The notes below the pieces were generated by a model that worked only from the letters and a program-made list of their open reading frames with translations, searched no databases and was not told where the DNA came from. This document shows positions 1 through 64,000 of a stretch of DNA of 64,000 nt, one piece after another. Origin of the DNA: Glutinoglossum americanum. Lineage: Eukaryota; Ascomycota; Geoglossomycetes; Geoglossales; Geoglossaceae. The translations under genes were made by a program, and so were the position numbers. The DNA is taken from contig JAGHQL010000039.1 in assembly GCA_020080175.1 (NCBI GenBank), positions 1-64,000 on the forward strand, in the 5' to 3' direction. The stretch's first letter is position 1; each line of letters begins with the position of its first letter.

Positions 1-57
1 GTAGACGCTGGCACACTGCCACTGCAACCCATCAGACCTACGCTAAGGTCTGACAAA

Positions 58-360
58 GAGCTTGCTAGCCTCCTACTAGAGGTCAGCAATCAATTCTTCT
101 ATATCTCCTGCTTACTAGAATCAAGTTTATTCTGCCTACTTTACATTCTAAATCAGGCTGATATCAAGTTGCCTTGAACTATCGACCATTAAGTCCATTT
201 ATTAGTCCTCGTATATCTAGACCTTACTTAGGTGCAGACTAGTCAGCCAGCTATCATCATCACTACAGAGTGCGACATCACACTATTATTGAACCTCCAA
301 GAGCCTTTAATGTTGAAGTACCTTCATGTCGCCTTAGCATTGAGAGTTCTTATACATATC
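58..360 (+). mobile_element. LTR fossil, family A (3' part)
   Basis: This stretch matches, with many C/T and G/A differences, the LTR copies at 7025-7515 and 9574-10044 (shared blocks such as CTCCTGCTTACTAGAATCAA and GAGAGTTCTTATA). Only the downstream two thirds of the LTR are present and no coding part follows. It is an old, broken, RIP-like degraded copy. Confidence 0.7.
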
Positions 361-784
361 ACTATATAGATATAATAGTAAGAATAATTCTTCCCTCTTA
401 TGTTTGAACAGATATATTGTTATAAAGTTATTATATAGAAAAATTAGAAGGTTAAAATACAGTTAAAAAGTAACCTAGTCGATTATATAACTTGTATATA
501 TATAAACTACATTAATTATTAATTAATACTCTTTTAAAGTACTATATTATTTATAATTTTTAAATTTATTTAAACTATAGTTTTAACTTTTCAAGTAATA
601 AGAAGACTTTATTCAATTTCTTAAAAGACTAAATTGTAAATTTCTTGAAGAAATCCACTGCTACTGTTTAATTATTTATTTCATGCCGCATTTGCTGAAT
701 GTCAGTCTGAGCTGCCTGTAGTGCAGACTGTAACTGATTAACTTTCTCTTCTGCACATGCCTTGCAATGTAACTATTAGATTCA
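361..784. other. AT-rich gene-free stretch
   Basis: Very AT-rich sequence with no coding signal. It looks like decayed repeat next to the LTR fossil. I see no further structure in it. Confidence 0.5.
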
Positions 785-1745
785 TTATTTTATTTGACCC
801 GCCGGCATCTCGTATCGCATCGGGATTGTGTGGTCATGAGCGATTTGTACTAATCCCCTGGGACCACCAGGTAGTCCGGGTAGCTCGCTGGGTACAACGG
901 ACGGCATCTCAGCAATGTGTTGCCCGTCAGCTGAACCAGGGGCTCCAGTGGGACTGGTCATGATGTCGCGCTGGAGCTGCTCTTCTAAGGCGAGCCGCTG
1001 TCTCTTCTCGCGCCTGTAGAGGAAAATTAAGATGGAAATTGCTGCAATTCCGAGCGATAGTCCAACCCCAATCCCTATTTTACCAGGCTTCGTCAAGCCA
1101 CCTTGTGGTGACGGGGGAATTGACTGCGCAGCACTGTGGCCTGCCGCTGTGGGGTTTTCAGTCTTCAAGGGTTGATTAGCTGGGGCGCTGGTATTGGAGG
1201 CTAGTTTATGTTAGTACTTCGGTTTTAAGGCTAACGAGCATAGGGCTTTGGGTTTACCAGAAGTGGTAATGGAGGCCCCAGTGGTATGGGCGGTGGTAGG
1301 ACTAACCGCAAATCCACTATCTGAGGATCCGCCCATGGAAGTCAAGGAAATATTATAAAAATAGCTCGAGATGCAATTCTGGATGCACATAGCATAAGCT
1401 TCAGTGTCAGCAGGGCTGCCAGAGCCCTGTGTACACTGGGCAGCGCAGTCATGGGTACCGGCAACAGCCTGGAAATGTCAGTTTTACCTTATGAGCTCGC
1501 TAGACAGCAAAAACGATCTGAGATTGGAAAGGTGCTATTCTTGGGCGACAAACCGATTGGTTTGGTACTGGAACGGTAATACAGGCAGCTTGGCAGACGA
1601 CGTCGCCTGAACTGCACTTGCCAAGGCATATCTCTTGGGCAGACGGTGTCGAGGTAGGTGGGGAAGGTGTAACCAATGCGGATTGGGGAATGGCATTCAC
1701 AACTAAGAATAGGCTCGTAAGAGCGGCGGTATGGCTAAGCATCAT
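785..1745 (-). CDS. Secreted/membrane-anchored 8-cysteine protein, single-pass
   Basis: Three exons (1745-1554, 1468-1258, 1200-785) give 272 residues; exon lengths 192, 211 and 416 sum to whole codons, and the second intron has a perfect TACTAAC branch site. Residues 1-18 form a signal peptide. Residues 40-96 hold eight cysteines in four C-x3-C pairs (40/44, 51/55, 72/76, 92/96), ending in a CIQNC motif. A Ser/Thr-rich stalk follows. About residues 172-191 form a hydrophobic transmembrane segment (IGVGLSLGIAAISILIFLY), then RREKRQR marks the cytoplasmic side. The layout suggests a plasma-membrane or wall surface protein with a short tail. The cysteine spacing is not that of CFEM, and I do not recognise a named family. 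It sits at the edge of repeat-rich DNA. Confidence 0.75.
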
Positions 1746-2582
1746 CGGCTCTTGCTTGTAATACTGGCTATCTATCTTGGGACTGGCGTTTGAGCATCGA
1801 TTTGATGCGAAAATGCGGGGATGGCTGGCGAGTTAAGCTCTTGGGTTGCGCGTGTTAGTTCTAGATGCTTGAATTGACGTAGATAGATAGGGTGAGTTCT
1901 AATTGATACTGTGCTCGTGACATATTTGACAAAACTATTGCCAAGAATAAAAGACTGAAATGCAGGGAGGTTGCTTTTGTTCGCGATTTATGTCCGATCT
2001 ATTCAGCGTCGATTGGCCGATCCCAACCACCCACGCTCCTACTCTCCAGCGCGTATCTCCAACCACCATCGCATATATCCAAGGTTCAAACTCGGTCAGG
2101 ATGGGAGTACGTCGATGGGCGTGACTCAGTATACGAGTGCACGAGCAGCAAGACCGGTCTACCGATTGGCTTGCAGTCGTTCAGCAGCTCCGGAGTTGCC
2201 ATACTCTTCCTACAGGCTGGAGCACTCAGCATATGGGCTGGAGTGGTGCAAAGCAAGGCACACTTTCAGGGCACCCACTGCATACTTTTAGTGGAGCAAA
2301 GCCCCTATGAGCAAATAAGCAAGCGCACTACATGCGCGGATGGATACAGAAGATTTTGCCTCAATTTCCTGGACGCAAGCTAACCCGTAGATACACTGGA
2401 TGCTGTAATCCTATAAAAAAAAAACTGATTTGCAGCTTATAGAGCGCCCCGGTAGATTCCGTCTTTCCCAGCCTCAAACCTCAGCCTCAAAATGCTTTTT
2501 CCGCCAGCCTTGTGTGTTAGGCCTCGCATGCTCCCCCTTTACGTGAACGCTGCTACGCTACGCCCTTGAAACGCTTGAGAAC
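1746..2582. other. Intergenic region, probable promoter of the Ras fusion gene
   Basis: No supportable gene. Short frames here show no domain and no splice logic. An A-run at about 2415-2424 and CT-rich sequence just before 2583 are compatible with a promoter and 5' leader for the downstream gene. Confidence 0.4.
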
Positions 2583-5370
2583 ATGGCGGGGAAGATGATG
2601 CTGTATAAGCTGGTAGTGTTAGGGGATGGAGGCGTGGGAAAGACGGGGCTGGTCATCCAAGCATGTATTTCCCTAGCTGAGGGCTGGCCTAGATATTGAC
2701 TAATCCTACTCGAAGTTTGCTCTCAACCACTTCGTTGAAACCTATGATCCCACGATTGAGGACTCTTATCGGAAGCAAGTTGTGATAGATGGTCAGTCGT
2801 GTATGCTTGAAGTCTTAGACACTGCTGGTCAAGAGGAGTACACAGCTCTTCGAGATCAGTGGATCCGTGACGGTGAAGCGTTTTTGATTGCCTACAGTAT
2901 ATCATCCCGAAGGTCATTTACACGCATCCAAAAGTTCCATCAACAAGTTCAGAGAGTCAAAGAGTCGTCGGTCCCCTCGACGGGCCCTGAAGCACCCATT
3001 GTCAATCCAGATTGGAGGGTCCCGGTATGTCTGGTGGGGAACAAGAGTGACCGTGTAACCGAACGAGAAGTATCGGTCCAGGAGGGGCTCGCACTGGCAA
3101 GGGAACTTGGCTGCGATTTTGTGGAATGCTCCGCGAAAAACTGCATCGGAGTCGACAAAGCGTTCTACGATCTTGTCCGCAATCTTCGGAGACAGCGGCA
3201 GCAATATCAAGGTCGACCTACGGCCACCACGCAGAGTACTACCTATACTGTCAAGCGGAGTCTGTGGCGCAAGAAAATATCTATACCACCCAATGAGGGA
3301 AAGAGCGAAGCTGGCCGGAAGAGACTTACCAATGCTCTCGTGAACGCAGCTCGGTCCGACCACGAAAGCGAAGTTCTAGCATTCCTCGAGGCTGGCGCCT
3401 ATGTAAATGGCCAGTCTGGGTCAGATGGTGCTGCGATCCATGCTGCATCGGCTTCTGGCCACTCAAACATCGTGAACGTCCTTCTTAAGAAGGGGGCTGC
3501 TATCAATGCTAAAGGACCCTCTGGAACTTCCCCTCTCCAAGCGGCCGCAGCGGAAGGTCACTTGGCTGTTGTTCGGTTATTACTTCACAAGGGTGCTCAG
3601 ATTGATCAGACAAGTCAACTTCATGGGACAGCGCTTTCCGCAGCTGCTTCACGTGGCCGATTAGTGGTGGTTCAACATCTGCTGAAAAAGGGCGCCAACG
3701 TCGATGTCGTTGGAGGACCATATGGAAATGCCCTTCAAGCTGCTGCATGGATAGGGTGGGTCGCTATCGTCGATGCTTTGCTTGATGCCGGTGCAGATAT
3801 CAACGCAAGAGGCCAAGGAGGCTGTACGGCCTTGCAAATAGCATCCTTTGTTGGAAATTCTGACGTTATACACACCCTTCTCAATAGAGGCGGCGCGATC
3901 AATATCGATGCGCCTGGGGGCAAATATGGATGTGCATTGAAGGCTGCCAGTGATCATGGGCACTTTGAAGCCGTTAAAATACTCCTCGAAGCTGGAGCCT
4001 CTACAAGTGCTTGGCAAGCTCCGTCTCCCAAGGCGCCCCACACTAGCGGAGAGCATGAGGATGAAAATCAGCCAGAAGCCATGTCTGAGAATGTTCAATG
4101 GCCGCTGAGTGCTGTGGCGTCATTGACGCTCGAAAGCCCAGATGACCGTTCCCACGGCCCATCGAACACGAGTATCGACATCCCACCGCAAACGGATTTG
4201 AGGGAGAGCCTCCATCGAACCACAGTGTTTAGCATAACAGAAAGACCCCACATAAATGCCGTGGGCTTCTCAGATATCAAGAACCCTGCTAACGCGGAAA
4301 TTGAGTGAGTTTCCCGTGTCACAGAAAAACTGCAATTGTTTTCTATCGTGGCTTACTTTCAAAAGCATAGTATTTGTCCATGGACTCCAGGGGCATCCAG
4401 AGGCGAGCTGGATATATCCACTGCCCCCCATCAAGAGGAGATTTTTTCGCTCACCTTCCACAGATCTGCCTGAGGTACCTCGGGAGGCCGTTTTCTGGCC
4501 TTACGATCTTCTTTCTAAACACCCCGATTTCGCTCGAGCTCGCATCTTAACATGGGGATATGATACCAAGGTCATTTCTGAATTTTTCGGGACCAGTGAT
4601 CAACAAAATATATCTCAGCATGGCAATGATTTGATGGTTGGATTGCAGCAGGAAAGGAAGAATGACGTATGTCTAGACACGGGTATTGTTTGTGGTTATC
4701 CAAATGCTCACTCAACCTAGCCGTCGCGTCCCCTAATTTTTGTGGCGCATAGTCTTGGAGGAATATTGGTCAAAGTAGTAAGCATACTCTAAAACCACTT
4801 TCTATAATCTAGATTGACTCTTTCGCAGGCGCTCGACAATTCGAAACGATCGACACATCAGCCTCAATACCTCCCAATCTACGAGTCAACAAAAGGGATC
4901 ATCTTCCTTGGCACTCCACACGGCGGAAGCACGTCAACGAATTGGGGCCTCCTTGCTAGCAACCTCACAAAACTAGCATTGCAAGGTCCCTCGGAGAGAG
5001 TGATGAAGGGTTTGAAACCAAACAACGAGCTACTTGAAAATCTCCGCAAAGCCTTCCTTCAGATGCTAGAAGATAACAACTTCAAGATACACTCTTTCTA
5101 CGAGACGAAACCTATGCTTGGAGCATACGGCCTACGTGATAGGGTAATATTTGTGGGTACCGAATTTAAAGGAGTTCAAGTTGACCATTGTTTTAGGTGG
5201 TTCCGTATGAGTCCGCTTTGGTAGGACATGCAAGACAAGAGGTCGCTCGGGGAATTAACGGTAATCATTCCGAGATTTGCAAATTTAGCAGTACGACGGA
5301 CCCAGGGTATAAAGCGGTATTTGGCGCCTTGGAAGACTACATAAAGGCAGCGAGACCAAGCAGAATTTGA
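2583..5370 (+). CDS. Ras2-type GTPase - ankyrin - SesB-like serine esterase fusion
   Basis: Six exons (2583-2660, 2716-4304, 4366-4666, 4721-4777, 4829-5143, 5197-5370) encode 837 residues. Residues 1-172 are a Ras2-like small GTPase: P-loop GDGGVGKT, switch I YDPTIEDSY, DTAGQEE with the catalytic Gln, NKSD and ECSAK all intact, but there is no C-terminal CAAX box. Residues about 205-440 are roughly seven ankyrin repeats. After a Ser/Pro-rich linker, residues about 531-837 are an alpha/beta hydrolase of the fungal SesB type: VFVHGLQGHP oxyanion region, nucleophile elbow AHSLGG, GTPHGG, and catalytic-His motif NHSEICKF. The intron at 4305-4365 joins the two halves in phase, giving DIVFVHGL exactly as in stand-alone family members. 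The first intron is GC-AG. Known: SesB domains and ankyrins occur in fungal NLR-like proteins. Inferred: a GTPase-gated esterase. Two separate genes remain the alternative. Confidence 0.78.
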
Positions 5371-5686
5371 AGGCTCCCACTGTTGCCATAAGGTGATATT
5401 GTCACTGCCCGGGGAATTTTGCTAATGCCACAGAAAATCTCGATGCTAGTAGCGCGATGGGGGTCGTTGTAATATTGAATTGTTTCCAGCGACACATTTT
5501 CGGTCTTTCTGCAGATTTACTTTTATATTCACTATGTTGTGGGTTGCTCATTCCGCTCTTCAAAAGGACGCCTCCCAACGTGGTTGGAGGACAGAAATTC
5601 ATGCACACAACTGGCCAAAACCCCCAAAAACAGAGACAACGTATGCCTTGCATTTCCCCGACCCGAAGTTTGTGATCTCGGCCAGC

Positions 5687-5986
5687 GCGGCTGACGGGTC
5701 GACGGCGCTGCACTTGGCGGCTAGGAACGGGGACGAGACGATCGCGCAACTCCTGTTAGAGAAAGGGGCGGAAGCCACCGCGATGGATATGGATGGACGC
5801 ACGGCATTGTGCCTGGCGTCCGAGAGAGGGACAGCGGAGCGATGTAGCTGCTGGAATTGGCTTCCCACTCGACACAGCAAACCCGTCATTCCACTTCTTC
5901 TCACCACCCTGAGACTTCACCCCACCGACCCTAAAGACGCAAGTGACGCTAGAATAAAGCTTATCCAAAGTGTAGGCCTATATTGA
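5687..5986 (+). pseudogene. Ankyrin-repeat gene remnant
   Basis: About 1.5 ankyrin repeats are readable (DGSTALHLAARNGD then LLLEKGAEATAMDMDGRTA), after which the repeat register is lost by a frameshift near 5838. The coding trace ends where the inverted LTR fossil begins at about 5985. No start or upstream domain is visible between 5371 and 5686. It may be the tail of a lost ankyrin gene, or a duplicated piece of one like the upstream fusion gene. Base composition is GC-rich, unlike the repeats beside it. Confidence 0.6.
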
Positions 5987-6222
5987 AGGTGCAGACCTCC
6001 AAGCGGGAGGCCAGCGGGTCATATATATACATGATGGCGAATGCATAATAGCCGGGACATTGCATTGCTGTAAGAATGCAAGCCTCCGGCATTGACTTCG
6101 GAATGTATGCTTCCGGAGTCCATATCACCATATGGATAAGACGTCGTCGACGTCACGTGAGCTAATTACCCGGCCGTGGAGGCTCAGCGGCCTCGCCGGG
6201 TAACCGATCACAAGTCATGACA
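5985..6222 (-). mobile_element. LTR fossil, family A (inverted, 5' part)
   Basis: The reverse strand begins TGTCATGACT and shows the family hallmark of a GTTACCCGG...CCGGGTAA inverted pair, then the region of the TATATATGACCC box. It is truncated against the ankyrin remnant. Old and broken. Confidence 0.65.
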
Positions 6223-7024
6223 TGTCTATGATTTCTTTGATTTTGAATAATATAATAACATGAAATGCTTATAGAATCTAAAAAAGTTTTATAGCAAGGA
6301 TGATGTAATATAAGTTGGTCAAGAATCTGCTTTTACTCATATACATGTTAAAGTACAAATAGTATAATATGTCTAATTAGAGCACTGAATAGAGAAGACT
6401 AAAAATTCTAAGGTATTTAATTTTTTGCTACTACCAAAGCTACTCAATACTCTTGATACTGATTTGTTAACATCAGAGAAAGCTTCTGAAACATATTATA
6501 CAAATCTTTAGTAGATACTTAAAGATACTATTTAATGATAGAATAAATACCTTCTACTTAAAACATTTTATAATATTCAAAATATAGATATCAATTTACT
6601 TAATAGAATACAAATTACTCCTTATATTCATCAAGTCATGTTTTTGACAAGTACTTTAGTAAAGCAAGACTATTTTGCTATTCTTTTTGAAAATTTATTC
6701 ATTTCTTTTTATAATCATTAACTAAACTTAATAATACTAATATCCACTATTAAGATATGAAACTATTCTCCTCTTTACTTTCTTTATGAATTTTTAGCTC
6801 TTGACTATAAGTTAATATATTTTTATTTATATGTTAACTATATAGTAAATTATGTGATTAAGGAAATATATAACTAATAGTATTTATAAGTACTTTGTCT
6901 TTGTCTGTAACAATAATATTTAAAAATACAACCTCTTGAATATTTATGACTTCTTATAACATCTTCAATATATACAAATAATCTTCTTCTTTTTTACTAA
7001 AAAAAAATATAGCAAAAATATCAT
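6223..7024. other. AT-rich spacer between two head-to-head LTR fossils
   Basis: Extremely AT-rich sequence without coding signal, lying between an inverted and a forward family-A LTR. Probably RIP-decayed repeat DNA. Confidence 0.5.
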
Positions 7025-7515
7025 AACTTATGATCAGTTACCCGGCGAGGTCACTGAATCTCCATAGTCAAGTAATTAACTTATATAATATTGATAATAT
7101 TTTATCCATATAGTAATATAAAATTCAGAAGCATATATTCCAAAGTCAATACTGGAAGCTTGTATTCTTATAACAATATAATCTTCTAGCTATTATACAT
7201 TTACTATCATATATATATATGACCCGCTGGCCTTCTGCTTGAAGGCCAGCAATTAGTCTTTTATATTTTCTCTCTGCTAGAATCAAGTCTATCCTACCTG
7301 CCATACATTATAAGTCAAACTGACATATAGTCGTCTTCAAACTATTGAGTCAATCTATTAGTCCTTATATACTTAAGTCTTATCTACACATAGGTCAGGT
7401 GGCTAGCCATCATTATTACTGCAAGGTATAATATCATATTATTACTGAACCTTCTAAGAACTCTTAGCATCAGAGTACTTTTGTATTATCTTGACATTGA
7501 GAGTTTTTATAAAAA
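7025..7515 (+). mobile_element. LTR fossil, family A (forward)
   Basis: Forward copy related to 9574-10044, beginning at the GTTACCCGGCGAGG block and ending near GAGAGTTTTTATA. It carries an AT-rich expansion in its first half and is strongly degraded. Broken and old; no coding part is attached. Confidence 0.65.
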
Positions 7516-8334
7516 AACATATAATTTAAATTAGTAAAATCAAGAATATCAAGTAACAACATATAAAAATGATTGGTTTTGTAAATACAATCCATCAATA
7601 ATACTTCAGAATATTACTTTAATAGAGTAAGAGATTCAAGATATGTAAAAAACAATAAAGTAATATAACTATTCTAATTAAGTTAGTAATTGAACTCCTA
7701 CTTGCCTACTTCTAATTTATGAAGTATAGCTTCAATTGAAGACTGTCCTTTTAATAGCTTTAACCTTAACTCTCTTTATAAATTATATATTATTCAAGTA
7801 AAACCTGGATTATTATTAAGAATTATAGATGAAATTTGTTTTGCAGCAATTTTAGCTTTAGTCATAGCCGCAACTTGCTTATGAACAGTAATAAGAAACT
7901 TGCAATATTAATAATATGCAATAGAATTACTTGAATTATAGTTGTGTATTAGATCTATTACAGTAAGCTTCTATTGTATTTCCTTCTCTTCATTTTTAAT
8001 TTTATCTATTTTATGTACTTGGTATCTAAATAAATATTCAGTTTTTTGACTGATTAAAGGCTTTTTACAATCAGTAACTTAGTTATGAAGCTTTTTACTC
8101 TTAACATATTAAATGTATCGAGTACAAATAATACCTCCTTACTTACACTTACTTTTACTAACTGTAACTATATAGTTATGAGTCTTAGTATAATCTTAAA
8201 AATATAAAAAAAAACTTTCATAAGTAGAAAAAGTACTACTAGGTCAAAATATTAAATCAGATAGTATATTGTAAAACTTTTGTAATTGATAAGAAAAATT
8301 TTATTATGTGCGAACTGATAACTTAAAAATAGAG
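7516..8334. other. AT-rich gene-free stretch
   Basis: No coding signal, no clear repeat boundary. Composition suggests RIP-decayed element interior. Confidence 0.45.
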
Positions 8335-8604
8335 TGTGACAGCTGCTTATGTAAGCTGGGCCATGAAGTTTAGATGTCATGAATGTCAGGGTCGAGCTAG
8401 CCCTAGAGGACTAATCACAAAGGAATAAGGGGAGCCAGTCACATAGCACGATGGAGAGAGTAGGTTTATTAGTCTTAATAGTTTATTTAGGATAGTTATA
8501 AGTATTGATTGATGAGGTTCCCTTTTGGACCCTTTCTAGTCTTCTATATATATTAATAGCTCTAAAAAGCCTATAGGTAAGAGCCTGTCTGGTCCCCTCT
8601 ATAC
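8335..8604 (+). mobile_element. LTR-like fossil, family B, copy 1
   Basis: Begins TGTGACAGCTGC and ends near CTCTATACA, so it has TG...CA-type ends. It matches 10566-10835 through blocks such as TTTATTAGTCTTAATAGTTTAT. No internal part is attached, so it behaves as a solo LTR. Moderately degraded. The orientation is assigned only from the TG start. Confidence 0.6.
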
Positions 8605-8639
8605 ACGTGTGTAGTTCTCTCATGTTAGGTCCTAAGGGG

Positions 8640-9398
8640 GTACCGCAGGTACTCAAGGCTTAAGGAGGTCATTTGGAAAGTCGTTCGTGGACTCGCAAAT
8701 GAGTTCTTAAGCTCGAATAGGTGTCACGGCTTGATAGAAGGTCTGGCAGGATGTCAGAGACAGATAGGCTAAGTAGTAGGATAGATATGGGGCTATCAGG
8801 TAGTTTCTATTAAATGAATTATATATAAGAAGTGTGTTGACTGATGGAGGTTGAAGGGTCAACTCCATCAATCAGAAAAAAGGGCTTGCAGGCTTGGCTT
8901 GAGTACAGACCACATATTAGTTCAAGTGTAAGAACTCTCGATGCCAAGGCAACACGAAGGTACTCCGACGTTAAGGGATCTAGGGGGTTCGATAACAGTG
9001 TGACGTCGCACCCCGCAGCGATGACGATGGCTGGCCGACTGGTCTGCGTCTAGGTAAGGTCTAGATGTACGAGGACTAATGGATGGACTTGATGGTCGAT
9101 GGTTCAGGGCGACTTGACGTCGGCCCGATTTAGAATGTAGAGTAGACGGAATAGACTTGATTCTAGTAAGCAGGAGATGTAGAAGAACTGATCGCTGACC
9201 TCCAGCGGGAGGCCAGCGAGCTACTTATATACACGACGGGCATTCAACAATGGACCAGACGTCATAAAGCAATAAGGATGTACGCTTGCGGAATCCATAT
9301 AGCCATATAGGCGAGTCGCCGTTTGCGTAACCCGAGCTAGTTACCCGGCCGCGGAGGCCTAAATGGCCTCACCGGGTAACCGACTGCGAGTCATGACA
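8640..9398 (-). mobile_element. Family A LTR (8927-9398) with leader/internal fragment
   Basis: On the reverse strand a 472-bp LTR runs from TGTCATGACT (9398) to AGTTCTTACA (8927), followed by about 290 bp of element interior that also appears in the forward copy at 10045-10420. It is the least AT-shifted copy here, so it gives the best view of the LTR. The element is broken: no capsid or polymerase region is recognisable. Confidence 0.7.
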
Positions 9399-9439
9399 TC
9401 AAGCTCGCAAGCTCTACCCCTTGCAGCTCTGCGCACCAT

Positions 9440-9573
9440 AACATCTTGCTACTGGCTATGCTTCTATTGTAGAGTTCTCATAATGCTTATATAGTTCCTT
9501 CATTACTAGCTATACTTTTTATTACTGATCATACTCCTATATGAAGTTCTTATGATGTCCATACGATTCCTTT
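9440..9573. repeat. Minisatellite, ~60-65 bp unit
   Basis: Two imperfect units built around GGTTCCTT...CTAGCTATACTT and AGTTCTTATGATGTC. The same unit recurs at 10425-10500 and 10860-11060. It fills the gap between two head-to-head family-A LTRs. Confidence 0.5.
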
Positions 9574-10420
9574 TGTCATGACCCACAGTCGGTTACCCGG
9601 CGAGGCCATTTAGGCCTCCGTGGCTAGGTAACTAGCTCGGGTTATACAAATGGCGACTCGCCTATATGGTTATATGGATTCCGCAAGCGTATATCCTTAT
9701 TGCTTTATGACGTCTGTTTCATTATTGAATACCATCGTATATATAAGCAGCTCGCTGGCCTCCTGCTGGAGGTCAGCGATCAGTTCTTTTACATCTCCTG
9801 CTTACTAGAATCAAGTCTATTCTGTCTACTCTATATTTTAAACCAGGCCGATATCAAGTCGCTCTGAACCATTGACTATCAAGTCCATCCATTAGTCCTC
9901 GTACATTTAGACCTTATCTAGATGCAGACCAGTCAGCCAGCCATCGTCATCGCTGCGGGGTGCGACGTCACACTGTTATCAAAACCCCTAGATTCCTCGA
10001 TGTCGAAGTGCCTTCGTATCACCTTAGTATCGAGAGTTCTTATACTTTTGCTACTAGTCATATATCATAACATATAAAGTTACAAGAGACAAAGCTTGTA
10101 AACTTAGATCAACATAGGGTCTGTATTTAAGTCAAGCTCTCAAGCTCCTTTTCTGACTGACAGAGCTGATTCTTTAACCTCTATCGGTCAATATATTTCT
10201 TGTACATAGTTCATCTAATAGAAGCTACCCGGCAGCTCCATATCCATTTCACTGCTTAGCGTATCTACTTCTGACATCCTGCCTGACCTCCTACCAAGCC
10301 GTGATACCTATTTGAGCCTAAAAAGTTGTCTACGATCTCACGAACAGCCTCATGAGCAATCCTCCTAAATCTCAAGTGCTTGTGGTACCTTTCTGAGACC
10401 TGACACAGCCATACTCTTAT
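9574..10420 (+). mobile_element. Family A LTR (9574-10044) with internal fragment
   Basis: Forward 471-bp LTR from TGTCATGACC to GTTCTTATA, followed by about 375 bp of degraded interior related to the reverse complement of 8640-8926. No intact element can be delimited. Old and broken. Confidence 0.7.
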
Positions 10421-10565
10421 ATAAAGTTCTTATACTACTTATATGGTTTCTTCATCACTAATTATATTTCTATATAGAGTTTCTTTATGATATTATTAGT
10501 AGGGCCTTGTGAACTTCATTCATATATTATCAGCTTAATATATTATATATAAAGTAGTCTTCTCT

Positions 10566-10835
10566 TGTAACAGCTACTTATGTAAGCTAAGTCATGAAGG
10601 TTGAATGCTATGAGTATTAGGGTCAGGCTAGCCCTAAAAGGCTAATTATAAAAAAGCGAGGAGGGCTAGTTATACAGTATGATGAAGAAGGTAAACTTAT
10701 TAGTCTTAATAGTTTATCTAAGATAGTTATGGGTATTGACCAATAAGGTTCCCTTTCAGGCTCTCCTTAGTTTCTTATATATACTAATAGTTCTGAAAAG
10801 CCCAAGTGCAGGAGATCACCCAGTCTCCCTCTAAT
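10566..10835 (+). mobile_element. LTR-like fossil, family B, copy 2
   Basis: Begins TGTAACAGCTAC and parallels 8335-8604 along its length, ending near CTCTAATTA. More AT-shifted than copy 1, as expected of RIP-type decay. No coding part. Confidence 0.6.
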
Positions 10836-10859
10836 TAGTTAATAGTAAGGTCATTTATT

Positions 10860-11060
10860 AGCTCTATACAAGTTCTTTAGCTATAGTTCTTTACTTATAT
10901 ATGTATATGGTTCCTTTATCACTAGCTATACTTATAGGTTATACTTTCATGTAAAGTTTTTATGATACATGTATAGTTCATTTGCTGCTAGCTATACTTT
11001 TATGTAAAGTTCTCATGATGTCTGTATGGTTCCTCTACCAGTTATACTTCTATATGGAGT
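10860..11060. repeat. Minisatellite array, ~60-65 bp unit
   Basis: Three or more imperfect units of the type seen at 9440-9573, each with an ATACTTNTATGTAAAGTT core and a GTATGGTTCCTTTA-like core. A larger block containing this unit and an AT-rich tail (10430-10565) is duplicated at 11040-11150. Confidence 0.5.
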
Positions 11061-11149
11061 TCTTTATAATATTATTGATGAGACCTTATAAGCTCCATTC
11101 ATATGTTATTAGCTTTAGTATATTATATATAGTGTGGTCTTCTCTTATA

Positions 11150-11335
11150 CTTCGTTGACCTTTCTTAAAACTAGCTCTCCTTTTCAACTTATTCGGTGGC
11201 TAGCTGAACCCTTACTCGATAGCTACTGTAACATCCCTATACTCTACTAGCCTTCCTTAAAGTTAGCTCTCTTTCTTGACTTGTTTGATAGTCAACTAAA
11301 TTCTTATCTAGTAGCCACTATAATATAGAGCTATA
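11150..11335. repeat. Two-unit tandem repeat, ~90 bp
   Basis: Two adjacent diverged copies share CCTTAAA-TTAGCTCTC, a TCAACT or GACTTGTTT segment and a TAGCCACTATAA-like end. Only transitions dominate the differences by eye. Confidence 0.45.
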
Positions 11336-11662
11336 TTAATTATATATATTTAATTACATTAAAACTATATATACAAGAGTAAGTTAACTAATAAAATTTA
11401 AAGAATTAGTTTCATCAGTCGAAAAAGAAGCCTACATACTTAACTTAGATATAAGTTTTATGTTAGTCTATATTCTACTTTTATGACTTTACTTACTATA
11501 ACAGTAAGTAAAAAGAATAAAACAGGTTATCTTAGGTTTCCAATTTAATTATATTACTTTTATAGAGTCTCTAATATAAAGATAATACTTTATGATCAAA
11601 TTGGAAACTTAGAGTATTAAATCTATTGCTGAACTGACAATCCTCTTACTCAGGTATAAAAA

Positions 11663-11757
11663 ATTTACAAAAAATTTACCATAACTCGAACTCAGGCCCC
11701 TCAATTCTATACTTGATAAATAAGTACAGGTCAGTTTTCCATTAAGCTATAAGGCAG
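11663..11757 (-). repeat. tRNA-like / SINE-like relic with Pol III boxes
   Basis: On the reverse strand an A-box-like TAGCTTAATGG lies about 47 bp before a B-box-like GAGTTCGAGTT, the spacing of a tRNA gene, and a T-run follows. I could not fold a convincing cloverleaf with an anticodon, so I read it as the head of a SINE or a decayed tRNA gene rather than a working tRNA. Confidence 0.4.
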
Positions 11758-11843
11758 TTAAAATATTCTTTACCAAATTTAATTATATGTGTATGCAAAA
11801 CAGTATATACAAACAAAACACATTTTCTATAGCAGTCGCCTGT

Positions 11844-11980
11844 TGAAGTGGCCACCGCGCAGCTTTTGGAGTGGCCGCACAGATTTTGGAGTGGCCGCGC
11901 AGATTTTGGAGTGGCCGCGCAAATAGGAGTGGCCGCGAAAAATTTTGGGGTGGCCGCGCAAATTGTTGGAGTGGCTGTAC
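11844..11980. repeat. GC-rich minisatellite, ~20 bp unit
   Basis: About seven imperfect units of TTTTGGAGTGGCCGCGCAGA stand out sharply in GC content from the surrounding AT-rich DNA. The array lies at the junction between the retroelement graveyard and the GC-rich coding island that starts at 12417. Confidence 0.8.
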
Positions 11981-12416
11981 CGAGACCCTAGTTTTTAAAA
12001 GCCGAAATGCCGAGACTTTCAACAAAAACTTGTAAATACCTGTAGCATTTGCGCCGGGTAACATTGGGAAATAACGTGGTTGGCTACTACCCAACGGATC
12101 GGCACACCATGGCTTTTCCACTACACTACTACTCATTTGATTTTACTTCTTATCGCTATCATTAGCTTCCAACAAGGCCTTGGGGTCGGTGGTTTGGGCA
12201 TAGCGCATAACATCTGGGTAGCGGGTCATCAGGAGTCTAGGAGCACATGGCATGCCTCTCGGCCTGAACAAGGAAATCATCAACTCCAAGAAGAGTGATG
12301 ATAGTAAAGTTGTGTTAGCGTTACAGAAAGCAAGACGAGCCGTCGGACTGCTGAGGGTCTTCTTTCTTGGGAAAGATTTGAACCCAATCGAAAAGGCTTA
12401 ATAGGACAAGAAGAAA
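11981..12416. other. Gene-free stretch before the GC-rich island
   Basis: No supportable gene. The reverse strand near 12150-12240 can be read as a short peptide-like trace (TRYPDVMRYAQTTDPKALLE), which may be the end of a decayed gene, but nothing extends it. Confidence 0.35.
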
Positions 12417-13964
12417 ATGGAATTCAAGGAGGTAAAAGAGGACAAGCTTTGGGGGGAAAAGCCATCCACACTATCCAAGGGGGACATCCTGCGCCCCACC
12501 TCAGCGGCTGAGCTAGGTGCCAAGCTGGATGCGGTCATGGCGATTATCAGACGCCCTAAGCAAATCATAGCCCTGTTCGACGGCGAGATTGATGACTTCT
12601 TGGCTCTCGGGCGCCCCCTCCCCAATCGCACCGTGATCACTGCCGGTCCTAAGCCCGATTTTCTGGCACGGGAGCTACAAAGGGGCGCACACTATGCCCT
12701 GCCCGGCCTACCCACCGTCACCGGTTCGCAGATCGAGGCTGCCGGCGGTATGGACCCCATCTTGGGTAAGGATGCAACACCGGCGCAGGTGTCCGCCCGC
12801 GCACGCGCCATGTACGAGACCCTTACTCAGCTAACCGTGCATGCAACGTCCGCGCGCCTCGATTCGGGCACTGATGTTACCATGGCAGCTGGGCTCTCCT
12901 TGCTCTTGCGATACGGCGTCGAGGCGGCTCGACTGGCAGTAGTCGCCCTGTTCGAACAGGACCTGTAGTTTCAGCACCAGCAGCTGAAAGATACCGTGGC
13001 TACGGGGTACGCGCAACAAGCCGCCGCGCAGTTCGAGGCAGCGTTCATGAGACTGCAAGAGGAGTGCCCTCCCACCGGCAATGAGGTCGTCGTTGTTGCT
13101 ACTAGCCTAGCAAAAAAGAGCGTGCATGACGATGGTCCCTTGGAGATCGGTGGTGCCAATTTTGCAGCCAACCCGTTTGCGGCGTTAGTCTTAGTAGCTA
13201 GCGGTGTTGAAGTGGTACTGTCGCATCGGTCGCAATCCGGACCCATCTCTTCGTTGACGCCGAGCTGCATCGCGAGACAGCTGCAGACAGCCCAGACGGA
13301 CGCCGAACGCGGGTTGTGGGAGGAGGTCCAGCAGCTGCCTAACTCCTTTTTCGAGTCAACAGGCCCCGTGGCGCGGCGTTCAGCGTCGTTCAACCTGGCA
13401 CAGTTCATCAAGTGGGCCGAGAGGGCTACGAGAGGTGATGCCAGCTTCTCGCGCTGGGACACGCTAACGAATTTCCTCGAGGAACTTACCTTTGAACAAG
13501 ACCGGGTGCGCATTGACGAGGTGCTAGTGGGTGATCCGGCAATGGAGGCGCTCGTCGCCTCCGCCGATGGAACGACGCCGCTCGACACATTAGAGCCGCA
13601 CTTGTTCGCGCAGAAGCCTGCACAGACCAGCGCTGATGCATCCGGCATGATCTCAATGCTAAACAGTATCATCAAGGGCTTCAATGGCATTGCAGAGTAT
13701 GAGGCAGTCCTGACCGGGCCAGTAGACTCCGAGCCGATTCCAGTGATGCCGGACAGAGTGATGGCGACAGTATGTGACCCAGTGTCTGCGCTTAACCGGC
13801 GGTTGAAGGAGCTGGGTGCCGCCGCTAATTATTTGCATGGGCCGGCGCAGACGGCAGAAATTAGCCGCATCACGAAGTGTCTAGATGCAGCGAGAGGAGC
13901 CGTCATGAGGGCTTCTGGCCAAGGCCCGGTGGCCGCGAGCGGCTGGTCAAAAGCTAGCCCCTAA
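12417..13964 (+). CDS. GC-rich coding island, product not recognised
   Basis: Two adjacent open stretches on the plus strand have clear coding character (high third-position GC, Ala-rich helical protein), but the locus does not read as one uninterrupted frame, with about one break. I recognise no domain: the first part has segments such as PKQIIALFDGEIDDFLALG; the second is a mostly helical, Ala/Glu-rich sequence without signal peptide or membrane segments. Codon use is unlike the RIP-affected DNA on both sides and closer to the bacterial-looking catalase gene 0.8 kb downstream. Possible origins are horizontal transfer, an unusual mobile or virus-derived element, or a host orphan; the sequence alone does not decide. 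Confidence 0.45.
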
Positions 13965-14804
13965 ATAAACTGCCGCTACTATGGACTATTCACGGGTACC
14001 CACATTTCATTCAGAGTGTCACCCTGGCATAGACCGATTCTCCGGACGATCATTATTTACTATGGTTGCCGACGTAAATTTTGTTAGCAGGGTGTAGCGA
14101 AGACAGGGGGGAAAAGTCAGTGTGACCAAACTACCTAGAAATGCCGAAGCAAACTTACCCGAGTTGAGATGAACATGTACAAGTATAGACTTTATGAGAA
14201 TCAGGATTGACTTACCTGGTTTTTTTTTACAGAAATTTAAAGTAACAATATAACAAATTCAAGAATAAAAAAAATAATATACTTTATTTATTATATGAAA
14301 AACTCCTTGGAGTCCTTTCTGGCTGCTGAGTCCTGAGTCATCTTCACTTAAAGTCCTTTCTAATTCATGACAGGAAGGATCCACCCTCCGTTCTGCACTT
14401 TGACCGTCGCTTAGGCCCGGAAAGGTTCCTGGAATGCCATCTTCTAGGACCTTCTATACTACGTTCGACTCTTTCTATTGAACACTTTTCTTTCTAAATT
14501 TCGCAACGCTACAGTCAGTAGCGAAATCGGCTTCCGCCCAAGCCTAGCCCACGACTTTGTTTCAACCAGCTGCCAAGACATTAGCCGCCAAAGCTATACC
14601 CTATATAGTTAGTACTCATCGAACTTTCTAGCACCTGGCCTCAACAACACAATCAACTTCACCTACGTTTCAGCTTCTACTTTAACACTTTCCAAGAGAC
14701 AGTTCTGGATTAGAAGGCCTGGCCCATCCCATCGTGGTCGTACCCGCCGCCATCGACAGCCCTGTTCCTCCTCCGCCTCCGCCGGCCGCCCGCCTGGTAG
14801 CACG
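13965..14804. other. Intergenic region with a fungal-looking promoter
   Basis: An AT-rich patch (14220-14290) is followed by ordinary fungal intergenic sequence. A TATATAG motif near 14600 and a C/A/T-rich leader (AACACAATCAACTTCACC) precede the catalase gene, suggesting that gene has a eukaryotic promoter although its coding part looks bacterial. Confidence 0.4.
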
Positions 14805-15998
14805 ATGTCCGCCCTGCAGGCCCTGCACGATTTCCTCGTCGGCGCGATGCATATCGAGCGGCGTATCGATCCGTTCTTCCGTCCGTTCGTCGACGTGATC
14901 GCACGCGAGCCGCTCACGCGCCTGGTGCAGGCGCTGATCCGTGCCCGCCTGCCAGACAACGAACTCGCGCTCGCGGAGGAGCGGCCCATCGCGGGCGAGG
15001 ACGAATTGATCGCCGACATCATCGCCAACATGTCGCAGTACCTGCGCACGCACTATACCGCCGGCACGGCGCAGCGCGGCGGCAACACAAAGACCCACGG
15101 CGTGGTGCGCGGCGAGCTGGTGATCCACGACGACCTGCCAGAGAACCTGCGCCACGGCCTATTCGAGCAGCCGCGCCGATACCCGGTCTGGGTTCGCTTC
15201 AGCGGCCCGGGGCCGGCGCTGCCACCCGATATCGAGGATGTCGGCGTGCTGAGCATCGGCGTCAAGGTGATGGGCGTGCCGGGCCCCAAGCTGCTAGAAG
15301 ACGAGCGCTTCACGCAGGACTTCACCGGCATCAGCACCCCAGTCTTCACCACGCCCGACCTAATCGCCAACGCGAAGCTGCAAGCTGCCATCGTCCGCGG
15401 CTTGCCGCTGTTCTACTTCATCGGCCCCGGCGGCCATTTCCTCGATGCGCTGATGCAGGGCCTTTGGTCGCGCACGCAGACGAGCCCGCTTGAGACCGAG
15501 TACTGGAGCTGCGTGCCCTACCTGCTAGGCGAAGGCCAGGCGATGCAATACCGCTTCCGGCCGGTGGGCGCCGCTCGCAGCCGCATTCCCGGTTTGCCAG
15601 GCCGCCCTTCGGACAATTACCTGCGCGATGCCATGGCACGCACGCTCACCGCGCAGCCTGCGCGCTTCGAGATGCTGCTGCAGTTGCAGAGTGACGCGCG
15701 ACGCATGCCCATCGAGCATGCATCGGTGCGCTGGGCCGCGCCCGACAGCCCGCCCGTGGTTGTCGCGACGCTCGAACTGCCGAGCCAGCGCTTCGACACC
15801 GACGCGCAGCTCGCGTTCGCCAGCCGGTTATCGATCAACCCGTGGCATTGCCTGCCGGCGCATCGCCCGCTGGGCAACCAGAACCGCGGACGGCTCAGGA
15901 TCTACCAGACGCTATCGCTGTTGCGCCAGCACATGAACGCCACGCCGCACGTCGAGCCGGACGGCAGCGAGACCTTCGACCCGCCGTTGGCGCCGTAG
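14805..15998 (+). CDS. Catalase-fold heme protein (y4iL-like), probable bacterial transfer
   Basis: One intron-free frame of 397 residues. It matches the catalase-like y4iL-type family of bacteria: THGVVRGEL with the likely distal His at 98, YPVWVRFSGPG at about 123, and the C-terminal NPWHCLPAHRPLGNQNR...RIYQ, where Tyr at about 367 is the probable proximal heme ligand. Members are shorter than classical catalases (about 480 or more residues); true catalase activity is not proven for all of them, and some relatives act on lipid peroxides. Third codon positions are almost all G or C, quite unlike the surrounding fungal genes, and there is no signal peptide. Together with the lack of introns and the repeat-rich surroundings this points to a recent transfer from a GC-rich proteobacterium. 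The frame is whole, so it has escaped RIP-type decay. Confidence 0.85.
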   Translation: MSALQALHDFLVGAMHIERRIDPFFRPFVDVIAREPLTRLVQALIRARLPDNELALAEERPIAGEDELIADIIANMSQYLRTHYTAGTAQRGGNTKTHGVVRGELVIHDDLPENLRHGLFEQPRRYPVWVRFSGPGPALPPDIEDVGVLSIGVKVMGVPGPKLLEDERFTQDFTGISTPVFTTPDLIANAKLQAAIVRGLPLFYFIGPGGHFLDALMQGLWSRTQTSPLETEYWSCVPYLLGEGQAMQYRFRPVGAARSRIPGLPGRPSDNYLRDAMARTLTAQPARFEMLLQLQSDARRMPIEHASVRWAAPDSPPVVVATLELPSQRFDTDAQLAFASRLSINPWHCLPAHRPLGNQNRGRLRIYQTLSLLRQHMNATPHVEPDGSETFDPPLAP

Positions 15999-16806
15999 GC
16001 GTGCGTCGTTACATGGTCGTGAGGTAGTGCAAAGCGCGCACGCCGGGGACCCACTCTAGGTATCCCAATCGCGGTGACAAGCAGACTTCGATGCTGGTAC
16101 GCAGGAACCTATAAAGACATAACGGACATGAAACGAGGTCATATGGCTGCATTTGAGGAAATCACTGCTGAATTCCCGCCCATGTTCGAAGACGTAAAAA
16201 GGCTGGCCGAAGACACTTTTCGACACCGGAAGGCTCTTCACAAGGACTTATAAGAAGCCCGACGATCGTGACAGAATGTACGACAGTATGACCAATGCAT
16301 TCGAGATAACAATCAAGGCTTATCAGTAGAGGAATGAAAGGACAGGAGATGAGTAAGTTGAATATGTACTTTATTTTTACGATGGCTATAGCAAGATCAT
16401 CTTGTTTAACTAGATTAGCTTTATCCTGAGTAGAATATGTATAAAATTAACTGATAGATAGAAAATAAGATAGTGAAATTTGTTGTCGATAATATAAATC
16501 TTTTGTTGAAATATTTATATGAAGTTCTAAAGTATTTTTTAGACCTGTAAATAATTTACTAATTAGTTTATACTAATTATCTATTTGAAAGTTAAAATAT
16601 TAATAATAAAATGATTTGAAATATATGTTTGTTTAAGGTTATTTTAGATAAGTAAGTAAGATAAAGTTTTAAAATTATACTATCCTGTTTTTTACTATAA
16701 TTATTATTTTTTTTTCTTAAGTTTTTTATATAGTTTTACTAATAATTGAAAATAATATTATGAAATTGTTGTATCTATAAATAGGTATTGTTTTAGTATG
16801 AAAATT
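15999..16806. other. Intergenic, partly AT-rich
   Basis: A 41-codon frame at 16129-16254 (MKRGHMAAFEEITAEFPPMF...) has coding-like composition but no homologue I know; it may be a gene fragment. From about 16350 to 16800 the sequence is AT-rich and featureless. Confidence 0.35.
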
Positions 16807-17272
16807 AGGCTGCGCATCGGGTCGGGTGGGGTCGGGTTTTGGCACCTCCAACCCGGCCGCTTGGCGACCCGCGGGTAGGGTCGGGTATAGACTGTGCAAC
16901 GGGTTTCGGGTACCCGACCCGACCCTAGGTAAAACGGGTAGGGTAGGGTCAGGCAGGGTACCCGGCCACGCATTTTACCTTTTCTAGCAGTCATTTTAGG
17001 GGTCCTACAGCATCGATTAAAATTTCAACCTTTTTTCCAATTACTCAATTTGGATTAGCGCACAATATCTCGGCAAAATCTAACCTAATTGAGTTTAACA
17101 CAGGGTTTCTTGGCAAATCCGACCCGCCACCGGTATAGGGTAGGGGTTGAGATCCTACAACCCGACCCTACCTGTGGGTCGCCAAGCGGCCGGGTTGGAG
17201 GTGCCAAAACCCGGCCCTACCCGACCCGATGCGCAGCCTAGTCGGGTACCCGAAACCCGTTGCGCAGTCTAC
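16807..17272. repeat. Fold-back repeat rich in GGGTCGGGT / GGGTACCCG
   Basis: An arm at 16807-16889 (starting AGGCTGCGCATCGGGTCGGG) is the near-perfect reverse complement of 17156-17239. A second motif at 16889-16918 (GTGCAACGGGTTTCGGGTAC) is the reverse complement of 17241-17270. The order is arm1, motif2, spacer, arm1', motif2', so it is a composite and not a simple hairpin. A third, weaker module lies at 17277-17333. No transposase is present. It may be a non-autonomous fold-back or MITE-like element. Confidence 0.7.
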
Positions 17273-17669
17273 TCATAGGCTGCTTATCGGGGTATCAGGT
17301 TGGGTGAGGCCGGGTACCCGAAACTCAATGCGCACCCCGCCTAGGAATTACTTGAGCTTATGAAGGCAGGAAACCAGGCTGCTTTAGATTTATCTTGAAC
17401 AGTTGAATTTTCAAGCCCGTGAATTCTAGTTTGGGGTAGTTGTGGTTTGGGCTACATCTTCAAAAGTTATGATTTGTTGAAATGCTTGCGTTTCGCGAGC
17501 CCACTAGCCCCGCACTCAAATTCGCGATGTTGTCCCTAGGTAAGTATAGGATTTTGTAACCTTGTGTTGTTATTTAATTCTACTTTTTATAGTCACGAAC
17601 ACTTTTGCCGGTCACTGTAAAGGGTCCTCTTTTGTAATATGTAGGTACTGGGAAAGGGCGCTTGCTCAT
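17273..17669. other. Intergenic, 3' side of gpi14
   Basis: Holds the third weak GGGTACCCG module (17277-17333). Otherwise I see no gene or clear motif. Confidence 0.4.
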
Positions 17670-19100
17670 TTAGGGAACTTTCTTCCATATATTCCGTGCA
17701 GCACTCTGGCTAACGTCTGTCACAATGGTCCCTAGAATCCACACATTCATGAGAAAGAAGAATATGCTAGAAAGCCATAGACCCGGAACAAATGTACTTT
17801 CTCCTAGAAATTCCAGGCGGTAGCCTTGCTGCAGCCACCATGCCTAAACGATATTAGTAGTGGTCGGAGGACGTTTGAGGACCTCTTTACCTGGCCAAGA
17901 ACCCACGAAAACGCTGCGCATATCCCCATTGCCGGTCGGGCGACGAATGAAGATTTTGGGATATAGAACGGAAGTAAAACTATATACCACAAGAAGTACT
18001 AGAGCAGACATTAGCCTGCCGTGAGCGCAATTCGACTATGGCTATCAATTACCTGACTTGTGCAGACCTTGTTAAATGTTACGAAAGCAAATGTCTGTGC
18101 CAGTAATGTTGACGCCAAATCCTTCTTCGCCAGGGCCAGAGGGATAGCTATTGCAGACAGAAATAGCTGGGGAATAAATGCAATTGACTCGAGCCGGAGC
18201 ACCGAGTCGCCTGACGGCGATGAACTTAAGTATAGTAGCGTGTTGTATGGGGAGAAGTTGTGCCTATGGTCTATTCGAGTTACGTGGTGAAGATAAGTGT
18301 GTTGAACGAAGGGGCGGCCGTATCTGACCACGATTATGTTAGGTTTAGGTCCCTATTTGCTCGAGGGGCTGCTAACTAAGGACTTACATGGAAAACATCA
18401 GTAGGTTCAAAGCAGCAAACGTGCTGAAACTAGTAATGGCCAAGGTACGACGTGCTGGGTTGAAGAACTTGATAATATTCCCTGATATCGTGGTTTCTGT
18501 ATTTGTTGATTGGGGCGAGGAGTCGCCAACCCTATCCTGATCAAGCCACCACAAAATCGAAATTGCATAGATAAACGGGTAGATTTTGAAGTGTACAGCC
18601 AATCCTAGCAAGATACCAGCGAGTTTGATCTTCTTCCGGGTGACAGCCCACAGCAGAGCGACGACCATTACGCCTAGCAGCCCCTCCGAGCTACCCCGAG
18701 TGCTGATGACCGCTACCATAGGATTCAGAAGCCAAATGCTGGCAAGCTTCAAGGCTCGCTCCTTGGACATGCCCGATGAAAAGCGTAATACAAGCAGGAT
18801 GAGCCATCCTGCGATAATATCGCCTGTGGCAAACACAGCCTTTCCCCAAGAAAACCATAACTTGGACCACGTTGCCGGTAGTAGGAACCATGCTAGAAGT
18901 GGTGTATAGCGGTAGGTATCACGATCGTAGGGGGATAGGTTCCTAGAAACGAACCGAGCGGCATCGGTGAAGACGAAATAGTCAATATCAGTATATTTTA
19001 TGGGTGAGTATGCATCTTGCCACAAGCCATAGAAGAACAAGACAATCCTCAGTAGGGCGGCAGCAAGGAAGGTGAAATATATGTTTGAGAATGGGAGCAT
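17670..19100 (-). CDS. gpi14: GPI mannosyltransferase 1 (Gpi14/PIG-M)
   Basis: Four exons (19100-18388, 18323-18053, 17998-17891, 17843-17670) give 421 residues. It adds the first alpha-1,4 mannose to GlcN-PI on the lumenal face of the ER in GPI-anchor synthesis. The diagnostic DxD-type loop KYTDIDYFVFTDAARFV is near residue 25, followed by YDRDTYRYTPLL, and later LTRIDHRHNFSPY-like VTRIDHRHNFSPYNTLLYL, all hallmarks of PIG-M; multiple hydrophobic helices span the protein. I chose the Met at 19100 because family members begin just before the first helix; an in-frame Met at 19199 would add 33 residues with no family support. Length and splice phases fit the family. Complete and apparently functional. 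Confidence 0.93.
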
Positions 19101-19403
19101 GCCGTCCTGAGAGGGAATTGTCCAGCAATGGGTTCCAAGCAAGTGGTTGAAGGAGCCATGCCAAGTTTCTCGCGTATCTCGCCTCATGCAGGTGGGCAAC
19201 AGATCTCGATAATCTCGCTGGGAAAGACTGGGATGGAGACAAATAGCACTCTATATGAGACCTCCTAACCTAATTATATGGACTGAGACCTCGGATTTTT
19301 GAGGAACTATGTAGACATTATTTAGATATATGGTGTGTTGAAAATACCTGAGTTTATGTATGTAGGTCACTACATCTGTAAATAATGTTACGCGATTCGT
19401 GAG
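19101..19403. other. Bidirectional promoter region, gpi14 / Translin-like gene
   Basis: Three hundred bases between two divergent genes, with no other gene. It presumably carries both promoters. Confidence 0.4.
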
Positions 19404-20408
19404 ATGGGAATCGCTTGCTCACCCCCCACGTTGCCGCAAATACTGGTGATGTCGGATGTGAAAGAAACCCAACCCGCTAGCGCTGCAACAAGAGATGGGC
19501 TGTTTCTACCCATGTTTGAAGCTTTCCGTGATGAACTCAACGACCACCACGACAGAAGAGAACGTGTTTTTAAAACCTCGAGGGATATCACTGCCCTAAG
19601 CAAAAAGATGTATAATGCTTTTAACTTGTTTATATTTCCGAGGTTGTATTTGCTGACGCCTTTGACAGCATATTTTCGCTCCAAAGGCAAGTCATGGCTA
19701 AGGTGGGTCGAGCCATTTCAACTCACATTGCATAGGGTACGCCAGTTGAATCGACCACTCCCAAATAGTGTTGCAATGGAAGTAGAGAGCCGGCTAGCCG
19801 CTATCAACAGCATGTTTGTTTCACTATCGGAAGATTTAAGTGGTATGAACTCGTGGAGGTACCGGCGGCAAATATCTCCTGGCATTCAGGAATATATTGA
19901 GGCTATCTCACTTCAGCACTACTTACAGAGTCAGGTCTTGATCTCTCCTGAAGAAGCTTCAGCCTTGATCGCGAGCGGGGTGCAACTGACAGAAGATGAC
20001 TATATTCTGGGAATCTTCGATCTGATTGGAGAGCTGATGCGTTTCGGGATCACTGCGATGGCAACGTCAGGAGCCTTACCAGGAGGCCAGAGTTCTGACT
20101 CAACAGGTGGAAACGACCAAGACATAGGAATTCAGCCGGAAACCCCAAAATCAAATATCCTCGTTGATATGAGGTCCCTGAGGACATATTTTGAGGCTCT
20201 TGACACGGCACCTAGGGTATCAAGTAGCGGATATTTTGCAAAGGACTTTGCGAAGAAAGTCGAAGTAATGAAAAGCTGCGTTGAGAAAGTGGAGTCTGTG
20301 GTATACGGGATGACCGTTAGGGGTCGAGAGCGACCCAAAGGGTGGGTGCCGGATACTTCAGGCGCAGGCATCCGCGGACCAGAGTACGGTACGAGCGACG
20401 ATCGATGA
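19404..20408 (+). CDS. Translin family protein (TRAX-like)
   Basis: Translin/TRAX proteins form the C3PO endoribonuclease complex. Residues near 38-66 (FEAFRDELNDHHDRRERVFK..SRDITALSKK in segments) match TRAX. The frame runs straight through, but the family requires two introns: exons 19404-19609, 19669-19686 (only 18 nt) and 19736-20408. Splicing restores KKIIFSLQRVRQLN, where TRAX has KKIIF.L.R.R, and removes an unrelated hydrophobic stretch; the product is 298 residues. The second intron (19687-19735) is GC-AG. Both introns happen to lack in-frame stops. The start may instead be the Met at 19449. The C-terminal half contains the usual helices, including FEALDTAPRVSSSGYFAKDF. The acidic residues that make TRAX catalytic were not checked one by one. 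Confidence 0.88.
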   Translation: MGIACSPPTLPQILVMSDVKETQPASAATRDGLFLPMFEAFRDELNDHHDRRERVFKTSRDITALSKKMYNAFNLFIFPRLYLLTPLTAYFRSKGKSWLRWVEPFQLTLHRVRQLNRPLPNSVAMEVESRLAAINSMFVSLSEDLSGMNSWRYRRQISPGIQEYIEAISLQHYLQSQVLISPEEASALIASGVQLTEDDYILGIFDLIGELMRFGITAMATSGALPGGQSSDSTGGNDQDIGIQPETPKSNILVDMRSLRTYFEALDTAPRVSSSGYFAKDFAKKVEVMKSCVEKVESVVYGMTVRGRERPKGWVPDTSGAGIRGPEYGTSDDR

Positions 20409-21807
20409 AGCAATCTGCGGGAGCATCCGCTGCAGGGCCTCGGGAATGGAGTGGCTTAAACTCGTTGGCGGGGTTGATTGATATCAGGAGGGCTTCATCT
20501 TCGTTTTAGCTCCTCCTAATTCTAGTTTCAAATCACATCTACCCGGCCCTCATATCGCTCTCCTTGATGAATAGGTGGCCAATTTCTATGTGGAATATTA
20601 GGGTTTTGGTCCGAACCAATGTCGGAATAGCAGCGACATCATACATCAACTTATGCCCATACTTCGTGCTATCCATCTTGTTGATCAATCAAAACTAAAA
20701 GTAGTGGAGACTCGATTTTGCTGTTGCGAAACAGCCTTCTGGAAGATGTGGGAAAGCTGGCTGCTGGGGCCTATTACAAAGGGGATAAAATGTTTCCTCT
20801 CACTCCCAATTTATCCGGGAATTCTTCGTCTCAGGAGGCATCCACCCACATAAACACTCTACCACTGGCATGAATATTACTGACGATCAGGATTGGCTGT
20901 GGGTTTACAAGGACTCCATTGAGTTTTGTTGTTGGGGAGCCTGGTAGAATTGGTGTTTTATATAGAACACTTGAGGCCGGGACTCATTTGCTGATGCAGG
21001 CGCTGGTATCTCCGCATCCCCTTTTCTCATGCCCGAAGTGCTAGGGAGATACCTAAAATTCTTGCTAGTGATATACGTAAGTATGTAGCAAAATCTCGGG
21101 GTGTGTTGTTAGCATTCCTAGATGCGAGAAAGGATGAAAATAGCGGCTTCCGTTAATACTGTCCTGGTTTGGTAGCCCTTGTTTGTCGAATATCCAACTA
21201 GCTTTGATCTCGCTATCTGCAGGTCTTACTTTCGTTATCAATGCGTACGCGCTCTTACTCTGAAGAATCAATGAACTCCTATCTCTTCTGCGCTTAATTT
21301 AAGGGCTTTTTTAGATACGAATTGTCAACTGGTCTTATCAATCAAGTATCGAACGTCCATTGCCGTTACTTTGAAACTAGTGAAATATCCATTTTGTTGA
21401 GGTCCAGCGTTGAACTAAGACCAAGGAAAAAGAAAAGAAAAATACAGAGCAGAGTAATTCATTCTGGTAATTTATGCGCCGCGAAGCATAGATTCAATAG
21501 CCCCTGCCTGAGCGACAACATCTTTTGTAGTCTAGATCGGTAGCTAGGGAACTGCGGAGAGTACAGTAATACTGTAGACTCAGCAAGGGCGGGTAATGCT
21601 GACTCATGGTCGACGTGAACCTCAGGCTGGGTTTCGCTGTTTCACAGCTCAGGAATGCTTGGTGCACAGTCCCGTTTTATGTGAAGTTTGGCAAATTAAA
21701 GCCGTCTTGGGGTTGCCCGGGTTATTGCTTCAGGTGTCCATGCCGCTTGACGTGGATGGTTGTTGACGTGAGAAGTTGTATAGTTTTCCAAGTATCTGTC
21801 TGGAAAG
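20409..21807. other. Intergenic region, 1.4 kb
   Basis: No supportable gene on either strand. Short frames lack domains and splice logic. It contains the 3' sides of the two convergent neighbours and nothing else I can name. Confidence 0.45.
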
Positions 21808-23273
21808 TTAAGGCTCCCATAGTTTACCTTTACCGCGAGATGCTTCTCTTGATATACCAGATTTGAGGATGAAGTCATCTTCTTTAGGTTTTTTCAGGAT
21901 GAAAGATCTCCTGCCGAAAGAGTCCGGATCCATCAAACCTCGAGGGATGAAGTCATCGCCAAGGTCAGGGCACTTGGGTTCCATTCTGCGTGAGAAGCTG
22001 TTTGGGGATATTACTGTTCTTGAACTAGAGGGGCTGTGCACAGTGGACCTGTCTTCTTGATGTCCCACCAGAGGGCGTGTGTCTCGCTTTGGCGAGACCG
22101 GGGCCCGAGATCGCAGAATAGGCTGGTCATCTGCCTCGCCATTTAAGTCTTTGCTGGAGGACTTGCTCTTTTCGAAAAGAGATAGTCGACTTTTGTAGTC
22201 AGCCTCTTCTCTTCTGATTGCTTGACTGAGTTGATCCAGTCTCTTGACGGATATATCGAATTTCTGGGCCCAAGACAACGTTTCTAAGTCATTGGTAACT
22301 AGGAAAAACGAACCCAAGCCGTCACTGGAGGGGGACTCCCCATGCATACGCCATAGGACGCAGTTTAATAGCGGTTGAATGGGACGAGGTACCTCAACTG
22401 CCGAAGTAGATCCGCCCCGTCTATGGCTATGAACAGTTGTGTCGGCTTCGCTAGGACCAATCTGTTGAGGTATATATCCTGGGGTTGAGCTAGAGAGTAC
22501 TGCCTTGCTACCTTTTAGGCTATTCGTAGAGCTGGCAGTTGCAGAGGAAGAGGATGACATGGGACGGTCGACGGAGCTAAGTCCGCCAAGCTCCGGTTGC
22601 CTCGCAACAGACATTCTGTCAAGGCCTTGCACTAAGGGTAGAACCTGCTCATCAACTGAGGGCAAGTATTCCGGGGCAAGATATTTCTCCACATCAGCCC
22701 AAGTAGCGTATTGCTCGGTAGGCGCCTGCATTCTCACGCCTAAGACTGGGGGTTTGCCTCTGCCTGATTGCGCCCGGTCGAAGAAGCGGATGGCTTCCCT
22801 CGCATTGACGTTTACCTGCGCGGAGCCCTTTTTAAGGTCGTCCAACCGATCCAATGCTAGTAGAATGTGGTCAGCATCGGCACAATCTTCCTAAAGATAA
22901 CACTTACTACAAAGTGGGACGGTTATAGTGATGGCATGGTCTGCCACCCAAGCTTTGATATCACTGATTCCATCAGTTAAAGCAGTTTCATCGACAAAAC
23001 AGTTAAGGATTTTCCTAGTAGGAGGCTTCAAGGTCCGGTTCTGGTCGACCTTCGACTGGAGTTCGTGTACATTGTATCGGAGCCGGGCAATTGCAAGCCG
23101 CTGGGTCTAGCAATAAGACTAGTTAGAAAAATATCCCTATATCATCCTGAGAGACACATAGTTGAGGTAGTGCGACGAGTAGGTATGAAACGGTATTCGT
23201 GTTAAGCGATGCGGGAATGATGCGGAGCAAGAACGGGACATACCAGAGGTGTTTGTTCGACTACAGACTCCAT
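21808..23273 (-). CDS. PIN-domain protein (SMG6/Esl-like nuclease fold)
   Basis: Exons 23273-23244, 23106-22908 and 22856-21808. From the Met at 23273 (MESVVEQTPL) the product has 425 residues; an in-frame Met at 23447 would add 58 residues that look non-coding. After a short helix (RLAIARLRYNVHELQ), CFVDETALTDG supplies the first acidic residue of a PIN nuclease, LDRLDDLKKG the second region, and SFFLVTNDLETLSWAQKF the last strand and helix. The middle is a Ser-rich disordered insert and the C-terminus is basic and disordered. PIN domains of this kind occur in RNA-decay nucleases such as SMG6; a role in RNA turnover is inferred. Exon phases are consistent (phase 0, then 1). Confidence 0.75.
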
Positions 23274-23549
23274 GAACCATTTGAGTTCTTCCTTTCTGCT
23301 GAGTCGGAAAGGTAGTGGCAAACTAATCAAATAGGTTGTCGAGATTTTGGTGAAGTAGATGGTAGACTTTGCTGTGGTGGTAGCAAGTGGTTGAGGTTTG
23401 TGATGAGTCGCTTCCGGCAACGAGGCGGAGACCAGGCAACAATGCATGAATTCACTTCGCTTTGCTTATAACACGATCTTAAGAATTCAACTCAGATATT
23501 TATTCTACTTAACTAACAGGACAACGATCTTGAATTGAACCAAGAAGTG

Positions 23550-24692
23550 CTACGGTGACCCACCTATTTTGATCAACCCCTCTGACTCACTGGCACGTTG
23601 AGCCCATTCTCTGTACCACTCTTGTTAGCATGAGTTCCAGGTTGAGTAACAATTTGCACGACTTACGTCCAGCTGCCATCGTACAGCCTTCTTTTACCCG
23701 GGTCCCCAAATTCAGCCTCATCGAGGGCAGCATCGATGACAGCGGCTGTGACGCCAGTGCCACATGTACAGATTATTGGTTTACCCTGGTCGACCCCCTT
23801 GGCCTCGAATATTTTGCGCAACTCTTGCTTGGGAAGGAGAGATTTAGTGATAGGGTCTAAGAGTTCTGAAAATGGGAGGCTAATTGAGCCAGGTATATGA
23901 CCGGATGAGAGTCCTGGTAGATGTCAGCGAGGGCGAGCGGCGGGAGTGTTGCTTCCGCTTCAACTCACCTTTCCGTGGCTCATGGTCCTTGCCAGTCCAT
24001 CGTCCGTAAGGCCGTGCATCTAAAATCTGTACACCCTCGGCGCCCTCCTTACCGAAATCTTTGGCGATATTTTTGACTTCCTCGAACGAGACCACCCTAT
24101 TCCCATCGAGCTCGGGTATTGGATAGTGTGTGTTTTCCAACTTTCGGGTGTCCCCGGTTTCTGTAGGGAAGCCTTGCTCGACCCACGATTTGAAGTTGTT
24201 GAGCAGGAACACCTTGTCATGACCAAAAACCTTCAGGGTCCAGTAAACTCTCGGGGCACTAAAAACTCCAAGGTCTGACGTGTCATAGACAACGACATCA
24301 TCATCTCTCCTTATACCCAGCTTCCCCATCGCTTTGGCAAACGTTTCTGCTGTCGGAAGCATGTGCGGATATGGCGAATCATGGTCTTTTATCGCGTCCA
24401 GGTCAAAGAATCTCGCAGTTGGGATGCGCTTTGTCTGGAAGGCTGAGAAGCCAGTTCGTTGGTGGGGGTCATTTGGCATGAACCAGGCGGCGCAAAGTGG
24501 AATTGTTCGCGGGGACGTGGAAATCTTGGTCGGTGGGTTCTTAGACAGTGCGACAGAGAGCTCCTTTGGAGTGACAAGGTAGGAAGAAAAGCCTCGGCGT
24601 AGTAACTGGGGTGACCCTCGCGTACCCATGGAAAGGATAGATAGGGCTCCAATGGAGCTGCGAAGACCAGATAACATGGTGGCGGGGGGCAT
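23550..24692 (-). CDS. TUM1: Thiosulfate/3-mercaptopyruvate sulfurtransferase (rhodanese pair)
   Basis: Exons 24692-23969, 23913-23667 and 23610-23550 give 343 residues. The N-terminus (residues 1 to about 35, with Arg, Ser and Leu and ending LLRRGFSSY) is a mitochondrial presequence. Two rhodanese domains follow: the first with RIPTARFFDLDAIKDH and YDTSDLGVFSAPRVYW, the second with LDARPYGRWTG and the active-site loop CTCGTGVTA, where the second Cys is catalytic. The C-terminal YDGSWTEWAQRA is typical and is formed across the last intron. It transfers sulfur from 3-mercaptopyruvate or thiosulfate and in yeast (Tum1) supports tRNA thiolation. The start at 24692 is the first ATG in the frame. 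Its promoter is shared with the divergent APC11 gene. Confidence 0.92.
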
Positions 24693-25034
24693 GATAGTTA
24701 AAGCTTCATGCTTGGGGCCAGTCAATTCGGTCACTGTTTAGACTGAGTGACAGTGGCATAGAGTGAGAAGAAAAAAAGGGTAAAGGGAAGAACGGACTCG
24801 ATTTGAATAGAGAGGGTGGGGCACGCAACCGAGGTGCGTGGGGGTTTATTGGGGGGTTTTATTAGGGGGTTTGTTTGTTTCCACTTACAAGCACGTGCGT
24901 TCCCATACGAAAAGCTCAAGCAAACAAAATGCAGTGTGACATCACGGCAACCGATCCTAAAACTTGCCTCAAATAACGACACCGCTCATCGCACGCAAAT
25001 ACCTGTCTGGACCGGCACCGCCACCGTTGGAGGT
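24693..25034. other. Bidirectional promoter region, TUM1 / APC11
   Basis: 342 bp with G-rich and T-rich tracts (for example GGGGGGTTTTATTAGGGGG near 24850). No gene. Confidence 0.4.
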
Positions 25035-25424
25035 ATGAAGGTGACAATTAAGCAGTGGAATGCCGTGGCGTCCTGGCGATGGGACATGCCCGAGGACGAC
25101 GTCTGTGGCATCTGCCGCGTGCAATTCGACGGAACCTGCCCAACCTGCAAATACCCCGGGGATGACTGTACTTTGCGTAAGCTGGCCGGCGCACTGAATC
25201 TGCAATGCCCAACTGATTTGCTCATTCGCCTTTGTTGTAGTCATTGGCAAGTGCGGCCATTCGTTCCACATGCACTGTCTCCTTACATGGATCCAGCAGG
25301 ACTCCTCCAAGGGACTATGTCCCATGTGTAGGCAAAGTAAGCTTGAACAATATTCACTAGTGATCTGGCGATTATTGCTAATGTGTAATCTCCAGAATTT
25401 GAATGGAAACGCGGAGGGGAGTGA
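25035..25424 (+). CDS. APC11: Anaphase-promoting complex RING subunit Apc11
   Basis: Exons 25035-25176, 25241-25336 and 25396-25424 encode 88 residues, the usual size. It is the RING-H2 catalytic subunit of the APC/C ubiquitin ligase. MKVTIKQWNAVASWRWDMPE at the start is nearly invariant in the family; the zinc ligands appear as CGIC, CPTCKYPGDDC, then KCGHSFHMHC formed across the first intron, and CPMCR. The C-terminus KFEWKRGGE is formed across the second intron. The ATG at 25035 begins exactly at the conserved N-terminus; an upstream frame to 24816 is untranslated. Nothing is missing. Confidence 0.96.
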
Positions 25425-25703
25425 GGTTCTATTTCACAAACCCGTTGTGGGGTTCGGTGTCATTGCGTGGCGTATGGAGTAATGCGGATGCCTACGAGTA
25501 AAAAGAGGCTGGAAAAGACCCTGTTGCATAGAAAGGAACATCAGTAATAAATCAAACGGTAGACTTTGCGCCCAAGACCTAATTTTTCGACTCATTTCGC
25601 GCCGGCTGCGCGATATCACGTGCTAGAATACATCCGATGGTAAAATGATGATGTATCCCCGTTCAACCCAACCATCTGCTCATCCATAGATTTGAAATTT
25701 GAA

Positions 25704-26384
25704 ATGTCGGTACCTGGACCCGTCACTTCTCCTCGACCTGCAGAATCACCCCCGCAGTCTACGGTCGCAGAGGACCAGCCTTCATACCCCCCGCCAAGCC
25801 CGGAAGCGCCTCGTCCACTCTTCTCGCCGTTCTTCACCCTTGTAGAAGACAACACCACCGCTGAACATCACCACCCTACCGTTCACTACATCTTCTCCGA
25901 TGATGATACAGACTTAATTACTGAAGCTTCATTGCGCACCTTATCCCACAGATCTACTGGATTGACGGGCTCATCATCTTCACTTCCAAGCGACCCAAAT
26001 GGGAGTAGCACCTCAGGTTTGCCTGCACATAAACCGGGGGTGAAGGAGCGATATGTTGTCTTGGATGTTGCTCCGTCTGGGGATGCTGTGGTGGCGGCAC
26101 ACAGCCTGACGTCAGACTGGCAAGTGCTAGGCGTTGACGTGACCAACGCCCCAACTTGGGTGGCAGAGGATGAGAATACAGGTGGCTCTACAGCTGGTGG
26201 TAATGTTGTGGGTTTGATGCTGAGGATTGAGGGCACGGAGGGTCCTTGGAGTGGAAGTGCGGGGAAGAAGGCTGAAGGGGGTGACTTTGATATGCAAGAA
26301 CTGACGAGCCTCTTTGACAAGCGAATGGCTGCTATACGGAGAGTTGTGGAGGCTGGAGGGGGGAAAGTGGCAGATCCAAGCTGA
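25704..26384 (+). CDS. Fungal conserved protein, function unknown
   Basis: One exon, 226 residues, from the first ATG (MSVPGPVTSP). A Pro/Ser-rich N-terminus is followed by a conserved-looking core: VHYIFSDDDTDLITEASLRTL, then ERYVVLDVAPSGDAVVAAHSL and SDWQVLGVDVTNAPTW. The C-terminus has a helix (MQELTSLFDKRMAAIRRVVE). I associate this pattern with uncharacterised ascomycete proteins and cannot name a function. No signal peptide or membrane segment. It lies 280 bp downstream of APC11 on the same strand. Confidence 0.75.
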   Translation: MSVPGPVTSPRPAESPPQSTVAEDQPSYPPPSPEAPRPLFSPFFTLVEDNTTAEHHHPTVHYIFSDDDTDLITEASLRTLSHRSTGLTGSSSSLPSDPNGSSTSGLPAHKPGVKERYVVLDVAPSGDAVVAAHSLTSDWQVLGVDVTNAPTWVAEDENTGGSTAGGNVVGLMLRIEGTEGPWSGSAGKKAEGGDFDMQELTSLFDKRMAAIRRVVEAGGGKVADPS

Positions 26385-26675
26385 GGGGTTGGGAGGAGGG
26401 TACCGGCGTTAATTTAATCTTGTTACATCCGGGTGGCATTTAGAGGCGTTGCACTTTAGCGTTGGAGGCACAGCTAGTGAGATAAGAATTTTTTCTTTAT
26501 TGGTATGAACCACTGAACACCTATTAAAAGTACACCGCCGAGCGAGTTCATAAAAGTAAACGCTTGATGAGCAAACTCTAACGAACGATAATTATAGACA
26601 GGAATTGTTGGTAGCCTGTGAGCCTACAGGCCAGTGCGCGAACGCCCACAGGTTTCAGAAAGATAACTACCCCCC

Positions 26676-29600
26676 TTACGTCGATGGACTACTCCTAAGT
26701 CTCCTACCCGTACTACCTATAAATACAGGCATCAGGCTATTCTCTCTGCCCTCCAATTTCACCACAGAACCTTTCCATCCTGCCTTCTTGGACTTGCTAT
26801 CGAGCGTAACTTGTTTCTTGAGGGGTGGCTGGATGTCGTTGCTTGGCGTAATCGCCGCCGTAGGATCGCCATTTGCTGTGGCCGCTTTGACATTGACGTC
26901 AATTTCCCTAAGACCACCAATTGTCGGCTTTTCCCCTTTGTTTGAATCCACAGGTTGAAGAAGAGCTACCTCATCTTCATCATCATTAAATACCATAGAT
27001 TTGCTGGGAGATGATTCCACGTTCGCTAGTGGAGGGTGAGTACCACCTCTCATCGCACCAATGATATATTCAGGGGGGTCTGTTCGTGGAAGAGATTTGG
27101 GGTAGTGATATTGAATCTTCTGGGGGGTTGTCCCGGTAGGAAGGTATTCTTTGAGCGGTATGCTGGTGATATTCAAACGGAGTTCCGCTAGAGGCTCTCG
27201 GACTTCTGAATCGAGAGTGGGAAGCGAACCTCTGAGGATGGTGGTCTGGTTAGACGTGTCGTTCTCGAGTTCCCTGATCCGATTCTGACTGGAGGCGAAG
27301 CAGCCAGCAATGGTACCGTGAGAGCTTCTGACCGTTGTTGATAATGACTGGAGAGACTGGATGTGCGTTTCATGGTGATGTCCGTTCTGCAGCCTGGCAC
27401 GCGTCACAAATTCATCGAGAGCTTGCATTTGCACGCCAACATCCTTCATCTGGGCATCAACGATGCGGATGGTTTCCTCATGTACTGACTTCGTGGCGCT
27501 CTGAATGGAAGAATTGTGTGCATTGGCAGCCTGAATGTAATTAGCCGTCAATAATTTGGGCCTACACAGAATATACACTTACTGTCCAGTCTCTCTTCAA
27601 TTTTCCTTTGAGTTCTTCACGTGATTTTAAGACCTCTTCCACAAGCAGATTTTCCTTCTTAGCCCAAATTTCCATGCCCTCGTTATATTTGGCTTGAGCG
27701 GCCTCAAAAGTTGATCTGGAAGCGTTCATGTCGTTCTGGATGGATCCGATCTTAGAAACTAACCTAATATCCTGTGTCTCTGCCGTACTATCAATTAGCT
27801 TAGCGATTTGAGATAACAGGGCTTGTCTGTCTGAAGTAGACTGCTGTCTCTCCCTTTCCAGGACTGCATCGAGACGGGCAGAGGCAGCGGCGCTGGTTTG
27901 AATGGCTTCAGCGTTTGCTACTGCGAGCTGCTGTCTCAATTCATCTGCCTCAGCCTTCTGGGAGTTGATGTGCTTGACTAGTTCCTCAAATATGCCTTTA
28001 AAGTCCCTGCCTAGCGTGCTGTATGATGTATGAAGCTTTTTGAACGTTAGCCATGAAAAGTTTAGTATGTTAAATGCTGGCCTAACTACCTGAGAATGGA
28101 ACACGTCCAGTTCGTTTATAACTTCCGCAGATATTCTTCCGGCCGCAGCAGACAGGCTGCCAAGGCCTTCACCAATTTCCCTCTTGACGTTCTCTCGAAG
28201 GATTTTGATTTCTTCGAGAACCAGGTTCATCTCGTCCTTGGCCTTCACCATGTTCTCGGCAACAATTTTCTCAGACCTGTCAAAAGCGTCCCCATTCTCC
28301 TGCAAAAGTTTCTGGCCGTTGTCAAAATTTTGGAGCTCGTCCTGCACGAAGCTTTGTATCCTAGTTGAGAGGTTTCCCGCGAGCTGCTCGTGCTGCGCGG
28401 TAAACTCACCCACTCTCATTTCCACTAGTCGAGTGACGTCAGATACCTGCGCTTGGGAAGACTTCCAATTGCTTCGATTTAATGCCTGCAAATCAGATCT
28501 TCGTCTTAGTTTTGAATGTAGGCCCCCGACGTCCGAGACGGTGTTGTGAATTGTTGAGAGTAGCTCACTTCCAACAACAATAAGCTTCTCTTCGGTATGC
28601 TGGTGCGCTTCTCGAAGTTTAGTTTCCTCGGCCAAGTTTTGCTTCGTGGCTGCGAGAACTATCTCCGTCTTCTCTAGGATACCTCTAGTCTGATCTAAGA
28701 TTGCTTTCGTAGCCTCATTGTCTTTTTTGATGGTATTGAAGTTACTCGTGATAGAGAAGAGCTCTTGGACTTTGTTCCTAAGGTTGATTTCCATAGTTTC
28801 AATCTTTGCCTTCTGCTCTTCGGTCAATATCCTGCGAGACTCGCTCTCTTCGGTCAATTCCTCATAACTTTCGACTGAAAGGTGGACGCCATTTCGGTGG
28901 CGTGTAGCTATGAGCTCGCTCTTAAGTTTCTCTATCTCGGCCGTGAATTCTCGGAGTAGAGTCTTCTTCGATATCATCTGGTTGACTTGCGGTTTGTTCC
29001 GGATATTCTTCGCCCGGAAAGCGTAATCTAAAGTGGAAATAGTCTCTTCTAGGTTGCTCTTCGCCGGAGAAACTGTTGCAATTATACATGTTTTCGTCCG
29101 CCCACCGAGCGAGTCCTGCAGGAGGCGAGTAAGTTTGGATTCTCTGTAATGAACGTTAGCAGCGAGCCCGTAGATAAAACAACAAAAAGACATGTCTGGG
29201 GACAGACCTGTATGGGATATGCGAGCTCTTATCAACAAGAGCGTTAATCACTCTTCCTAAGGTGAGCAAGCTCTTATTAATAAGACCTGCCTCAGCAGCC
29301 CGTTTGTTTTCCGCGCCACTACGTTGGATATTTTCGCTTCCCGCCAAATCCACGAGGTTCAACTTGCCAGCGCTTACAAAGTCCTCCCCACCTTCCGTAG
29401 TCCGCTTAACATATACGGTGACTGTGAAGACGGTGTGGCTTCGGCTGCTGAGGTCATTGCATTTCGTCGCAGCTACTTGTCGTTTATGACTGCCATCCTG
29501 CAGGAGCTTGATCCCTTCAATAGCATTCTTGATATGCGACTCCTCCATACCTTGCACGACAGTTGCACTGTGACCTTTCCGGCTGCCATCTTCGAACATT

Positions 29601-30389
29601 TTGAGTTTTGCATTATCATCTAGGGAAAGAAGGTCACGAAGCTCTTCATTGTACAATTCGATAAATGAGCACTTTACAGAGCTTTCCGCTGCATCACCCT
29701 CAAGCTTGTTGAAAAGGTGGTGCAGAACCCGCGGAATGATGCCTGCAGAATCCGATAACAATCCTAAATTGTCTGACATGTCTCCTGACATCGTGTAGGT
29801 TTTGCCCGTACCGGTCTGGCCGTATGCGAAGATAGTGCAATTGTAACCTGCTAGCATCTAAAGGATCTCATCAGCTGTTTGATCAGCCACGATGGCAGGA
29901 GTTACTCACCTCCTCAAGAATCGGCGCAACGACTTCGTCATAAACGATGCTCTGGTCTGCTGCGGGAGAGAAAACTTTGTCGAAATTATATGTCTTATTG
30001 CTCAATGCACTTGGTCCCATTGAAAGCTCGATGCTTTTGCCTTTCACGCCAGTAGTGGAGAGAACTACTCCACTATTTTCGCGGACCTCCCGATCATTCC
30101 GCCCCCTACACCGGACCACTACGTGTATACTAGTTTCCTCACAACCGCCATCGTGGTCGTAATCGCGCTCTTTGCGCTTGGTCCCACTTGTGGGCGATCG
30201 TGAACGTGAAGTTGATATTGACGCGACCGAGTTTGCCGGAGACGCTGCACCGGATTGCTGTCGACCTCCAGATAGATGCGGTGGCATAGCATTGGACTGA
30301 GCTCTTGTAGTCGAGGGGCGCATGCTAGGAGGTCGCATAGCGTTCTTTTTAGCTGGTAGGCCAGTTGCTGGTCGTGGAATGCCGGCCAT
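26676..30389 (-). CDS. bimC: Kinesin-5 motor (BimC/Cut7/Eg5)
   Basis: Exons 30389-29910, 29857-29208, 29143-27583 and 27530-26676 give 1181 residues. This plus-end-directed homotetramer slides antiparallel microtubules apart in the bipolar spindle. A Ser/Pro-rich disordered head precedes the motor ([11 protein letters not shown] at about 93). P-loop GQTGTGKT lies at about 173-180, switch I is NDLSSRSH, switch II is DLAGSE, and the neck follows ENIRNKP-like [12 protein letters not shown] long coiled-coil stalk follows. The BimC-box-like C-terminal motif [14 protein letters not shown] holds a Thr-Pro CDK site. The three introns are 52-64 bp, and the last is supported by the return of the coiled-coil after splicing. 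Start chosen at [10 protein letters not shown]; an ATG at 30410 would add seven residues. Complete. Its promoter is shared with the divergent PHAF1-like gene. Confidence 0.95.
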
Positions 30390-30816
30390 ACGAAGGAGAT
30401 ATCGCGACACAAATCGCGAAACCAGTAGAGTAGGCTTTCTCGCAGATTATTTGGGTGAGTACTGCTATCGCGGAGGTGCTGATTCGGGGAGTTATGTGGG
30501 TATGAACAGCCGAAGGTCGAGGGTAAACAAAAACAATGCCAAGCCGCAAGCTCCTTGCATGACTAACCCCGCCAACCAAAGGGGTGGGATTGGAGCTCTG
30601 GCTGGGAATAGATTTGGGGTAGAACTAGATGGCGAAATCCTTCTCCGTCTAGCTTAGCAGTTAAGATTCTCCCACTCCGAGGAGAATATATTTCATCATC
30701 TCACTATTCACCTTGTTTCGCTTCAGACCGCATGGTGTTCTCGCAGACAAAGTGCCCAAGCTCACTTCAGTTGCTAACATATATCGACATCTACAACGAC
30801 GTCTCGTGAACGCGGT
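30390..30816. other. Bidirectional promoter region, kinesin-5 / PHAF1-like gene
   Basis: 427 bp between divergent starts. No gene, no clear motif. Confidence 0.4.
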
Positions 30817-32501
30817 ATGACACTCTTTTCCGCCCAGGTATATCCTAATAGAGGACTAGGCTTGCTCAGTAAGTACCTGAAATGTCCCCTTCCTAATGCG
30901 ACAACAGACATGGGTGCAAACCGCTTCATGAGTATTCGACTGAGGAATGCATGATGCCTGCGATAGCTCTGGGAGCATCCCTCCACGATGTTCTTCATCG
31001 CCTCAAGGCAGAACCTCAAACATATCCAACTATTGATATCTCCTACTCGTCGGTTCGACCGATTGATACACCGATTCTCCTAGGCCTGCCTGCGAATGGT
31101 ATTCGTCTCCGCTTTGATGGCCCTGATCAGAGACTCCGTCTGATAGAAGTCTTGGATTTCTCAAAGAGCAGACTTAGCTATAAGAACATAGAGATTGTGA
31201 AGCCATCGTCTTTAGGTACAGCGATTACAGCACCGCAGTCATCGGTATCCTCGCGGCCGAGTTTTCGGCATGTATATAATAGGCTGTTTGGACCAACGTT
31301 CCCCGGAGAGTATATCCCTTCCAGCTCTCAAGACGGCGAAGCTGCAGGTACCTATATTCTCTCATATCCTGGGATTGCATTTACCTTCTCCATACAGTCG
31401 TCGTCGGCATGGTCAGTGAATCTAGATTTTGTGACCTTGCTCTCATCATCAGCAGCATCCCCAGCATCGTCCATGGCGATCTTTCATGGATCATCTTGGT
31501 CTGACGCTCGCGCGAGCATTTTCACCCTCACATCTCCGCACCCTAGATCTCTGTCGCTTGCTGGGCGCGGAAGAGAAGGCGGAGTAGATGAAGTAGAGCT
31601 GGTGAAGGTTCACGGAGAAGGTTGTATAGAACTAGTGAGAAGATTTGGGCCGCCTTTTTGGATTATACTCAGCGAGACTACGCCGCAGGATCTTGTGGCG
31701 GAGCTCGGCCCACCAGACGCAATATACAGAAAGAATGATAGGAGGCTGGCCATTCACAAGGCGCGAAGTGCCGGTAGTAGACACCCGGGCCGTGCAAATG
31801 GGATGTATAGTGGGCAGGATGAATCTACCGACACGGACCAGTCGTCTTCGCACACCACAACCGATGACTCCGACGAGGATGACCCAGCCTCAACAGGCAA
31901 ATCTCATGATATGGCTTCGGCAGAGTGCTTTTACAACTATTTTCACCATGGCTTCGACGTCTTCATTTCTAGCCCTACTACGCCCTCTGCTCGCTCTCCT
32001 ACTTCGCCTCTTGCTTTCTCACCCCCGTCAGTTAATAAGGACCCTTCAAATGCTACACCAACTGCATACCTCACAGCCACGAAGCTCCTTCTCCATGCGA
32101 ACATTCCTGGATCCTATCCATTCAATCGTCACCGCCGCAGCCGGTGGACACTAGAACACGTCCCATCTGCACAACATACAGAGCCTTTGAACTCCGAGAT
32201 GCCGTTTGATGACATTGCTGGCCGATTGAGAGAGGTTTGGAGACCCACGTACGGTAGTAAGGATGAGGAAAAATCTCTACAAAGAGGGATGGTACTTAAT
32301 AGAGGATGGGGGGATAGCCCTGGAAGCAGTTGTGAGCTGCTAGGGGGTTGGGAAGAGAGCATTGGTGGAAATAGGAAGGGCATAGGCGACACCACAGGTG
32401 ACGGGGAACAGAGCCTTGGGAATACGGAGTTATTCGGGTTTCCGGGATTGGTATTCGAGGTATTAAAGAATGGAGCGGTTAGCTGTTTGACAGTTTTTTG
32501 A
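30817..32501 (+). CDS. PHAF1 / UPF0183 (C16orf70-like) family protein
   Basis: Two exons (30817-30868, 30967-32501) give 528 residues. The first exon begins MTLFSAQ and runs to RGLGLLT, and splicing adds LGASLHDVLHRLK, reproducing the family start (a short beta segment ending in F/L-TLG, then a helix). IRLRFDGPDQRLRLIEV is the best conserved segment, followed by VYNRLFGPTFPGEY and YPGIAFTF; PPFWIILSETTPQDLVAELG and FYNYFHHGFDVFI lie later, and a disordered acidic/Ser-rich insert sits near residue 300. Human PHAF1 binds phosphoinositides at autophagosome or phagophore membranes; that role here is inferred. The intron is 98 bp. Complete. Confidence 0.9.
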
Positions 32502-33013
32502 GGATATTTGCTAGAATCTGCTGTTCAGGAAGATTTCTCATTTGGAATCTTTCAGGTAAGGCTGGTCGTGCGGGAATTTCAAGGCTGAGATGACCAACAC
32601 CACTTGGTACTTTTGCATAGTATAGCTGGCGGGATAGTTTTATAATTTCTGGGGTCAATATCAATTAGAACGTTAGGTATTCTTGATTTATTGATCTTGA
32701 CAATGCCAATACGAGATTTACTACGCACATCCTATACCATTCATCTTAAAACGAACGCAAGTTATGTTCTCATGATTGCCTATGCATAGAACAATTAACT
32801 GTTGGGTGGGGGGAGAATTTTTCCCACAGCTCCGGCGTTCTCTAAAGGGATTCTTGAGAGTATTTGATTAGGGAATTTGTTTCCAGAAACCGAAAAGTCG
32901 CCGCTATAGCCCGAATCATCGAAACGCCAAGGTCCGGAAATTCGTGAACGTTAAAACTTTGGTGCTTGGTATTCAGGATAACTCCCCACTGGGTTTGTGC
33001 CTCTCATGATGAT
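32502..33013. other. Intergenic region
   Basis: About 510 bp between two genes on the same strand: terminator side of the PHAF1-like gene and promoter of the tRNA synthetase. Nothing else seen. Confidence 0.4.
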
Positions 33014-36000
33014 ATGGAGAGGATGCCTAACCCTAGTCGCGTGCTCTATACGTCATGGTCGTCTACCTTGCGTCTTCCAAAGTCCACATTTCCCCCACGC
33101 ACATCTGCGCTTGATCGTGCAGTGCTACTGAAAAAGTGCACCGATGACCTCTATTCGTGGCAGCTCCATGAGAGGCCTTTGAATAATCCCTTCGTCCTGC
33201 ATGATGGGCCACCATATGCCAATGGCAGCCTTCATATTGGCCACGCGTTGAACAAGGTCCTTAAGGACATCATATGTCGATTCCAACTTACACAAGGGAA
33301 GAGAGTCAGCTTTGTTCCAGGCTGGGATTGCCATGGATTGCCAATTGAGCTCAAGGCGTTGCAGCAGCAACAGCGGAAGCCCGAGAATCCTGCCTTGGCC
33401 GATGATACTCGTCCGGATGCTGACGCAGTAATGGTGAGAAACATAGCAAGGGAACTGGCGAACAGGACAGTTGAAGAGCAGAAAAAGGGGTTTAGGGAAT
33501 GGGGGGTTATGGGAGATTGGGATGGGGCCTGGAGGACAATGGATCGAGATTTCGAGATAAGGCAATTGGAAGTTTTTAGGCGTATGGTTGGAAAAGGTTG
33601 GTTGCCATGAAGTTGTACGGTTTTCGCCGTGGTATGGTTGCTGCTTTGCTGACTAGCAAATTAAGGCTTAATCTACAGACGGTATAAGCCTGTATATTGG
33701 TCTCCTTCATCCGGTACCGCTCTTGCAGAGGCTGAGCTAGAGTATAGAAGTGATCATGAGTCGATAGCTGCATTTGTCAAATTTCCAATAACAAAAATAT
33801 CGGATGATTTGGCAAGTAAGCCGGGTGTGGATTTGGCAAATTTGTATGCTGTTATCTGGACGACAACACCGTGGACGCTGCCGGCCAATAAAGCGATCGC
33901 TGTCCAGGAGAATATGACTTACGCAATCATTGAGTTGCCAGGCGGCTGTCAGCTGCTCGTTGCAGAGTCGAGAATTCCTCACCTCTCTAAGGTGTTTCTC
34001 AGAGAACCAGTCAAATTTCTCGTACAGCATATCTCTGGGAAAGAACTGATTGGGACGACGAATTACATGAGTGCGTTTCAAGACCAGATATTCGGGCCAC
34101 AACCTTTTATTCATGCAGACTTTGTTTCAGCTGATTCAGGCTCGGGTCTTGTGCATTGCGCTCCAGGCCATGGTATGGAAGATTATGAAGCGTGTGCTAA
34201 GCTAGGCATTGAGGTCTTTGCACCCGTAGACGAAAGCGGCTGCTTTACTAGAGCTGCTTTGACTAGGGATCCTGAATTGCTAGAAGGAAAAAGTGTGTTG
34301 AGCGAAGGCACTGAAACCGTTCTCGACTATCTGGAAGCCAATGGGCACATCCTTCACACTCACAAATATGTTCATAAGTATCCTTACGATTGGCGTTCAA
34401 AACTCCCTGTCATCATACGGGCTACCGAGCAGTGGTTTACGGATGTCGGCTGCATTAAAGACGCCGCTCTTAAGGCACTTGAAGATGTCAGATTCATCCC
34501 GGATTCAGGCAGGTCTAGGCTGGAGAGTTTTGTAAAGGGCCGCAGTGAATGGTGTATCTCTCGGCAAAGGGCTTGGGGCGTCCCAATACCAGCACTATTT
34601 CATAAAGCATCAGGAGCTGCTGTGCTAACTGAGGGGAGTGTCGCTCATATCATCAGTGTCATCGAGAAACGCGGCATCGACAGCTGGTGGACAGATGCGA
34701 GAGAAGACCCTGCTTGGGTACCCCCACATCTACTAGACCAATCTGGTGAAACCGCATACGAACGGGGGAAGGATACTATGGATGTTTGGTTCGATAGTGG
34801 TACAAGCTGGGCAATGCTTAGGGGGCCCCAGTCACAAGACACGGGGCCTTTATCGGATGTCTATATTGAAGGAACCGATCAGCACCGCGGATGGTTTCAG
34901 TCAAGCCTTTTAACTTACATTGCTCATCAAAGCGCTTTCAAAATGTCAGGCCCTGTCCTCACGGCTCCTTTCAAGACCCTTATCACGCACGGTTTTACAC
35001 TCGATAAAGATGGTCGTAAGATGAGTAAATCGTTAGGGAATGTTATTAACCCTAGCGAGGTCATGACTGGCACACTGCTTCCACCGATACAAAGAAAAGG
35101 CAATCGGGCAAGAACTACGAATAACAACGGATCTGTGTACGATGGGCTTGGCCCGGATGCCTTAAGACTTTGGGTTGCTGGGAGTGACTATGTGAGAGAT
35201 ATTACCATCGGGACGCCAGTACTCAAGGCAGTCAACGCCAGCTTACACAAGCTGAGAGTTACTGTGAAGCTACTCCTCGGCGCACTGCAAGATTGGGATG
35301 CTAAAGGCATCGTGGATTATGAAAAATTATCTCAGGTTGATAAGATGGCCTTATTGCAGCTCTCAACGGTCAACAGGACCGTCTTAGAAGCCTACAGAAG
35401 CTATGATTTCTATAAGGGTAAGTATTTCAAACTTCGGAATCTATAAGGGTTGCTAAGGGATTGTGATAGCCGTCAATACCATCAATCGATGGGTCAATAT
35501 GAGCCTCTCTGCCTTCTACATTGAGATTGTTAAGGACCGCCTGTATGCAGATGAGCCACAGAGCCTCAGTCGGCGTGCTGCGCAGACTGTTCTGTTTCAA
35601 ATCTACATGAACCTCCTAGGCATGCTTGCACCGGTAACCCCCCTTCTTGTTGAAGAAGCCTGGCACCACACATCTGCCGCTATAAAGAACGACACCCAGC
35701 ATCCACTGAAGCGTCCATATCCCCTAGTTCAGGGGGAGTGGAATGACCAAGCGCTGGCGAGCGATCTGCCGTCGCTGCTAAAAGCCAATGATGCGGTGAA
35801 GCTAGCCCAGGAACTGGCGAGGAACGAGAAGAAACTGGGTTCATCACTTCAGTCGTCGGTTCATCTCGTCTTTTCCAGTAGTGATAGTGATCCATCCGCT
35901 ACGTATCGCCTTTTCCAACGCTATCTGGTTGAGCTGGAGTCTCTTTTCGTCGTCTCTTCTGTCTCGTTACACCACTTACCAATTGACAGAGGCTTCATTG

Positions 36001-36239
36001 ACCAAGCAGAATGGCACTTTTCAACCGAGTTCGAGACAGTTGAAGGTGACAAGGCCCGAGCATATGTTTTGCCACCTGCTGCGGCTAAATGTGTGAGATG
36101 CTGGCGGTATAATGTGCTCACAACTTCGGATGCAGAAGAAACCTTGTGTGACAGATGCACGAACGTGATGGCGGGGATAAATGAGATGGCGCACGCTTTT
36201 TCCGGTGATTGTTATGAGCAGACTGTAGCCCGACATTAG
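33014..36239 (+). CDS. ISM1: Isoleucyl-tRNA synthetase, mitochondrial
   Basis: Exons 33014-33596, 33666-35417 and 35470-36239 encode 1034 residues. It charges mitochondrial tRNA-Ile. The class I signatures are intact: PPYANGSLHIGHALNK with HIGH at about 74-77, WDCHGLPIE, the editing-domain segment TTPWTLPANKAI, WCISRQRAWGVPIP, WFDSGTSW, GTDQHRGWFQSS and KMSKSLGN at about 645. The C-terminal zinc module CVRCWRYN...LCDRC is present. The N-terminus (Arg/Ser/Thr-rich, no acidic residues for about 25 positions after the second Met) is a likely mitochondrial presequence; the Met at 33023 is an equally good start. The size and bacterial-type zinc tail fit the mitochondrial, not the cytosolic, enzyme. 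The insert near residue 655 (QRKGNRARTTNNNG) is not usual in bacterial enzymes. Confidence 0.95.
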
Positions 36240-36594
36240 GGGTATCTGTAGTTTTATGTACAGCACATGAACACACATACTTTTATTGTATATATGTAGG
36301 AACAGCTTCCTAAATACTATTTATTTGGCTAGATACCACAAGGGATTTACTAGAACACCACGCACGTACGCAAAAACATTTACTGGTGTTCTTAACTGTG
36401 TGCTGGGGAGGACTATCGCTGCATCATAGTGTGTAGGGTTGGTCGTATAGGCAAAATGCTACTAGAGGTTAGAGACGTCAAGTAGAGTTTAAAGATTTAA
36501 TCCCTTGCGCCCGTACCAGTAGGCGGCGGTTAAGGCGACTCGGTTGTGATGTTTCTATAGAAAGCTGATACAACAGATACCATTCTTACATCTA
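36240..36594. other. Convergent 3' region
   Basis: 355 bp between two convergent genes; AT-rich in parts. No gene. Confidence 0.4.
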
Positions 36595-39387
36595 CTAGTC
36601 GCTCACACGAGCAACGTTCTTTCCTAACCCGACCTCCGCCCTGACGACCTCAAACAACTCCCGCCTTAATCGCTCGTTCTCTTCCCTCACAGCCTCACTG
36701 GCCTTCCTCTCTCCCACAACGATCTCCTCAAACCATTGTTTCTGCCCCTGAAACTCCCTGATCATCTTCACCTGAAACAGTCTCATCTCCTCGTGGAGCT
36801 TTGCAACTTCGTCATGAAGATGGGAATGAGATGGGCAGCATTGAGGTTGAGGGTGGTTTTTAGGGAACCTTACAGGAGTGCTGGCTCTTGAAGGACGCCG
36901 CTTTGGAGTACAGCTGCGTAGGCGTTTTGTGGGAGAGTAAGAATTGCGACTCATTTCTGCTAAGGGAGCATCGTGGGTGCCCTCGCGAGGGTTGTTTGTC
37001 GTTGTTGGATGGAATTCGCCCGGATGTGAACTGGGAACCGGTTGATGCTTCACCGGCTCTGGGACACCCCCATGGACGGGAAGCTTGCGATGTGGGGAGA
37101 GTTTAGCCGGTGAGGCTTGGCTGCTACACTCGATGTCGGTAGAGTGCTGGAAGGAGACTGTTTTGCGATTCCGTGTGACTGTACTGGAAGAAGACTCCGA
37201 TGAGATTTGTGGGGGCTTGCGGCCATCCCTTGGACCCTTTTTCTTACGGCTACTTGTATTGGCTAGCCAGATGTCTCCGACAGGATCTAGAGAGCCCTCT
37301 GAGACGAGTGATATTTCAGTGGAGGCCTGAAGCGTCGGCGAGTTGGCTGGTTGTTTAGCTACCCTCTTTTTCATGTACGGAGCAAACAGCGTAAAACTGT
37401 TTCCCCTACCGTCTGCCCCATTTTCTCTTGCGTGCCTTATCTCTGCAAGCAACTTCCTGTCTTCTTCCCCCACTGTTAGTGAAGGCGGTTTGCTGGACTG
37501 ATGGATGGTATGTAAGATACCCTGTCGTGTGGGCATGTGCCGAGTCTTCGGAGTTGGCCTTTGGGATACAGATAGGCAACTAGTCTCCTTGGGAGCCCTA
37601 TCTTCGGTAGAGAGCAGGGGTGTTGATATCGCGCTTCCGGCGTCACACTCTTCCTTGGCGACAAATTCCTCTATTCGAGCGGCTGTAGATTTCCTCTCCT
37701 TGACCAATGGAAGCGTCGAAGCCTGTGAGATCCGTCTTCTCACTTTCCGTTTAATTGGTGAGAAGAGGTTCATATAATCTGGTACTGATGGTTCGATGAC
37801 ATCCTGCCAGACGGATTCCCTTTTCACAACAGGGGGTCCATCTTCTACACTTGTAGTTTCGGCGATATTATATGGTTGAACCTTTTCTGGTTCTCGCGCA
37901 TCATCAACGTCTGGAAAGATCTCTTCTTCAACATCGCGTCCAGCAGCTAGTATTGAGCTCATGCTCTTTCTCTTCTTTCTCCCTAGAGGTACTCGGCTCT
38001 CCGGGCGCCTAGTGGGAATACTTGGAGGCTGCTTTTTGGTCCGATATTTTGCAGGAACAACAACACCCTTGTCTTTGCTTCGGTTTCCTTCATCAGCAGC
38101 TTCGATGGCCCACTCAACCCCGATGACATGTCTGCCATCAGGATCTACAGTTTTTTCACCTAGTAGCCCTCCACTTGAGTTGAACACCACGACTTTCCCA
38201 TCAACTCTTCCTATAGCTATAAGGTAGGGGTTTCCCGGCCCCTTATCGCCGCTTTTGCCCGTCGCCACCAGTATTTCTCTTCTCTTTTGCATTGCGCCGT
38301 CGATGCCTCCGCCTGTTCGACCAGCGAGATGTGCGTCGTTAACTTGTAGAAGTGATAGGCTAGTTGCGGGTGCTCTGACATGCCATGTCTTCAACACAAC
38401 TCCAGCTTTTTTCCCTTCTCCCTCAAAGTCGACAAGTATGCACTTCCCGTCCGTGCCAACGCTAACCACTCTTGCACGAAATCCTGGTATAAACTCTGCG
38501 GCTGTGAGCCCCACTGATACGTCCCCGGCCCTACTACTCTGGGTTTCTTCTCCAATTCTTGCATTCACTCCGTCTCCCGGGTCTGATGTGGCGGCCGTTC
38601 CGATTGTATGGATGCTACTGACATGAGCTATCTCACCATCAACGCTACCCGCTGCGGTCCCTGCCCTTCTTTCCCCTTTGCCACCATCACGGAATAGTCT
38701 GGTCGCATCATAAGCGGCCAGTGCTCCATCTGCGAAGGCCAACAGGAAGACATTCGGTCTTCCAGGGTGGAAGCTAGCCACTGTAACCGCCGCCGAAGAA
38801 ATAGAGGGCCGCATATTCAGTGGAGGGGTCCGAAGAGTAAGATTTTGCAAATATATCGTTGGTGGAGAGGCCGAGCATGAGAGCAGTAATTGAGAGGTTG
38901 GTGAGAGCGCCAGACATGTCGGGGGAGAAGGGTGTTCATGGGAGGGGTCCAGAAGGCATGATTGCTTCAATGAGTACGACTGCACAGAATTTTGAAGCGA
39001 GGTAGTAAAGAAGAGGCTTTTAGAGTCGTTTGAGTATTTGAGCAGGCGGACATGACCCTACATTGCTCAGAGAAGACCTTTAATACTTTTAGAGGAAGGG
39101 ATTCACACATCGGCGCCCTTCAAACGGTAGCTCCTCTCCATACCTCTTCTATCATCATGTAAGACAACTACCTGGCTATCCGCAACTGCCAACATCCCAC
39201 TACTATCTTTTGCCTTCTTCGCGGCAACAATGCCCTCTGATCCGGAGTGGAAGAGGTCGGAGAGTCCGCGAGAGTTCCATGAATATACATTTTTACGCGT
39301 GGTAACGATTAAATGGTGCGATGCTGGAAATTCAAGCTGAACGTCGCTCGTCTCAATATTGAGCAACTTCGAGGGGTCTTTAGGCAT
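36595..39387 (-). CDS. WD40-type beta-propeller protein with C-terminal coiled coil
   Basis: Exons 39387-39109 and 39057-36595 give 913 residues. The first 310 residues read as weak WD40 blades: VQLEFPASHHLIVTTRKNVYSW, GHVRLLKYSNDSKSLFFT, PTCLALSPTSQLLLSCSA, VTVASFHPGRPNVFLLAFADG, and ALAAYD. A long basic, Ser/Pro-rich disordered middle follows, and the last 80 residues are a coiled coil (VAKLHEEMRLFQVKMIREFQ). A propeller followed by a basic linker and a terminal coiled coil recalls NEDD1-like centrosome proteins, but I see no diagnostic motif, so I leave it unnamed. It shares a 164-bp promoter with the gene at 39552. Confidence 0.75.
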
Positions 39388-39551
39388 AGTGAACGGCAGC
39401 CTCTTGAATATCGAAATATGAATTGGTTATCCTACCCAACGACTAAGTTTTGTTGTTTGTAAACAGACGAGGTGTTGCCGCTTTAAAGGATATTGGCGGT
39501 ATTTGACCAATCCAAGCCGTGATTTAGACCTCCGCACAAAGAAGCAAGTCG

Positions 39552-40508
39552 ATGGCACCAATACGGAGATATCTGCGAATCTCAAAGTATAGTGTACTAG
39601 AATGCCGTATCTACCTCGAAAATCCCAGGCTTGTTGATACTTGGCTACTCAATCCCCGCGATCCAGTTTTGCCTCGCATCTTCGAATGCGTCAGACCCCT
39701 TGTGCTCCCGAAACTCAGGGAGGAGAATGAGCGGGCAAGAGGGAAAGGGAGGAAGGCAAATCGGGGAATTAAGGATGTAATCGCGCAAGGTTTGCACGCG
39801 AATGTCTTGTCATAGCGGTTATTCTGGTGCTGAAACTAGGGTTTTGTAGACGACTTTGAAGTTTCCATATTCCTGACCGACGTATCTACTCGTCATTCTC
39901 TGCTCACGAAGCAGAAGGTCTTTGGCGGACTGGGAAGGACAGCTTTGGTATCTAGTTCAAAGCCCACGCTTGGGACTAGCGATTCTCCGGTTGATGTCGA
40001 CCTTGATGCAGGTTCACCCGTGATATTAAGGGAAGAAAGCACCGAACTCGATACTCTCGAGAGTATTCCTATTGCCGTCAGTCCCCAGAGGTTCGGGGCA
40101 GCGGGCGGTGGTGCTGGAGAGGTTTTGCGTTCACAATCGAATGAAGATTACGTGCGGCAAATGGGGAAGCGGGGCCCAGAGGATCTTGAACGCGATTACA
40201 GAGCAGCTGAGAACTCCAGCTCCAGCGATGCCCAGGCTCCGCGAATGCCGCACCGAAAGCGGAAGAAGCCTGACGCAGGCGTGGCCGCTACCATAAATAT
40301 TGCGGAGGAAGGGACAGATGACAAAAAGGAGGCCCTACGAATGTTATATGATGGTTTCAGTATTTATGGCCGCATTCTGTGTCTAGTGGTCAGGAGGAAG
40401 CCCGGTGCAAGAGCCAGAGGCAGTACAGCTGTCGCCGATGCAGGACAAGCAGTGATGGAAGACTGGATAGTTTCGACACAGATTCAGCGTGAAGACGATG
40501 CTAGTTGA
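39552..40508 (+). CDS. Fungal conserved protein, probably nuclear
   Basis: Exons 39552-39789 and 39850-40508 give 298 residues. The N-terminus MAPIRRYLRISKYSVLECRI, with WLLNPRDPVLPRI and RPLVLPKLREENER, is strongly conserved in character, and splicing joins it to DDFEVSIFLTDVSTRHSLLTK. The middle is acidic and Ser-rich with a basic patch (HRKRKKPDA) that may be a nuclear signal. The C-terminal YDGFSIYGRILCLVVRRK and MEDWIVSTQ form a second conserved block. I know this as an uncharacterised ascomycete family and cannot give a function. Divergent from the WD40-type gene. Confidence 0.8.
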
Positions 40509-43500
40509 GAGCAGCCACATGAATCGGCAGTCCTAGCTCAGCTCAGTCGCATTCTAGGCATTCGGGAGACGGTGGCAGTTTTTTCCGACATCTTGCGAGT
40601 GGAAGCTTTTTCGCGCGGCAGCGATGAAAGACTCGTCTCAGTCTGCTTTGTTGATAGCCTGGTTCTCAAAGAATCCCAGCCCGCAATGCCTCTGAAAGCA
40701 TTACAATGCAGACAACAGCGTTGAGGACGTTGAACCGCGACATGTCCGGAGATGTGGGATATCGATCGAATCCCGGCACTGGACCCAGATGGCCAACAAA
40801 GTAATTGTCTACAGAATTACATGGTGGGGGTGGGTATATCTAGCAATATAGAGCAGTGGGGCCTCCGACCAATTACGTCCTTGGTGACTTAGCGTTTGCC
40901 TGCCCGGTATCAGACGCCATATAGCTGCTCATGCGAATATGCTTGATCGGTGGGCCAGAAGTACTCTGTTGCAATCTATCCAACAATGCGTTAACCTGAG
41001 GGCCTAGAGCTTAACCCCTTTAGTACGACGTAGGATGCAGCTGCGTGTTTATGGTAGCGACTCCGGGAATCTGGCTAGCACATGTCCCGCACCGGGATAC
41101 TGAGGTGATATTGGAAATGGTGAGGGTTGTGGCGGCTGTGAGGGCGGACCGAGGCTTCGCCATATTTCCGAACATCGTAGTGTAGAATGTACGGATACTC
41201 TGGCATCAGTGTGATATACTCTATCCGAGTTTCCCGGGCAAAGGTAGGGAGGAGATATGGGCAGCAGGATTTATGGCCCAAGAAGGTTGAAGTTATCGGT
41301 CGTCGCAACCAGCACCCTTACAGGGAAGACATGTTCGGGTGGGGGTTCACCAAATGCCTCTTCGGGGCGGGCAAGTTTCATGATATGGAACAAAACGATG
41401 TTGTGAAAAGGCCAAAAGCAAAAAAGATCTGCCACGCGAATAGAGCCCACAGTCGACTAGGGTTCCCTTCCCTTTTTTTTTTTGAGCCGAATGGGTCATC
41501 TCCCTGGCTCCTCGTGATCGTCACAGTCTAGGGGTTCACTTTACCGCGCGTTTCCCTTTATCCTTTACCGAGCATGTATATTGATGGCAATTCTTTCTGC
41601 AGGATTTCAGCGCGAGCCGAAACATGTGGAGGGGTGCAGCATCTGCCACCAGGCCGACGACAAGACTTGGTCCAAGCTCCGAGAAAAATGCTGTTACTCT
41701 GCTTAGAGTCCTTGTTCAAGCCACTCAGGAGGAAGAAACTTCCTGGAAGAGTACCTTGTTGGGTGCTCCAGCTTCGACTATTATTATGCCCCTCCACCCA
41801 ATGTACGCCCTGTTTCGTTCAGGAACGGGTGATCGAAATTATGCTCTTGAGTTTATTTTTGCTGAGCATGGTGTTTTGTTCCGACTCGCACAAACCATCA
41901 GGTGGACAGTTCCTGCATGATCTCCGTGCCCAACGAAGTTTCCCCTGCATTAGGTGATATGACGATGAGTTGATTGGCGTTGAACCCCTTTCCATCACGT
42001 GCGGGCGATGCGCAATATTCTGATCAAGCCGAAGCTTCCACAATAACCTTCTATGCAGTTGCCTCTTCCGTCAAGGGAACTCAGCGCATGAAACCAGCAC
42101 GAAACAACTCGTACCATCCCTTTGTCACGGACATTATTTGGCAAACCACCGCCGACACAGACCGCTTTATTTTTTTCTTTCAGTTTACCCGTGCCGGACG
42201 AGCGGTAATAGATCGATCGTCTCAAATCGGCCAATCGGACTCTGAGCGTTTCGTAATTCACATAAGCACTTTTAGAGCTGCTGGCCTTGATCGTCACGAT
42301 ACCACTAAACACGACACGCAACATGAAGGAAGCCTGCATCGATGAGGAATTGAGTCCAACGCCGCCGGTTCTTGTCAGTTCCCAATCTCCGCTTAGGGAA
42401 GGGGAAAATTAGATAATGAAAATCAAAATCTCCCTACCGGAATGATTCTGCCAAGTGATCTTCTTGGGTGCAACCTCTTTGGAATGAACGGACCACCACG
42501 GTGCGATATACCACGTGGCCTTTTATTCTTTTCCATTTTTAACTCATGCTTTTCATTTATTTTTCCGCCATGTCTATGCACAGCTACGGGGTATAGAGTT
42601 TCGATAGAACGATGGAAGAAAAAGAAGATTACAAAATTTCCACGTTTCTGAGGCTGTGACAGGGTGCGGGCGCTTTCTAAGGGGACGGTGATTGTGGCTA
42701 CCTAAAGCTAAGGGGACACAAGACCCTATGCGTTACGGCGGTTGGACAGGCTACAGGTAGGGCAAGGCTGTTTCCTCGCTTCGCAAGGCGTACGGATGGG
42801 GGAGGTTGACAGTTACCTACGTTACCTACGTACACACCGTGCGTAGGTGCCTTCGTGTTTTCGTATTTCTCCCGGAGTCAACAGCCACCACCAAATGGGA
42901 AAGGGGTCGGGCGATCTGGGCGATTATGATAGCACAAACACACATCAACACACATGAACATACAAACCACGTACGTGTAAATACAAACACACGAAGTAAA
43001 AAAAGTAAGACGACCTTCAAGCCTAGCGCCGCGCTCGGATTCCTTTTCTCTGTGACCCCCCTAACCCATGTCTCGGGAAATCAAACCAACCTCCCTTTCC
43101 CGCTTCCTTCCCTTCCAGAACACGGAATAGCAAGCCCAATTTGCCACAGCTCCCTCCATTCTCCGCCTGCATGCCCGAGCGCGAACAGCGAAACGAACTA
43201 AAGCAATATGGATGAACAGTTCTCAACCGTCAAACGGCCATCGGAGCGGCCGCCGGGTGAGGATCTGAAAATGTCTGTCGCTTACCACGTTTTATTTCTG
43301 GGAAAGCTGAGACAGGGGGAAAAGAAGGGAATTTCAGAAATGGGCGCAGGAGGAAGCAAGAAGGAATGGAAACACCCGTGAAGCATGCAATACAGGGGTT
43401 TCGCATGAATAACAACTGCCCGTAGCGCGTTCGTCGCTGCGTTCGTCCAGTTCCCCCGCCCCGGCGGTGTTTGGTTATTTTTATTTTATTCCATCCGTTT

Positions 43501-44889
43501 TGTTTTTTTATTCATTCTGTTTTATTTTGTTTCATTTTATTTTTTTTAATTGAAGGGCGAAACTCAACTGATTCTCACCCATCATCTATCACAAACAAAG
43601 TGGCGATCGCATACAAAATGGCGTAATGGTAGAAATCTCTCGACTCTGTCCGCGCATACCCCCCCTAGTTCTGCACTACGCTAGTATCGTGGCCTCTCCG
43701 TGTCTGTCAGAGTATTTGCTATTCGTTGTCGTGAACGGAGCCGGTCGACATGACTAGAGAGAGAGGCGGCTTACCTCCGCCATCCAACATCATCCAGGAT
43801 ATTATCCCACCGTTTTCCCGGAGGAAGCCCCAAAACCCTATCCACCTCCCATCCCAGTCACGGAGGTGCGCATCCGAGAGGGAAAAACGCCAAGCCAACA
43901 TTCCTTTCGGACAACCCCATCGCATTTATCGCGTGGAAGAAAGGACAAAAGCAAAAAAGGAAAAGGGAAATCGCAAATGGTTTCTTCCGCTGAGCCGAAA
44001 TAGCAAGATCGCCCACGCACGCACACACGCACACACGCGCGGAAAAGGGTGGAGAGAAATTTCAATTCTGTATTGTTTGTTTCTGCCAATAGTGCTAATA
44101 ACGCTACTCATGCTGATCTGCTTGCTAGCTGGAGGCCTTGCAGGGATGGAAAAACGGGCTGTGGCAACGCAGGCAGGCAGGCACGGCATCCACTGTCTGG
44201 TGTCAGAAGCAGATAAGGTAGCATTTTCCGAGCGCATCGAGTTTGTCGCACGATGCAAGCAAGGCAAGGTAGGGGCTGTGTATCTGGAATGTGAGTGGAT
44301 GCGTTTTTTTTGGTGGGTGGAGGCGTCTGTACTGTATGTCTCTCGGGCGTCGTGATGGTGGGGCCTGCGGTAAGAACTCAGATGGTCCATTTTTAATCCA
44401 TCTGAGCGAGAGCGGAATAATCTCAGCCCTGTGTCAAAACAATTTCGCGCGGTCACTACTTTCGCGACAGCCGCCCCTTGTCCGTGGGTCAACCCATGGC
44501 CATTCCAGGCATCCTGGTCAATCCCTTTGGCCTTGACTCTTCCCTCGTGCCAGTGGCGCCGCGACCATGACGACTTGTGCTCTGGCCGCTGTGCTTGCTT
44601 GCCTCGTACTGGATAACTTGCCTTTGCGCTTGCGCCCATTGGCATAAATACCTTGGTCCCTCCCGGTGTTTTGATGGCCCAGAAAATCAATCGATCTTCA
44701 ATATCAATCGACCCTCCTATAGGAGCATTATATACTTGCTTCGTAGCCCGGCCTACATCCAACCTACACACATCACAACCACTTCCTTCCTACCAACTCT
44801 CTCCAACATTAAAGTGTCCTCTTGCGAGAGCTCTCTACAGGACGAAAACAATAGCATCTGCTTCTTCGATCTTCACATCCTCACCAACA
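40509..44889. other. Large gene-poor region, 4.4 kb
   Basis: I find no gene I can support. Frames of 60-280 codons occur on both strands but show no domains, no conserved segments and no splice logic. The sequence is not AT-rich repeat; it contains CT-rich tracts, T-runs (41467, 43530) and short CACACA and CACGCACAC runs (42938-42998, 44015-44040). This is what the long upstream region or leader of a regulated fungal gene often looks like. Confidence 0.45.
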
Positions 44890-45131
44890 ATGCCTTCCGC
44901 AAACTACAACGGCCCGGTCTCGCAACCACAATATCCACCGTGCCCAGGCCCTCCACCGAACAGACCATTGCCTCCGGTTCCCAAGTAAAGATGCTCACAG
45001 ACTTGGGGACTGTCCGACACGGATGGCCGAGACAGCGGGGAATGACTCTAATGACCTCATGTTTCAGACATTATGCAAGCCACAACCTCCATGAGTGGTC
45101 CCGACTCGACAGGGTTCCGCGGCGAAGTTAG
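44890..45131 (+). CDS. Candidate small spliced proline-rich protein
   Basis: Exons 44890-44984 and 45068-45131 would encode 52 residues. The ATG sits in a good fungal start context (CACCAACAATGC). The first exon is Pro/Asn/Tyr-rich (SQPQYPPCPGPPPNRPLPPV). An 83-bp intron has a GTAAAG donor, a CTCTAATGAC branch site and a TTTCAG acceptor, and splicing moves the frame past a stop into a basic tail. A TATA-like TATATACTT lies at about 44730, 160 bp before the ATG. No homologue is known to me, and low-complexity Pro-rich sequence can arise by chance, so this is a candidate only. Confidence 0.4.
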
Positions 45132-47371
45132 TAGTATGGTGGGAGTTTCACCAGCTTTTCCATTAGTGCGATGTGACAGCGTCCTGAATTTCGACGCGCC
45201 ATTGGACTTTCGCTAGCACGTTTCGCCCCAATCTCAACAACAATCTCTCAACCCACCGTTGGTCGATCGTACGTTCGTTTGGGTACTCTCCTCTACTGGG
45301 GACGTGCCGCCTTGGAATCGAGCCCCTCACAATACGTAACGCATCGCATCACCCGACATTCCACCATTCCTGCATTCCAATCATTCCTGTCTGTTCCTGG
45401 TCTTGCAATATCTCCCCGCCTCGTCAGTCGTTGTCAATCGTCAGTCGCCGATCGCCAATCGCCAATTATTCTCCACGTCTTGCGTCTTTCTACCGTCACT
45501 ATCATCATCACCGTCGTCTTCATTTTGGTCCGGCTGCTGGCACGGCTGGGGCGACTTTTTCACGAAAAATTCGGACTTTTACTTTTGTTATCGGTCGCCC
45601 GAGGCGCTGCTCGATTGATGGTTTGGAGCGGCCTTATGCATGCATGAGGGCGGTGCAGACACCGCTTGCATGCAATGGGCCATTCTATTTAGCCTGAGTC
45701 GTCCCAAATCGAGGGCGAGGTGCAGATAACCACGTGGCGAGCTGGGGCTGACATGAGGTCTCTTTAATTCCATTGAGCGGGGTTGGGCTGTACGGTTGGG
45801 CATTCAGGCGTTTGGAAATTCCTGAAGGAAGGCTACATACAAATATAATGCAAAGCTTGATCGATGATGTTTTGGAAAACAATATTATACCATCTTAATG
45901 TTAATAGAACGCGGCAGCCAGCTGAGGCGAGCTGCAATCCAATTTGAATTTCAGCTGTGCCAACTCCTTGTATCATCGCCTCATCTCCTCGCGTTGTTCC
46001 AATCTGGGATTTGAGACATGGGAAACTAAAAGTGGCGATCTGGTGTTACCAGTTAAGTCGCGTTGTAGGATAAACGACTGGATTCCCTTGAAAAACCCGG
46101 GTAGGTAGGATGGATAAGGCTCACGACATCAAGACGTTATACATCAAGACGTTATACATCACTTATACATCACTTATACATCACAAACCTCACGTCGCAA
46201 CCATACACCACACACCACCAATAACACCAATGGGCTCCTTTGGTTATTCTTCATCGGGCGGGGTAGCTTTACGAAGTAGTTAGGCTAATGTAGTTGGACG
46301 GAGATAGCGCGTTAGGGCGCGCAGACCTTGATTCATAATCTCTCTAGCTTCCCTCTCGATTGCCAATTTCCCCGCGGTGCGCCCGAGGAGGTGAGGAGGG
46401 TGAGGAGGAAAGACCCTGATATGGCAATAGTTGGCCCATTTGCTAACCGACTTCAACGATTGACTCCAACCGAAGGGTATAACGGCAGAGGCCTGTGCGC
46501 AAAGCGTACGACTTACGTGGGACAGAGTTGCTCTGTAGCTTGGGAGACTTCTTCCCGTGACGTCAACCGCCACCTGCAACCGCCTGGCAAACTCCTTCGT
46601 TTAATTTGCAATTTGCAGTCAATCCTTCGGCAGGCGGTGAGAAGTTGGCCAGGAATCGAGTGCAGACCCGTCCGTCGAGGACCGAACCCAAATCCTGGCG
46701 AACAACTATCTATCTCGAGGTAGAGCACTATGTATGTAGATGCAAGCACTCACGACCAAGCGAAGGGCAGACACTCTTCCTGGTCTGAGAGAGAAAAAGA
46801 AATGAAAAAAAACAAACCAAAACCCTGCTAGATCAAGATCAATGGATAGATGGGCAGCAGAAGAGTGGGGAACTTGGGGATGGGTTACTCTGGTGGGGGA
46901 TGAGCTCGGTGTGACGGACGGATCCTTCGTCAATATTTCTAGCCGCCGTATTCGAACACGGATTGCGCCACAAGGGGATGTTGTTAGAGATTGATAAAGC
47001 CATCACCCAGGGCGGCACAGAGATAGAGACGTTATGGATCGTCGGCGGCAACAATTGACGGGCCACAGAGCCCCACAACCACCGCTTGGCGTCCCCTTGG
47101 GCTAATCTTACCGGCTCCGTCTTACGGCTTCTGCTCCACCTCGAGTCAACCTTGTCCTTTCCGCTCGGGGAATTTGCACACCTCGCGCAAACTCGGTCTC
47201 TTACGTGCTCTTTACACATACCATGTACGTCAAAAATTCTTCTGCAACTGGGCGCGCCACCTGATCCAAGGTCGGGCTTCTCCGTTACGAGCGACTTATC
47301 TTCGATCTAGACTTTCTCTAGCGCATCGCTTTATTTCATCCCGCGCCATCCTTTTCCGTTTCGTGTTGATA
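45132..47371. other. Gene-poor region, 2.2 kb
   Basis: No supportable gene. It holds a short tandem repeat (46126-46185) and CT-rich stretches; the last few hundred bases are the promoter side of SAM37. Confidence 0.45.
46126..46185. repeat. Short tandem repeat, 15- and 11-bp units
   Basis: Two copies of ACATCAAGACGTTAT run directly into copies of ATACATCACTT; the second unit looks like a shortened form of the first. Confidence 0.8.
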
Positions 47372-48890
47372 ATGATCCTTGAGCTTCACGTCTGGGGTCC
47401 GGCCTTCACCTTGCCATCCATCGATCCACAGTGCCTCGCCGCAATCGCATATTTGACGCACGTTGTGCCACGGGACCACTGGGTCCTGATAGCAGGCGAT
47501 GCTTCGGCGCTGAGTTCGACGAGTGAGTGCTCCATGCGGCAGGTGGTTTCGGCTGCCCAATTTTGCCTGTATGCAAGGCAGGAAGAGAAGTGGCTGACGC
47601 GTGATTCTCTGGTGGTTAGAAGAATTGCCTTCGCTCCGTCAAGGCCCTACATGGATTGGGGGATTCAGGAATATAATCAAATATCTACGGCAATTTAGAA
47701 CAGGATGGGATCTTGATGCTGGCCTTACGCGGGATGAAAGAGCTGATTGTATAGCGTGAGCCTCCCCTTTTTTTTTTTTTATCTTCCCCAACCCTAGTTC
47801 CAACGTCAGACGATTTTGCTTAGGTTCGGTTCTGAACGTGTGCCCTAGCTTCTCGTCATTGGTTGAAGCAAATGCCCGGTCTCTCTTGGACCTCTCGCTC
47901 TTTGTCTCCAGCAAGAATTACGAGGCTGTCACCCGTCCACTCTACTCTGCTGTCCTACCGTGGCCGATACAATATTTTAGCCTTCCTAAACTTCGCTCTG
48001 CTGCCAAGGCGCGAACGGACCATCTGGGCTTCTCATCTCTGGATGTCGATACGGCAGGCGAGAAGGAAGCCTCCACCTCTGCAGCAGCTTCAGCATCGTT
48101 GATCCCCCCGAGCCTTAGACATTCCAAAGAGACTTTAAGGACCGTGCTCACTCAACCAGTCCATGCAAGCCAGTTTCGACTAGACGCATTAATAGCTTCC
48201 GTTCTAGATCCCTTGCAGGAGCTCCTTGGAGAAAAGCAGTTCTTTCTGTCGGATACGCAGGTCTCCAGTCTAGACTGTCTGGTGCTGGGCTATCTTGCTC
48301 TTTTCCTCTACCCTGACCTCCCACAATCGTGGTTAGCGGACACGATGCGAAGGAAGTACGCAAGACTGTGTGGCTACGTTAGTGGTCACCACGGTCGTTT
48401 TTTTGGATGTCCCATCACTATTCATGACTTCCGGATAGCCAATCACGAAGTAAAGCTGCAAGAGCTGGATGGTAGCAGAGCTGCACATTACACCGTACTT
48501 CCGTGGGCAACTCCAAATACAGGGGGATTCGTACAGATCAGCAGCTTGCTACTTGAGAGTGTCACAGATTTGCTTCCTCTAAACCATATACCTAAGATAA
48601 ATCGAACAAACGGAACGACTGGCGGCATTCATACAACGAATGCGGATTCCGATAGTGTTGGCATTGTTCCACGTAATTGGGCACTGAGCTCTCAAGTTCT
48701 CGCTACGGTGGCGGGCGTATCGGCAGCATTAGGCTACCTACTTTATGCGGGTCTATCGCAAGGGGAAAGGCAAGAGAAGACATCCCTTCGGGACTTGGGT
48801 GAAGCAGGAGCTATTCTTTCCGGTATAGTTGACTACCGTGCCACAGCGCAGGAGCAACGGCCACCAGAGAATGGCAGTTCCTCTGATTGA
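47372..48890 (+). CDS. SAM37: Sam37/metaxin, mitochondrial outer-membrane SAM complex
   Basis: Exons 47372-47522, 47620-47755 and 47849-48890 give 442 residues. Sam37 is the metaxin-like subunit of the sorting and assembly machinery that inserts beta-barrel proteins. MILELHVWGPAFTLPSIDP starts the thioredoxin-like GST fold; splicing restores ELPSLRQGPTWIGGFRNIIKYL and then AFSSLVEANARSLLDLSL, both typical. The GST C-terminal part holds FFLSDTQVSSLDCLVLGYLALFLY. A hydrophobic segment near residue 390 (VLATVAGVSAALGYLLYAG) can be a membrane anchor. The third acceptor is 47847-47848; an AG 22 bp upstream breaks the frame. Complete. Confidence 0.93.
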
Positions 48891-49722
48891 GGTGGACGGA
48901 AGAATTACTTCTCCAAAGCCTCGTCATCTTTCGGGAGACCCTCATTAAAAACCGTATAAAAACTCACCTCAATGGGAAATAGAAAGGCGCTGGCTGTATA
49001 ATACAGGGCTAGAGATATATAGACACACGGACAAAATGTATTCTAAATGTAAAAGCACACGATAAACCGACCTTGAGACTTTTAGTGAAGCAGTGAAGCT
49101 TGAAAGCGGGACCTTTGTCACCGCCGCGGGGGGTGGGATTTTACACCAGATCTCTTGTGCCCGAGCCACAGGAGAGACACCCACCACGGCGACCACATCC
49201 CCACTCTCACCGAGCAGACAGGACCCCCATGAAGGGGGGAACGCACGGATTTACTACAAAAGATATCGTTCAATTCATCCTGCCTAGCCTGCATGCCTAT
49301 TGATAAAAAGACCAGCCAGCCTGAAAGAAAAATAAAACTTGACAACTTGCTGATTGACTTGGGATAGATAGAGAGAGACGCCCGGAGAGAGAGAGAGAGA
49401 GAGAGAGAGGAGATGGAGATAGGATAACATAAAAGCGAGGAAGATATAATAAAAGGGCAATGTTGTTTGTGGCGGCGGGGTGAGAGGATATATAATGCTA
49501 GCAAGGCTGTTATTCTTTTTTTCTTTTTCTTTTAATAACTTTATTTTCGCCCGCCCGCCCCCCCTCGTGATGCCATCATCGCGTCGCCCGCAGTAATTCC
49601 CCATATCACTTTGTGCCACCCATTGAAGGAATATCGTCATCGGAAAACCTCTCACTTCCCCTTCGACACCGAAAGGGCCTCAACCGACACCAATCAGCTA
49701 TCCACCGACCCCTCATCCTTCC
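48891..49722. other. Convergent 3' region with microsatellite
   Basis: 832 bp between two convergent genes, including the GA microsatellite at 49385-49408 and a T-rich stretch at 49513-49535. No gene. Confidence 0.45.
49385..49408. repeat. (GA)n microsatellite
   Basis: About 12 uninterrupted GA dinucleotides. Confidence 0.9.
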
Positions 49723-50667
49723 CTATACGATAAACTTGGCCTTCGCCCTGCTACTCCCCGCGTGCTGACTGTCGATATGTCCCGAAAACTCCACAACCTC
49801 GTTATCCCTCAACCTCAACACCTCCCTAAATCTTCGCCCGATCCCCATCAGCACCTCTTTGCCCTTCTCCGCATTTCTGCCCTTGCCTCCCGCATTGTCG
49901 CCGTCTCCGCCACCGGGGATCGGTTTCCCGGTGGTGCGAGTCCAGAGGCCGATGCGGTAGAAGCCCTTGCGGACATTGACTACGACGCCCATGACCTCGC
50001 CGTCGTCGCTGTTCTCGAGGGTCTCGCCGATAGCGGCGAGCATGACGTGGAGCCAGAGCTCGTCGATGGGGACGCTACGTTTGTCTTTGAATTGGTAGGC
50101 CCATTTGCCGCCGTGTTTGTTTTGGATGTCTTCCCATTCGGGACGGACTCCTTCTTTGAAGAGGTGGTAGTCGGATTTGAGGGCAAGTTCGGAGGTTGGG
50201 GTGATGTTGTTCTGAAGGCAAAGTGTTAACGATGAAGCTTCTTCTCTTAGCTTGGAGAGATAGGACGAGTGAGATGCGTGAATACACATACGTAGATACC
50301 CCAGAATTCCTCCACAGAGTCGAATGTTACAACATCTTTCAGCAGGTCGTTCCAGTTGTCGGCCTTTATAAGCCCTTGTCAGCATCTCTCCAAGCAGGAA
50401 CTGAAACACAAAGCGTACCTTGCCGCTCGGAGGCTTCGTAAACCAAAGAGTCCAATTATGCATGAGAGGATGCTTGACATTGAAATTATCCGCATCATGA
50501 AACACAGTAATCTGTTCTAGCTGCTGGCCATCCTTCTTTGGATCAACGTTCTCGTCCGCGTTCGTGCTGCCAGGGGGAGGGGAGATAGGAATGGTATCGA
50601 GCGGCACAGGAGACTTGGGGTTAATAGCATTATTCGAAGCTGCAGTTGCAGCTGCTAGTGTTGTCAT
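49723..50667 (-). CDS. eIF4E: Translation initiation factor eIF4E, cap-binding
   Basis: Exons 50667-50419, 50363-50292 and 50211-49723 give 269 residues. It binds the mRNA 5' cap in the eIF4F complex. HPLMHNWTLWFTKPP opens the fold, the 72-nt middle exon supplies ADNWNDLLKDVVTFDSVEEFWGIY in two parts with the cap-stacking Trp, and HLFKEGVRPEWEDIQNKHGG supplies the second; then ELWLHVMLAAIGE and VVVNVRKGFYRIGLWTR. The first 55 residues are a disordered Pro-rich extension. An insert of about 25 Gly/Asp/Lys-rich residues sits after WTRTTGKPI. Exon lengths are all multiples of three. Complete. Confidence 0.96.
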   Translation of the reverse strand: MTTLAAATAASNNAINPKSPVPLDTIPISPPPGSTNADENVDPKKDGQQLEQITVFHDADNFNVKHPLMHNWTLWFTKPPSGKVRFVFQFLLGEMLTRAYKGRQLERPAERCCNIRLCGGILGYLRMCIHASHSSYLSKLREEASSLTLCLQNNITPTSELALKSDYHLFKEGVRPEWEDIQNKHGGKWAYQFKDKRSVPIDELWLHVMLAAIGETLENSDDGEVMGVVVNVRKGFYRIGLWTRTTGKPIPGGGDGDNAGGKGRNAEKGKEVLMGIGRRFREVLRLRDNEVVEFSGHIDSQHAGSSRAKAKFIV

Positions 50668-51268
50668 CGCTGTGGTGATTGGAAAATGATGTGAGGATGA
50701 GACGGGGGATGGGTTTTAGAGGATCGGACTACTTGGGGGAAGGCGCAAAACGCGGAAGAGACGAAGAAATCAAGAGACAAATAGGCTAAGCCTTGAAGGA
50801 AAAGGATTAGCCCTGTAGGAAAAACCTAGTATAACAGGAAACGCGCGACTTTGCTCCTGGCAAAGGGATTTATGGAGTTTTAGGTGTTACTTTGCTGAAC
50901 CACTGCTTTGAGAGTCAAAATTTAGGTCGATGCCAAGAGCTTGAGCGCCTCGCCCGCTGCTTTTGGATATATTAGGTATCTCATTTCAGGCGGCAATCTA
51001 ATCCTTGTATATAAGAAAATAGGATCGGATATGCGCCTGCGTTGAATGCTCTATCTGTGTATAAGATGCACGCTGAGAAACAAAAATCTGCGCGCAAGCC
51101 AAATAAACCGCTGATGGGATTCCGCCGTTCGCGCCAGTACAACATGCACCACGCCTAATCACAAGAGAAAGCCACCTATGGAATACCCCCGGCTGCGTCT
51201 AGCACTGCGCTCACCGTTGGTTGCTGAGATAGCTCAGATAGGAATTCCAGCCTACGCTCCGGCACTAA
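50668..51268. other. Intergenic region
   Basis: 601 bp upstream of eIF4E and downstream of the Mpv17-like gene, both on the minus strand. No gene or distinct motif. Confidence 0.4.
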
Positions 51269-52009
51269 TTAGTAGTCTTTCGAGATAATAGCAACAGAGA
51301 TACACAGAAACCCACCTAGAGCAATCACGTTTACGAACATGACCCTATGTTCTAACGGGACCAGCCTGAAGTTCACAAGCTGCACAAAAGGCCAAACGGT
51401 CCAATTCTTGATCATAGCCGTCTTGTAAGTCTTCTCCAACTTCTCTCTTGGGTCCGAGCCCTCCATGATGGCCATGCTGCTAAGGAACACAAAGAGGTTG
51501 AAGGGTGAAAAGAGTAATTGATCGGCCGCAACACGTGCAACTATCTCAGCTTTTTTGCTGGACATACGGACTTTCTGCTGGAGGATCTTGAACCAGGTTG
51601 TAGCAGTAGGCCCGAAGATAACTGGTTAGGATTAGCACGTCTGGTGCAGGAGGCTGGATGTCCGAAGAGCCACCATACAGCTTCCGTAGAACCCCATACG
51701 TCCAGTACGAGCAAAATTATGGTTCTCCACACCGACTTTCTCTACTGCCTGCTGGGCCAACACATCGCCAGTCGTAAAGAGTATCTACAATGGACATGGA
51801 GTCGGTCAGTGGGTGTTATGCGTTAACACTGACGGTGAAGCCGCGAACTAATAACTAGCTGTCAACTAGGCTTTACGAACTCCAGATGTTACGCTCTGTG
51901 TGAGAATAGGACGCTGTGCAAGTTTTAATCGGTACCTGCGCGTTTTCGCAAACAGCTGGTTAGCAAACTTTTGAGTTGTGCGCGAAACTTGACCGTACCA
52001 TCCAATCAT
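51269..52009 (-). CDS. Mpv17/PMP22 family membrane protein
   Basis: Exons 52009-51881, 51784-51679 and 51621-51269 give 195 residues, the normal size. These four-helix proteins sit in the inner mitochondrial or peroxisomal membrane. Splicing yields the family order: [19 protein letters not shown], then [56 protein letters not shown] and the signature [20 protein letters not shown]. The first donor is GTTCGT, slightly unusual but required to give SGILFTTGD. The N-terminus before residue 25 is basic and lacks acidic residues, suggesting a mitochondrial relative. Which member (Sym1-like or other) is unclear. Confidence 0.92.
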
Positions 52010-53022
52010 ATTTACTATAGCGGCGAGGTTTAAAGTGCGAAGAGCGGAGATGATTCTATTCTTCAATGGGAAAGTGCGGAGCAATTTGCGGAGAGTGTGG
52101 AGTGGAGAGCGAGCTTCTAGGAGCTTTTTATTTTCTACGCCTTGCGTACCTGCATCGTGGAAATGCGTCATGTGTGAGGTAGGTACCGTGATACGTAGTC
52201 AATAAGCAGCCAAGCCGCATGACGGGAAAATCAACAAACACTAAGTTTAGGAATATTGGAGTAAAATTCAGCATTAACTGTCGAAGTGTACAATATTCTT
52301 GGAAGTCTGGATATACACATGGTTGCAATCTGGTGGAGGTGCTCAGTTATCGACATCGAACTACAGATCGCACTTAGGCGCCTCAAACATGTAACATCGA
52401 TAAATGAGCAACTATCACAGAAACACCAGATTCTACATTATTAAAAGGTGCTTATTTATCGAAACTATGATTCAAGTACAGACAGAATAGCAGGAGGCAA
52501 CAAGGAAACAGAACCGCCGGGTGAGTCGGTGAGTGAGAGTGCAAGCAATAGCGAAAACAAGTGCAGGTGAGCTACGAAAAGCACCAATGAGAGGCGATCC
52601 AATGACGAATGAAGTGTGGCGCAATTTATGACAAGGAAATAAAAGAGCGAGGCAGCAATGACCGTTTTCAACGCTTCTAGCCAGTCAGTTCTAGTAGGCG
52701 ATATACTATACAACCGCCGTTGAGAGAAGCAAGCTGCAGGGAATATTCCTGAGCAAGCGTAGTAGTCATCGTAGACTGGATGCGCTTTTCCGATGAAGTT
52801 TGGAGAATGGGAAGCGGAATATCTGGAAATCATTCTACCAAAGCCATTTGAGACTATCAATGTTCCTCAACACCCTCCTGTAAGCAAAAGAACCAAAAAC
52901 AACTCGTAGTTAAAAGTGATTTAAGACGGGTTGAGCCTAGGTTTACAAGATAGTTAGTGGAAATGCCATTCATACTCGGCAAATCGGGTGTGGATAGCAG
53001 AGGTGTGGGGACTCACAGTCTT
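52010..53022. other. Intergenic region, 1.0 kb
   Basis: A 131-codon frame on the minus strand (52465-52860) has hydrophobic stretches but no family, and lies where the 3' UTR of the syntaxin gene is expected. I see nothing supportable. Confidence 0.4.
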
Positions 53023-54695
53023 TTAGACCGGTTTGGGCTTGTTTTTATTGACGAGCGTGACAACGACTGCTACTATAACAATGACAATGATGATGAGGAC
53101 TAAACACTCTATGTTAGCCAAAGGGTAGTATACACAAACTTCAAAGGCGAGTTCCACTTACGAACGACCAATAAGCACCACCATTTCTTCCGGTTTCGGC
53201 TTCTCGCACTGTCAATAGCAGTGTTGATCTGCGTGTTGGCCATGTCAACATTTTCCACCGTCTCTCTGCCTTGTTCATCGATAAGTTCGACGGCAGCCTC
53301 CGATTGCACGACAATCGCCTCCATGTCCTGGAATAACTGTGCGAGCTCGATCATCTGCTGCTCGATCTTCTGAATAGCCTGGTGTCTGCTCTCGACGGCG
53401 CGGAGGGCTGACTGGGCTTGTCCACGACGGTCACTTTGAAGTAGCTACACTCGCACATCAGATAGACTCACCCGGAGAGGCTTGAAAGGAGGGTATACTT
53501 ACAGCTTGGCTAAACACTTGTTGGTTCGATGTGTCCTCGCATGCTTCTCGGACTTCGGCATCACTGGCATCTGGTCTGACAATCCTGTATTGTCTCTCCA
53601 TTTGCGCCTGTAGCTTCTTCCGGAACTCCACCTCCACATTTTGGTACTGATTGATGGCAGCCTTAAGCTTGCGATCGATCTTACCCACTTGCTGCGCATT
53701 TCGAGGGCTGCCCGAGTCAGGTTGAGATTTTATCTTCTTTACACGTTGCGCAAAGTTACGGTAAAGAGTCATTGTCTCGGAGCTGAGCGCGTCCAGTTCG
53801 CGATTGGTGGCGGTGCCTGAACTCGCATCGGGGTCATCGAGGGATCTTGTCTGAAGGAATCTTAAACGTTCGAGGTTGCTTTCAATAGCGTCAATGCCTC
53901 TGTCAATGTCTCTGCATTCGTTCAGAATAGCATTGGGGTCTCCGGCATATGCTTGGCCCCCTCCAGTCTGGCCATTCAGCGGAGCCATTTCGACATCGGT
54001 TCTCCCTATAAGGTTGGTCTCCAATTAGATCTGATCAAAGGCTGAAAGGATATCGTGTGAAAAACAAATGCGTTCTTTAAAAATTATTGATAAAGGTTTG
54101 GCTCTCCCCATCAGATCGCTCGTCGGTCAACACTTCCCTTCTCGCCCGGTATCCTTTCAACAGCTGTGATAGTGGCAATTGGATCCCAGTATGTAGAGGA
54201 CGGACAAGCGAAAACGAAACAAGTGAACTTACCATATCCTCCACCTTGTTCTTCATCATACCGGTTACCATAGCCGTAACCCCCCTGCCCCCTACGTTGG
54301 TCATACGGATTGCCTCCTCTTCCTCCTTGATCATTGTTGTAGCCCCTGCCAAGATAAAGTCATTAGTAACCCTCTCAGACAGCATATCCGCTCGACCCCA
54401 AGCTGAGCTTGGCTATGGCTACCAGATGTCCAGCCACTTAGAAGATAGGACATGATCCTCAAGTAGTGAAAAGCCAATAATCTCAGGACATAGCGTTAAG
54501 GTCGTAAGAAAGGAAGCGACTAACCCGTACTGTTGGAATCCGGGAAGCAATTAGCATAAGGATTCTTTAAAATATCTCAACCAAAAACTCCCCATAACGC
54601 AAGGGACTGCTTCCGGAGCCTCAATTGGAAGGCCCGCGTTATGCGTGTTTGGATAACAGCTGATGATCATTATAGAAGTGGCCACTTACACTCAT
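53023..54695 (-). CDS. SSO1: Plasma-membrane t-SNARE, Sso1/Sso2-type syntaxin (Qa)
   Basis: Exons 54345-54233, 54005-53503, 53444-53162 and 53099-53023 are well supported; the 5' end needs ATGAGT at 54695-54690 and a 5-nt exon at 54529-54525, giving MSYGGYNNDQGG and 328 residues in all with every phase consistent. It mediates fusion of secretory vesicles with Sec9 and Snc. The Gly/Tyr-rich N-terminus (QGGYGYGNRYDEEQGGGYG) is usual in filamentous fungi. The Habc bundle starts at ILNECRDIDRGIDAIESNLE; the SNARE helix holds LFQDMEAIVVQSEAAVELID, where the Gln is the zero-layer residue; KKWW precedes a C-terminal hydrophobic anchor (LLIIIVIVIVAVVVTLV), formed across the last intron. The tiny exon is the only doubtful part. 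Confidence 0.93.
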
Positions 54696-55023
54696 CTTTC
54701 AAACACGTCTTCTGGTATCAGCTTCCGGATTATTAGAGGGACCTAACTATCTGATGGAAGATAAGATCAAATGAATGGCAGGGCGACACGCAGAGATAAT
54801 GCTGATCGCAGCAAGCAGGAAGATGGGTGATAATTGCGTGGTGTTGGTGAAAAGAAACGAACGACGGCTGCCTCCTTGTCGCTAAATCCCAGCCGCACAA
54901 CAGTTTCGGATTAGCGCGCCACACACTATCACAAATTGCTCATAATTAGAACATGTGTGAGGCTGGACATGCATAGTTATTCAGCTACACAGCCTCTCTC
55001 GAACGGTTGTGCGGACATGAAGT
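54696..55023. other. Intergenic, promoter side of the syntaxin gene
   Basis: 328 bp between two minus-strand genes. No gene. Confidence 0.4.
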
Positions 55024-56874
55024 TTACATGACAGTATCTGGCGAATTGGAAGAGATGGAACCATTCGCTCTGCCCCATCTTACTTTCTCGTCCCCACCTT
55101 CCCAATCTTTCTCCACATAACCAAGCATTCGCTTGACTCTCTCCACTATCTGCGGGTCGCCCGTATTTTTCCCAATGTTGTCACTGATCTTGATTGCTGG
55201 CCTCCCAGCAGCAGACGACAGTTTTATAACGATATTTAAAGGGACAGACTTCTTACCAGTGGAAGTATTAATAAAGTCATCTAAGCGGAATGTTAATCCA
55301 AGACTTGGGTATTGGTCTTTGGGAAGTACAACTCGGGATGCCCGTGTAACTTACTTGTGAGGTAGGTCCCGATGCCGAATGTCGTGTCGAATCCAGCCTT
55401 TTCCGATTCAGCCATATACTTCACGCACAGCTCGATATTCAGAGAATCTGAGAAAACAATCGTTTTCTTGTCCTAGGATAAGTCAACAACGAGCTCTCAG
55501 CCTTGCGTACTGACAACTGCCAACTTACCTTCACACCAATGCTATCGTAAAATTCACGTACCATCCGAACAAATCCAGCAGGATCCCCAGAGTCTTGACG
55601 AACTCCAGTGAACACCTCAGCATACGTCTTTAACTTCCCCCCTGACCTAGCCTGCAGTTTTGTGTTCCCCTCTACCTTGTCTGGATCTATAGATGCGGGT
55701 GTAGATACCGGGGCACCAGAATCGCCTAATTCAGCTCTATCGAACGACCCAATAGGTTTCTTGAATGACTCAAGAAAGACGGGAGTGCCAAATGTATCCG
55801 TAAGGGTAACCCCCAGTACCTACACCAATCAATTTCTAATCGTTACCGTTCTAGCAGATCATTCAAACTTACGCCTTCGCCAAAGCAACCTACCCAGCAC
55901 TCCAGTGCGGTCTCACTAGCGCTCAAGTAATCGTTTGTGATTGCAGCGATGCCCATAAACCACTCATGGGCAATGGTGCCTACTGGCACGATGCCGTATT
56001 TGTGAGCAAAATGGACATTACTTGTCCCTAATAGTCTCCCTTTCCAGCCATGATCTGCGCTGTCTCCCACAGCCCGAATCAGGCCCTCCAATACTAAATC
56101 TTGGGTATGATAATCTCGCCTCCTCCTAGTTCCGAACTCGGAGAACTTGATTCCATGATGTAGCAATGACACACCCTTCCTGTAGGCAGTTTCTGCAGGT
56201 CACTGGCTGTTAGAAGTTCGGCCACCAGTCCTCTTATTGATTTGCTCACCTTCCTGACCGTCATAAGCCCATGCTCGGTCACAGAATCTGAAGTATGCTT
56301 CGCTTGTTAGTGCTAGTAGCGGGATCTCGTATAAGATCGTCTCCACCCAAAGGCCCCTTACTCCTAGCATAACTTCACCATTTTCTTCTCCGCTATGACC
56401 TTCGACCGGGTGGAACGATAGGGTAATCTGCTGAGACGGGTCCAGCTGAAAAGTAGATAGGTAATCGATATATTCCTGTCCAAGATACGGGCAAGACTTT
56501 CGGAGAAACTCTAGCTCGTCTGAGGAGATTGTGATATTCCCAAGCTCTATATGGGTGGGTCAACCTTTCGGGATGACCAAATAAGCCCGGAGAAGCTCGA
56601 TGGGAAGCATACTGCCTATTTGCGCTTCCAGCCAAAGAAATGCTGCCCGGCTGAACTTCAAATCCGGAGTCCGGTTTGTGAAATTGTAGGTAACCTCTAG
56701 CGATATTTCAGTGTTCAGCCCTTCGTTAAAGTTACAGCCACAAAAGCGCTCACCGACGTCCGGAAAGTACCTCAATACAGCGCATTGCATCGTTAGCTTA
56801 TAAAGGTCAGTATCCAGGAGAGAGAAGATGGCGCCTGGAAGACCGCCAGGGTTTTGCATCTTGCTAGACTGCAT
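55024..56874 (-). CDS. NPT1: Nicotinate phosphoribosyltransferase
   Basis: Seven exons (56874-56754, 56696-56613, 56546-56250, 56192-55873, 55819-55529, 55472-55355, 55280-55024) encode 495 residues. It makes nicotinate mononucleotide from nicotinate and PRPP with ATP, the entry of NAD salvage. Family segments in order: [29 protein letters not shown] (made by the first splice), [39 protein letters not shown] with the conserved basic loop, [61 protein letters not shown] and [14 protein letters not shown]. All exon phases agree. An insert of about 45 Pro/Ser/Gly-rich residues (near residue 300) between [14 protein letters not shown] and [12 protein letters not shown] is longer than in yeast. 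Complete. Confidence 0.95.
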
Positions 56875-57444
56875 AATGTACTGTCACTCCAAAATTGAGA
56901 GCTGGACATGAAGAAGCTCAAGAAATAATCCCGACTTAAGCCCTCTTATCCCGCGATTGCTTCCAGTGATATGACGAAATTTAGCGAGACTTGGCACGAG
57001 CCAACTCCCAGCATCTTGAAGAATAGAAACGCACGATACCCGAAGGAGCCACCACGCAGGAACCACGCATGCGGCATCGACATTTGCAGGTGACACAAGT
57101 AATTCTTGATTATACGAAAAACTCCATGTATAAACTAAAGCATAGAGTTTGATAATGTAAGGCGATAAGGTCAATAGTGATGCTTCCGATATCTTTTTCC
57201 ATTTGAAGATTCTTTCTAGTTCGAAAGCAAGCGGCGCAATACGATAGATACTTATTATTTGCTACGAGATCTAATTTACAGTCTTGGTTATGATTACATT
57301 CTTATTTTGAGCGCTTTATTTAATGATAGCTCCCTTGTCTATTGGGGTGTGTTGGGAGCTGTGTTGTCTAATCGTACATTATATTATAATATAGCGTTCC
57401 CCTCTTGAGAAACACGGAAATAAGTGGGACTTGATTTGTTCGGT
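56875..57444. other. Intergenic region
   Basis: 570 bp between two minus-strand genes; AT-rich near 57200-57400. No gene. Confidence 0.4.
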
Positions 57445-59471
57445 TCATTGCTCCGGGAAATATGCCTCTATGATAACTTTCTTGTTGACTGTAACTATTT
57501 TAGTAATTAATAGTTGTAGGCTCGGTGGTAGTCAACTTACCTTTACCCATAGCATTCCTCGGCAGGCTCTTGTCCACCACTTTTATTTTTTGTGGAATCT
57601 GGTGCCGAGCTAGTTTGCCCTTTAAGAACCCCCTTATCTCTGCTCTCGATTTAGCGTATCCAGTCTGCTGCTTATAGCTGGAGTTAAGCACTACCACTGC
57701 CGCAACGATTTGCCCGAAGGTGACTGAGGGAAGGCCGACCACAGCAGCCTCAACGAACTGGGGCCTGGCAAGGGAAATTAGTGTAGAGCTGGCTGAATTC
57801 TTGAGTGGGACATACATTGACAGCAGTTCTCGCTCCACCTCTAGAGCGCTGACTTTTTCTCCACCGGTTTTAATGATGTCCACACTCTTTCTACCTTTAA
57901 TAAAATACATAGGCCCTTTTGCCCATTCCTGTTCACTCTCGCCTGCTTCTCTCACAGGCTTCCGTATCGCAACATCGCCAGTTTTAAACCATTTGCCTTT
58001 GCCATCTTGTGCCTCGACAAATGATTCTTCCGTGGCCTTTGGATTGCGCCAGTATCCCTTGAAGATCGTTGGACCCCGTAGCTGAATCTCGCCCTCCCGT
58101 TCATTGCCATTTTTATGGAACTCTTCGCCAGGCTCTATGACTTCACCTGAATCAACATCAACTAGCCTAGCCTCTACAGAGGGTAAGGGCCACCCTACGG
58201 CACCGTCCACACGGTCCTTAAAGTCAAGACCGCAGCTCAGAGCCATCCCAACTTCTGTCATACCATACCTTTCGAGGAGAACGTTGCCGGAACTGAGCTC
58301 TTTCCAAGAAGATTTAATTTGGGTGGGAAGTGCTGCTGAACCCGAGATATTTAGGCGGAGATTTTTGGGAGAAACTGCCTCCTTCGCTGCGGGCCTTACA
58401 ACGGAAGGGAGTTCGGGGTACCTAGATAAAAGATGACTATAGATGGTGGGTACAGCGGTTAAGAACGTAATTCTCTCTTCGCGGTTGATTTTCCCATCAA
58501 TTGTTGGGAGATAAGGCGAAGCCAGCCTTTCCCAAACAGCCGTTGAATTGAAGATGCCCATGAATTCGACTCGTGCACCAACAAAAAGTGGTGCCAATAG
58601 GGTATTGAGGATTCCGTGGATGTGGTGGAGCGGTAGAATATGGAGTAAGTGATCCTCCCGAGCATACTTCCACGCAAGAACAAGAGATTGAGATTGGGAT
58701 GTTAGGACAGGTTGAGAGAGTAGGACGCCTTTCTAGGAGAAAAAGTAAGTGAAACTAGTCGAGCTCTGGGGGGCTGCAGCTGCCATACTGGCCGACTTGT
58801 TGTCCCAGAAGTAAAGAGCATGATGCCACCTTCAGCCTCCGCTGCATCTTTCCACTTTATATCTTTCAAGCCAGGGCTTGACTGGGACTTTTCGGCGAAA
58901 TCTTCGACTGAGACTATTTCTAATCTCTCTGAGGCTAATCCGTCTTCGCATGCCTTTAGAACCTCATGGGAATCTTTTTGCGACCTAAGAAGGAGCGTAG
59001 AAGCCTGGCATTCGTCAAGAAGATGTCTCAGCTCAGTAGCCGGAAACGTTGCTGCAAGAGGCACTGCTATAGACTGATTTGCGAGGATTGATAATAGTGT
59101 CACTAGAGTGTATAAAGCAGACTTAGTGCTTGAGCGGGGTTGGGGGGGATGTGTTTTTCTGACTTACCCACGTAATTGTAAGACCTCTCCGCGATGAAAC
59201 CGACTGCTTTGCCTTTAAGGCCACCTTCTTTTGTAGATGCATTTAATCTGTCCTTAGCCAACACTATATCTCGGAGTAGTTCACCATACGTGAACCTACG
59301 ACCCGTAGATGAGTGGACCACTGCCGTGGTTTCTGGGTCATGGCTGGCAATGGCTTCAAGAATAGGCAGATTCGGCAATGCGCATGTTGTTGACAGTTGG
59401 GAGAGCTTAGGTACCCTCCAAGCTAATCGGGGAGGTGATAGAACAGCTCTAACTGCTGAGCGGGCAATCAT
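57445..59471 (-). CDS. Acyl-CoA synthetase, ACSF3-like (probable malonyl-CoA synthetase)
   Basis: Exons 59471-59168, 59102-58789, 58732-57816, 57764-57541 and 57488-57445 give 600 residues. AMP-forming ligase: P-loop TSGTTSRPKG is made by the second splice; LPLHHIHGILNTLLAPLFVG, LNISGSAALP, ERYGMTEVGMALS, FKTGDVA and RKSVDIIKTGGEKVSALEVE are the usual core motifs, and PRNAMGKVNKK carries the catalytic Lys across the last splice. LPLHHIHG and YGMTEVGMALS are typical of ACSF3 and plant AAE13, which activate malonate or methylmalonate. The N-terminus (MIARSAVRAVLSPPRLAWRV) is a mitochondrial presequence. A 51-bp intron (57765-57815) is frame-neutral; I infer it from GTATGT and a CTAAT branch. 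A charged insert (REAGESEQEWAKG) precedes PMYFIKGRKS. Confidence 0.92.
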
Positions 59472-59640
59472 CTGAACCCGGTGGATGGCACAGTTGTTTG
59501 CTTAGTCGCAAGAAGTTGGCACCGGAACTTGCCGAAACCTGATTATATCGGTCATGGACATCGTAGTGTTTCATCTATCAGGCTGGATCAGCATTTGAGT
59601 GATGCTGAAGAGGTCCCTTTATCGATTTGCACAAAACTCA
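59472..59640. promoter_or_regulatory. Compact bidirectional promoter
   Basis: 169 bp separate the starts of the divergent acyl-CoA synthetase and BolA genes, both probably mitochondrial; any promoter elements must lie here. No motif is certain. Confidence 0.4.
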
Positions 59641-60127
59641 ATGTCGACAACCGCATCACAGAGGCCCGTCGAGGATGCTATTAGAGCGAAGGCACGCCAA
59701 ATTATTCTATATCCTTCGTGTTATTACCGTATTGCTAACGGAAAGGTATTGAGAAGATCGTCGAGGCTCTGAAACCGTCCACTCTCGATATATATAATGA
59801 TTCTCATCTCCACTCCCACCACGAGGCAATGAAGGGCAGTACATCAAAAGAAACACACTTCAGGTACTTAGAACACATGCCATTATAGATATCATGGCAA
59901 CTCCATTAATTGTGTGTAGACTTGTCATTACTTCCGAAGTTTTTAAATCTAAGATGCAGCCAGCAAGACACCGGATGGTGTATAGCCTTCTCAAAGAGGA
60001 GATGGAACGGCCGGGAGGTATACATGCGCTCCAATTGCGGACGAGGACCCAAGAGGAAGAGGAACGGCAAAGAGAGAGAGAAAGGCAGGAGCAGGGCGAG
60101 CCGATCGCAGATGTGGAGCAAGTGTGA
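59641..60127 (+). CDS. BolA-like protein
   Basis: Exons 59641-59691, 59754-59863 and 59920-60127 give 122 residues. BolA proteins partner monothiol glutaredoxins in iron-sulfur cluster delivery. KIVEALKPSTLDIYNDSHLH carries the conserved His, and FKSKMQPARHRMVYSLLKEE and GGIHALQLRTRT are the C-terminal signature, with the invariant His in HALQLRT. The third exon joins to give HFRLVITSEVF. The first intron appears to be GC-AG (GCACGC donor, GCTAAC branch, acceptor ending at 59753); it is the least certain junction. The tail is a highly charged Glu/Arg stretch (EEEERQRERERQEQ). The N-terminus is short and weakly basic, so cytosolic or mitochondrial location is open. Confidence 0.87.
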
Positions 60128-60513
60128 CCTCGTTGGGAGTTTCTAGCTGTGTATTCCTAAATTCCTGTCGCTGTTCGCGCGGAATAGATACTATTCTATA
60201 TGGTACTTTGGAGCGGAAGTGGGGCTGTGATAACCATTTCGTGAAAAGAGCCGGAGCTGTACAGAGGAATGAGGGCTGGATGCTGCGATAAAGTAAATAA
60301 TGTAGAATGCAAGATACTAAACACGGCTTTTGTGAAGATAGGCTGGCTTTGATCCGCAGGGCTTTACCTCGCATTGCCCTAACCTCGCTTATGGGACTAT
60401 TTTCTTAGTCATGTTGGACTTTTGATTTGGCCCCACCAAAGTTCAAGCAGGTCGACCAACAACGTAATTACACTAACAACAATAACCTTCAGCTACCTGT
60501 CTCAAGCGCAATT
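60128..60513. other. Promoter and leader of RPS2
   Basis: 386 bp between two plus-strand genes. CT- and A-rich sequence before 60514 (ACACTAACAACAATAACC) is a typical fungal ribosomal-protein leader. No gene. Confidence 0.4.
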
Positions 60514-61466
60514 ATGGCCGACGCACCTCGAGGCGGCGCTGCTCGCGGGGGAGGTTTTGGCTCACGTAGCGGTGATCGCGGAGGTGATCGTGGACGAGGC
60601 CGTGGACGTAGAGGCCCACGTCGTGGGGCAGGTAAAAACGAAGAGAAGGAATGGCAGCCGGTGACCAAGCTTGGGAGGTTGGTGAAAGCTGGGAAGATCA
60701 AGAGTATGGAAGAGATCTATCTTCATTCTCTGCCCATCAAGGAGTACCAGATTGTCGATTGGTTTTTGCCGAAACTTAAGGACGAAGTTATGAAGGTAAA
60801 CATACACCGGGATCAATTGAATGAGACGGGGCTCTAGCGTCTATGTTAGCAGGTTCTTGAGTCTGCCTTTTGCTAACATAGAATCATTCGCAGATTAAAC
60901 CTGTTCAGAAGCAAACTCGTGCTGGTCAGCGAACTCGGTTCAAGGCTATTGTCGTGATCGGAGACTCTGATGGCCATGTCGGTCTCGGAATCAAGACGTC
61001 TAAGGAAGTGGCAACTGCCATTCGCGCAGCTATCATTATCGCCAAGCTTAGTGTGCTGCCGATTCGAAGAGGTTACTGGGGAACATCTTTGGGCGACCCA
61101 CATTCTCTGACCACCAAGGAGAGCGGAAAGTGTGGTAGCGTTACTGTTAGAGTGAGTTATGGAACTACAAGTGAATCCTTGGTCCCCGGAAGCTGATTGG
61201 GATTCTAGCTCATCCCTGCTCCTCGTGGCACTGGCCTCGTCGCTTCTCCTGCTGTCAAGCGTCTGCTTCAGCTCGCTGGTGTGTCTGATGTCTACACTGC
61301 TTCGTCTGGTTCTACTAAGACTCTCGAAAACACTCTGAAAGCCACTTTCGTAGCTGTTGGCAACACCTACGGTTTCCTTACGCCCAATCTCTGGAAGGAG
61401 ACTAAACTCATACGGAGTCCGCTGGAGGAGTATGGAGATGTTCTTAGGGAGGGGAAGAGGTACTAG
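60514..61466 (+). CDS. RPS2: 40S ribosomal protein S2 (uS5)
   Basis: Exons 60514-60795, 60894-61151 and 61209-61466 encode 265 residues, all exons multiples of three. uS5 lies at the mRNA entry channel and decoding region. The N-terminal RG-rich tail ([20 protein letters not shown]) is a usual site of arginine methylation. [39 protein letters not shown], then across the first intron [20 protein letters not shown] and [18 protein letters not shown], and last [20 protein letters not shown] are all invariant-type. Start at MADAPRGG. Complete. Confidence 0.97.
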
Positions 61467-62060
61467 GGTTATTTGATGATAGCTGTTCACTTCGAGGAGG
61501 GTTCGACTTTCGCAGAGGCCACTACTTGTAAAGCATGAGACATGATTCGCGACATCATGAAATGAAGAATGCTTTCATGTGGTTCAATTCTCTTATCAAG
61601 CTGATCTATTCTACCCTGTGATAAATGCCAAACTCTTACAGGAATGCCCTTTACCGTCGATATTCTATCGGTTAACATTCAGAATGAATTTGGCATTGTG
61701 ATATCGCAATCAATTCTAGCCATATTTTGCTAACTTTCGATAGCTTTCCTGGCAGGGGTCAGATGGGGGGATTCGAAGGGAAGGGAAGCTACTGGCTTCG
61801 GTTGATATTTCCCCTTTTTGGACAGATTTAGTCCCTTTTAACCGTGAGCGATGCATTTACAACGATTCCGGCAGGCACCACCAGGCAACGGCGAATGGAC
61901 CTTCATAACCTTTCCTCCGATCGTATCCACCTCACTCATCCCACAAACTGAGCTTCGGGTTCCAACCGAGCGAGAATTCCTGCTGCCTCATTTTGCGTCA
62001 GGATTTTTACTCGTTCAACGGTCTCTCTGGTAGTCCTTCGATCTGTTTGGACAAAGGGCC
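61467..62060. other. Intergenic region
   Basis: 594 bp between RPS2 and the repeat-protein gene. No gene; an ATG-led 60-codon frame at 61851 has no family and does not join the downstream frame. Confidence 0.4.
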
Positions 62061-64000
62061 ATGATGCATCCCCTCTGGAGCCGTGTCTTTACGCGTACCC
62101 CATGCGGTATTCTGCTTTTCGTCGTTGCTCTCATCGCCTTTTGGCCGCGGGTTGGTGGTATCCAAGCGCCGGATGATTTGGTAAATGAGACTGTTAAGCC
62201 TGAAGGAAGCCCCGAGCTGGCTGATACTAACTTGCCTGTTCTGGGGAGGGATACTGATGGAAAGATTAACTTTAAGTTTAGATGGGGAGGGTATGCTGCG
62301 GGTCATCCAAACACTCTGTATATTGGGAATGTATTGACTGACTGCTTTATTCCTATTAGGGACGGAGTGCAGCACAAGAAACGACTTTTAGCACCGGTTG
62401 TGGTTCCAGTTGTGGATAGTGTCCTCTGCAAAGCCTGCGCTGCTTTGATCGCCTTGAAGGCACCAAGCATAGTCGGGGGGCTGCTCGGTGGGTTACCAGC
62501 AAGCCCAGTGATGGGCCCCATCCCTGATGCATGTAACGTATGCACGAGCGGTTCGTCCAGTTCTACAGCCATAGGACTCCCCGCGATTGCTTCTGCTCCG
62601 CCACCTTTAAGTACTGTGGTCGGGTCCGCTCTGGCCCCTATAAGTACGGTGGTCGGGTCTATTCTAGCACCTTTGGACACTGTAGCCAGCCCTATTCTGG
62701 CACCTTTGAATACCGCGGTCGGATCTGTTTTAGAACCTATGAGCGCTGTGGCTAACCTTGTTCTGGCACCTTTGAATACCGTGGTCGGATCTTCTTTAGA
62801 ACCTCTGGACACTGTGGCTAACCCTCTTCTGGCCCTAATAAATGCAGTGGCTGGATCTGGCCTGGCACCTCTGAACACATTGCTCGGCCCCGTTCTGGCT
62901 CCTGTGAGCGCTGCGGTCGGGTCTGCTCTCGCCCCTATTAACACCGTGGTCGGGTCTGTTCTGGCTCCTATAACCACCGTAGTCGGGTCCGTTTTGGCCC
63001 CTATAAATACCATGGCCGAACTGGCACCTTTGAACACCGTGGTTAGCCCTATTCTGGTCCCTCTAAACACAGTGGCCGGGTCTGTCCTGGCGCCCCTGAA
63101 CACGGTACTTAGTTCTGCTCTGGCTCCTATAAACACTATCGCCGGCCCCGCTCTGGCTCCTATAAATACCGTTGTCGGATCTGTTCTGATCCCTGTGGAC
63201 ACTGTTCTAGCCTCTTTGAATACCGTGGTTGGTTCTGCGCCGGCCCCCGCAAACATCGTAGTTGGATCTCTTCTGGCTCCTGTGAACACTGCTCTGGACC
63301 CTTTGAATACGGTGGTCGGTTCTGCCCTGGCCCCTGTGAATACTGCTCTAGCCCCTCTGGGTACCGCGGTTAGCTCTGCCCTAGCTCCTTTGAACACGGC
63401 GGTCGGATCTACTCTGGCCCCTGTAAACACGGTGGTCGACCCTGTTATTGCTCCTTTGAAAGCCGCGGTCAGTTCCCTTTTGGCCCTTTTGAACACCGCG
63501 GCCGTCTCTAACCTAGCGCCTTTGGATACCGTGGTCAGCTCTGTTCTTGCTCCTTTGACCGCTGTTGCTGTTCCCGTCCTGGCTCCTTTGACTACTGCTG
63601 CCGTCCCTGTTCTGGCCACTTCGAATACCGCGGCTGACCCTGCATTAGCCACTTCGAATCCTACGACCTGCCTGACATGCAATGAGGTTTCCCCTACTTC
63701 TGCTTCGGCCATTTTAAATACTACGCCCTGCTTGGCCTGCGCTGGGAGCTCACTTGTCTCTGCTTTAATTTCACCTAGCAGCCTCCAGCCATCAAACACT
63801 ATTGGATTACCTGTAACTAGCGTCCTTTGCCTGACATGCTCTACTAGCTTGAGCAAATCAGTGTTGGGTGTACCGGATATCTCACTAGGAGGCAGCTTAT
63901 GCCAGAGCTGCACGCTGCAAAGCTCTGGGATAGGTATCGCCCAGGTAACACTATCGCCGGGCTTGCCATGTTCGACATGCGTCGTCTCCACTCTAGCCAC
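62061..64000 (+). CDS. Signal-anchored repetitive hydrophobic protein (partial, runs off the window)
   Basis: From ATGATG at 62061 the plus-strand frame stays open to the last base (646 codons and counting). Residues 16-33 (GILLFVVALIAFWPRVGG) form a signal peptide or signal anchor. A unique region to residue about 177 has CKAC and CNVC motifs. Residues about 178-535 are roughly 34 units of 10-11 residues, consensus SVLAPLNTVVG, with P/A/S and D/N/T swaps and a few shortened 8-residue units. After that come at least five C-x2-C motifs (CLTC, CLAC, CLTC, CQSC, CSTC). The repeats are hydrophobic with regular Pro and no charged residues except rare Asp and Glu. I know no family; secreted fungal repeat proteins of this style coat surfaces, which is inference only. 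The opposite strand is also open here but reads as a charged shadow. Confidence 0.72.
   Translation, partial: MMHPLWSRVFTRTPCGILLFVVALIAFWPRVGGIQAPDDLVNETVKPEGSPELADTNLPVLGRDTDGKINFKFRWGGYAAGHPNTLYIGNVLTDCFIPIRDGVQHKKRLLAPVVVPVVDSVLCKACAALIALKAPSIVGGLLGGLPASPVMGPIPDACNVCTSGSSSSTAIGLPAIASAPPPLSTVVGSALAPISTVVGSILAPLDTVASPILAPLNTAVGSVLEPMSAVANLVLAPLNTVVGSSLEPLDTVANPLLALINAVAGSGLAPLNTLLGPVLAPVSAAVGSALAPINTVVGSVLAPITTVVGSVLAPINTMAELAPLNTVVSPILVPLNTVAGSVLAPLNTVLSSALAPINTIAGPALAPINTVVGSVLIPVDTVLASLNTVVGSAPAPANIVVGSLLAPVNTALDPLNTVVGSALAPVNTALAPLGTAVSSALAPLNTAVGSTLAPVNTVVDPVIAPLKAAVSSLLALLNTAAVSNLAPLDTVVSSVLAPLTAVAVPVLAPLTTAAVPVLATSNTAADPALATSNPTTCLTCNEVSPTSASAILNTTPCLACAGSSLVSALISPSSLQPSNTIGLPVTSVLCLTCSTSLSKSVLGVPDISLGGSLCQSCTLQSSGIGIAQVTLSPGLPCSTCVVSTLA

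Follow-up and report, generated by a model that had tools for sequence, protein, structure and literature searches.

Fungal NLRs share three kinds of parts, an effector, a nucleotide switch and repeats, as in P0060, which carries a SesB domain, a NACHT domain and ankyrins. Roco and DAP-kinase type proteins contain ankyrins, a Roc GTPase and a kinase. According to the excerpts of PMC4986451, sesB-like, PNP_UDP, PKinase and Peptidase S8 domains are N-terminal classes of fungal NLRs, and repeat-number polymorphism is reported for the NLRs of Podospora. In Neurospora PLP-1, which combines NB-ARC with a patatin lipase, killing requires both the lipase and the nucleotide site (excerpts of PMC12881547). 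In bacterial conflict systems, an AP-GTPase of the Ras-like clade may take over the position of the STAND NTPase (excerpts of PMC8195603), and AP-GTPases are only distantly related to Ras (excerpts of PMC7159879).

No description of a Ras-ankyrin-effector family was found in the literature searched (open-licence papers, no preprints). The word GTPase is absent from the excerpts of PMC9815663, PMC4986451, PMC12258605 and PMC12881547; matches to "ras" in the excerpts of PMC9815663, PMC4986451 and PMC1325252 are names (RasMol, Rast, Rasmussen); and the excerpts of PMC4835503 have no "ras" and two uses of GTPase, both in a general sense. The parts are known, and their combination, its repeated rebuilding and the placing of a true Ras at the STAND position are undescribed within these open-licence papers.

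We present here a gene of Glutinoglossum americanum and the protein family to which it belongs. The window, that is, the whole stretch of DNA analysed, comprises 64,000 nucleotides (positions 1 to 64,000 of the forward strand of contig JAGHQL010000039.1, assembly GCA_020080175.1), and coordinates are those of the window. With moderate confidence, we read the product as a single chain of a Ras2-derived switch, a rigid ankyrin arm and a C-terminal SesB esterase, from a family with interchangeable NLR-type effectors, and we propose that it works under GTP gating.

Protein searches

Three protein searches, each scoring about 8000 candidates, gave 215, 3224 and 898 matches, the best 120 of which were listed in each case. 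The three listings were pooled into 277 distinct proteins, so that family counts given below are lower bounds and no survey.

Gene structure

The gene lies on the forward strand at 2583-5370 and has six exons, all with fitting phases, and an 837-residue product. An earlier note on this DNA had given these coordinates, this product length and an intron at 4305-4365 that recreates DIVFVHGL, all of which were reproduced on translation. Exon 1 (2583..2660) contains the start codon and the Ras P-loop GDGGVGKT, located by translation and Pfam. Intron 1 (2661..2715, 55 bases) is GC-AG and is needed for the in-frame join of P-loop and switch I; the other four introns are GT-AG, and all five are in phase. 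Exon 2 (2716..4304) encodes the remaining Ras, a linker, the ankyrin array, a further linker and the first esterase strand. Intron 2 (4305..4365, GTGAGT...CAAAAG) marks the ankyrin/esterase join, after which exon 3 (4366..4666) encodes DIVFVHGLQGH and then further SesB-type hydrolase. Intron 3 (4667-4720) is followed by exon 4 (4721..4777), with the nucleophile elbow AHSLGG and its Ser codon at 4751-4753; intron 4 (4778-4828) by exon 5 (4829..5143), a further hydrolase part; and intron 5 (5144-5196) by exon 6 (5197..5370), with the probable acid Glu at 5209-5211, the catalytic His at 5266-5268 and the stop codon at 5368-5370.

The annotated G. americanum protein FGG08_002523 (P0001) is identical to the window protein over 630 and 162 residues. 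This public model starts with a different exon that has no Ras P-loop, and the exon carrying the nucleophile Ser is missing from it. The reading given here is fuller than that record, and automatic annotation of this kind would conceal the GTPase and esterase active sites alike.

By comparison with NACHT-type SesB proteins, GFSDIKNPANAEI is encoded before intron 2 and DIVFVHGLQGHP after it. The pre-intron, N-terminal part of the esterase, NAVGFSDIKNPANAEI (4255..4304, forward strand), is like the SesB opening in P0065, P0091 and P0116, NACHT-type proteins whose N-terminal SesB opens with a GFS/GLS stretch and then D(I/L)VFVHGLQGHP; P0060 is similar. The pattern was present in four of six NACHT-type SesB proteins compared, P0088 and P0112 not matching. 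The ankyrin exon therefore already codes for the esterase start, and the esterase becomes complete only through splicing.

Among the best 120 of 215 matches, relatives aligned over at least 98% of length are 47-68% identical to the window protein, and three-part relatives are annotated in several ascomycetes, including Trapelia and Glarea. We take the classes represented to be Geoglossomycetes, Lecanoromycetes (Trapelia), Leotiomycetes (Glarea) and several Sordariomycetes. The proteome search that the earlier note had proposed thus found the fusion in many other genomes, and the objection that no other genome might carry it falls. Compared with P0002 (Trapelia coarctata), the esterase is 78% identical, the ankyrins 76%, Ras 69% and the pre-esterase linker 30%, a profile that reads as functional domains held by a loose linker.

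The alternative that a false intron merges two neighbouring genes draws on the fallibility of gene models in this region, P0001 being an instance. It was rejected because the esterase strand, within the ankyrin exon, precedes the intron and because the same join recurs in independent genomes. Further, the kinase and phosphorylase relatives P0046, P0050, P0122, P0123 and P0148 are each one long protein encoded on a contig of >50 kb, and SesB relatives from the same sources break off at the intron. We regard such an artefact as highly improbable. The claim of a single spliced protein is upheld by its six in-phase exons, the place of the first esterase strand in exon 2 and the recurrence of the join across genomes, and 2583-5370 is accordingly read, from sequence, as predicting one protein with a complete Ras, an ankyrin array and a complete SesB-type alpha/beta hydrolase.

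Ras domain

The Ras GTPase domain (2607..3189, forward strand, intron 1 inside) spans residues 9-184 (Pfam Ras, E 6.7e-51) and contains the P-loop, switch I YDPTIED, DTAGQ, NKxD and SAK motifs. In a sequence comparison with solved structures, the 60 top matches are K-Ras or N-Ras. Its likeness to canonical fungal Ras2 consists in 83% identity to the genome's own Ras2 (contig C27), against 58% to its own Ras1, and in the position of intron 1, which is that of the first intron of the same Ras2; the designation as a Ras2-type GTPase is thereby borne out. The window protein differs from Ras2 in its fusion to ankyrins and an effector and in lacking a CAAX anchor, as had been noticed before: the chain runs on into the ankyrins and ends ARPSRI, and the genome's own Ras2 ends CIIL. 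A basic and aromatic patch, KRSLWRKKISIPP (3253..3291, forward strand), lies between Ras and the ankyrins and has similar counterparts in many relatives; conceivably, patches of this type make a membrane contact that replaces the CAAX lipid anchor.

In the family alignment of 88 rows, which excludes P0071 and P0196, 87 rows retain Q61, 83 N116, 85 K117 and 84 D119. The first exon is absent from many rows, and among readable ones T35 is kept in 65 of 65 and G12 in 31 of 34. N116 is replaced in 5 of the 88 rows, so some members are altered at the nucleotide site. Judging by this alignment, the family keeps Q61, the residue required for GTP hydrolysis.

The Ras domain could also be an integrated bait, a copy of the cell's Ras such that a microbial enzyme or a foreign regulator allele touching Ras triggers the effector. 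This is the chief rival to the Ras-switch reading, and it would account for the nearness of the window Ras to the resident Ras2 with switch I intact, and for the recruitment of both Ras2-like and Ras1-like copies (76 and 13 of 89 rows are nearer the genome's own Ras2 and Ras1, respectively). A bait is also in keeping with the tree built from Ras alone, in which fusions and free Ras2 proteins are intermixed with weak support and few well-supported branches, and putative integrated domains, including kinases, are reported in Sordariales NLRs (excerpts of PMC12258605). A decoy would, however, need a second switch, and the Pfam scan of the window protein found no NACHT or NB-ARC, its NTPase matches being Ras and an overlapping Roc only; nor would a decoy predict the retention of Q61. 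The conservation of catalytic residues appears to favour a switch over a decoy, without settling the question, and we consider a bait rather unlikely.

SesB-type esterase

The esterase piece alone scores 21.1 bits against Pfam DUF676 (cut-off 20.3). In the whole protein, no hydrolase exceeds its curated cut-off, DUF676 being unlisted at E 0.001 and Hydrolase_4 sub-threshold only. The Pfam families expected in the earlier note were therefore recovered in part: Ras and Ank_2 were found in the whole protein, but DUF676 only in the esterase piece by itself. The SesB assignment rests on homology to the hydrolase domains of NACHT-type proteins, and the effector is, as had been claimed, like that of SesB-NACHT proteins (57% identity to P0060 and 55% to P0065). 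The catalytic Ser is in AHSLGG, the His in NGNHSE, and the acid is probably the Glu of VVPYESA. With this nucleophile, the His motif, the Ras motifs and the ankyrin array all present, the three parts are intact, in agreement with the first description.

In the family alignment of 24 esterase rows, the nucleophile Ser is kept in 17 of 17 readable rows and the His in 20 of 21. Incomplete gene models are common in the family, and 7 of the 24 rows have a gap at the nucleophile. The acid varies more, with E or D in 19 of the 21 family rows readable there and E in 4 of 6 NLR rows. Compared by sequence with solved structures, the esterase had a single weak match (E 0.029), taken as chance. Foldseek and VIA-align with the P0002 model listed 50 matches each, all to Ras-type or ankyrin structures, and say nothing on the esterase fold. 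The esterase of P0002 (651-838) matches the PADLOC model DUF626_VIII (E 1.9e-9), and the phosphorylase of P0046 matches the PADLOC model "Effector of the PN superfamily" (E 3e-15); taken at sequence level, these matches would link effectors of the family to bacterial defence effectors.

Ankyrin array

The ankyrin array (3322..4047, forward strand; about residues 229-470) has seven repeats by comparison with P0002. Pfam finds three Ank_2 stretches (E 2.2e-32) from residue 235 on, and the predicted structure of P0002 has seven helix pairs (mean pLDDT 81; pTM 0.45, at which domain packing is not readable). Across species, the aligned array is 200-242 residues long in 89 of 90 Ras-ankyrin proteins, the fragment P0071 having 66. 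In all 75 labelled members, the array of some family member bearing a different effector is closer than any of the 187 proteins outside the family; this set of 75 includes the window protein, counts rows that stop at the SesB intron as SesB and leaves out P0071 and the 15 effector-less proteins. As far as these proteins show, the array is one inherited homologous module and not a separate gathering of common repeats. Because its length is nearly fixed, unlike the polymorphic repeats of Podospora NLRs, a role as hypervariable sensor is unsupported, and its conservation likewise seems to argue against a fast-evolving direct sensor.

One core with exchanged effectors

The Ras-ankyrin core is present in at least 90 of the 277 listed proteins. 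Its effectors are SesB in 23 (one a fragment), a kinase in 16, a nucleoside phosphorylase in 11 and a subtilase in 2 (one partial); 23 more end at the SesB intron (labelled by their tail pattern), and 15 have no recognised effector. The ends at the SesB intron are as expected for sources in which introns were not modelled. Three of these labels are confirmed by Pfam matches: P0142 has Peptidase_S8 (E 1.7e-16), P0135 has Pkinase (2.3e-34) and P0129 has PNP_UDP_1 (1.8e-14). The subtilase of P0144 is below the Pfam cut-off and aligns with that of P0142 (E 1.9e-35), with two of three catalytic motifs reached before its end. Not counted as family were P0085, with a COR domain and its parts in reverse, and P0090 and P0087, in which the additional domains seem to belong to adjacent genes.

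The cleanest swap is that between P0135 and P0144, which share 59% identity in the 588 columns that run from Ras through the linker and then continue as a kinase and the start of a subtilase, respectively. On the tree of ankyrin arrays, from which the partial P0071 was excluded as from the other trees, the effector labels need five changes (the minimum for four classes being three). Removing the SesB-stopped rows together with P0186, whose hydrolase is divergent (30% identical), leaves the count at five, and dropping P0144 as well lowers it to four; the Ras-plus-ankyrin tree gives five as well. Ras type needs four changes on the ankyrin tree, or three without the long-branched P0260, the type of P0142 being ambiguous. 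Since both effector and Ras type change on the ankyrin tree, both ends of the molecule have been exchanged on the same arm.

Effectors of the family have homologues in NLRs beyond SesB: P0046 has a phosphorylase that shares 50-51% identity with those of the NACHT-ankyrin proteins P0240 and P0208. In a single JGI protein of 583 aa, P0117, a HeLo-type domain (PF14479) stands ahead of a Ras2-like one; this may be a further case of an NLR-type effector fused to Ras, here on the opposite side.

Relatives in the same genome

Searches of this genome found one Ras-ankyrin-SesB locus and no second Ras-ankyrin locus. A recent local duplication was considered and rejected, the best SesB relatives elsewhere in the genome being 36-39% identical (42% in a few short matches) and a second Ras-ankyrin locus being absent from the search results. 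The genome has 156 NPHP3_N matches (NACHT-type; some rows are parts of one gene), and SesB matches adjoin NACHT-type matches on contigs C91, C30 and C137.

A third, truncated Ras2-like copy (L054, 4808-5266, contig C103) has NNSH for NKSD; it seems degenerate and adjoins what looks, by eye, like a Copia-like retroelement. By eye, no effector was seen fused to this copy or to Ras1 on contig C252. A kinase on contig C93 (L057, 1342-3435, reverse strand), which shares 50% identity with the kinase of P0135 and in whose open frame no Ras or ankyrins were seen by eye, is a possible source of the kinase effector class.

An ordinary signalling enzyme, in which Ras only serves to position or adjust a lipid esterase that signals in growth or stress and has no role in immunity or death, would fit the single locus, the near-fixed length of the array and the conservation relative to P0002 (esterase 78%, ankyrins 76%), which is like that of a conserved signalling gene. 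It leaves unexplained the NLR-class effectors with NLR homologues, phosphorylase and subtilase among them, and we think it unlikely. The single locus found here speaks for either a conserved guard or an executioner acting below the Ras pathway.

Comparison with known systems

The window family meets fungal NLRs in having a recognised effector class (SesB here; phosphorylase, kinase and subtilase in relatives). It differs in that the switch is a Ras GTPase, the order is switch, repeats, effector, and the repeat array is of near-fixed length. The reversal of domain order described in the earlier note is correct, the effector being C-terminal and the repeats internal. Because it has no STAND domain and its order is reversed, the window protein is not an NLR by definition. 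By analogy, it may work like an NLR with Ras in the place of NACHT. The exchange of switch, as originally proposed, gains from the finding that the same core carries three other NLR-type effectors; a hypervariable ankyrin sensor is not supported. Ras is not known to form oligomers with itself in the manner of STAND NTPases, and NLR-like assembly is for that reason not simply to be assumed.

With bacterial AP-GTPase conflict systems, the protein shares the principle of a Ras-like GTPase at the STAND position of an effector system; it differs in having a nearly unchanged Ras2 or Ras1, in occurring in fungi and in its other effectors. Roco and DAP-kinase proteins also join ankyrins, a Ras-like GTPase and an effector, and the kinase members of the family are closest to them in content. 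Membership in that group was rejected: Pfam finds no COR in the window protein, and the Roc match overlaps a canonical Ras domain. PLP-1 offers a parallel to the nucleotide-gated lipase action proposed for the window protein.

Proposed mechanism

In the resting state, Ras would be bound to GDP and the ankyrin arm would keep the effector inactive or off its substrate. The trigger would be a Ras exchange factor that loads GTP, or else a Ras GAP that is lost; the GTP form would shift the contacts of the ankyrin arm and release the esterase, and the freed enzyme would attack lipids, by which the cell compartment may be altered or killed. The sequences establish the architecture, unbroken active sites in GTPase and hydrolase, the exchange of effectors and the recruitment of both types of Ras; we infer the autoinhibition, the GTP gating, the lipid substrate, the cell-death outcome and the role in stress or non-self responses. 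The model can be tested directly, as GTP on the fused Ras should turn on the enzyme in the same chain.

More tentatively, and with less confidence than even odds would imply, ascomycetes may possess intracellular receptors or executioners of a second class that does without STAND, in which genuine Ras GTPases, drawn from Ras1 as well as Ras2, are connected through one conserved ankyrin arm to swappable cell-death effectors. If so, tampering with Ras or activating it would directly fire a lipase, nucleotidase, kinase or protease, and Ras, usually a membrane-bound relay to separate effectors, would have become the built-in switch of a swappable cassette, with two of its paralogues. Searches based on NACHT or NB-ARC would miss such a family, because fungal immune-like receptors are defined by those switches.

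Neighbourhood of the gene

A short open frame directly downstream (5453-5986, forward strand) reads like an ankyrin remnant, DGSTALHLAARNGDETIAQLLLEKGAEATAMDMDGRTALCLASERGTAE, and is perhaps a relic of another repeat protein. Near the gene are AT-rich stretches at 6000-8000 (G+C 0.28) and 10000-12000 (G+C 0.34), which we take to resemble mutation-degraded fungal repeats. The region 12001-16000 has a G+C of 0.57-0.58, is possibly foreign DNA and contains an open frame at 14613-15998 (forward strand) that reads like one for a catalase-related haem protein. On the reverse strand at 785-1832, open frames with a signal-like start, a Ser/Pro/Thr-rich stretch and a transmembrane-like stretch followed by a basic segment have, by eye, a product like a membrane protein.
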